From assembly GCF_007991655.1 (NCBI RefSeq), contig NZ_BJYT01000036.1:1-35623 (forward strand): DNA of 35,623 nucleotides, in the 5' to 3' direction. Of this stretch, positions 1 through 35,623 are shown one piece after another. Under the pieces are notes generated by a model, which searched no databases, was not told the DNA's origin, and saw only the letters and a list, made by a program, of their open reading frames with translations. A program made the translations under genes and the position numbers. The first letter of the stretch is position 1. Each line of letters starts with the position of its first letter. The DNA is from Segetibacter aerophilus. Lineage in GTDB: Bacteria > Bacteroidota > Bacteroidia > Chitinophagales > Chitinophagaceae.

Positions 1-88
1 GGAATCCTTTGAACATGGTAAGTATGCGAGCATTTGTATTTTAATTCTTCACTAGAATATTTTCTTTTTTGCTTGCCCCCCGAAACAA

Positions 89-124
89 AAAAAGGCCTCC
101 GAAAACGAAACAGCCCGTTTTCGG
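89..124 (-). terminator. Rho-independent terminator-like hairpin
   Basis: A perfect 9-bp stem (CCGAAAACG pairing with CGTTTTCGG) surrounds an 8-nt loop. Read on the minus strand it is followed by a T-rich run (GGCCTTTTTTTG). No minus-strand gene ends just before it inside the window, so what it terminates is unclear. It could serve an unannotated transcript from the 130-500 region. Confidence 0.45.
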
Positions 125-331
125 AACTGGTATTTCAATTAGACTTTCGTAGTACTGTGGTGAAGGACAGTTGAGCCTTGATGCTTTGACTGTTTTTCAG
201 CTCTGTTTCATTTTAGAAGACAAAAAAGAAAAGGCATGAAAATTAACTGCTGAAGCCACAGTAGCACTACAGCTAAATCAAGGAACAACGAAAGGGACGG
301 GCTGTTATCGTTCCTTTCTTGAATTTTCTTT

Positions 332-366
332 GGTTACTTTCTTTGTTTCAAGACAAAGAAAGTGAC
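332..366. repeat. Long AT-rich inverted repeat
   Basis: GTTACTTTCTTTG pairs with CAAAGAAAGTGAC across an 8-nt loop, with one G-T wobble. Stem-loops of this kind, built on a GGTTACTTTCTTTG core, are common intergenic repeats in many bacteria. No function can be assigned from sequence. Confidence 0.5.
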
Positions 367-525
367 AAGCTGAGCAACGTGCTTTTTGGAAAATGGACTC
401 TGTTGAACATGGGTAAGTATGCGAGCATTTGTATTTGTGTTTTCATAAGCATAAAAAGGAAAAGTAGTTACAGTTTTACTTTGCCCAGCCCTACATAACT
501 TCGTTTGTTTCAAACTAGAATATTT

Positions 526-1746
526 ATGATGAAGCTCGATGAAAGCCTGCTGAAAAAATATGCGCAGGTGATGGTGCACTATGCTTTAAATAACGGTAAT
601 GGTATCAGTAAAGGCGACACCGTTTTCCTTATTGGACAAGAGTGTACTAAAGACCTTTTTACGGCTATTGCCAGAGAGATCTATGGTGCGGGAGGAAACG
701 TAATTTCCAATTATCAACCCGACAACACAAGGGATAATAGTCTTCCCCGCTTCTTGCTTCAGAATGGTAGCGACGAACAAATTAGTTTTTTTGCCAGGCC
801 TTACTGGCAAGGAATAGTTGATGCTACGGATCATATTCTCTTTATTATTTCCGAGCCTGATATTCACTACCTCGAAGGAATTCCTTCGGCGAAGATTAGC
901 ATGATGAACAGCGCAAGGGCGCCGTACATGAAGATGCGGGAAATGAAAGAGCAGGCAGGAAAGCTGTCCTGGTCGCTTTGCCTCTATGGTACTCAATCGA
1001 TGGCTGATGAGGCCGGGCTGACGTTGGAAGAGTACTGGGAGCAAATTATCGAAGCATGTTACCTGCGGGAGGACGACCCGGTAACAAAATGGAAGGCCGT
1101 ACAAAAAGAGATAGAGGACATAAAAGATAAGCTGGATGCATTGGAGATTGAGAAGCTGCACATAAAAGGTGAGGATGTAGATCTCGAAGTGCAAATAGGT
1201 CAACATCGTAAATGGTTAAGTGGTGGAGGAAAGAATATTCCGAGCTTCGAAATTTTTACATCGCCGGATTGGAGAGGCACTAATGGGTATATCAACTTTA
1301 ATCAGCCACTGTATTATTCGGGCAAGCGTATAGCAGGCGTATCTCTTCAATTTGAAAACGGGATAGTGGTGGCCTCGTCTGCTTCGGAAAATGAAGATGC
1401 TTTGAAGGAAATGATTTCACAAGAGAATGCGGATAAGGTGGGAGAATTTTCACTAACAGACAGGCGTCATTCGCGCATTACAAAGTTCATGGCCACTACG
1501 CTTTTTGATGAAAATACAGGAGGTGAATTTGGAAACACACACATAGCACTTGGCAATGCTTATAAGGATACTTTCGCAGGAGATATGTCAACTGTATCAG
1601 ACGAACAATGGGCGGAGATGGGTTACAACAGTTGTCCAAAAGTGCACACCGATATCATTAGCACTACCAACAGAACGGTGACAGCAACCTTGCGTGATAA
1701 TACCCAAACAGTTATTTATGAAGAAGGGCAATTTGTATTGGATTAG
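526..1746 (+). CDS. M29 family aminopeptidase
   Basis: A cytosolic metallo-aminopeptidase of peptidase family M29 (AmpS/AmpT/PepS type) that removes N-terminal residues from peptides. Counting from the ATG at 526, the family's metal ligands and catalytic residues are present in order and with the expected spacing: E242 (PSFEIFT), E307 (GEFSLTD), H339 and Y346 (THIALGNAY), and H374 with D376 (HTDII). The 406-residue length is normal for the family. A TTG at 505 extends the frame by seven residues, but the tandem ATGs at 526/529 begin the typical family N-terminus and are preferred. It stands alone; its upstream region contains a duplicated segment. The C-terminal metal-binding half is the most conserved part. 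Family assignment is strong; the in vivo substrate is unknown. Confidence 0.93.
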   Translation: MMKLDESLLKKYAQVMVHYALNNGNGISKGDTVFLIGQECTKDLFTAIAREIYGAGGNVISNYQPDNTRDNSLPRFLLQNGSDEQISFFARPYWQGIVDATDHILFIISEPDIHYLEGIPSAKISMMNSARAPYMKMREMKEQAGKLSWSLCLYGTQSMADEAGLTLEEYWEQIIEACYLREDDPVTKWKAVQKEIEDIKDKLDALEIEKLHIKGEDVDLEVQIGQHRKWLSGGGKNIPSFEIFTSPDWRGTNGYINFNQPLYYSGKRIAGVSLQFENGIVVASSASENEDALKEMISQENADKVGEFSLTDRRHSRITKFMATTLFDENTGGEFGNTHIALGNAYKDTFAGDMSTVSDEQWAEMGYNSCPKVHTDIISTTNRTVTATLRDNTQTVIYEEGQFVLD

Positions 1747-1868
1747 CTATAACTGTATGTAAGGAACGAAGTAAATGGTATTACCAATCGCGGATTTCAA
1801 AATTCTTATGAAACCATATTTTAAGTCAAAAACATTAAAAGCTTAGAGGTATGAGAATAGCCCTGTTT

Positions 1869-2717
1869 CTATGATACCTTCTGCTTTCTGTAATCCCTGG
1901 GGGCAATGGCGTAGTGTTTTTTGAAAGTTTTGTTGAAATGGCTTTCATCACTAAAGCCAAACTCGTGAGCAATTTGTGAGATGCTCTTTTCGCTATATTT
2001 CAAACGGTTTTCAACCTGCGTAAGCTTGTACTTTAAAATATACTGTTGTAATGCTTCGCCCGCTTGCTTCTTGAAATAGGTGCTGAGGTAACTGGGTGAA
2101 TAATGAAAAACTTCGGCAAGATGTTCAACTCGCAGTTTTTCCGGAATACAGATATTTGTCCTGATATGCACCAATAACGCTTCAAACAAAGAAGACGCAA
2201 CTTCCTTTGTTTCATGTACCGGCTCCATAATTAAGTTACGGGCTATGATACTAAGGATAGCTTTCATTAAGCCATCCATTACTGCTTCGAAAAACCCGTG
2301 CTGCCTGTTTTCGTATTCCTCTATGAGCACCGTCAACAAGTGATCGAGCCGCATTTTGTCCTGCTCATTTTTTACCACTGCCCCGTTAGACTGATAAGGC
2401 GTGTTAAGCAACAACTCTATTGTCTTTAGCCAGTCCTGTTGCTTTGCCGAAGACGCTTGTTTTATAAAAACTTCCGTGAACCGGATGTAGTTGAAACAGG
2501 TATGTTGTTCTATTTCGAAATAGTGATAATCTTCATGCCCTAGCAGGAAAACATCTCCACTCTTATAAAAAAATTCATTGCCATTGATGTAATGCTTGCC
2601 GGTGCCTTCCCTTATAAAAATAATCTCGAAGTAGCTGTGCTTATGAACAGGATGCTCCCATGCGTCTGCATCAAAGCAATACACGTTGAAAGGTTCATAT
2701 TGAAGATAGCGCCGCAT
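1869..2717 (-). CDS. AraC family transcriptional regulator
   Basis: A DNA-binding regulator with an N-terminal cupin-like sensor domain and a C-terminal AraC double helix-turn-helix. The sensor region (about residues 1-140) contains the typical HKHSYFEIIFIREGTG stretch. The DNA-binding region (about 180-282) contains the hallmark HYSPSYLSTYFKKQAG and FGFSDESHFNKTFKKHY motifs and ends in the usual APRDYRK. The 282-residue length is normal for the family. It is divergent from the DUF1080 gene with only about 50-80 bp between starts, so it may control that gene, itself, or both. The inducer is unknown, although cupin-containing AraC proteins in Bacteroidota often sense sugars or related metabolites. 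Confidence 0.92.
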   Translation of the reverse strand: MRRYLQYEPFNVYCFDADAWEHPVHKHSYFEIIFIREGTGKHYINGNEFFYKSGDVFLLGHEDYHYFEIEQHTCFNYIRFTEVFIKQASSAKQQDWLKTIELLLNTPYQSNGAVVKNEQDKMRLDHLLTVLIEEYENRQHGFFEAVMDGLMKAILSIIARNLIMEPVHETKEVASSLFEALLVHIRTNICIPEKLRVEHLAEVFHYSPSYLSTYFKKQAGEALQQYILKYKLTQVENRLKYSEKSISQIAHEFGFSDESHFNKTFKKHYAIAPRDYRKQKVS

Positions 2718-2722
2718 AAAAA

Positions 2723-2755
2723 TGAAACTACCAATAATCCTTGAATTTGTACAAA
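2723..2755 (-). promoter_or_regulatory. Candidate promoter of the araC-type gene
   Basis: On the minus strand TTTG is followed after 21 nt by TAGTTTCA, close to the Bacteroidota TTG-N19/21-TAnnTTTG promoter, six nt before the regulator start. The -33 box overlaps a perfect 12-bp palindrome, ATTTGTACAAAT (about 2745-2756), a plausible operator in the divergent region. This is motif matching only. Confidence 0.3.
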
Positions 2756-2798
2756 TAGCACCGTAAGAATGGCTGGTACTTTTGAAAAAATTAATATT

Positions 2799-3926
2799 AT
2801 GAAACAGGTTCTGCTACATGTAAAATTTCAAACCCATATTGTATTAAGATTATTTCTGTTAACAGTAATGCCAGCCTTTATCAGCTATAACACAATTGCG
2901 CAAAAACAAAGCAATGGATGGAAGAGCTTATTTAACGGTAAGGATTTGAGTAACTGGGGAACTTACTTACGTCCCTCCGAAGCGCCAGCCGATAAACAGC
3001 CTATCGGTTTAAACAAAGATCCGCATGGCGTTTTTACTGTCGACAACGGGATGATACATATTTCGGGTCAAGATTGGGGTGGCATGTTTACTAATGAATC
3101 TTACAGCAATTATCATTTGCGTTTCGACGTAAGATTCGGAGAAAAGAAATGGGCTCCAAGGGAAAACGTGGTGGCCGATGGCGGCCTGTTATTTCATTGT
3201 TCACTTCCTTACGATTTTGGCTCGACATGTTGGATGCGAAGTCTTGAATTGCAGATACAGGAAACGGACGTAGCCGATTACCATAACGTGGGTGCAGGTA
3301 TTCCGGAAATACAAATTTCAAAGGGGAAAGATGGAAATGATCCAGTCGATCAATATGATCCTTCCGCCCCATTTCAACTTACAAAAAACAGGGTTTATCG
3401 TTCCACTAATTTTGAAAGTCCGCATGGTGAATGGACAAAAGTAGACCTGGTAGCTCGTGGTGCAGATGCAGTATTTATCGTAAATGGATTTGTTGTAAAC
3501 CGAATTTATAATATTTACAGAACGGACCTGAATGAACAAACAACCAGTGGACAGCTACAGTTTCAAAGCGAGGGAGCAGAGCATTTTTTGAGGGATATTC
3601 AATTACGATCAATTGACTTTAATGTGTCAAAAACACCGAAACTAGCAAGCAATAAAAACGAGATAGCGATAAATGCAACGCCGCAACAACTTCAAATAAC
3701 CAACCAGGGCGATGCTGTAGAATTAATAGGTGCTGAACTGTTAGGTAAAAATCTTGAAGCGTTTATTGTGAAGCTTCCAGCCTTTCCGATGGTACTTGCA
3801 AAAGGCGGAAAGATCAGTATTCCTGTTTCTGTAAAACCCGGTTATGCAGCTACCAAAGTGCAGCTTAAGTTGGAGACAGTACTTGGACCAGTTAAAAATT
3901 TTAGTGTGTTGTTAAGTGCACAGTAA
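2799..3926 (+). CDS. Secreted DUF1080 (3-keto-disaccharide hydrolase-like) protein
   Basis: A predicted exported protein with a DUF1080 beta-jelly-roll domain (concanavalin-like fold). Members of this family include 3-keto-disaccharide hydrolases and other glycan-binding or glycan-cleaving proteins. The diagnostic opening GWKSLFNGKDLSNW follows a signal peptide, and the domain runs to about residue 270. A further ~90-residue C-terminal stretch looks like a beta-sandwich (Ig-like) module; that is inference. The ATG at 2799 is chosen because it starts a signal sequence ending near AQKQ; an in-frame ATG at 2769 would add ten residues in front. It is divergent from an AraC-type regulator. The substrate cannot be named from sequence. 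Confidence 0.87.
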   Translation: MKQVLLHVKFQTHIVLRLFLLTVMPAFISYNTIAQKQSNGWKSLFNGKDLSNWGTYLRPSEAPADKQPIGLNKDPHGVFTVDNGMIHISGQDWGGMFTNESYSNYHLRFDVRFGEKKWAPRENVVADGGLLFHCSLPYDFGSTCWMRSLELQIQETDVADYHNVGAGIPEIQISKGKDGNDPVDQYDPSAPFQLTKNRVYRSTNFESPHGEWTKVDLVARGADAVFIVNGFVVNRIYNIYRTDLNEQTTSGQLQFQSEGAEHFLRDIQLRSIDFNVSKTPKLASNKNEIAINATPQQLQITNQGDAVELIGAELLGKNLEAFIVKLPAFPMVLAKGGKISIPVSVKPGYAATKVQLKLETVLGPVKNFSVLLSAQ

Positions 3927-4013
3927 ATAAATGTAGGATGAAACCATTTCGAAGAGAAGGCCAAAGCATTAAAAGGTAGTATGCCTAGGTAGCGCTATTA
4001 AGTAATCAAGAAA

Positions 4014-4049
4014 ATAAAGGAAGGAACTTGTTATCGTTCCTTCCTTTAT
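4014..4049. terminator. Bidirectional terminator between converging genes
   Basis: A near-perfect inverted repeat: ATAAAGGAAGGAAC and GTTCCTTCCTTTAT form a 14-bp stem around an 8-nt loop. It lies between the ends of the plus-strand DUF1080 gene and the minus-strand carbonic anhydrase gene. The minus-strand reading continues into a T-rich run, so it most clearly terminates the sulP-can transcript. Confidence 0.7.
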
Positions 4050-4079
4050 CTCTTCGCTGCAACAATCACTTTTCTATCT

Positions 4080-4751
4080 TTATGCCATCATCAATTCTGC
4101 TCCTTTGGGTTCATTTATAATCACGGTCTCTTCATAAAACTCAGTGTTGCCGGATGTAACATCATACATTGCACCGCAGATTCCTATTTTCCCTTCTTCT
4201 ACCATCTCGCGAATGATGTTGCTTCTATTCAAGATCTCCTCCACATTTCTTATTACATTAATTCTTGAGACGTTCTCTACAAATTCCGGGTTGGCTGAAG
4301 TTCGGTTTTCAGTCGTGGTCTTTTCGGCCTGTACTGCCGGCTGTATTTTAGAAAGCAGCTTAGATAAGTGGCCCATTTCTACATGGTCGCATGCACCTTT
4401 TACAGCTCCGCATTTTGTATGACCTAATACGAGAATAAATTTAGAACCCGCAATCTTACAGGCGAATTCCATACTGCCCAAAATATCATCATTAATTACG
4501 TTGCCAGCTATACGCACACTAAAAATATCTCCAAGCCCCTGGTCAAAAATTAGTTCTGCCGATGTTCGGCTGTCTATGCAACTTAAGATTACTTCAAACG
4601 GCCATTGTCCCTCGCTCGTATTGTTTACCTGCTCAAGCAAGTTGCGGTTTACTTTCAGGTTTTGTACAAACCGTTTATTACCTTCTTGCAATATTTCCAG
4701 CGCTTCTTTTGGAGTGATCTTTTCCTGTAATTCTTTACTTAAAGTTCTCAT
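4080..4751 (-). CDS. Beta-class carbonic anhydrase
   Basis: A zinc enzyme that interconverts CO2 and bicarbonate in the cytoplasm. The beta-class signature is complete: C58, the Asp-Arg dyad D60 and R62 (SCIDSRTS), and the second zinc-ligand pair H111 and C114 (LGHTKCGAVKGA). The 223-residue length is normal. It begins 19 bp after the stop of the SulP transporter on the same strand, and a strong hairpin follows its stop, so the two form a compact operon. Such SulP-carbonic anhydrase linkage is well known and points to bicarbonate uptake or CO2/HCO3 balance. No signal peptide is present. Confidence 0.96.
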   Translation of the reverse strand: MRTLSKELQEKITPKEALEILQEGNKRFVQNLKVNRNLLEQVNNTSEGQWPFEVILSCIDSRTSAELIFDQGLGDIFSVRIAGNVINDDILGSMEFACKIAGSKFILVLGHTKCGAVKGACDHVEMGHLSKLLSKIQPAVQAEKTTTENRTSANPEFVENVSRINVIRNVEEILNRSNIIREMVEEGKIGICGAMYDVTSGNTEFYEETVIINEPKGAELMMA

Positions 4752-4770
4752 GACTTAAAAATTTAAAGGG

Positions 4771-6405
4771 TTAATTATAAACCAGTATTCCGGTTTCTTG
4801 ATTAGTAAAACTTTCATTTCTATCAGTAAAAGCTTGCCTTTCAGATATAACATGATGCGTGTTGTCGATCTTGTATTTTTCCCGCAAACCAGTAAGTATA
4901 CAATCTATATTTTTTTCAGGTGCTTTGATATTTTTAAACTCCTTAATCAACTCCAGCACATCATAATCGATATACGTTGTTTTAGTAGCATCTATAACAA
5001 CTTTTGAATTTGCAGGCAAATGGTTCAAAGTAAGTTTAATACTTGCCTTATTTAAAAACGATACCTCTTCCGACAACTGAATTCTTATTACCTCGCCTTC
5101 ATGATGATTTTCTTTATGGAAGTAATAAGAGTTTTTCATGTTGCCGTAAAGTATTGCAACCATGCTTGTTAGTAGTCCTAAACCTACACCCGTCAACAGG
5201 TCAGTGAAAACTACTGCAACAACTGTTACTATAAAAGGAACCCACTGGTATTTTCCGTTTGCAAACATTTCCTTGAAGATTGAAATACGGGCCAGCTTAT
5301 AACCGGTAATTAATAAAATGGCTGCCAGCGCACCCAACGGAATCATATTTAGAACACCGGGTATAAATGCGGAACAAACCAGTATTAATGTACCGTGAAT
5401 AATAGTAGATGCTTTTGTTTGAGCACCTGCATTTATGTTTGCGGAAGAACGTACAATCACGCTTGTAACGGGCAGGCCACCCAGCAAACCGGAAACCATA
5501 TTACCAATTCCTTGCGCCTTTAGTTCTCGATTTTGGTTAGTTGCCCTCCGTAAGCGATCCATCTTGTCTACAGCTTCGATACAAAGTAAAGTTTCAATTG
5601 AAGCTACTGCAGCAATTGTGAAAGCTGTTATGATCACATCTTTATTTGTAATAGCTGAAAAATTGGGGAGGGTAAATAATCCAAGAAATTCATCGAAACT
5701 ACCGGCAACGGGCACTTGTACCAGGTGCTCTTTTTCAACTGCAATTGCTGGGAAAAAAGCATTGAACAAGTTGTTGAGCAGAACACTTACAACCACTGCA
5801 GCCAATGCACCGGGAACTACTTTAAAGCGTTTCATAAAGGGCTTTTCCCACAGAACCAGAATTGTTAATGCTACTAATGTAATAATGGTAACGCCAATGT
5901 GGATGTGTTGTAAAGGCTCTAAAAGCGCAGAGAAAGTATTGTTTCCATTAGCTTGCTGAAACGCTGTTTCTCCTTCGGCGTCTTTATCGTAGCCAAAAGC
6001 GTGGGGTATTTGTTTTAGAATAATGATAACACCAATAGCGGTAAGCATCCCCTTGATAACGCTTCCAGGAAAGTAATTGGCAATACTACCGGCTTTTAAG
6101 AAACCCAGTAGAAGTTGGATAAGGCCGGCTAAAAATACGGCTGCCAAAAATGTTTCAAAAGCACCAAGCCTGGTTATACCGGCTAACACAATAGCAGTTA
6201 AACCTGCCGCAGGGCCACTAACGCTTAACTGCGAATTACTTAAACTACCGATAACAATACCACCGACAATACCGGCAATTAAACCACTAAAAAAGGGCGC
6301 ACCTGAAGCAAGTGCAATACCCAGGCATAATGGTACTGCCACTAAAAAAACAACTATACTAGAGGGAATGTCATATTTAAGATTTGTAAACACAGACTTT
6401 TTCAT
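4771..6405 (-). CDS. SulP family inorganic anion (probable bicarbonate) transporter
   Basis: An integral inner-membrane transporter of the SulP/SLC26 family. About ten to twelve hydrophobic helices span residues 15-420. The family N-terminus (IPSSIVVFLVAVPLCLGIALASG) is followed by a substrate-site region containing NSQLSVSGPAAGLTA. A C-terminal STAS-like part (about 440-544) contains VVIDATKTTYIDYDVLELI. The Met at 6405 is chosen because it begins the conserved family start MKKSVF; an upstream in-frame Met at 6519 would add 38 polar residues that lack family features. The gene precedes a beta-carbonic anhydrase by 19 bp, which suggests that bicarbonate rather than sulfate is the substrate. 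That substrate call is inference from context. Confidence 0.93.
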   Translation of the reverse strand: MKKSVFTNLKYDIPSSIVVFLVAVPLCLGIALASGAPFFSGLIAGIVGGIVIGSLSNSQLSVSGPAAGLTAIVLAGITRLGAFETFLAAVFLAGLIQLLLGFLKAGSIANYFPGSVIKGMLTAIGVIIILKQIPHAFGYDKDAEGETAFQQANGNNTFSALLEPLQHIHIGVTIITLVALTILVLWEKPFMKRFKVVPGALAAVVVSVLLNNLFNAFFPAIAVEKEHLVQVPVAGSFDEFLGLFTLPNFSAITNKDVIITAFTIAAVASIETLLCIEAVDKMDRLRRATNQNRELKAQGIGNMVSGLLGGLPVTSVIVRSSANINAGAQTKASTIIHGTLILVCSAFIPGVLNMIPLGALAAILLITGYKLARISIFKEMFANGKYQWVPFIVTVVAVVFTDLLTGVGLGLLTSMVAILYGNMKNSYYFHKENHHEGEVIRIQLSEEVSFLNKASIKLTLNHLPANSKVVIDATKTTYIDYDVLELIKEFKNIKAPEKNIDCILTGLREKYKIDNTHHVISERQAFTDRNESFTNQETGILVYN

Positions 6406-6572
6406 AACCTGCTTATTAAAGTTTGTGGAATGAATAAAACTCGGGTTGTAAGAAGCTGTTTGAAGAACTTTTGCTTGGCTGCAATTGTTTTTCAAAGCAT
6501 CATTTTCACTTCGCTTCAATGGTTGTGCAGTTGCAAACCTTAATGCAGGGAGTTAAAAAAGAAATTCAACAG

Positions 6573-6590
6573 CTTCTACTGTAGTAGAAG
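6573..6590. repeat. Short perfect inverted repeat upstream of sulP
   Basis: CTTCTACT and AGTAGAAG form an 8-bp stem with a 2-nt spacer. It sits between the stop of the small 100-residue gene and the sulP start, and is followed on the minus strand by a T-rich stretch 12 nt further on. It may be a weak terminator or an operator. Confidence 0.35.
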
Positions 6591-6598
6591 AAGAGAGG

Positions 6599-6901
6599 TT
6601 ACACAAGGTCGGGAGGAGGGGTATTAGGCTGGTCAAAAAAACTCTGATAGGGATTATGATGTCTTAAAGGTATTTTGCAAGAGGCTATATTAGGTGTTAT
6701 GCCAGGGCGAAACAAATGATAAACAGGGAAATTATCCTCGCCACTTTGCTTGTCTGTTTTTTTCTCCGCTTTTTCTTTCCCGTCTTCATTATCATCAAGA
6801 AGAACTTTCTCCAGTTCGGATTTGAGCATCATAAGGCCATTTCCGGTAATAATTTTTAACCCCGAACTAAAAAGTAATATGGTTAGTACAAACTTCAGCA
6901 T
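6599..6901 (-). CDS. Small membrane-anchored hypothetical protein
   Basis: An unrecognised 100-residue protein. Its N-terminal 18 residues (MLKFVLTILLFSSGLKII) form a hydrophobic signal or anchor segment. A very acidic and Lys-rich stretch follows (about 30-56), then a Pro-rich tail ending in TPPPDLV. It lies on the same strand, about 190 bp upstream of the sulP start, with a small inverted repeat between them, so cotranscription with sulP-can is possible but not certain. The antisense frame looks less like a protein. No function is proposed. Confidence 0.5.
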   Translation of the reverse strand: MLKFVLTILLFSSGLKIITGNGLMMLKSELEKVLLDDNEDGKEKAEKKTDKQSGEDNFPVYHLFRPGITPNIASCKIPLRHHNPYQSFFDQPNTPPPDLV

Positions 6902-7074
6902 AAGACTTTACAAAAATAGGAATAGCAAACTTTATGCGATTTTAAAAAACTGTTGCTAAAAGGTTTTAACTAACCAACATATCTCATTCGTAATATGCAG
7001 GAATGAAATATTGACAGCGCTTTCTATTTGTCTAAACAGGTTATAGTGACAAAAGGTTCAATTAATCGAAGGGC

Positions 7075-8625
7075 CTACTTTTTACTCTTATTGATGATCT
7101 TATAAATGTCTGTTCTCCTGTCTTTAAGATTTCTAACTGCGCCGAAACTATGCAGTTCTTTCAATAGGTCTACATCCACGTCGGCAATTAGCGTCGTCTC
7201 GGTATTTGGTGTTGCTTCCGCTTTGATCCCATTACTTGGAAAGGAAAAATCAGAAGGTGTAAACACGGCAGACTGAGCATATTGAATATCCATATTATGA
7301 ACTTTTGGAAGGTTCCCTACACTTCCGGCTATGGCAACATAACACTCGTTTTCTATTGCCCTCGCCTGTGCGCAACTACGAACACGCGTGTATCCATTTT
7401 GGGTATCAGTCATAAAGGGTACAAAAAGAATTTGCATTCCTTGTTCGGCCAATAGTCGCGGCAGTTCGGGAAACTCAACATCATAACAAATGAGGATACC
7501 GATTTTACCGCAATCAGTATCATAAGTAGCAATAGAATCACCGCCGATCATTCCCCACGAACTCTTCTCGGCAGGGGTCAGGTGAATTTTCTGGTACATC
7601 TCGTATGAGCCATCACGTCGGCACAGGTAGCCCACATTGTGCAGTGTTCCATTGTCGAGATAAGGCATGCTTCCCGTAATAATGTTTATGTTGTAGCTGA
7701 CCGCATACTCCATAAACTTATCCCGCAGAGGCACTGTGCATTTGGCTATTTCGCGCATGGCTTCTGCTCCACTCATATGATTGTAAGCAGTCATCAAAGG
7801 GGCGTTAAACAACTCGGGAAATAGGATAAAGTCGCTCTGATAGTCGCTCACGACATCCACGAAAAACTCTATTTGTTCGCACAACGACTCGAGGTTTGGA
7901 AAAGGTCTCATTTGCCATTGTACTAAGCCTAGTCTTATAATAGATTTTTTGGAGTTAATGTGTGCAGCCTCCTCATTGTAGTAGATGTTGTTCCATTCTA
8001 AAAGCGAGGCGTATTCGAGGGACTCAGTATCACCTGCCAGGTAGCCTTTTAAAATTTTCTTTACGTGGAAATCATTGGCCAACTGGAATGATAGGGTAGG
8101 GTCATGGATCTCTTTTCCCTTCACCTTATCAAGGTACTCTTTCGGGGAAAGTTTGTCTGCATAATCTTTGTACTTGGGGATGCGGCCGCCTGCTATTATT
8201 GCTCTTAGATTGTGTCTTTCACATATTTCCTTTCTGGCGTCATACAACCTTCTTCCGATGCGCATTCCACGGTATTCAGGATGTACAAAAAAGTCGATGC
8301 CGTATAAGACATCTCCTTTTGGGTCATGTGTCGAAAACGTATAATTGCCCGTTATTTGTTCATAGGTGTGATTGTCACCAAACTGGTCATAATTTACAAT
8401 TAGAGACAACGCACATCCTGCTATTGAGCCATTGACTACCAGGCAAATCTGCCCTTCGGGAAATATCTCAACCAGCTTGCTGATGTGTGACTCACCCCAA
8501 AAAGATGCACCTTCCCAATCTGAATACGCTTCAATCATCGATGATTGCAAACCCAAATAATCATCCTTCGTAAGTGTTCGTAACTCAATCTTTAAATCCT
8601 CGTTCTTTGTTTCCATTTGCTGCAA
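7075..8625 (-). CDS. GNAT acetyltransferase-carbon-nitrogen hydrolase fusion
   Basis: A cytoplasmic two-domain protein. Residues ~10-200 form a GNAT N-acetyltransferase; the acetyl-CoA loop is visible as RGMRIG (119-124). Residues ~228-510 form a nitrilase-superfamily amidohydrolase with the full catalytic triad E271 (FPELFNAP), K346 (YQKIHLTP) and C380 (LICYDVEFPEL). This architecture is a known, widespread bacterial family of unresolved substrate, plausibly acting in amide hydrolysis and acyl transfer of one metabolite. The 516-residue length fits. The fourth residue is also Met, so the start could be nine bases later. No operon partner is obvious, as the next minus-strand gene (8759-8956) lies upstream and has its own terminator. 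Confidence 0.93.
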   Translation of the reverse strand: MQQMETKNEDLKIELRTLTKDDYLGLQSSMIEAYSDWEGASFWGESHISKLVEIFPEGQICLVVNGSIAGCALSLIVNYDQFGDNHTYEQITGNYTFSTHDPKGDVLYGIDFFVHPEYRGMRIGRRLYDARKEICERHNLRAIIAGGRIPKYKDYADKLSPKEYLDKVKGKEIHDPTLSFQLANDFHVKKILKGYLAGDTESLEYASLLEWNNIYYNEEAAHINSKKSIIRLGLVQWQMRPFPNLESLCEQIEFFVDVVSDYQSDFILFPELFNAPLMTAYNHMSGAEAMREIAKCTVPLRDKFMEYAVSYNINIITGSMPYLDNGTLHNVGYLCRRDGSYEMYQKIHLTPAEKSSWGMIGGDSIATYDTDCGKIGILICYDVEFPELPRLLAEQGMQILFVPFMTDTQNGYTRVRSCAQARAIENECYVAIAGSVGNLPKVHNMDIQYAQSAVFTPSDFSFPSNGIKAEATPNTETTLIADVDVDLLKELHSFGAVRNLKDRRTDIYKIINKSKK

Positions 8626-8705
8626 TTTAGTCTTGCTTTTCTACAATAGCCGCAACGCTGTTGCTTATAAACGCAACTTTCACTTATGAAGTCTTCAAAA
8701 AGACA

Positions 8706-8730
8706 ATGCCGCAAACAGCATTTGCGGCAT
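8706..8730 (-). terminator. Rho-independent terminator of the small Lys/Ser-rich gene
   Basis: ATGCCGCAAA and TTTGCGGCAT form a perfect 10-bp stem with a 5-nt loop, read on the minus strand before TGTCTTTTTG. It lies 28 nt past the stop of the 65-residue gene, which supports that gene being expressed separately from the GNAT-nitrilase gene. Confidence 0.7.
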
Positions 8731-8758
8731 CGAAGGTTAATTCCCTTTGCAGACTCGA

Positions 8759-8956
8759 TCAATCATTTGCGGCGCCATCGGATATTGTTTTGCTTCCGCC
8801 TTTGCCATCGCTTCCTGCTGCACTTTGACCGTTGTCGTCCCTGCTATTTTTGGTAGCACTGGCAGTACCCTTTTTAGGTGTGGAAGCTACGGTTGAGCTT
8901 TTCTTTTTCTGTACGATGCCTGATTGGCCTTTGCTTTTATTTCCCTGGTTTGGCAT
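8759..8956 (-). CDS. Small low-complexity Lys/Ser/Gly-rich protein
   Basis: A 65-residue hydrophilic protein without a recognised domain. It is basic at the N-terminus (MPNQGNKSKGQ, then a KKKSS run) and acidic and Gly-rich toward the end (DGKGGSKTISDGAAND). It is predicted to be disordered. It has a convincing terminator right after its stop and occupies its own transcription unit between the susCD terminator and the GNAT-nitrilase gene, which argues for a real gene despite the low complexity. Its composition resembles small nucleic-acid-associated or stress proteins, but no function is claimed. Confidence 0.5.
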   Translation of the reverse strand: MPNQGNKSKGQSGIVQKKKSSTVASTPKKGTASATKNSRDDNGQSAAGSDGKGGSKTISDGAAND

Positions 8957-9141
8957 AATTGAAAGTTTTAAATAAAACTGTGAAAAGATGGTGCCATTTC
9001 GTAATGTGTTGCTAACGCTACGCTTTTACCAGGGACGAAGCAATGTTGTTGACGAACATCAACAGTGCTTATTGGTCGTGTAGCAAATTTGTTAGGAGGG
9101 AAGTAGTTTTTATGCAGGGTCGCCTCTCAACAAGTCTCATT

Positions 9142-9169
9142 AAAAAAGCCGCTGAAATTTCAGCGGCTT
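9142..9169 (-). terminator. Terminator of the susCD operon
   Basis: AAGCCGCTGAAA and TTTCAGCGGCTT form a perfect 12-bp inverted repeat. On the minus strand it is followed by TTTTTTA. It lies about 50 nt after the SusD stop. Confidence 0.85.
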
Positions 9170-9216
9170 CAAACATATAAAAGTTTGAGTTGGTTCTAAC
9201 GCAGTTAAATGAGCAA

Positions 9217-11223
9217 CTAGTAACCCGGGTTTTGCATTGTTTGTTTCTGTGATGATGTTAAGGCTAAACCTGCCGCTTGAATTCCATCAAGGAAAGTTTG
9301 TGGTATCGGACGTAAAACGTGTAAAGGTTTTACATTAGGTCCACCTTCGAGGTTAAAGGTTTGAACTCTTTTAACCAGGGTTTGTGTTCTTGCCAAATCT
9401 TCCCAACGTTTATACTCACCACATAATTCACGTGAGCGCTCGTTAAGAACAAAGCATAACATTCTGTCATAAGCACCTGAAACGCCCAAGGCATTAATGA
9501 TGTATTCATCTTGTGGAGGTAATGTAGCAGTGTTAGTAACAGCTAAACTTGCAGACGCAGCGGTGGTTACGGGAATGTTATTCGACTCATAATATGAATT
9601 TGCAGGAAAAAATGAATTTCCAACTCCAGGGGTTTGAAGTGAAGCGGATTGTAAAGTGTTTCCTCCATCATAATACAATGAACGGTTTTCTCCGTTACTA
9701 TACTGCGCTCTGGTGCGAACCGCATTAATATAGGGCAACGCATCGGCATAGCTACCCTGCCCGGCCTGGGCCAACCTGATCTTTGCTTCTGCAGCTATTA
9801 AATAAGTCTCGGCCGACCTGGCCAAATTAAAATCTCTGTGGCCTACAACATCATTTAAAGCCTTTCTTGAACCATCAATGTGTTTACTTAGAGATGGAAA
9901 ACTCTGCCCTGCAGTAGTAAGGTCTGTATTTAGAGCACCGTCTGTCGTTCTGCCGGCAGGATAAGCCACGTAAGTAGTTGGTATATTTCTTCCTGTACCA
10001 TTAACATCCTTAACAAGACTGAAACTTGTATTACGTATTGTTGAGGTAGTTATTTTTGATAGTGGAAACCGCGTATCGCCCGGTTGATTTATCACAAACA
10101 TCAGCCCTAAATCACCCTTAACATTTGGGGCAACCGGTGTTGCTCCGTTTAAAGCGCTTTTTGTTCTGAAGGATTTCCAAAACCTTGAATCATTCACCAG
10201 GTCATAAGCACGATAGATGAAATAAGTAGTTGCTAACCTGCTAAAAGGTCTGTCACCGGTCAGGTCACGAGCCATCTGGTCCTGCACGTCATATCTTGAA
10301 ACGAAGTACAAATGTTGGGTATTGCCGTTACCGAGATTGGTATTTACATCATTGGTAAACTGGGCAGAAAGAATAAGCTCGGGCAAAGTTTCATTGGCAG
10401 AGTTTATGGCTGTATAATTCCACAGACTTCCAAAATTTGAAGCCAAGGGGTGACGAGCAATTACCTGGTCGCAAAGTGGACCAATAGCCGTTAAATCGGC
10501 CACCTTGGTATCGGTGTTCCAGGCATTATTTATTTCACTTGCTCTAAACAAGTATGCTTTTGCTAAATAATGGGCAGCGGCGTCCTGGGTAATACGATAA
10601 GGGCTACCGGTAGTCGGCAACAGTTTTAAAGCATTTGTTAGGTCAGAAATTATCTGAGCACAAACTTCTTTTGGTGTAGCTCTTGTAAACTCTACCTGTA
10701 CAGTCGAAACCGGTGTAAGTTGTAATGGTACGCCGCCGTATTGGCTTACCAATCTCAAATAATTGTAGGCACGCATAAAGTAACCTTCTCCTAAAGCTGT
10801 ACTCTTGATAGCGGCAGAAGTAGAGGTACTGTTTGTGCAATTTTCAATTAACAAATTAGCATCTCCAATTCCTGTGTAAAGCGCATCCCACTGTAAATTA
10901 TTACCGGCAGTATTTCCAGAAGTCGCTATTGCCGAGTTGTATGTCGCGTCGTAATTGTTCCATTGTGAATTGGAAGGGTCTCCGCCAATATGAAATTCAT
11001 CAGTTCCATAGTTAGTAGAGGCATAGTTCCATTCGCCATTGAACGGGGCATTAAAAACCTGGTAGTATGCACCTACCGCTAATTGCTGTATTCCTGCATC
11101 AGTTTTATAAAAATCAGTACTCCTTGCAGTGGTAAGTGTTTCCTTCAAAAAATCCTTATTGCACGATGAAGCAAAGACCAGCGTGGCAATAACCATTAGT
11201 TTATTAAGAGAAATATTTTTCAT
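9217..11223 (-). CDS. SusD/RagB family nutrient-binding outer membrane lipoprotein
   Basis: The surface lipoprotein partner of a SusC-type transporter, acting as the lid that captures oligosaccharide or peptide ligands. The Met at 11223 is chosen because it starts a lipoprotein signal with lipobox ending at C21 (LVFASSC). A longer frame would overlap the upstream SusC gene by about 60 nt and lose the signal. Family features include the TPR-like region with AEAKIRLAQAG and the C-terminal ELCGEYKRWEDLART stretch. At 668 residues it is rather long for the family. It starts 19 bp after the SusC stop, so the two are one operon, closed by a strong terminator. The nutrient is not evident; no glycosidase lies next to it. 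Confidence 0.94.
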   Translation of the reverse strand: MKNISLNKLMVIATLVFASSCNKDFLKETLTTARSTDFYKTDAGIQQLAVGAYYQVFNAPFNGEWNYASTNYGTDEFHIGGDPSNSQWNNYDATYNSAIATSGNTAGNNLQWDALYTGIGDANLLIENCTNSTSTSAAIKSTALGEGYFMRAYNYLRLVSQYGGVPLQLTPVSTVQVEFTRATPKEVCAQIISDLTNALKLLPTTGSPYRITQDAAAHYLAKAYLFRASEINNAWNTDTKVADLTAIGPLCDQVIARHPLASNFGSLWNYTAINSANETLPELILSAQFTNDVNTNLGNGNTQHLYFVSRYDVQDQMARDLTGDRPFSRLATTYFIYRAYDLVNDSRFWKSFRTKSALNGATPVAPNVKGDLGLMFVINQPGDTRFPLSKITTSTIRNTSFSLVKDVNGTGRNIPTTYVAYPAGRTTDGALNTDLTTAGQSFPSLSKHIDGSRKALNDVVGHRDFNLARSAETYLIAAEAKIRLAQAGQGSYADALPYINAVRTRAQYSNGENRSLYYDGGNTLQSASLQTPGVGNSFFPANSYYESNNIPVTTAASASLAVTNTATLPPQDEYIINALGVSGAYDRMLCFVLNERSRELCGEYKRWEDLARTQTLVKRVQTFNLEGGPNVKPLHVLRPIPQTFLDGIQAAGLALTSSQKQTMQNPGY

Positions 11224-11242
11224 ATAGTTCAAAGTTTTCTTA

Positions 11243-14200
11243 TTAAAATGATGCATTGATTCCAATTGTGATGCCCCTGTTGTAGGTAGGCGAAACGACA
11301 TCCATATCCAGGTAGTCTATCTTAGAGAACAGCATCCCTGGATTTGCCACTTGTACATATGCTTTTAAACTTGACACACCTGATTTGCCTAAAGCTTCAC
11401 TACCCAGTGTATAACCCAGCGATATGTTGCGGACTTTAATAAAAGAAGCTTGCAGATAGCCTAAAGCAGGAAAATAGGGGTCTTGTGCGGCACCTCCTGC
11501 ATTAAATATTGGTTTCTGAAAATCTGCATTCGTATTATTTTCAGTATAATAATTAATCTGTCTTGTCACACCACGTGCTGTCTGTCCTTCACCGCCCGCG
11601 TTATACAAATAACTCAATCGTCCATACAAAAAGATAGACAAATCAAAGCCTTTATAATTGATGGAATTTGTCATACCAACCACCCAGCGCGGTCTTGTCG
11701 AACCAATAATCTGGCGATCGTTGTTTGGATCAATTTTATTATCACCGTTAAGGTCAGCAACTTTTACATTACCTGCAGAAAACGTATTGGTAGTATAACC
11801 TTTCATTAGGGCAGAATCACCAGCCTGCCATAGCCCTAACGATTTATAACCATAAATGACCCCTACCGGCTGACCAATAAACCAGTTGTTGTTTATATCA
11901 TCCTGGTTACCGTTTGATAATGTTACGATGCGGTCTTTTTGCCAGGCAGCATTTATGGTAGTAGTCCACTGTAAATCTTTTTGATTGATGTTGACTGTGG
12001 TTATATTAATGTCAACGCCACGGTTAGCTGTTTTTCCGACGTTAGCGAAAGTGGTAGTAAACCCTGTTACTGTAGGAATAGACCGTTGCATCAACAAATC
12101 GGTCGTTTTGGAAGTGTAGTAGTCAATGCTGCCTGAAACCCTTCTTCTAAAGACAGAAAAATCTAAACCATAATTGTATTGGGTCGTTTTTTCCCATTCC
12201 AGTTCTTTGTTTGCAAGTATTGAATTAGGAATTGAACCGGCAGTATTGTTAGCTCCAAAAGGGTAGAATAGAGAAGTTACTGCACCCTGTGTTGAATACG
12301 GTGCGATAGCAGAGTTTCCTGTAACCCCGGCTCCAATTCTCAACTTTAAATCATCAACCCATCCTACTCTCATGAATTTTTCTTTGTTAATTCTCCAGGC
12401 TAGAGCCGCTGATGGGAACAAGGAGTATTTATGCCCTTCAGCGAGCTGTGATGCTCCATCATCGCGAGCTGAAATGGTTAAGAGGTATTTATCCTTGAAG
12501 CTGTAATTCAGTCTTGCCATATAGGATAATAACTGTTGCTGAACTATGTTAGAGCTGGTACTTAGTGACCCGGTTACAGTTCCGCTTGAAAGGGCGTTCC
12601 ATAATTGCGAAGGCAGGGGGATACCATTGCCTGTTATCGTGCTCGTATCTCTTGTATATGCTGTCTGACTTTGCAATAAGGTTAAACCGAAACTATGATC
12701 GCCGACGGTTTTGTCGTAATAAAGCAAATGATCTAGTGTATATGAAAATGTTTTATGATTGATAAGGGAAGCATAGTTTGTGCTTCCACCGTTTGCTACT
12801 GAGTTAGCATCTATATAAAGCCCGTCGCGATAAGAAGAAAAATCAGGGCCAAAATTCAGGCGATATCTTAATCCCTTTAATGCCGGGATAATTGAACCAA
12901 AATTTAGCTGGGTGTACAAACTACCAAATGCCCTGAGTGTTACTCTCTGATCCCTGTTGTAGTTCCATTCATCAACTATGTTTTTATAAGAATTATCGCC
13001 GCCCGGAAATAGAATTCTTGCACCCGAAGAATCGTAGGGAACTGCATAGGGGAATAATCCTCTTGCGCTTTCATATAAACCGCCTGCAGGAGTACCTATA
13101 GTGGCAACGTTGGTGGGCGACTGGCCATACTCCTGCGCACTGTAGGTAACGCTAATATTATTACCGAAAGAAAGCCATTTTGTAGCTGCGAAGTCTACAT
13201 TCACTTTTGCTGAGTATCTTTTAAAAGATTGCCCCCTTATGGTACCAGTATTATTTAAATAACCAAAAGAGCCATACGCTTTTATTTTATCAGTTCCACC
13301 ACTTACACTAATAGTATTGTCTGAGGTAAGTGATTGCTGTTTTACTAAACCGCGCCAGTCGGTAGTTGCTACCTTTGAACCGTCCCACGTACCCGACGCC
13401 CAGCCCTGCGCAATATTTGCCCAGGCAAAGGGATCAGCAGTTGCAGCAAAATAGGTTCTGTCGTTGGCAATATTTGGCTGATCTCCCCTGGGATAAGTAC
13501 TAATACCCGTTGTTCTGTTTAAACCGGCATAATAATAGGCCCATCTGCGGAAAGTAATGAAATCAGCAGCGTTAAACATTTTCTCCCTATCAACTATGTT
13601 TTCAAATCTAAATGAACTATTTAAGTTTAAGGTTAGCCTGCCAGTCTTACCTTGCTTTGTAGTAACAATAACAACACCATTGGCGCCACGTGAGCCGTAA
13701 ATAGCGGTTGCAGATGCGTCTTTCAGAACATCGATGGTTTCAATATCATTTGGATTAATACTTTCAATACCCCCGGTTATTAATGGAATTCCATCAACCA
13801 CAAATAAAGGTGAGTTCGATGCAGTTAATGAACGCACACCACGGATAGTGATGTTACCAAGTGTGCCTGGCCGCTCACTTGAAGTAATATCAACGCCGGC
13901 AACCTTACCCTGCATTGCTTCCAATGCATTTGTTACCGGCCTCGATTTGATATCCTTTTGATTAATGCCGGCAACTGCACCGGTCACGTCTTTCCTTTTC
14001 ACGGACCCGTAGCCTATTACAACCACGTCTTCAAGTGACTTTGAAAGGGGCACGAGCGAAACAGCAAGGGTGGTCTGGTTCTGCAGCTTTATTTCCTGCT
14101 CGGTAAATCCCACATAGCTAAACACGAGAGTTTCTTTGCCGGTTGCGACAGGAATAGAAAAGGCGCCGGTGCCGTCTGTAACCACCGCTTTTGAAGCATT

Positions 14201-14353
14201 GCCTTTAACACCAACGGTAACCCCTGCAAGCCCATTGCCTGCGTCGTCGGTTACCCTACCGGAGACCGCAATACTTTGTGCTTTAATAGAGAAAAAAGAA
14301 GTTAGAAAGAAGAGGAGAAGAATGCAATTCTTCTTTAGCAAATTGTTGTTCAT
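11243..14353 (-). CDS. SusC/RagA family TonB-dependent outer membrane transporter
   Basis: A 1036-residue outer membrane beta-barrel that imports nutrients using TonB energy. In order: signal peptide (1-25, ending KAQS), a carboxypeptidase-regulatory-like domain (about 28-105, GRVTDDAGNGLAGVTV), the SusC-type segment LEDVVVIGYGSVKRKDVTGAV (about 107-127), a plug domain with GVDITSSERPG and VVDGIPL, and a long barrel ending in the aromatic residue of GINASF. Length and order match the SusC family. It is the first gene of the susCD operon and is divergent from a TPR lipoprotein across 550 bp. No sigma/anti-sigma pair or hybrid two-component system is adjacent, so its regulator is unknown. Confidence 0.96.
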   Translation of the reverse strand: MNNNLLKKNCILLLFFLTSFFSIKAQSIAVSGRVTDDAGNGLAGVTVGVKGNASKAVVTDGTGAFSIPVATGKETLVFSYVGFTEQEIKLQNQTTLAVSLVPLSKSLEDVVVIGYGSVKRKDVTGAVAGINQKDIKSRPVTNALEAMQGKVAGVDITSSERPGTLGNITIRGVRSLTASNSPLFVVDGIPLITGGIESINPNDIETIDVLKDASATAIYGSRGANGVVIVTTKQGKTGRLTLNLNSSFRFENIVDREKMFNAADFITFRRWAYYYAGLNRTTGISTYPRGDQPNIANDRTYFAATADPFAWANIAQGWASGTWDGSKVATTDWRGLVKQQSLTSDNTISVSGGTDKIKAYGSFGYLNNTGTIRGQSFKRYSAKVNVDFAATKWLSFGNNISVTYSAQEYGQSPTNVATIGTPAGGLYESARGLFPYAVPYDSSGARILFPGGDNSYKNIVDEWNYNRDQRVTLRAFGSLYTQLNFGSIIPALKGLRYRLNFGPDFSSYRDGLYIDANSVANGGSTNYASLINHKTFSYTLDHLLYYDKTVGDHSFGLTLLQSQTAYTRDTSTITGNGIPLPSQLWNALSSGTVTGSLSTSSNIVQQQLLSYMARLNYSFKDKYLLTISARDDGASQLAEGHKYSLFPSAALAWRINKEKFMRVGWVDDLKLRIGAGVTGNSAIAPYSTQGAVTSLFYPFGANNTAGSIPNSILANKELEWEKTTQYNYGLDFSVFRRRVSGSIDYYTSKTTDLLMQRSIPTVTGFTTTFANVGKTANRGVDINITTVNINQKDLQWTTTINAAWQKDRIVTLSNGNQDDINNNWFIGQPVGVIYGYKSLGLWQAGDSALMKGYTTNTFSAGNVKVADLNGDNKIDPNNDRQIIGSTRPRWVVGMTNSINYKGFDLSIFLYGRLSYLYNAGGEGQTARGVTRQINYYTENNTNADFQKPIFNAGGAAQDPYFPALGYLQASFIKVRNISLGYTLGSEALGKSGVSSLKAYVQVANPGMLFSKIDYLDMDVVSPTYNRGITIGINASF

Positions 14354-14903
14354 ACGGCAGCGTTAGTTTAGTTGTTTGGGGATACAGTAGTCCTATTCAA
14401 TATTACGTAAGAGACAGGGTTAAAGAAATAAAAATTATGCAATCGATTGCGAAGTAATATACGGATCAATTTAATGCTGTAAAATAAATCAAATAACTCT
14501 ATTTTTCATATTCACAGGATCAATGCTTTAGGTAGCAATGATAAGCCGGTCTAGGGCAAATTTTTTCTAAGGGCGTGACTTTGATTAAAGGTTAGCTTAT
14601 GCTTTTGAAGGATAGACAATTTATAAAATGACCGCTCATGTTCCCTTATAGAACAACACAACGTTGCAACAGTTATTGGTTGTCTCACAAGGATCTAGCA
14701 AAAGTGTCTTTAGTAGATCACGTTGTTTTATATTGAAGCTTTTTGTAAATTACTAGCACTTAGAATTAACAGGAATAGGAGCAAAGACTTGTTACCAGGG
14801 AATTTTGAAAAAGCCGCACAAACTACTTCGTATCTCACAACACGCTTGTGTATTTTAAAGTTGCTAAATCATCATCCGCTAACGCATTTTAACCAGCTAT
14901 GAA
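14354..14903. promoter_or_regulatory. Divergent regulatory gap between susC and the TPR gene
   Basis: A 550-bp AT-rich region with no credible gene. It must contain the promoters of both divergent units. A perfect 12-bp palindrome, GCAATCGATTGC (about 14439-14450), lies ~90 bp upstream of susC and could be an operator. No confident promoter match was found. Confidence 0.35.
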
Positions 14904-16586
14904 ATGAAGACTAAAAATTACCTATGGCTGTTTGTTTTAATCACAGTTTCTATAGTCGCTTGCAAGAACGATACTCCTGAGGTTTCCCAAAAAAAGATCG
15001 ATGAAATAAATCTTAAAAGAGGAGACATTATTTCGTGTAGCCCGGGAAAGGAGGAGTTTGGTACGCTTGAATTTGAGACATCATGTAAAGGCAAGGCCAA
15101 AGACAACTTCACTACTGCTGTAAAAATGTTGCACTCGTTTGAATACGAAGAAGCTGAAAAAATGTTCGCAAAAGTCATCGATGAAGAACCCGGATGTGCG
15201 ATGGCTTACTGGGGAGTAGCGATGTCTAATTTTCATCCGTTGTGGAGTCCGGCAACTCCTGAAGAATTGAAGAAAGGAAATAAAGCCCTTGAAATTGCTC
15301 AAACTATACCAGGCAAAACCAACAGAGAAGAAGGGTACATTAATGCAATTGCAGCATACTATAACAACTGGGAAAAGACAGACCATCGAACACGTTGTCT
15401 TAAGTTTGAAGCGGCGATGAAGGCACTACATTCAGCCAATCCTGAAGACAACGAGGCCACCATTTTTTATGCACTGGCGTTAGATGCGGCGGCAGATCCT
15501 TCAGACAAGACTTATTCAAAACAAAAAGAGGCAGGAGATTTATTGAACGCCTTGTATACTAAGTTTCCAAACCATCCCGGTATAGTTCATTATATCATTC
15601 ATACTTACGATTCGCCTGAACTTGCAGAGCGGGCTTTGCCTGCCGCAAGAAAATATGCTGCTGTTGCTCCTTCATCGGCTCATGCACTGCACATGCCTTC
15701 TCATATTTTTACCCGGTTAGGACTTTGGGATGAAGGTATTCAATCAAATATTAGCTCTGTATCGTCAGCGAAATGTTATGCGGAAGCTGGAGGTATCAAA
15801 GGGCATTGGGACGAAGAGCTTCACGGCCTCGACTACCTGGTTTATAGCTATTTGCAAAAAGGGGATAATATTCATGCAAAGCAGCAACTCGATTATTTCA
15901 ACACGATTACAGAAGTACATCCTGCCAATTTTAAAATAGCTTATGCGTTTGCCGCTATTCCTGCACGTTATGTTATTGAGAATAAACTATGGAAAGAAGC
16001 AGCGAACCTACCTTTTCATAAAGCGAACTTCGACTGGGAAAAATATCAGTGGGAAAAAGCAATCACACATTTTGCACGGTTACTAGGAAGTGTAAATACA
16101 GGAAACCTTGCCGCAGCAAAGGTTGAATTGACAGCGCTGCAACAAGCGCAAAATAAATTGTCAGAACAAAAAGATGCCTTCAAATCAAACAAAGTACAAG
16201 TGCAGGCAAAAGCCGGCGAAGCATGGATTCTTTTTAAAGAAGGAAAGAATGATGAAGCTCTACAACTGATGAAGGCTGCCGCGGACCTCGAAGACAAAAC
16301 AGGTAAGCATCCGGTCACACCTGGTGATGTAATTCCTGCGAGGGAGCTATTAGGCAATATGCTGATGCAAATGAAAAAATCTGCTGAAGCTTTGAATGTT
16401 TACAAGGCAAGTTTGCGAAATACACCAAACCGGTTCAATGGCGTGTATGGAGCATACACTGCCGCCAAGGAATCAGGAAACTCAACGCAAGCAAAAGAAT
16501 ATTCTAATCAACTTATACAAATTGCCCAATCAACTAATTCTGACAGACCTGAAGTGGCTTCGGTTAAAACTTTTTTAAAGGGGTAA
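14904..16586 (+). CDS. TPR-containing lipoprotein
   Basis: A predicted lipoprotein with lipobox ending at C20 (TVSIVAC). The mature 540 residues are rich in tetratricopeptide-like helical repeats, e.g. AMKALHSANPEDNEATIFYALALDA and AYWGVAMSNFHPLW near the N-terminus, and repeats again around 470-540. It carries the HYIIHTYDSPELAERAL and HALHMPSHIFTRLG segments typical of a widespread TPR family whose function is unknown. It precedes a tricorn-like protease by 71 bp on the same strand, so the two may be cotranscribed. The ATG at 14904 gives the correct signal peptide; an ATG at 14899 opens only a two-codon frame. Confidence 0.88.
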   Translation: MKTKNYLWLFVLITVSIVACKNDTPEVSQKKIDEINLKRGDIISCSPGKEEFGTLEFETSCKGKAKDNFTTAVKMLHSFEYEEAEKMFAKVIDEEPGCAMAYWGVAMSNFHPLWSPATPEELKKGNKALEIAQTIPGKTNREEGYINAIAAYYNNWEKTDHRTRCLKFEAAMKALHSANPEDNEATIFYALALDAAADPSDKTYSKQKEAGDLLNALYTKFPNHPGIVHYIIHTYDSPELAERALPAARKYAAVAPSSAHALHMPSHIFTRLGLWDEGIQSNISSVSSAKCYAEAGGIKGHWDEELHGLDYLVYSYLQKGDNIHAKQQLDYFNTITEVHPANFKIAYAFAAIPARYVIENKLWKEAANLPFHKANFDWEKYQWEKAITHFARLLGSVNTGNLAAAKVELTALQQAQNKLSEQKDAFKSNKVQVQAKAGEAWILFKEGKNDEALQLMKAAADLEDKTGKHPVTPGDVIPARELLGNMLMQMKKSAEALNVYKASLRNTPNRFNGVYGAYTAAKESGNSTQAKEYSNQLIQIAQSTNSDRPEVASVKTFLKG

Positions 16587-16657
16587 TACCAAAGAGCGCT
16601 TACATTAGCTGAAACTCACGCAATACCACGTCTGTTACTTCCATCAAAACTTACCTT

Positions 16658-19600
16658 ATGATCACTGCACACAAAGCGGCTATACCTATCCTTGTTGTAT
16701 TTTTATTAGCCACACAAATTGTCCCCGCTCAGCCTACGCGGCTGCTACGTCAACCAGCTATCAGTGCAACGCAAATTGCTTTTGAATATGGAGGCGACAT
16801 TTGGGTAACGCCAAAAAGCGGTGGTGATGCACGACGCATTACCAGCACTGCTGCAGTAGAGGGCAACCCTCACTTTTCGCCTGATGGAAACTCGATAGCA
16901 TTTAGCTCCGACAGGTCAGGTGTTACGCAGGTATATATAGTGCCGGCAGCAGGCGGTTCTCCCATACGCCTTACCTGGTACCCTGCGCCATCTGTACCAC
17001 GAGGATGGACACCAGATGGTAAACAGGTGTTGTATGCATCAACACGGGAAACTGCACCATCTGCTTATAATCGTCTCTGGACAGTTTCAACAAAAGGTGG
17101 CCCATCTACTTTGCTTCCGGCTCCCTGGGCTTTTGATGGCAATTATTCGCCTGATGGAAACAAACTTTGCGTTGACAGGGTAAGCAGGTGGGATGTAGAG
17201 TGGAGGCATTACAGGGGCGGGCAAAATACTCCCTTACAGGTACTCGACCTCAAGACTTTGACGGAGCAATCAATACCTACAAACGGCAGTATGGACATAC
17301 ATCCACTTTGGATGAATAATGAAGTCTTTTTTCTTTCTGACAGAAATTTTATCATGAATGTATGGGCCTTTAATCCAACATCAGGAGCGGTTCGTGAAGT
17401 GACTAATTTAAAAAGCGGCGACATTAAATGGTTAGAGGGCAACGGAAAAGAACTCGTGTACGAGCACAACGGATATGTACATACACTTGATCCTGCCACT
17501 GGTCAAAGCAAGCAGTTGGACATAACAGTTACAGGCGATTTTCCATGGGCAGAAACCCGCACACAAAATGTAACCACGGAGATAACGAATGCTTCATTAT
17601 CGCCTACAGGCAAACGAATCTTACTCGAAGCCAGGGGTGAAGTATTTACAGTACCTGTTGAAAACGGCGATCCAAGAAACCTGACACGCTCCTCAGGATC
17701 CGCAGATCGCAGACCTATGTGGTCACCCGATGGCAGAGAGATAGCGTGGTTTTCAGATAGAGACGGGCAGGGATATGCCCTTTACATAACTGACCAGGAA
17801 GGTATAAAGGAACCGAGAAAAATCTCTCTTGGTAAAAGCAAACTAGGATGGGATGGTACCTGGTCACCCAATGGTAAATACATAGCTTTTACCGACAATG
17901 CGGTAAGACTAAAAATGGTTGAATTATCCAGCGGCAACACGACCACGATCGATATAGGCGGAACAAATCTCGACAGGGGAAATATGAACCTCACCTGGTC
18001 GCCCGATAGTAAGTGGCTTGCCTATACCAAATCGTCTCCCAACAATTTCAGAAGCATTATGCTGTGGTCGGTAGATACTAAAAAGACCGCTCCTCTCAGC
18101 GACCCCATGGCTGATGCCATCTCGCCTGTTTGGGACCTAAACGGGCGATACCTTTATTTTTTAGCCAGTACCAATGTTGCATTAGGTTCTGGATGGGCCA
18201 ACACAAGTTCTCAGCAGGCACGTCCAACCTTTGGTGTATACATGACCATTCTACGTAAAGAAGATCCTAACCCTTTTCCGCTTAAGACAGACGAAGAGCC
18301 AGACACTACCAGCAAACCAAAAACAAAGGATACTACTGTTTACAAAGGGGTAAAAATAGATTGGGAACATATAGACAGGCGCATTATAGCTATGCCAATA
18401 CCGGTAGGAAATTATGATGGTTTACTCGCTGGTCCTAAAGGCAGTGTATTCATTGCATCAGGACCAACACTAAGCCTGTACACGGTGGCAGCAAAGAAGA
18501 TGGAGGAAATGGTTAAAGGTGGTTCACAATATGCAGTTTCGGCAAATGGAGAAAAACTGCTCTTTAAGGCTGGAAGTAGCTGGCGGGTAGTTTCTACAGC
18601 CAAGCCTCCATCGCCTACTGAGGGTACGGTTGGTATGACCCTTAGAATGGAGCTGAACCGGCTCGAAGAATGGAAGCAAATCTTTGCAGAAGCATGGCGC
18701 TACGAGCGCGATTATTTTTACGATAGAAACATGCATGGAAGAAACTGGCAGGAGGTCTGGGACCAATATGCACCGCTTGCTCCGTATGTCAGGCACCGCA
18801 GCGATCTCAATTATCTCCTCGATATGTTGGGCGGAGAAGTTTCGGTAGGGCACAGCTTTGTCCGAGGTGGAAACTATCCTGAAGTAGATACATCACGCAC
18901 AGGTGTGTTAGGTGCTGATCTTATACAAACCGATGGACGGTGGAAGATCAAGAGAATTTATACAACCGAAAGCTGGAACCCCGGTCTTGTTGCTCCACTT
19001 GCGCAGCCTAACTTAAAAGTGCAGGAAGGCGATTATATCATTGCCATTAATGGCGAAAACCTCACTGCCAACAAGGATCCGTATGAATTACTAAACACCA
19101 CTGCAAAGGTTCAAACTGTATTAACGATTAATAATAAGCCAACGACAGAAGGTTCATGGACCATAAGGGTGCAACCTACGGAAAGTGAAAGTGCGTTGAG
19201 GCAGCTTGCATGGGTAGAAGATAACCGCAGGAAAGTTGATGAATTATCTAAAGGCAAGTTGGCGTATGTGTGGGTTCCAAATACCGGCGGGCCGGGTTTC
19301 AATAACTTTAACCGCTACTATTTTGCGCAGCAGGATAAGCAAGGCGCAGTGATAGATGAGCGCTTCAATGGCGGAGGTTTATTAGACGATTATATGGTCG
19401 ATCTCATGGTTCGCCGCCTTCGTGCAGCACTTACCAATGAAGTACCCAATGGTGCCCCGCTCAGGTTACCTGCCGGCATTCTTGGCCCAAAGGTTTTATT
19501 AATCAATGAACTGGCAGGATCAGGAGGCGATTTCTTTCCATGGATCTTTCGCCAGCAAAAAGTAGGACCACTTATCGGGACCCGTACATGGGGAGGCCTG

Positions 19601-19870
19601 GTAAAGTCTTCTGTGCATTATGCTTTTGTAGATGGAGGCGCAATGACAGCCCCCGACAATGGCGTATTTGACCCGATCAACAACAAATGGGTAGCAGAAA
19701 ATATGGGTGTTGCCCCCGATATAGAACAAAAAATTACAGCAGCAGCCGTAGCGAAAGGCAAAGATCTGCAACTTGAAAAAGCCGTTGAAGAAACGTTGAA
19801 ACTATTAGAAAAAGAACCATGGCCTTCCGTTAAAAATCCACCGTATTCTACACCTGCACGAAAGCTGTAG
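16658..19870 (+). CDS. Tricorn-type S41 family peptidase
   Basis: A large (1070-residue) exported protease of the tricorn type (family S41). After a signal peptide (about 1-24) come WD40-like/PD40 beta-propeller repeats (about 30-330 and 330-540), with several SPDG and SPDSKWLAY type blades. Next are the tricorn core C1 domain, a PDZ domain (about 740-830, EGDYIIAINGENLT), and the C2 serine protease core. Visible catalytic candidates are H732 (VGHSFVRGG) and nucleophile S955 (LAGSGGDFFPW). Tricorn proteins degrade oligopeptides to short peptides; bacterial members are mostly periplasmic. It follows the TPR lipoprotein closely. A 21-bp repeat array lies downstream. Confidence 0.94.
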   Translation: MITAHKAAIPILVVFLLATQIVPAQPTRLLRQPAISATQIAFEYGGDIWVTPKSGGDARRITSTAAVEGNPHFSPDGNSIAFSSDRSGVTQVYIVPAAGGSPIRLTWYPAPSVPRGWTPDGKQVLYASTRETAPSAYNRLWTVSTKGGPSTLLPAPWAFDGNYSPDGNKLCVDRVSRWDVEWRHYRGGQNTPLQVLDLKTLTEQSIPTNGSMDIHPLWMNNEVFFLSDRNFIMNVWAFNPTSGAVREVTNLKSGDIKWLEGNGKELVYEHNGYVHTLDPATGQSKQLDITVTGDFPWAETRTQNVTTEITNASLSPTGKRILLEARGEVFTVPVENGDPRNLTRSSGSADRRPMWSPDGREIAWFSDRDGQGYALYITDQEGIKEPRKISLGKSKLGWDGTWSPNGKYIAFTDNAVRLKMVELSSGNTTTIDIGGTNLDRGNMNLTWSPDSKWLAYTKSSPNNFRSIMLWSVDTKKTAPLSDPMADAISPVWDLNGRYLYFLASTNVALGSGWANTSSQQARPTFGVYMTILRKEDPNPFPLKTDEEPDTTSKPKTKDTTVYKGVKIDWEHIDRRIIAMPIPVGNYDGLLAGPKGSVFIASGPTLSLYTVAAKKMEEMVKGGSQYAVSANGEKLLFKAGSSWRVVSTAKPPSPTEGTVGMTLRMELNRLEEWKQIFAEAWRYERDYFYDRNMHGRNWQEVWDQYAPLAPYVRHRSDLNYLLDMLGGEVSVGHSFVRGGNYPEVDTSRTGVLGADLIQTDGRWKIKRIYTTESWNPGLVAPLAQPNLKVQEGDYIIAINGENLTANKDPYELLNTTAKVQTVLTINNKPTTEGSWTIRVQPTESESALRQLAWVEDNRRKVDELSKGKLAYVWVPNTGGPGFNNFNRYYFAQQDKQGAVIDERFNGGGLLDDYMVDLMVRRLRAALTNEVPNGAPLRLPAGILGPKVLLINELAGSGGDFFPWIFRQQKVGPLIGTRTWGGLVKSSVHYAFVDGGAMTAPDNGVFDPINNKWVAENMGVAPDIEQKITAAAVAKGKDLQLEKAVEETLKLLEKEPWPSVKNPPYSTPARKL

Positions 19871-19918
19871 GGGGAGATTGATTTATAAGTGAAAGAGCGT
19901 TATTGCAGGGAAGTTACC

Positions 19919-19944
19919 CGTCATTGCGAGGAACGAAGCAATCT
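19919..19944. repeat. Solitary half of a dispersed inverted repeat
   Basis: The motif TCATTGCGAGGAACGAAGCA followed by ATCT occurs here once, and again several times in the array at 34969-35623. It is one arm of a dispersed intergenic inverted repeat. Confidence 0.7.
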
Positions 19945-19958
19945 CATGAACCCGTTTT

Positions 19959-20259
19959 AAGGAAATGGAAAAACCTGCAAGGAAATCTAAAAACCCTTAA
20001 GGATATCAGAAAAACCTGCAAGGAAATCAGAGAAACCTTCAGGGAAAACGGAAAAACCCTCAACGAAATCGGAAAAACCTTCAATTAAATCGGAAAAACC
20101 CTCAATGAAATCGAAAAAAGCTTCAATGAAATCAGAAAAACCTTGAATGAAATCGGAAAAAGCTTCAAGTAAATCAGAAAAACGTTCAAGGAAATTGGAA
20201 AAACCTTCAATCAAATCGGAAAAAGCTTCAGGGAAATCAGAAATACTTTTAAGGATTTG
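19959..20259. repeat. 21-bp tandem repeat array (heptad-length)
   Basis: About 14 degenerate copies of a unit close to GAAATCGGAAAAACCTTCAA plus one base. The first two steps are 20 bp; all later ones checked are 21 bp. Because the period equals seven codons, any frame without stops encodes a heptad-like repeat: plus strand K-T-F-N-E-I-G, minus strand F-S-D-F-I-E-G. The plus frame is broken by TAA in two units; one minus frame stays open through the whole array. It lies in the 643-bp gap between the tricorn gene and hsdR; the remaining gap holds no gene. Confidence 0.85.
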
Positions 20260-20446
20260 GACACCGTACGTTGGAAATTGAGGCAAGCACAGAGGAAAGC
20301 TAATTGTAAAGAAGATTTCTATGAACCAAACAACAGTGCTCTATGAAGGAGCCGTTGCGTCGCACTCTTGTACGATTTGTAATTAATGCAGCAAAAGTTG
20401 TATAAGTTTCGTCAAATGACTTTAGAATTAAAGTAGTGGTTAACCA

Positions 20447-20476
20447 TTGTTTTGTTCAACATTCTGTATAGTTTTA
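20447..20476 (+). promoter_or_regulatory. Candidate promoter of the hsdR operon
   Basis: TTG is followed after 19 nt by TAGTTTTA, close to the Bacteroidota promoter form, 37 nt before the hsdR start. Motif matching only. Confidence 0.35.
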
Positions 20477-20513
20477 AAGACTACTCAACAAGCATCGAAA
20501 TAAACCCGATTAA

Positions 20514-20906
20514 TTGTCAACAACAACTGTAAATAAAAAATCACTTTCAGAAAGAGACGTCTGTTCGAAATACATAACGCCTGCTATTGTTAAAGCTGGT
20601 TGGGATATAGACACGCAGGTATTGGAAGAAAAATCTTTTACAGACGGTAAGATTTTCGTGCGAGGAAAACTTACTGCACGCGGTAAAGTAAAGAGGGCCG
20701 ACTATATTCTTTACTACAAACCTAATATTCCCATAGCTATTATTGAGGCAAAAGACAATAATCATACAGTTGGTGCAGGATTACAACAGGCATTGGAGTA
20801 TGCCCGTATTCTTGATATCCCTTGTGTTTTTAGTAGTAATGGTGACGGCTTTGTATTTCATAATAGTACCGCTAAAGGAACTAATATTGAAACAAATTGG
20901 CTTTAG
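20514..20906 (+). pseudogene. hsdR: Type I restriction enzyme R subunit, N-terminal fragment
   Basis: The first 130 residues of HsdR, containing the PD-(D/E)xK nuclease core: D near ADYILYYK and the IEAKD element, followed by QALEYARIL. The frame starts with TTG immediately after an in-frame TAA, and its N-terminus (LSERDVCSKYITPAIVKAGWD) matches the family. It stops prematurely at 20904 (TAG). The next frame begins [13 protein letters not shown], exactly where HsdR should continue. Adding one T in AAATTGG near 20897 restores N-L-A-L-D-E-F. The nuclease is therefore separated from the translocase in this sequence, and restriction is probably lost unless the shift is a sequencing error. Confidence 0.85.
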
Positions 20907-22921
20907 ATGAATTTCCGTCTCCTGATGTATTGTGGAGGATATACCAACACTACAAAGGCATAACAAAACCGGAGGAAGAAAGAGTCATCTCCCAGGATTA
21001 TTTCTCCGATGCTTCTGGAAGGTTGCCAAGGTACTACCAACAAGTTGCCATTAATAAAACGATTGAGGCCGTTGCCAAAAACCAAAACAGAATCCTATTG
21101 GTAATGGCTACCGGCACTGGAAAAACTTATACCGCCTTCCAAATTATCTATCGGCTTTGGAAAGCAGGAGTGAAGAAGCGAATACTGTTTTTAGCAGATC
21201 GAAATGCTTTAATCGATCAAACAAAGCGTGGAGACTTCAGGCATTTCAAAGATAAAATGACGGTTGTTAAGAACCGAATTGTTGACAAAAGCTACGAAGT
21301 TTATTTAGCCTTATACCAGGGTTTATCCGGAACTGATGAAGCCGCCAATGCTTACAAGCAATTCAGCCCTGACTTCTTTGACCTTATTATCATTGATGAG
21401 TGTCATCGTGGAAGTGCATCTGAAGACAGTGCATGGAGAGAAATATTAAAGCATTTCAACAAAGCAACACACGTTGGCTTAACTGCAACTCCTAAAGAGA
21501 CAGAAACCATATCCAACAGTGAATATTTTGGCGATCCTATCTATACTTATTCGTTAAGGCAAGGAATTGACGATGGTTTTCTTGCACCATATAGAGTCGT
21601 ACGTGTTGGTCTAAATGTAGACCATGAAGGTTGGCGACCCGACAAAGACAAAACAGATAAAGACGGAAATATCATAGAAGATAGAATCTATAATCGTAAA
21701 GATTATGACCGCACTTTAGTGATTGATGAGCGTACAGATATGGTTGCTAAAAAGGTAACGGAATTTCTAAAAGGTACGGACCGGTTTTCAAAAACAATCA
21801 TTTTTTGTGTTGATATAGATCATGCAGAACGAATGCGCAGTGCTATTGCAAAGCAGAACAGTGATTTAGTAAGAGAGAATTACAAATATGTAATGCAGAT
21901 AACCGGTGATAATGATGAAGGCAAAAGAGAGTTGGACAACTTTATTAATCCTGAAGAACGATACCCAGTTATAGCTACCACCAGTAAGTTAATGACAACC
22001 GGAGTGGATGCGCAAACATGCAAAGTCATTGTACTCGACAGTAATATCCAGAGCATGACCGAGTTTAAGCAAATCATTGGTAGAGGTACCCGTATTAACG
22101 AAGAGTTTGGGAAATTATATTTTACCATACTAGATTTCAGAAACGTAACAGATCTCTTTGCGGATCGTGCTTTTGACGGCGACCCTGTTCGTATTAAAAC
22201 GGCTACAGAAGATGAAGACCTGGGAGATGTCAAAGAAGAGGAGGAGGCAATAGTTGACGTTGAACCAATAGACAATGAAGGCCTTGAATGGCAGGAACCA
22301 GAAACACCGTACGGAGAAGATGGAACAGGTGAATTTATAGATCGAGATTATGTAAAACGTGAAAAGGTTTATGTAAATGGAGTTGATGTATCGGTATTAA
22401 TAAGTCGTGAAATGTATTTTGACAATAATGGTAAACCAATAACAGTTTCACTAAAAGATCATACAAAAGAGATCATCAAAAATCAGTTTGCAACACTAAA
22501 TGATTTTTTAGGCAAATGGAACGATGCAGACCGAAAAGCTGCAATTATTAAAGAGTTGGAAGAACAAGGTGTTTTAGTATCCGCTTTGCAGGATGCAGTT
22601 AATAAAGAAGTTGACTTATTTGATTTAATATGCCATGTTGCATATGACCAACCTCCTCTGACCAGGAAGGAAAGAGCTAATAACGTTACCAAACGCAACT
22701 ACTTTACAAAATATGGTGAAGAAGCCCGGCAGGTATTAAGTGCTTTATTAGATAAATATGCTGATGAAGGAATAACAACCATCGAAAGCACAGAAGTACT
22801 TTCTTTACACCCTTTTGATGATTATGGTTCACCTGTTGAAATAATCAGAATGTTTGGAACAAAGGATAAGTATTTCGAAGCAATTAAGGAATTGGAAAAT
22901 CAATTATACCAAAGTGCCTAG
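20897..22921 (+). CDS. hsdR: Type I restriction enzyme R subunit, helicase/translocase part (frameshifted)
   Basis: The remainder of HsdR (674 residues if started at the TTG). It has a superfamily 2 translocase core: Walker A ATGTGKT (71-77), DEAD-box variant DECH ([13 protein letters not shown]), motif [11 protein letters not shown], and motif VI IGRGTRI. An EcoEI-type C-terminal region ends in [12 protein letters not shown]. It translocates DNA in a type I restriction complex with HsdM and HsdS. The nuclease domain is in the preceding fragment, one nucleotide out of frame, so this is probably the 3' part of a broken gene rather than an independent start. Its C-terminus is intact and the next gene begins 3 nt after its stop. 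Confidence 0.9.
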
Positions 22922-22924
22922 TAA

Positions 22925-23383
22925 GTGAGCAGTACATTTTCTCAAATATATATTCAAACCGTTTTTGCCGTAAAAGGTCGACAAAGCTTGATCTCGGAAG
23001 TTTGGGAAGATGAACTGTACAAATACATAACAGGTATTGTAAGAAATAAGGAACAAAAGATGCTGGCAATTAATGGTATGCCTGACCATATCCATTTTTT
23101 GATTGGTATGCGTCCGTCTTGTTGCTTATCAGACTTAATAAGAGAAATAAAGAAATCGTCAAACAAGTATGTGAACGATAATTTTATGAAATCTAATTTT
23201 CAGTGGCAAGATGGATATGGTGCCTTCTCGTATAGTCACTCAGCATTAGATAATGTGGTTGGTTATATTATGAACCAGAAGGAACATCACAAACGGCAAA
23301 CATTTAAAGAAGAGTATGTAGAGTTTTTACGCAAGTTCCAAATTGATTATAAAGATGAATATTTGTTTGAATGGATAGAATAA
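22925..23383 (+). CDS. RAYT-like single-domain Y1 (HUH) transposase
   Basis: A 152-residue Y1 transposase-family (IS200/IS605 TnpA-like) endonuclease. The HUH motif is H55-I-H57 (PDHIHFLIG). The presumed nucleophile is Y114, followed four residues later by Q118 (YIMNQKEHH), the same Tyr-x3-Gln spacing as in IS608 TnpA. It starts with GTG 3 nt after the hsdR stop, leaving no room for a left transposon end. No TnpB is present. Its downstream neighbour is an array of short hairpins. This fits a REP-associated tyrosine transposase (RAYT) living with its cognate repeats, translated with hsdR, more than a mobile IS. Activity cannot be judged from sequence. Confidence 0.88.
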   Translation: MSSTFSQIYIQTVFAVKGRQSLISEVWEDELYKYITGIVRNKEQKMLAINGMPDHIHFLIGMRPSCCLSDLIREIKKSSNKYVNDNFMKSNFQWQDGYGAFSYSHSALDNVVGYIMNQKEHHKRQTFKEEYVEFLRKFQIDYKDEYLFEWIE

Positions 23384-23395
23384 AGACCGTAGTGC

Positions 23396-23921
23396 GATGG
23401 CGAAGCCATCCAATATTTATAGAAACCAAGCGCAACAGAATAATACGACCCCTTCGGGGTCGAACAAGCAACAAAACATCAATTGCTATAAACATTCAAT
23501 CCCTTCAGGATTAAAAACATGAGACAAACAAAGATGGCGAAGCCATCCAATATTTATAGAAACGGCGCAAAACAAAATAATACGACCCCTTCGGGGTCGA
23601 ACAACAACAAAAAATCATTGCTATAAACATTCAATCCCTTCGGGATTAGAAACATAAGACAAACAAAGATGGCGAAGCCATCAAATATTTATAGAAACGA
23701 CGCGAAACAAAATAATACGACCCCTTCGGGGTCGAACAACAACAAAAGGTCGTTCCTATAAACATGTAATCCCTTGGGGATTAAAAACATAAGACGAACA
23801 AAGATGGCGAAGCCATCAAATATTTATAGAAACCATGCGCAACAAAATAATACGACGCCTTCGGGGTCGAACAACCAACAAAACATCATTTACTATAAAC
23901 ATTCAATCCCTTTGGGATTAA
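23396..23921. repeat. REP-like array: four ~136-bp units, three hairpins each
   Basis: Four tandem units of 135-137 bp, each with three short hairpins in fixed order. A is GATGGC-GAA-GCCATC (starts 23396, 23533, 23668, 23803). B is CGACCCC-TTC-GGGGTCG (starts ~23446, 23583, 23718, 23853). C is AATCCC-TTC-GGGATT (starts ~23498, 23633, 23768, 23906). Linkers are also conserved, e.g. AATATTTATAGAAAC and CTATAAACATTCAAT. C loops vary (TTC, TTC, TTG, TTT) while most stems hold; C1 and B4 carry one mismatch each. The array fills the gap between the RAYT-like gene and hsdM, ending ~15 nt before the hsdM start. No gene lies within. Confidence 0.93.
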
Positions 23922-23935
23922 AATCATAAATAACA

Positions 23936-25369
23936 ATGTCTAACCTCACCTCCACCATAAAATCCATCCAGGACATCATGCGCAAAGATGCCGGTGTTGA
24001 TGGCGATGCTCAACGTATCTCACAACTCGGCTGGATGCTGTTTCTGAAAATATTTGATACAAAAGAAGAAGATTGGGAAATCACCAACGACAACTATAAA
24101 TCACCCATACCTAAAGACCTTCGTTGGCGTGAATGGGCTGCTGATGAAGAAGGCATGACCGGAGACGAATTACTTGGCTTCGTCAACAACTCACTATTTC
24201 CACGACTCAAAGACCTGAAGCTGAAAGGCAACAAAGACGCTGGTCTCATGGTCAAGCAGGTGTTCGAAGACAGTTACAACTACATGAAGAGTGGTACTCT
24301 GCTTCGACAGGTCATCAACAAGATTAACAGCGATATTCAGCTAACCTCAAAATCTGACCGGCACCAGTTCAACGATATTTACGAACAAATACTCCGCGAC
24401 CTGCAAAGTGCCGGTAATGCCGGTGAGTTTTACACACCCCGTGCCGTTACTCAGTTTATTGTTGAAATGATTGCGCCTAAGCTGGGCGAAGTAGTGCTTG
24501 ACCCTGCATGCGGAACCGCCGGTTTCCTTACCAACGTAATTGACTATATCGAAACCCACCAGAAGGTAAAAACACTCGAGCAGCGCCAGCAATTGCAAAA
24601 CTGCATAACAGGTGTCGAAAAGAAACCGTTGCCCCACATGCTTGCCACTACAAATCTTATTTTGCATGGCATAGAGGTACCCGTTATACAACACGACAAC
24701 CTGCTCAACCGTAGCTGGACCGAATGGAGCAACAAACACAGGGTAGATGTCATTGTTACCAATCCCCCTTTTGGCGGTATGGAAGAAGACGGAGTAGAGA
24801 ATAATTTTCCTGCACAATACCGTACCCGCGAAACAGCCAACCTGTTCATGTCGCTGGTCATTCACCTGCTAAAAGATGGCGGACGCTGCGGACTGGTATT
24901 GCCCGATGGCTTTTTGTTTGGCGAAGGCGTAGCCACCCGTATAAAAGAAAGCCTGCTGGAAAAGTGCAACCTGCATTCAATAGTGCGATTGCCCAATGGC
25001 GTGTTTGCCCCTTATACAGGCATCAAAACAAACCTGCTGTTTTTTACAAAAGGCGGCCCCACCAAAGACGTTTGGTATTTCGAACATCCTTACCCACATG
25101 GCGTAAAGAACTACAATAAAACCAAACCCATCAATATAAAAGAGTTCGACCTCGAAAAAGCCTGGTGGAATAACCGCCAAGAGAATGCCTATGCATGGAA
25201 GGTAAGCGCCGAAGAACTAAAAAAGCGCAATTACAATTTCGATATCAAGAACCCAAACAGCACCGAAGCACAACACCAATACACCAGCAATGAATTAATT
25301 GATTTGCTCGGACAATCATTTGTCCAAAGCAACCAGTTACTAAAACAATTAAAAGAAGAATTAGTATGA
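23936..25369 (+). CDS. hsdM: Type I restriction-modification system M subunit (N6-adenine methyltransferase)
   Basis: The methylating subunit of the type I complex; with HsdS it methylates adenines in a bipartite DNA target. Its N-terminal helical domain (about 1-130) is followed by the methyltransferase core with SAM-binding motif I DPACGTAGFL (from D189) and catalytic motif IV NPPFGG (from N276). The 477-residue length is normal and no damage is seen. It begins right after the hairpin array and ends ~80 bp before the hsdS start, a gap that carries a piece of the dispersed repeat. Of the three type I subunits here, only this one looks intact. Confidence 0.96.
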   Translation: MSNLTSTIKSIQDIMRKDAGVDGDAQRISQLGWMLFLKIFDTKEEDWEITNDNYKSPIPKDLRWREWAADEEGMTGDELLGFVNNSLFPRLKDLKLKGNKDAGLMVKQVFEDSYNYMKSGTLLRQVINKINSDIQLTSKSDRHQFNDIYEQILRDLQSAGNAGEFYTPRAVTQFIVEMIAPKLGEVVLDPACGTAGFLTNVIDYIETHQKVKTLEQRQQLQNCITGVEKKPLPHMLATTNLILHGIEVPVIQHDNLLNRSWTEWSNKHRVDVIVTNPPFGGMEEDGVENNFPAQYRTRETANLFMSLVIHLLKDGGRCGLVLPDGFLFGEGVATRIKESLLEKCNLHSIVRLPNGVFAPYTGIKTNLLFFTKGGPTKDVWYFEHPYPHGVKNYNKTKPINIKEFDLEKAWWNNRQENAYAWKVSAEELKKRNYNFDIKNPNSTEAQHQYTSNELIDLLGQSFVQSNQLLKQLKEELV

Positions 25370-25440
25370 TACAAGGTGCAGTAACTCCGGTTAAGCATCG
25401 TTGCGTCGCATTTCGTTCATCAGTTGTGCTGCTATTAAAC
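25366..25440 (-). repeat. Inverted copy of the dispersed repeat between hsdM and hsdS
   Basis: Read on the minus strand this gap carries GAACGAAATGCGACGCAACG, followed by CGGAGTTACT and CTTGTA. These match, in order and spacing, the repeat starting near 27766. The repeat was therefore probably inserted between hsdM and hsdS, very close to the hsdM stop. Confidence 0.75.
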
Positions 25441-25448
25441 AAGTAAGA

Positions 25449-26795
25449 ATGAGTTGGAAGACTGTAAAGATTGGAAGTTTTTTAAAAGAAAGAACTGGTA
25501 GGTATAAACCAACGCAAGCAAATGCAATGGGGCTGAAGCGTGTAGAAAAAATCGATTTTTCCGGAACATATCATTTAGTGGATAAGCCTACTAATACTGA
25601 TATGATACTAGTAAGGAAAGGCGACCTGCTTATTTCTGGAATTAATGCTGAAAAAGGTGCGGTAACAATTTACCGCGATGAAGAGGATGCGCTAGCAACA
25701 ATTCACTACTCCTCATATGAGTTCGATGAAACCAAAATTTATATTGATTACTTCAAATGGTTTCTGATTAGTAATGCATTTAAAAATCTTCTACGTGCAA
25801 GCTCCGGAAATGGAATAAAAACTGAATTGAAAGCAAAGCATTTGTTGCCTTTAGAAGTTAACTTGCCACCATTGGTTGAGCAAATGGAAATTGTTGAGAG
25901 TATTAATTCAAGACAAGTAAAACTAAAAACTATTGGCACAGAAGTCAACCAACAACAAATCTATCTCCAACTTCTCCGCCAAACCATATTGCACAAAGCC
26001 GTACAGGGGAAATTAACTAAACAAAACCTAACAGACGAACCAGCAACCGAACTACTAAAACACTTAAAAGCCGAAAAAGAAAAACTAATAAAAGCAGGCA
26101 AGCTTAATAAGGAAAAAGAACTACGACCAATATTAGAAGATGAAATTCCTTTTGTATTACCAGAAGGTTATTCTGACGACATTGTAATAGTTTGCTCTAC
26201 TGATCAGGCTAAAGAGATTGAGTCTTTTATAACTATCACTTTAGAAGAAAGCAAAGTTCAAATAAGCACTAATAAAACAGAAACCTTTGTATTTAAGAAA
26301 TTAGCTTTTGGAAAGCAAGAACCTCGGCTCACTTCTGTAAAGATTACAACTGATGGGGAAAAGGTTGCCGCGCCTTTTAATTACTTAGGTTTTGAGTTTA
26401 ATGGACAAAAAGCATTAATAAAATCAGCAAATCTTGCAAAGTTTTACCGACGCATGATATCGTCTGTAAAAAGAAAAGCCAAGAGAGCTAAGAAACTTGC
26501 AGAAAGAACTCCGGGAGAAAAACCTCGTATTTATAGAAGACAACTTTATAAGCTATATACCAGTCGTCCCCTTCACAATGTCAAAGTACGAAAACGTTGG
26601 AAAAAAATCGTAAAAATAGAGACAGGAGAATTTCGACTTGTGACAGGAGTTAAAGAAAAAGATTTTCGAAGCAACTATCTTTCTTATGTTAGACGTGCAA
26701 GTGAAATAATGAATGAACCAGCAATAGAAAATCAGATAAGGAAGCATAAGACTATTTTTAATCAAGCCATTTTTAGGCATTTAAAAAAAGATTGA
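25449..26795 (+). CDS. hsdS: HsdS-reverse transcriptase chimera
   Basis: A 448-residue in-frame chimera. Residues 1-240 are the first half of a type I specificity subunit: TRD1 (1-~155), then the central conserved helices (LPPLVEQMEIVESI; LLRQTILHKAVQGKLT) and the linker PFVLPEG that normally leads into TRD2 with a Trp. Instead, residue 241 begins YSDDIVIVC, the YxDD palm motif of a reverse transcriptase, followed by LEESKVQISTNKTE and LGFEFNGQ. A long basic C-terminus runs to ..IRKHKTIFN. RT motifs upstream of YxDD, including the first catalytic Asp, are missing, so polymerase activity is not expected. The RT half resembles C-termini of non-intron, defence-type RTs. The ATG at 25449 is preferred over an upstream TTG. 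TRD2 is lost. Confidence 0.85.
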   Translation: MSWKTVKIGSFLKERTGRYKPTQANAMGLKRVEKIDFSGTYHLVDKPTNTDMILVRKGDLLISGINAEKGAVTIYRDEEDALATIHYSSYEFDETKIYIDYFKWFLISNAFKNLLRASSGNGIKTELKAKHLLPLEVNLPPLVEQMEIVESINSRQVKLKTIGTEVNQQQIYLQLLRQTILHKAVQGKLTKQNLTDEPATELLKHLKAEKEKLIKAGKLNKEKELRPILEDEIPFVLPEGYSDDIVIVCSTDQAKEIESFITITLEESKVQISTNKTETFVFKKLAFGKQEPRLTSVKITTDGEKVAAPFNYLGFEFNGQKALIKSANLAKFYRRMISSVKRKAKRAKKLAERTPGEKPRIYRRQLYKLYTSRPLHNVKVRKRWKKIVKIETGEFRLVTGVKEKDFRSNYLSYVRRASEIMNEPAIENQIRKHKTIFNQAIFRHLKKD

Positions 26796-26887
26796 GATAT
26801 TAACACTAGCCTTAATTTTTTATTGACCTAATTAAGAATGATATTCCCAGCAAATGCAAAGCTTGAACATTATAAACTTCTTGGAAT

Positions 26888-27190
26888 ATGAAAGTCAATG
26901 ATTTTGCGAATAAATATAAAGTCAGTGCTGTAACTACCTTGCAAGTAATAAAAGACCTCTACAGGTTTGAGGCACGGCGGGATTCTGTAATTCCAAAAAA
27001 TTTGCAAAAACAAATTCTTTTGCAGTTAATTAAATCAAAGAAGGTAAAAGGAGCAGCAACATGCAAATTCGTAAACGATTTAGTAGGCTGTCGGCGGCAT
27101 AATGATATTGATTTTACTAAAAGAGTTATGACTTCCGACAACTTCCATTCCCCCACTATTTATGTTCCAATGGGCGGAAAAGTAAAATAA
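26888..27190 (+). CDS. Small hypothetical protein
   Basis: An unrecognised 100-residue basic protein starting at an ATG 92 bp after the HsdS-RT chimera. Its N-terminus (VNDFANKYKVSAVTTLQVIKDL) could fold as a small helix-turn-helix resembling an IF2 N-terminal-like helical domain, but that is a weak impression. The second half (CKFVNDLVGCRRHNDIDF) has two Cys residues without a clear zinc motif. It could be a remnant of the same deletion or transfer event as the chimera. It may not be a real gene. Confidence 0.4.
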   Translation: MKVNDFANKYKVSAVTTLQVIKDLYRFEARRDSVIPKNLQKQILLQLIKSKKVKGAATCKFVNDLVGCRRHNDIDFTKRVMTSDNFHSPTIYVPMGGKVK

Positions 27191-27462
27191 ATATTGGCCA
27201 CTAAAGACAAGCTTAGTATTTTTCAACATACTATACTTCTATGTTTACAATATCTCCTTCAACCATCCGCTTCGTTTGGAGAAATTGCTAACAATCTTTT
27301 CAATAACTACATTTTGTCCTAACAGGTTCCCTACTCATAGGTTTGCAGCCTCGCACGTAACCTGGCACTTTTAGGAATACCCGATTTTAAAGACAACCAT
27401 TCTCATATTATATTTATACCAGTTTATACCAGCACCACCACTAATTATTAAACTACTACAAC
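27191..27462. other. Intergenic region, no gene seen
   Basis: A 272-bp AT-rich gap between the small hypothetical ORF and the dehydratase gene. No terminator, repeat or convincing promoter was found. Confidence 0.4.
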
Positions 27463-27699
27463 ATGTGGACAGAAAAAGATAACCAGCTCTACAGCAAATT
27501 TGAGTTCAAGAACTTTGTTGAAGCATTTACCTTTATGACACGGGTTGCCTTTGAAGCCGAAAAGATGAACCATCATCCTGTATGGACGAACGTTTATAAC
27601 AAAGTTGAAATATGGTTAAGCACCCATGATGCAGGAGATATTGTCACAGAAAAAGACCGGAAGCTTTCAATTAGAATAGATGCGATAGCGGGGAATTAA
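27463..27699 (+). CDS. phhB: Pterin-4a-carbinolamine dehydratase
   Basis: A small cytosolic enzyme that dehydrates 4a-hydroxytetrahydrobiopterin, recycling the pterin cofactor of aromatic amino acid hydroxylases. The family signature is clear: FKNFVEAFTFMTRVAFEAEKMNHHPVW, with the conserved HHP, then YNKVEIWLSTHDAG and VTEKD. At 78 residues it is shorter than the usual ~95-110, lacking the N-terminal extension. No hydroxylase gene is adjacent. The family call is firm; the function in this organism follows from the family. Confidence 0.92.
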   Translation: MWTEKDNQLYSKFEFKNFVEAFTFMTRVAFEAEKMNHHPVWTNVYNKVEIWLSTHDAGDIVTEKDRKLSIRIDAIAGN

Positions 27700-27765
27700 C
27701 TACAAAAATGACAGTTCGGACAAATGGCAAATGGTAAGCAAGGCGGGATAAAAGATGTACCGCCG

Positions 27766-27985
27766 AACGAAATGCGACGCAACGATAATCAAACGGAGTT
27801 ACTTACGCTTGTACCAAAAAAACAATCATTTCCTCAACTGAAGCTTTCGACTTTATTTATGCCCTTTTCCCATTCCGGTTAAAATTGATACAAAGTCTAA
27901 GCTTTCGCCTTTGCAGGTGTTCTTCACCTGCAAACATAGATGAACAAGGTGCTGTTGGTGAAGAACGCACAACAGCGGCAGAACG
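27766..27985. repeat. Dispersed modular repeat, copy 1 (modules a-b-c)
   Basis: Most complete copy. Module a contains GAACGAAATGCGACGCAACG. Module b starts at GTTACTTACGCTTGTACC near 27798 and runs to CAAAGTCTAAGCTTTC. Module c contains a hairpin with arms TTTGCAGGTG and CACCTGCAAA around TTCTT (27910-27934) and a second, partly degraded hairpin with GCTGTTG and CAACAGC arms (27951-27976). It fills most of the gap between phhB and the alginate-lyase-like gene. Confidence 0.85.
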
Positions 27986-28073
27986 AGGCATAAATCAATC
28001 GTTAAGAAGCTGCTATTTATTCTAGCCGGGCGGGGAGTAACGATTACTTTGGCTGGTACCATAACATTGTATC

Positions 28074-29207
28074 CTACTTGTATCCCGACAACTGCACCTT
28101 CATTAAAGTAGGAAATGTCCATGCAAAGTGATGCAGGTTATAAATAATGGGTCTTGCAGGAGTTGTGTACGATTCAAAGCCGGGTTCGTTGTATATGCCT
28201 GATACTGCTTCGAACAGGTTTCCGGGCCATTTATCCGGTGAGCCCTGGTTTGGGTTTTTAAACCATTTCCATTCGTTGGGATGAAGATTATAGTAATACA
28301 AATAGTCAAGCGCCTTTTTAATGGAACGATCTCCCTCGTGCCAGGTAAAGAGGTTTTCACCAGTTGCATTATAGGCTACCCAGAAAGAAGCTGTCATAGG
28401 TGTAAGAGAAAAGTAGGTGTACCATATTCCATTGGCACCCCTGACCGTTTCGTGCGGCATGTGCCCGTCCTCCTCGATCTTCTCAGCGAGGTCGCTTTTA
28501 ATAAGCCTGATATTTTCCTTAATTTCAGTGGTATCATTGAGGTAGGCGGCGGATAAAATAGAACCAAGCCTTCCCCAGTCGGCCCAATTATTTTTCCGGT
28601 TCCTGATTTCATTGGCTGACTTCCTATAAACATCTTTAACCCATGTTGCGAATTTTTTCCTGGGTGCCGTCTCCCAACCTTTATAGTCGCCAAGCAAGTC
28701 AGCAGCAATAACCATGGCCGTACCTGAATACGACATTACTAAAGGACCATCGGCATTGGAGTACTTTGTATTTGTATCGGCCCAGGCCTGCAGAAATCGA
28801 AGCGCCTCTTTTGCATATTTCTTTTTTCCGCTTAACCGGCAAGCAAGTGCACAAGCATACGCATCAAAAGCATCTGATTGTAGTGACAGGGAGTTTTTGC
28901 GGTGACCTATAGCATCAACATAAAAACCAGGTACATTAAAATCAGCCAGTCCATGGGTAGTATGTTGAAAAGCTGAGTCTGCATAAGCAATTAATTGATT
29001 ATAGGCATTGTAATACGGCTGCTCCCTGTTTTTGACTTTCTGTCTCACAAACTCCAGTTGAGCTTTTGGATGCATTCCTTCGGGATGTATTTTCTCTTTG
29101 CCTGCAGCATGGTTATCAACTGTATAATAAGAACGGGGTAACCGGTTTGCACCCATATTTTCAGCTTGTATAACAAGCAGGATTGTTATGAAAAAGAGTA
29201 GCCTCAT
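28074..29207 (-). CDS. Alginate lyase family (alpha/alpha-toroid) protein, secreted
   Basis: A predicted exported polysaccharide lyase-like protein with an (alpha/alpha)n toroid fold of the alginate_lyase family. Visible family segments are DAFDAYACALACRLSGKKKYA (near residue 118), the NNWADWGRLGSILSAAY region with the NNW motif, and GHMPHETVRGANGIWYTYFSL with conserved His/Glu and aromatic residues. The Met at 29207 starts a signal peptide (MRLLFFITILLVIQA); an alternative Met lies at 29234. Mature length of ~360 residues fits. It may attack alginate or another uronic-acid polymer; no SusCD pair or other lyase sits beside it. Substrate is inferred only at family level. Confidence 0.86.
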   Translation of the reverse strand: MRLLFFITILLVIQAENMGANRLPRSYYTVDNHAAGKEKIHPEGMHPKAQLEFVRQKVKNREQPYYNAYNQLIAYADSAFQHTTHGLADFNVPGFYVDAIGHRKNSLSLQSDAFDAYACALACRLSGKKKYAKEALRFLQAWADTNTKYSNADGPLVMSYSGTAMVIAADLLGDYKGWETAPRKKFATWVKDVYRKSANEIRNRKNNWADWGRLGSILSAAYLNDTTEIKENIRLIKSDLAEKIEEDGHMPHETVRGANGIWYTYFSLTPMTASFWVAYNATGENLFTWHEGDRSIKKALDYLYYYNLHPNEWKWFKNPNQGSPDKWPGNLFEAVSGIYNEPGFESYTTPARPIIYNLHHFAWTFPTLMKVQLSGYK

Positions 29208-29463
29208 GGGATCAAATATCCTGAATATTCGCATTACAAAGAGGGGTATTGTCAAGGTGCATTCCAAATTGTTGCACCAGCACGAAACGTTCGTCGTGAA
29301 CAAATAATGAAAAGCTTTAGTAGCCGGGGACGGGTTCCCTTGGCACTCGCACAATGCGGTGAAAGGAGAACCTGCCGGGACAAATATGACACTACAGTTG
29401 ACCGTGCATAATCAATAACTTCACTTTAATAGCGCGGAGATGCGTTGAACAAATGCTTAGCTA

Positions 29464-29853
29464 TTAATCCGCCCAGTAATCCACCACCATCACCTCAGCC
29501 AACAGTGGATCAACTGATGCACTAAATGCTTTATGGATCGGGTGTGCACCATAAGTAGCTAAATCTTGTTCGTTATTTACCGTAACGATAAAGCAATGAG
29601 TATACTTACCATTCTTTTTTTGGAAGGCTACATCCGGCCCACCTTCAAAGTCTATTATTTGTGGAATTTTGGCTTTCAGGCTATAGAAATCTGTAGTTGC
29701 TTTTTGCATCTGTTCGGTTGTTATTTCCGGCTTAAACTTAAACGCCACTACATGTCGTAGCTTCTTTGCTTTAGGAGCATTAGCCTTTGACAAGGAACAC
29801 GAACTAACAGCTGAAAGCATGATTAATAGAATGACGAACTTCAAACTTTTCAT
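29464..29853 (-). CDS. Dabb (stress-responsive A/B barrel) family lipoprotein
   Basis: A 129-residue predicted lipoprotein (lipobox ending at C19, SAVSSC). After the signal comes a Dabb alpha-beta barrel domain (about 33-128), starting LRHVVAFKFKPEITTEQ and including DFEGGPDVAFQKKNGKYTHCFIVTV and a HPIHKAF segment. Dabb domains bind small hydrophobic or polyketide-like ligands; roles are poorly known. It is a lone gene, downstream of the alginate-lyase-like gene's start on the opposite side of a 256-bp gap. Family membership is clear; the ligand is not. Confidence 0.9.
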   Translation of the reverse strand: MKSLKFVILLIMLSAVSSCSLSKANAPKAKKLRHVVAFKFKPEITTEQMQKATTDFYSLKAKIPQIIDFEGGPDVAFQKKNGKYTHCFIVTVNNEQDLATYGAHPIHKAFSASVDPLLAEVMVVDYWAD

Positions 29854-29931
29854 GTTTTGATTTTTATATTTTTCCAGGGTTTGATGGCATGTTTCAAATG
29901 TGCAGGAAGCTTAATTGAAGCGTTGCGGTGA

Positions 29932-30085
29932 ACGAAATGCGACCCTTCGATTTCTCATGATAAACTCCACAGTGATCAATCTGGTTACTTACGCTTGTAC
30001 CAAAAAAGCAATCATTTCACCAACCCGGGCTTTCGACTTTTTTACGCTCTTTTTCTATTCCGGTTAAATTGATGCAAAGCTGTTG
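29932..30085. repeat. Dispersed modular repeat, copy 2 (modules a-b)
   Basis: Contains GAACGAAATGCGAC, then CTTCGATT, a TAAACTCCAC / GATCAATC link, GTTACTTACGCTTGTACC, and a module b tail ending near CAAAGC. The link is shared with the copy at 31843 but absent from copy 1. Module c is missing here. The gap between the Dabb and DUF3472 genes is otherwise empty. Confidence 0.8.
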
Positions 30086-30128
30086 AATAGAGTTGTCACC
30101 TTCAACTATCGCATCTTCATCGCTAGAG

Positions 30129-31175
30129 CTACGTCGCAGCTGGCTTCGTATCCAATACCTGTATATCAAACATTAGAACACTATTTGGCGGAATCTTAGC
30201 AGCTCGCGTTCTAATAGAGTAAGCAAGCCCTGATGGAATTACAATCTGCAGCTTACCACCCGTTTTTACCAGCGGTACAGCTAGTTGCCATCCTTTGATG
30301 AGTGTACCCAATAGGAAAGTATATGACTCTGTTTCGCTTCCACTGATTACATCCCGGGATCCCAATAAGCGAAGCTGGTAACGAGCGGTGACTGAATCTG
30401 TTAGCGAAATTGATTTGCCGTTTCCCGGCTCTATGATTTGATAGTAAACTCCTTGAATACTATCCCTGGCTTTGGTCGCACCAAGTGTCCTTGCCAATTC
30501 AATAATGTATTTATCTTCTTCCCATTGATATAAGCTATCAATGTTGCTAAGAAATGGAACAGCAGGAGAGGGCACAGCTTTCGAGGGATCATCCAGGCGC
30601 TTCCATGAACCGGCAGCACGCTGAACCATTATATCGGTAAAGGCAACACTTATGTTAGACTTTCTACCTGTTGATCTGATAGCCTGTAAATCGATCAGTG
30701 GTTTTGTTTCTCCTTTCATCTTACAGGTACCTATCAATTTCCATTTTTGTTGCGCCGGTAAGTAGAGGTAGCCAGAAACTATCGAAAATTGATCCGCTGT
30801 ATCGACGGCAGATGATAGCATTAATTTATAAGGGGTGTTGAATTGCCAGTTAAATTTCCATTCCAGTTCTCCCTTTTCCATTTCCACTTTTGCGCCTTTA
30901 GTAAGCACATTGGCTGTAAAAGGAAATTGAAAACTAACATAGCTATCGTTCTTCTCCTTCCTAACGAGAAGTCGTATGAACTTTGTTCCTATTCCCGCAT
31001 ATGTTTCCTTCGTGCCTGTTGGATGAATATTTACGTCAGTAACCATACCTACTGCTCTTACAGTATCTGGTAAGTTGTAATGAATAATACTGTCTGTATC
31101 GGCAGCCCTGGTAGCAACAGATATCATTAGGAAAAATAAGGTGAGCAGCCGCATAGCAAACATTTTTTCAAACAT
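30129..31175 (-). CDS. DUF3472-FKBP-type peptidyl-prolyl isomerase fusion
   Basis: An exported 348-residue protein. A signal peptide (about 1-25, ending TRAAD) is followed by a DUF3472 beta-sandwich domain (about 30-200; VGMVTDVNIHPTGTKETYAGIGTKF). A C-terminal FKBP-type PPIase domain (about 245-345) contains GVYYQIIEPGNGK, the LIKGWQLAVPLVKTGGK segment typical of FKBPs, and IPSGLAYSIR. It probably acts in the periplasm or at the surface, perhaps as a carbohydrate-linked folding helper; the link between the domains is inference. Internal Mets at 31163 and 31154 are alternative starts. It stands alone. Confidence 0.87.
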   Translation of the reverse strand: MFEKMFAMRLLTLFFLMISVATRAADTDSIIHYNLPDTVRAVGMVTDVNIHPTGTKETYAGIGTKFIRLLVRKEKNDSYVSFQFPFTANVLTKGAKVEMEKGELEWKFNWQFNTPYKLMLSSAVDTADQFSIVSGYLYLPAQQKWKLIGTCKMKGETKPLIDLQAIRSTGRKSNISVAFTDIMVQRAAGSWKRLDDPSKAVPSPAVPFLSNIDSLYQWEEDKYIIELARTLGATKARDSIQGVYYQIIEPGNGKSISLTDSVTARYQLRLLGSRDVISGSETESYTFLLGTLIKGWQLAVPLVKTGGKLQIVIPSGLAYSIRTRAAKIPPNSVLMFDIQVLDTKPAAT

Positions 31176-31229
31176 ACAGGAAATTGTAAACGGAGGAAAT
31201 TAACGCAGAGGAAGTACTCCGAAAAAACT

Positions 31230-31310
31230 TTGCCCTTTTCGCCTTTGCAGGTGTTCTTCACCTGCAAACGTAGATGAACAAGGGCTGTTGGTGAAGAACA
31301 CCAACAGCGG
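31230..31310. repeat. Dispersed modular repeat, copy 3 (module c only)
   Basis: Two perfect hairpins in tandem. One has arms TTTGCAGGTG and CACCTGCAAA around loop TTCTT (31244-31268). The other has arms GCTGTTGGTG and CACCAACAGC around loop AAGAA (31284-31308). The loops are reverse complements, and the inner 13 nt of one hairpin is the exact reverse complement of the inner 13 nt of the other. Confidence 0.9.
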
Positions 31311-31418
31311 CAGGAAACTCGATTGTGCAAAGTCTTAGCGCAGCTAGACTGATAGGAAAAGTTGTCGGCGAGGAAAACCTGGGCTAAAAGTTTTGAACTA
31401 AAACCCACACAACGGGGC

Positions 31419-31447
31419 AAAAAAAAGCCCGGCAGTTTAAACCAGGC
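31419..31447 (-). terminator. Terminator of the 28-residue Lys-rich gene
   Basis: GCCTGG and CCGGGC (minus strand) form a 6-bp stem with one G-U pair around a 9-nt loop, followed by eight T residues. It lies about 25 nt past the small gene's stop. Confidence 0.75.
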
Positions 31448-31471
31448 TCTCTTCGTTTTTACTTACCGTGC

Positions 31472-31558
31472 TTATTTCTTTCTACTCGGTTTCCGCTGTG
31501 CGGAGCTTTTCTTTTTAGTAGGCTTATTCTTTTTAGGATGAGCTGTTTTTTTTGACAT
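31472..31558 (-). CDS. 28-residue Lys-rich mini-protein
   Basis: A very small open frame, ATG to TAA, encoding MSKKTAHPKKNKP followed by TKKKSSAQRKPSRKK. About half the residues are Lys or Arg, so nucleic acid or ribosome binding is plausible, but that is only an inference from composition. It is followed by a good U-tract terminator and lies in a gap that otherwise has only repeats, which supports a transcribed unit. No domain is recognised. It is too short for most gene finders. Confidence 0.55.
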   Translation of the reverse strand: MSKKTAHPKKNKPTKKKSSAQRKPSRKK

Positions 31559-31842
31559 ACAATTAAATTTAACGATTAGTGAATTATTTACTTATGGCTG
31601 CAGCGTATTTCTCCCTGTTCTTTAAGCTTGTGCTTCAAAAGCGGCAACTGTACAACCAGACCATAAGTAAACAAAGATATGCTTATAAGGGTATATACAA
31701 TGCTTGATCAAGGTTAACCGCTTGCGGCTATGTAACACATTTCTCGCCGTTTGCCCTTGTTGTGTTCCTTGCAGCCTTGCCATTCAATAGAATGTCACTT
31801 TCAACTGTAGCCTATGTAGAAAAACTTTATCTAAGCGTTACC
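31559..31842. other. Intergenic region, no gene seen
   Basis: This stretch should contain the promoter of the small minus-strand Lys-rich gene near its right end. No confident promoter, repeat or coding frame was found. Confidence 0.35.
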
Positions 31843-31977
31843 AATGAACGAAATGCTGCCTTCGATTCATCAAGATAAACTCCACGACGATCAATCGGTG
31901 TTACTTATGCTTGTACCAAAAAAGCATTCGTTTTCCCAAGCAAAGCTTTAGACTTTTCGCCTTTGCAGGTGTTCTTG
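31843..31977. repeat. Dispersed modular repeat, copy 4 (a-b plus broken c)
   Basis: Carries GAACGAAATG, CTTCGATT, TAAACTCCAC, GATCAATC, GTTACTTATGCTTGTACC and the start of module c (TTTGCAGGTGTTCTT), where it stops before the second hairpin arm. It is therefore truncated inside the first hairpin. Confidence 0.8.
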
Positions 31978-32056
31978 TGAAGGGGTAACCTTGCTTATCA
32001 CAGCTTAAACTAAACTTTTTCATTTATGTACTGTTTTAAGCCTGTTTATTCTATAT

Positions 32057-32215
32057 ATGAAGCAGCAAAAGAAAAGAGACTTGCCCTCAAAAAATTGTCT
32101 TATTTGCAACAGGCCTTTTAGCTGGAGAAAGAAGTGGGAAAAGGTTTGGGATAATGTTAAGTATTGTAGCGATAAATGCAGAATGAATAAGGATAAAATG
32201 AGCAGTAATGAATAA
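32057..32215 (+). CDS. DUF2256 family zinc-ribbon-like small protein
   Basis: A 52-residue basic protein of the DUF2256 family. The family pattern is clear: LPSKNCLICNRPFSWRKKW, then VKYCSDKCRMNK. The two Cys pairs (CxxC and CSDKC) probably bind one zinc. It is followed 21 bp later, on the same strand, by a DUF2805 gene; the two families are often neighbours, commonly near cryptochrome/photolyase-related genes, though none is present here. Function is unknown. The ATG at 32057 gives the normal family length. Confidence 0.85.
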   Translation: MKQQKKRDLPSKNCLICNRPFSWRKKWEKVWDNVKYCSDKCRMNKDKMSSNE

Positions 32216-32236
32216 TAACCAATGACATATCAATAA

Positions 32237-32521
32237 ATGAACGAAAACATTCTTTTAAGTACAGTTGATATTGACCGTGTAATAGAAATGGCATGGGAAG
32301 ATCGAACAACTTTTGAATCTATAGAAATGCAATTTGGTTTAAAAGAAAAGGAAGTAATTCTATTAATGAGGAGGGAGATGAAGCATTCAAGTTTTAAAAT
32401 GTGGCGTAAGCGTGTAAGTGGAAGATCTGCAAAACATGGCAACATAAGAGATGTTGATATAACCCGCTTTAAATGTAGCAGGCAAAAAACTATTTCACTA
32501 AATAAGATATCTAAACGATAA
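32237..32521 (+). CDS. DUF2805 (TIGR03643) family protein
   Basis: A 94-residue protein of the TIGR03643/DUF2805 family. Conserved segments are DRVIEMAWEDRTTFESIEMQFGL, KEVILLMRREMKHSSFKMWRKRV and SGRSAKH. The fold is probably helical and nucleic-acid-binding-like, but no function is established. It forms a pair with the DUF2256 gene just upstream (21-bp gap). The C-terminal ~20 residues beyond the family core are Lys/Arg-rich and may be strain-specific. Confidence 0.88.
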   Translation: MNENILLSTVDIDRVIEMAWEDRTTFESIEMQFGLKEKEVILLMRREMKHSSFKMWRKRVSGRSAKHGNIRDVDITRFKCSRQKTISLNKISKR

Positions 32522-32564
32522 TACTTTTGGCGACTACCATACTAAGATACACCACACTCTTTGT

Positions 32565-32766
32565 CGCCTTTGTCGCCTTTGCAGGTGTTCTTCACCTGCA
32601 AACATGGATGAACAAAGTGCTGTTGGAATAGAATGCGCAACAGCGCAGTAGCCGGAGTTACTTACGCTTGTATCAAAAAAGCAATTGTTTCCCCAACCAG
32701 AGCTTTCGACTTTATTTATTCCCTTTTCCTATTCCGGTTAAAATTGATACAAAGTCTAAGCTTTCT
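32565..32766. repeat. Dispersed modular repeat, copy 5 (modules c-b), overlapping the dcp stop
   Basis: Starts with module c: perfect hairpin arms TTTGCAGGTG and CACCTGCAAA around TTCTT (32578-32602), then GCTGTTG / CAACAGC arms (32619-32644). Module b follows from GTTACTTACGCTTGTATC near 32657 to CAAAGTCTAAGCTTTC. Module order is c-b, unlike copy 1 (a-b-c). Its end overlaps the last codons and stop of the M3 peptidase gene on the minus strand. Confidence 0.85.
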
Positions 32767-34879
32767 TTTTTAGCGCCATATTCTTCAGCATGGCATTAAT
32801 GCTTGCATCCTTGCCGCGAAAAGCTTTGTAAAGGCTTTTGTAATCAACGGTCATTCCTTTAGATAAAATCATATCCCGGAACCGCTGGCCGTTTGCACGG
32901 GTTAAGCCACCGTGTTCTTCAAACCATTCATAGGCATCTTTCGAGAGCATTTTGGTCCACTGGTAGGCATAATAACCCGCGGCATATCCGCCAGACCAGA
33001 TGTGCTGAAAGTAACTGGACCGGTAACGCGGAGGGACTGCTTTAATATCGATGCCGGTGCTTTGCAATGCTTCCTTTTCAAAAGCATCCACATCTTTTAC
33101 AACATCTGTTGGCGATAGTTTATGCCACCGCAAATCCAGCAAGGACGCTTCGATGGCTTCTGTCAATCCATAACCCGCGTTGAAGTTGGCGGCCTGCTTT
33201 ATTTTTTCCAACAACTGTGTCGGAATGAGTGCAGCGGTTTTGTAATGAACTGCATAGTTTTTTAGCACGTTAGCATCCATCGCCCAATGTTCGTTGAATT
33301 GCGAGGGGAACTCTACAAAATCACGCGGCACCCTACCACCACTATATTTTTGTTGCGCAAACAAAGCGTGCAGGGCATGACCAAACTCATGAAACATGGT
33401 ACGTACATGGTCAAAATTAACAAGGGCAGGTTCACCAGGTGCCGGCTTTGGCAGGTTACATACGTTTACAACCACCGGCTGCGTGCCTTTCAAAGTTGAC
33501 TTTCCAACAAGTGCGGAACACCACGCGCCACCCTGCTTGTTGTCGCGCTTGAAATAATCGCAATAAAAAAGGGCAAACGATTTTCCGTCTTTGTCAAACA
33601 CTTCAAACACTCTCACATCGGGGTGATAAACAGGTAGGTCATTTCGCTCTTTAAACGAGATGCCGTACAGCAGGTTGGCTGCATGAAAAACGCCTTTCTC
33701 CAAAACTGTATTCACCTCAAAATAAGGCTTTACCTCTTTGTCGTCTACTGCATATCTCGCCATGCGAACCTGCTCGGAATAAAAGTTCCAGTCCCACGGT
33801 TCAAGTGTGAAGCCGCCTTTTTGTTGGTCGATTAGTGCCTGTATCTCGCCTGCTTCTTCTTTTGCTTTGGCTGCTGCTGCCGGTGCCAGTTCTGCAAAAA
33901 ACTGGTCAACCGCTTCCGGTGTTTTTGCCATCTGTTCTTGCAATCGCCATGCAGCAAAATTTGGGAAACTCATCAGCTTTGCCTTCTGGGCGCGAATAGC
34001 GGCAAGGCGCGTAACGATTATACGGGTATCGGTAGAGTCGCCTCTTTCAGTGCGGTTCCAGGAAGCTTCAAATATTTTTTGTCTTGTGCTGCGAACCTGC
34101 AACGATTGCAGTGCAGGCTGTTGAGTAGTGTTTTGTAAAGGCAACACCCATTTGCCTTCCATACTCCGGTTTTTGGCTGCCTGTGCATACCCTGCCAATT
34201 CGCCTGGCGGCAGACCGGCCAGTTCACTGCTATCGCTTATTACCACTGCACCATTCTTTGTTGCACTTACGAGCATGTTTCCAAACTTTGCGCTTAATGT
34301 GGCTTCTTCCTCGTTCAGTTTTTTCATCTGTTCTTTCGCTGCCGGGCTCAGGTTTGCGCCGGCCAGGCGAAACCGATGATAGGTCAGTTCAAGCAACGCT
34401 TTTGACTCTGCATCAAGTTTGAGTGCGGCCCGTTTGTTATAAACCGCTTGAATGCGTTGGAACAATTTGGAGTTGAGAAAGATTTCATTGGAATTAGCAG
34501 CCATTTTCGGTGCCATCTCTTCTCTTAGTTTTTGTAAGACAGGATTGGTGTTGGCGCTGGTTTGAGAGCCAAAGGCGGAACTCGCCCGGTTCAACAAGTC
34601 GCCCGCCAGTTCCAAGGCGACGAGGGTATTTTCGAATGTGGGAGGCGCAGGGTTGTTGGCAATTTTGTTTACTTCTTCCAATTGCAGGCGCAGGCCTTCA
34701 AGCAACGCAGGCCCGTAATGTTCATCCTTAATTTTATCAAAAGGAATGGCCTGGTAAGGAAGCGTGCTTTTAAACTTCAGTGGATTGTCTTCCGGCAATT
34801 TATTTTCTGTTTGACTGAAGGAGGTATTCATTGGAAAAAGGCAGATTATAAGTAAGAATAGGTATAAACAGGTACGCAT
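32756..34879 (-). CDS. dcp: Periplasmic M3 family metallopeptidase (peptidyl-dipeptidase Dcp type)
   Basis: A zinc peptidase of family M3 that removes dipeptides from peptide C-termini. It has the HExxH zinc motif (HEFGH, near residues 495-499). Family segments such as FDHVRTMFHEFGHALHALF, FVEFPSQFNEHW and GGYAAGYYAYQW are present. The Met at 34879 is chosen because it starts a signal peptide (MRTCLYLFLLIICLF, mature part from about SQTENK); a longer frame from 34954 adds 25 residues and hides the signal. Mature size of ~685 residues fits Dcp. The terminal codons and the stop lie inside a dispersed repeat. It stands alone. Confidence 0.94.
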   Translation of the reverse strand: MRTCLYLFLLIICLFPMNTSFSQTENKLPEDNPLKFKSTLPYQAIPFDKIKDEHYGPALLEGLRLQLEEVNKIANNPAPPTFENTLVALELAGDLLNRASSAFGSQTSANTNPVLQKLREEMAPKMAANSNEIFLNSKLFQRIQAVYNKRAALKLDAESKALLELTYHRFRLAGANLSPAAKEQMKKLNEEEATLSAKFGNMLVSATKNGAVVISDSSELAGLPPGELAGYAQAAKNRSMEGKWVLPLQNTTQQPALQSLQVRSTRQKIFEASWNRTERGDSTDTRIIVTRLAAIRAQKAKLMSFPNFAAWRLQEQMAKTPEAVDQFFAELAPAAAAKAKEEAGEIQALIDQQKGGFTLEPWDWNFYSEQVRMARYAVDDKEVKPYFEVNTVLEKGVFHAANLLYGISFKERNDLPVYHPDVRVFEVFDKDGKSFALFYCDYFKRDNKQGGAWCSALVGKSTLKGTQPVVVNVCNLPKPAPGEPALVNFDHVRTMFHEFGHALHALFAQQKYSGGRVPRDFVEFPSQFNEHWAMDANVLKNYAVHYKTAALIPTQLLEKIKQAANFNAGYGLTEAIEASLLDLRWHKLSPTDVVKDVDAFEKEALQSTGIDIKAVPPRYRSSYFQHIWSGGYAAGYYAYQWTKMLSKDAYEWFEEHGGLTRANGQRFRDMILSKGMTVDYKSLYKAFRGKDASINAMLKNMALKKKA

Positions 34880-34922
34880 GTTTTTCGTTTTGATGGGTTG
34901 CTGCAATTTAAGTGCGATTGGG

Positions 34923-34954
34923 CAAATTTTACTGTTCGTTGTTTTCCCGTACAA
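34923..34954 (-). promoter_or_regulatory. Candidate promoter of dcp
   Basis: On the minus strand TTG is followed after about 21 nt by AAAATTTG, a one-mismatch form of TAnnTTTG, 43 nt before the dcp start. It sits just before the repeat array. Motif matching only. Confidence 0.25.
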
Positions 34955-34968
34955 TGACGTTGCTTTTT

Positions 34969-35623
34969 GTTGTCACCCTGAGCTTGTCGAAGGGTGGGTG
35001 AACATTCAGTACTTAGCTGAGCAAGGCTTCGACAAGCTCAGCCTGACATACTATTGTTCGTTATTGCGAGGAACGGAGCAATCTGCTGTTTGAGTATAAG
35101 AGTATTTATAATTCATAGACCTCTTGGTTAAAAATCAGATTGCTTCGTCGTTCCTCCTCGCAATGACGTTTGTTTTTTGTTGTCACCCTGAGCTTGTCGA
35201 AGGGTTGATGAATATTTAGTACTTAGCTAAGCAAGGCTTCGACAAGCTCAACCTGACATACTATTGTTCGTCATTGCGAGGAACGAAGCAATCTGCTGTT
35301 TGAGCACAAGTGTATTCGTAATTCATGGACTCTTGGTTAAAGATCAGATTGCTTCGTCGTTCCTCCTCGCAATGACGGTTGCCTCTTATTGTCACCCTGA
35401 GCTTGTCGAAGGGCTGATGAAAATTTAGTACTTAGCTGAGCAAGGCTTCGACAAGCTCAGCCTGACATACTGTGTTCGTCATTGCGAGGAACGAAGCAAT
35501 CTGCTGTTTGAGTATAAGGGTATTTATAATTCATAGACCTCTTGGTTAAAGATCAGATTGCTTCGTCGTTCCTCCTCGCAATGACGTTGCTTTTTGTTGT
35601 CACCCTGAGCTTGTCGAAGGGTT
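34969..35623. repeat. ~209-bp tandem array of nested inverted repeats (runs off the window)
   Basis: Units start near 34972, 35182, 35391 and 35599 (steps 210, 209, 208); the last is cut by the window end. Each unit contains two inverted-repeat pairs: CCCTGAGCTTGTCGAAGG against CTTCGACAAGCTCAGCC, and CATTGCGAGGAACGAAGCA against TGCTTCGTCGTTCCTCCTCG. The spacers (e.g. the TTTATAATTCATAGACCTC type) are also conserved. Both arms are well-known types of dispersed intergenic repeats; here they are tandemly amplified upstream of dcp. No gene is seen. Confidence 0.9.

What the first reader, a model, noticed from the sequence alone, without database searches (positions are those of the whole stretch)
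25449..26795. In-frame chimera of a half HsdS and the back half of a reverse transcriptase
Seen: one uninterrupted frame in which the HsdS linker PFVLPEG (normally followed by Trp and TRD2) runs straight into YSDDIVIVC, the YxDD core of a reverse transcriptase palm, then LGFEFNG and a basic tail. The join is at residue 240/241 (near base 26168). Known: type I S subunits need two TRDs or a dimer of half-S; RT motifs before YxDD supply an essential catalytic Asp. Inference: a deletion between hsdS and a neighbouring defence-type RT gene (DRT/abortive-infection class) made the fusion. The product may be a half-specificity subunit with a new RNA/DNA-binding tail, or just debris. Either way two defence systems are joined in one polypeptide.
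Basis: partly seen in the sequence, partly recalled or inferred. Interest (0 to 1): 0.85.

Follow-up and report, generated by a model that had tools for sequence, protein, structure and literature searches.

The report
Half HsdS fused to DRT2 remnant
In this bacterium a stretch of DNA appears to have been lost between two anti-phage genes, leaving one gene that reads from half of a DNA-recognition protein straight into the back half of a reverse transcriptase; it is probably a leftover, at most a half-sized methylation guide.

Summary
ORF 25449-26795 is uninterrupted: residues 1-240 are an HsdS first half (TRD1, central helix, linker); 241-448 are the C-terminal part of a DRT2 reverse transcriptase, from YxDD to the natural end. 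DNA similarity to hsdS of relatives stops at 26167-26169, where RT similarity starts. The DRT2 front half was not found elsewhere in the genome, nor a TRD2, though TRD2s vary so much that one could be missed. In 2 of 26 DRT2 neighbourhoods hsdS lies upstream on the same strand, the layout a deletion needs. No listed match in five overlapping Bacteroidota samples spans both halves outside this genome.

The RT part lacks fingers, motif A and an upstream ncRNA, so it should not work as DRT2. Best reading: a deletion-born chimera in a decaying type I locus. HsdM is intact and half-S homodimers are known, so an orphan methyltransferase stays possible. The RT tail shows no decay (19 of 19 conserved positions): recent, tolerated or used.

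The parts
20514..20906 (+). hsdR front fragment (N-terminal region), cut off by a frameshift
   Evidence: alignment with G004 and G014; the gene is one frame of 802 aa in G004, 803 aa in G599 and 808 aa in G014
20897..22921 (+). hsdR remainder: helicase motor and C-terminal domain (ResIII, EcoEI_R_C)
   Evidence: Pfam; frame relation to the front fragment
22925..23383 (+). IS200-like Y1 transposase gene (RAYT-like, the latter name recalled) between hsdR and hsdM
   Evidence: Pfam Y1_Tnp E 6.6e-26; G004 has a different 271-aa frame here
23396..23929 (.). tandem array, 135-bp unit, 3.9 copies, just before hsdM
23936..25369 (+). hsdM, intact (477 aa)
   Evidence: Pfam N6_Mtase and HsdM_N; 96.9% aa identity to G004, dN 0.018, dS 0.34
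25449..26168 (+). hsdS first half: TRD1, central conserved helix and linker up to PEG
   Evidence: Pfam Methylase_S, PADLOC Specificity_I, EcoKI S subunit in the PDB; up to 55% aa identity to first halves of longer HsdS frames
26167..26169 (+). junction, ambiguous by at most about 3 bases
   Evidence: end of hsdS DNA alignments; RT contexts
26169..26795 (+). DRT2 reverse transcriptase C-terminal part: YSDD motif C, rest of palm, thumb, natural C-terminus
   Evidence: NCBIfam and PADLOC Drt2; 58% aa identity to the G248 DRT2; 19 of 19 conserved positions kept; domain names by analogy with PMC12039810

Best explanation
The ancestor carried hsdR-hsdM-hsdS with a DRT2 gene downstream on the same strand (inferred). 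An illegitimate deletion removed TRD2 and the end of hsdS, whatever lay between with the DRT2 promoter and ncRNA, and the front half of the RT (fingers and motif A palm), joining the HsdS linker in frame to the RT YxDD motif (inferred). The product is translated from the hsdS start (inferred). Its RT half has no motif A and no ncRNA in front, so DRT2 defence is lost (the missing parts are shown, the loss of function is inferred). hsdR is frameshifted (shown), so restriction by this locus is probably lost too (inferred). What can remain is HsdM plus a half-S: either inert debris or an orphan adenine methyltransferase using a half-S homodimer with the RT remnant as a passive tail.
For: Domain assignment of both halves. 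hsdS DNA similarity ends where RT similarity starts. The DRT2 front half was not found elsewhere in the 79-contig genome, nor a TRD2 (see caveat). hsdS lies upstream of DRT2 on the same strand with two frames of 200 aa or more between them in L077 and L081. hsdR is frameshifted against uninterrupted frames in G004, G599 and G014. No other listed match spans both halves, and seven HsdS matches that ran past residue 241 hold no RT relative. A second DRT2 remnant without a front half, in G732, shows that such losses happen. From papers: the DRT2 RT needs its active site and a ~280-nt upstream ncRNA that contacts fingers insertion and thumb (PMC12039810, passages); half-S homodimers derived from EcoR124I and EcoDXXI recognise palindromes (PMC3874165, passages).
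Against: No strain with the pre-deletion arrangement of this very locus was found. The TRD2 search used the HsdS of G004, and TRDs of other specificity can be too different to detect, so a displaced TRD2 is not excluded. The RT tail shows no decay (19 of 19 conserved positions, no stop in 208 codons) and the frame was kept across the join, though by chance that happens one time in three. Raw reads were not available.
Confidence: 0.78

Rival explanations
1. The fusion is an active half-specificity subunit: two copies pair through the central helix, bind two HsdM and methylate an interrupted palindrome set by TRD1; the RT tail is a tolerated or useful C-terminal extension, and loss of HsdR made the change of specificity safe. 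(This can be true together with the deletion origin.)
For: HsdM is intact and strongly constrained against G004 (dN 0.018, dS 0.34). TRD1 and the central helix are present. EcoR124I delta-50 and EcoDXXI delta-C are direct precedents (PMC3874165, passages). The tail is not decayed.
Against: The HsdM constraint is measured over the whole time since the two lineages split, not since the fusion. In the linker the window has 10 private amino-acid changes against 3 in G004 (chi2 P 0.052), but private synonymous changes are 6 against 2 (Fisher P 1.0), so this is not informative. 208 added residues may hinder dimerisation.
Confidence: 0.3
2. The junction is an assembly error.
For: The genome is a 79-contig draft and no raw reads were held.
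Against: The 200 bases round the junction have no good second match in the genome (next best E 0.08 over 29 bases), so there is no evident repeat to mis-join at. The piece such an error should leave over, the DRT2 front half, was not found; the TRD2 search was negative but weak. The assembly is rated 100% complete and 0.03% contaminated.
Confidence: 0.06
3. A selected new protein: the DRT2 thumb and C-terminus give the half-S an RNA-binding or self-assembly function.
For: In frame, with the region of the thumb and the natural C-terminus whole; 19 of 19 conserved positions kept. The 3' part of the ncRNA binds the thumb in DRT2 (PMC12039810, passages).
Against: No second occurrence among the listed matches of the sampled genomes; no other DRT2 in the genome and no Rfam match in the window; the operon has other lesions.
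Confidence: 0.06

Closest known systems
EcoDXXI delta-C and EcoR124I delta-50 half-S subunits (HsdS truncated so that only the first TRD and its helix remain; PMC3874165, passages)
   Same: TRD1 plus central conserved helix kept, TRD2 lost, hsdM present
   Different: Here the truncation is in a natural genome, ends in 208 residues of DRT2 RT, and hsdR is frameshifted; methylation untested
DRT2 defence reverse transcriptase (NCBIfam NF041746; PDB 9c0i and others; the group name UG2 is recalled)
   Same: YxDD motif C, LGFEFNG, thumb region and C-terminus, 19 of 19 conserved positions
   Different: All residues before YxDD are missing; no upstream ncRNA; fused behind HsdS
Type I hsdRMS of G004 (same genus, L030)
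   Same: HsdM 96.9% identical; hsdS linker about 89-91% DNA identity; same start codon context
   Different: G004 has hsdR in one frame, a full two-TRD hsdS, and a different gene between hsdR and hsdM

Membership tests
Type I HsdS | TRD1 followed by central conserved helix | tested here: met
   Pfam and PADLOC matches, EcoKI S alignment
Type I HsdS | second TRD and second helix in the protein | tested here: not met
   residues 241-448 match Drt2, not Methylase_S
Type I HsdS | operon with hsdM and hsdR | tested here: met
   hsdM intact, hsdR present but frameshifted
Half-S methyltransferase (Type I 1/2 kind) | homodimer of half-S with two M, methylates a palindrome | not testable with these tools
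   needs methylome or purified protein
DRT2 defence system | complete RT with motif A Asp and fingers | tested here: not met
   profile match starts at position 260 of 416; no front half found in the genome
DRT2 defence system | YxDD, thumb-region and C-terminal conserved residues | tested here: met
   19 of 19 positions conserved among 25 DRT2-like proteins with uninterrupted frames
DRT2 defence system | ncRNA of about 280 nt upstream of the RT | tested here: not met
   the bases directly upstream of the RT part are hsdS coding sequence; Rfam gave no match at its thresholds in the window, but I did not check that Rfam holds this RNA

The most novel reading that the evidence does not exclude
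A natural half-specificity subunit that uses a captured DRT2 thumb region as a nucleic-acid-binding or assembly tail, giving an HsdM methyltransferase with new specificity after restriction was lost.
Probability: 0.06. Interest if true: 0.65.

Novelty: new variant of a known kind. Interest (0 to 1): 0.3.

Why it matters
It catches two defence systems collapsed into one reading frame while the methyltransferase gene stays intact. If the half-S works, it would be a counterpart in a natural genome of half-S mutants known from the laboratory; if not, it is a documented step in the decay of a defence locus. In the related loci, type I restriction-like genes lie within about 10 kb of DRT2 in 6 of 26 neighbourhoods, so such fusions may arise now and then.

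Tried and rejected
Other RT groups: group II intron, Drt3a, UG17, UG36 and CRISPR-associated RT models all score far below Drt2. Structure prediction of the whole chimera from a single sequence gave mean pLDDT 33.6 and was not used; two viral-contig scans found no relatives for an alignment. Phage records held no relative of the RT tail; plasmid records held 10 distant ones, at most 32.1% identity, 4 of them annotated drt2. The genome-contig scan gave one distant relative of the RT part and no name for the source genome. An empty-site comparison failed: the right-flank gene matched in 0 of 9 other genomes of the genus (E 1e-30 or better) and the left-flank gene in 1 of 9, at 39% identity (E 1e-100 or better). 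Tests for relaxed constraint in the HsdS linker were not informative; the rows were the matches covering nearly the whole linker, in loci under 5 kb. A first dN/dS run for the linker and TRD1 used wrong frames and is replaced. Rfam and tRNA scans found nothing in the window. Paper searches with HsdS-RT terms listed 10 of 69 and 10 of 134 papers, and no listed title or abstract start mentions an HsdS-RT fusion; only passages of PMC12039810, PMC3874165 and PMC11100668 were seen, so this does not prove absence from print.

Full report
What is there. The frame 25449-26795 is open for 448 codons. The start at 25449 agrees with hsdS in genome G004 of the same genus, whose protein also begins MSWK. 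Residues 1-240 are the first half of a type I specificity subunit: Pfam Methylase_S at residues 3-151, many PADLOC Specificity_I models including matches to the linker at 175-242, and the EcoKI S subunit in the PDB. Residues 241-448 are the C-terminal part of a DRT2 reverse transcriptase: NCBIfam Drt2 at E 9.1e-32 over profile positions 260-416 of 416, PADLOC Drt2 at E 5e-40, and solved DRT2 chains at E 1e-6 to 8e-6. Group II intron, Drt3a, UG17 and UG36 models are much weaker.

The join. DNA similarity to hsdS of relatives (89% over 228 bases to L003, 84% over 220 bases to L041) stops at 26167 and 26169. In the HsdS of relatives the linker runs on into Trp and TRD2; in the DRT2 contexts of relatives, YSDD is preceded by Arg (whose search pattern required that Arg; one search shows the same with Arg or Lys allowed). 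At most about three bases could belong to either side, so this looks like an illegitimate join, not recombination in a long repeat (inference). The 200 bases round the junction have no good second match in the genome.

Is it an assembly error? Reads are not available. The genome is a draft of 79 contigs rated 100% complete with 0.03% contamination. A full DRT2 query found only the tail at this locus. The full HsdS of G004 found only this half, a fragment on contig C2 covering its residues 7-171, and a chance-level hit at E 0.4. TRDs vary so much that a TRD2 of another specificity could escape this search. With no repeat at the join and no left-over RT front half, an error is unlikely.

The surroundings. 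hsdM is intact and 96.9% identical to G004 HsdM, dN 0.018 against dS 0.34. hsdR is broken: the frames 20514-20906 and 20897-22921 correspond to one frame of 802 aa in G004, 803 aa in G599 and 808 aa in G014; the shift lies near 20.9 kb. The second piece holds the helicase motor; that the front piece holds the nuclease is recalled knowledge. Between hsdR and hsdM lie an IS200-like Y1 transposase gene and a 135-bp tandem array, where G004 has a 271-aa frame. The locus thus shows several signs of disruption, of which the fusion is one.

Is the inferred ancestor plausible? I fetched 26 of the 27 genomes' DRT2-part matches seen, with up to about 10 kb on each side. The 27th, in G321, is a 42-residue match at a contig end and was left out of the count. 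An HsdM-like match at E 1e-4 or better lies near DRT2 in 6 of 26 (L077, L081, L089, L113, L114, L116). Pfam finds two Methylase_S stretches in an HsdS frame in five of these and one stretch in L113. In L077 the order on one strand is hsdR, one frame, hsdM, hsdS, two frames of 204 and 366 aa, DRT2, with HsdR 74% identical to the window's motor part. In L081 an hsdS also lies upstream of DRT2 on the same strand, with frames of 650 and 328 aa between; its HsdM-like gene lies beyond DRT2. So the layout needed for the deletion occurs in 2 of 26. These neighbourhoods were drawn by similarity to the chimera and are not a census.

Is the fusion seen elsewhere? The whole chimera was searched in samples of 59 relatives, 394 genomes of the family, 395 of the class, 396 of the order and 395 of the phylum. 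The samples overlap, and in the last four at most four candidates per genome were scored. Only the window's genome has a listed match spanning both halves. Some HsdS matches run past residue 241, at most to 284; seven of them (G186, G190, G294, G553, G1232, G1305, G1184) were tested against the RT tail and a full DRT2, and none holds an RT relative (one chance match at E 0.18).

A second remnant. In G732 (L093) the DRT2 similarity starts a few residues before YxDD, about 250 bases downstream of a tRNA-Lys gene on the same strand, and is split by a 2.8-kb stretch holding two opposite frames that look like IS21 istA and istB (the name is recalled, not tested); four full DRT2 queries found no front half in the 20 kb. 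It is not fused to HsdS. It shows that DRT2 genes lose their front half elsewhere too; two cases are too few to speak of a preferred breakpoint.

Does the tail decay? In an alignment with 25 DRT2-like C-termini from uninterrupted frames, 19 columns are conserved at 85% or more among the others, and the window keeps 19 of 19. Left-out DRT2 proteins keep between 14 of 21 and 19 of 19. So there is no sign of decay, which means a recent event, or tolerance, or use. For the HsdS linker the window keeps 27 of 30 conserved positions, within the range of 20 other HsdS copies (22 of 29 to 29 of 29). A relative-rate test gave 10 private amino-acid changes against 3 in G004 (P 0.052), but private synonymous changes are 6 against 2, so it is not informative.

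How it most likely works. DRT2 defence needs the RT active site and an ncRNA of about 280 nt upstream of the RT, which contacts both the fingers insertion and the thumb (PMC12039810, passages seen). The fusion keeps YxDD and the thumb side but has neither fingers, nor motif A, nor an ncRNA in front, so it should not act as a DRT2 enzyme (inference from missing parts). For the HsdS side, truncated S subunits of EcoR124I and EcoDXXI form homodimers that recognise palindromes (PMC3874165, passages seen). The fusion keeps the corresponding parts, so an orphan methyltransferase is possible. With hsdR frameshifted, restriction by this locus is unlikely, though a second type I-like locus with an uninterrupted 816-aa HsdR-like frame sits on contig C2 (judged from its place and first residues, not by profile).

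Verdict. Functionally it is most likely debris or a half-S methyltransferase guide with a passive tail. Interest is modest.

Noticed in passing
window 20514-22921: hsdR is split by a frameshift near 20.9 kb compared with uninterrupted frames in G004, G599 and G014.
   Followed up: yes
window 22925-23929: A Y1 (IS200-like) transposase gene followed by a 135-bp tandem array of 3.9 copies sits inside the hsd operon.
   Followed up: partly
window 25370-25448 and 27765-27803: A short dispersed repeat lies between hsdM and hsdS and again at 27.8 kb; a search of the own genome with 25370-25448 gave 40 matches, itself included, at E 0.01 or better, 40 of 163 candidates being scored. It may be a REP element moved by the Y1 transposase.
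   Followed up: partly
L034 7443-9605 (G000 contig C2): A 721-aa frame in the same genome looks like HsdM at its start and holds an HsdS-like half (53% identity to residues 7-171 of G004 HsdS), next to an 816-aa HsdR-like frame: apparently a natural M-half-S fusion.
   Followed up: partly
L093 6463-9861 (G732): A second DRT2 remnant without a front half: similarity starts just before YxDD, near a tRNA-Lys gene, and is split by an IS21-like insertion of about 2.8 kb.
   Followed up: partly
window 19959-20255 and 34952-35623: Two further tandem arrays: a 21-bp unit (14.2 copies) upstream of hsdR and a 209-bp unit (3.2 copies) running to the end of the contig.
   Followed up: no
L077, L081, L089, L113, L114, L116: DRT2 genes lie within about 10 kb of type I restriction-like genes in 6 of 26 neighbourhoods.
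   Followed up: partly
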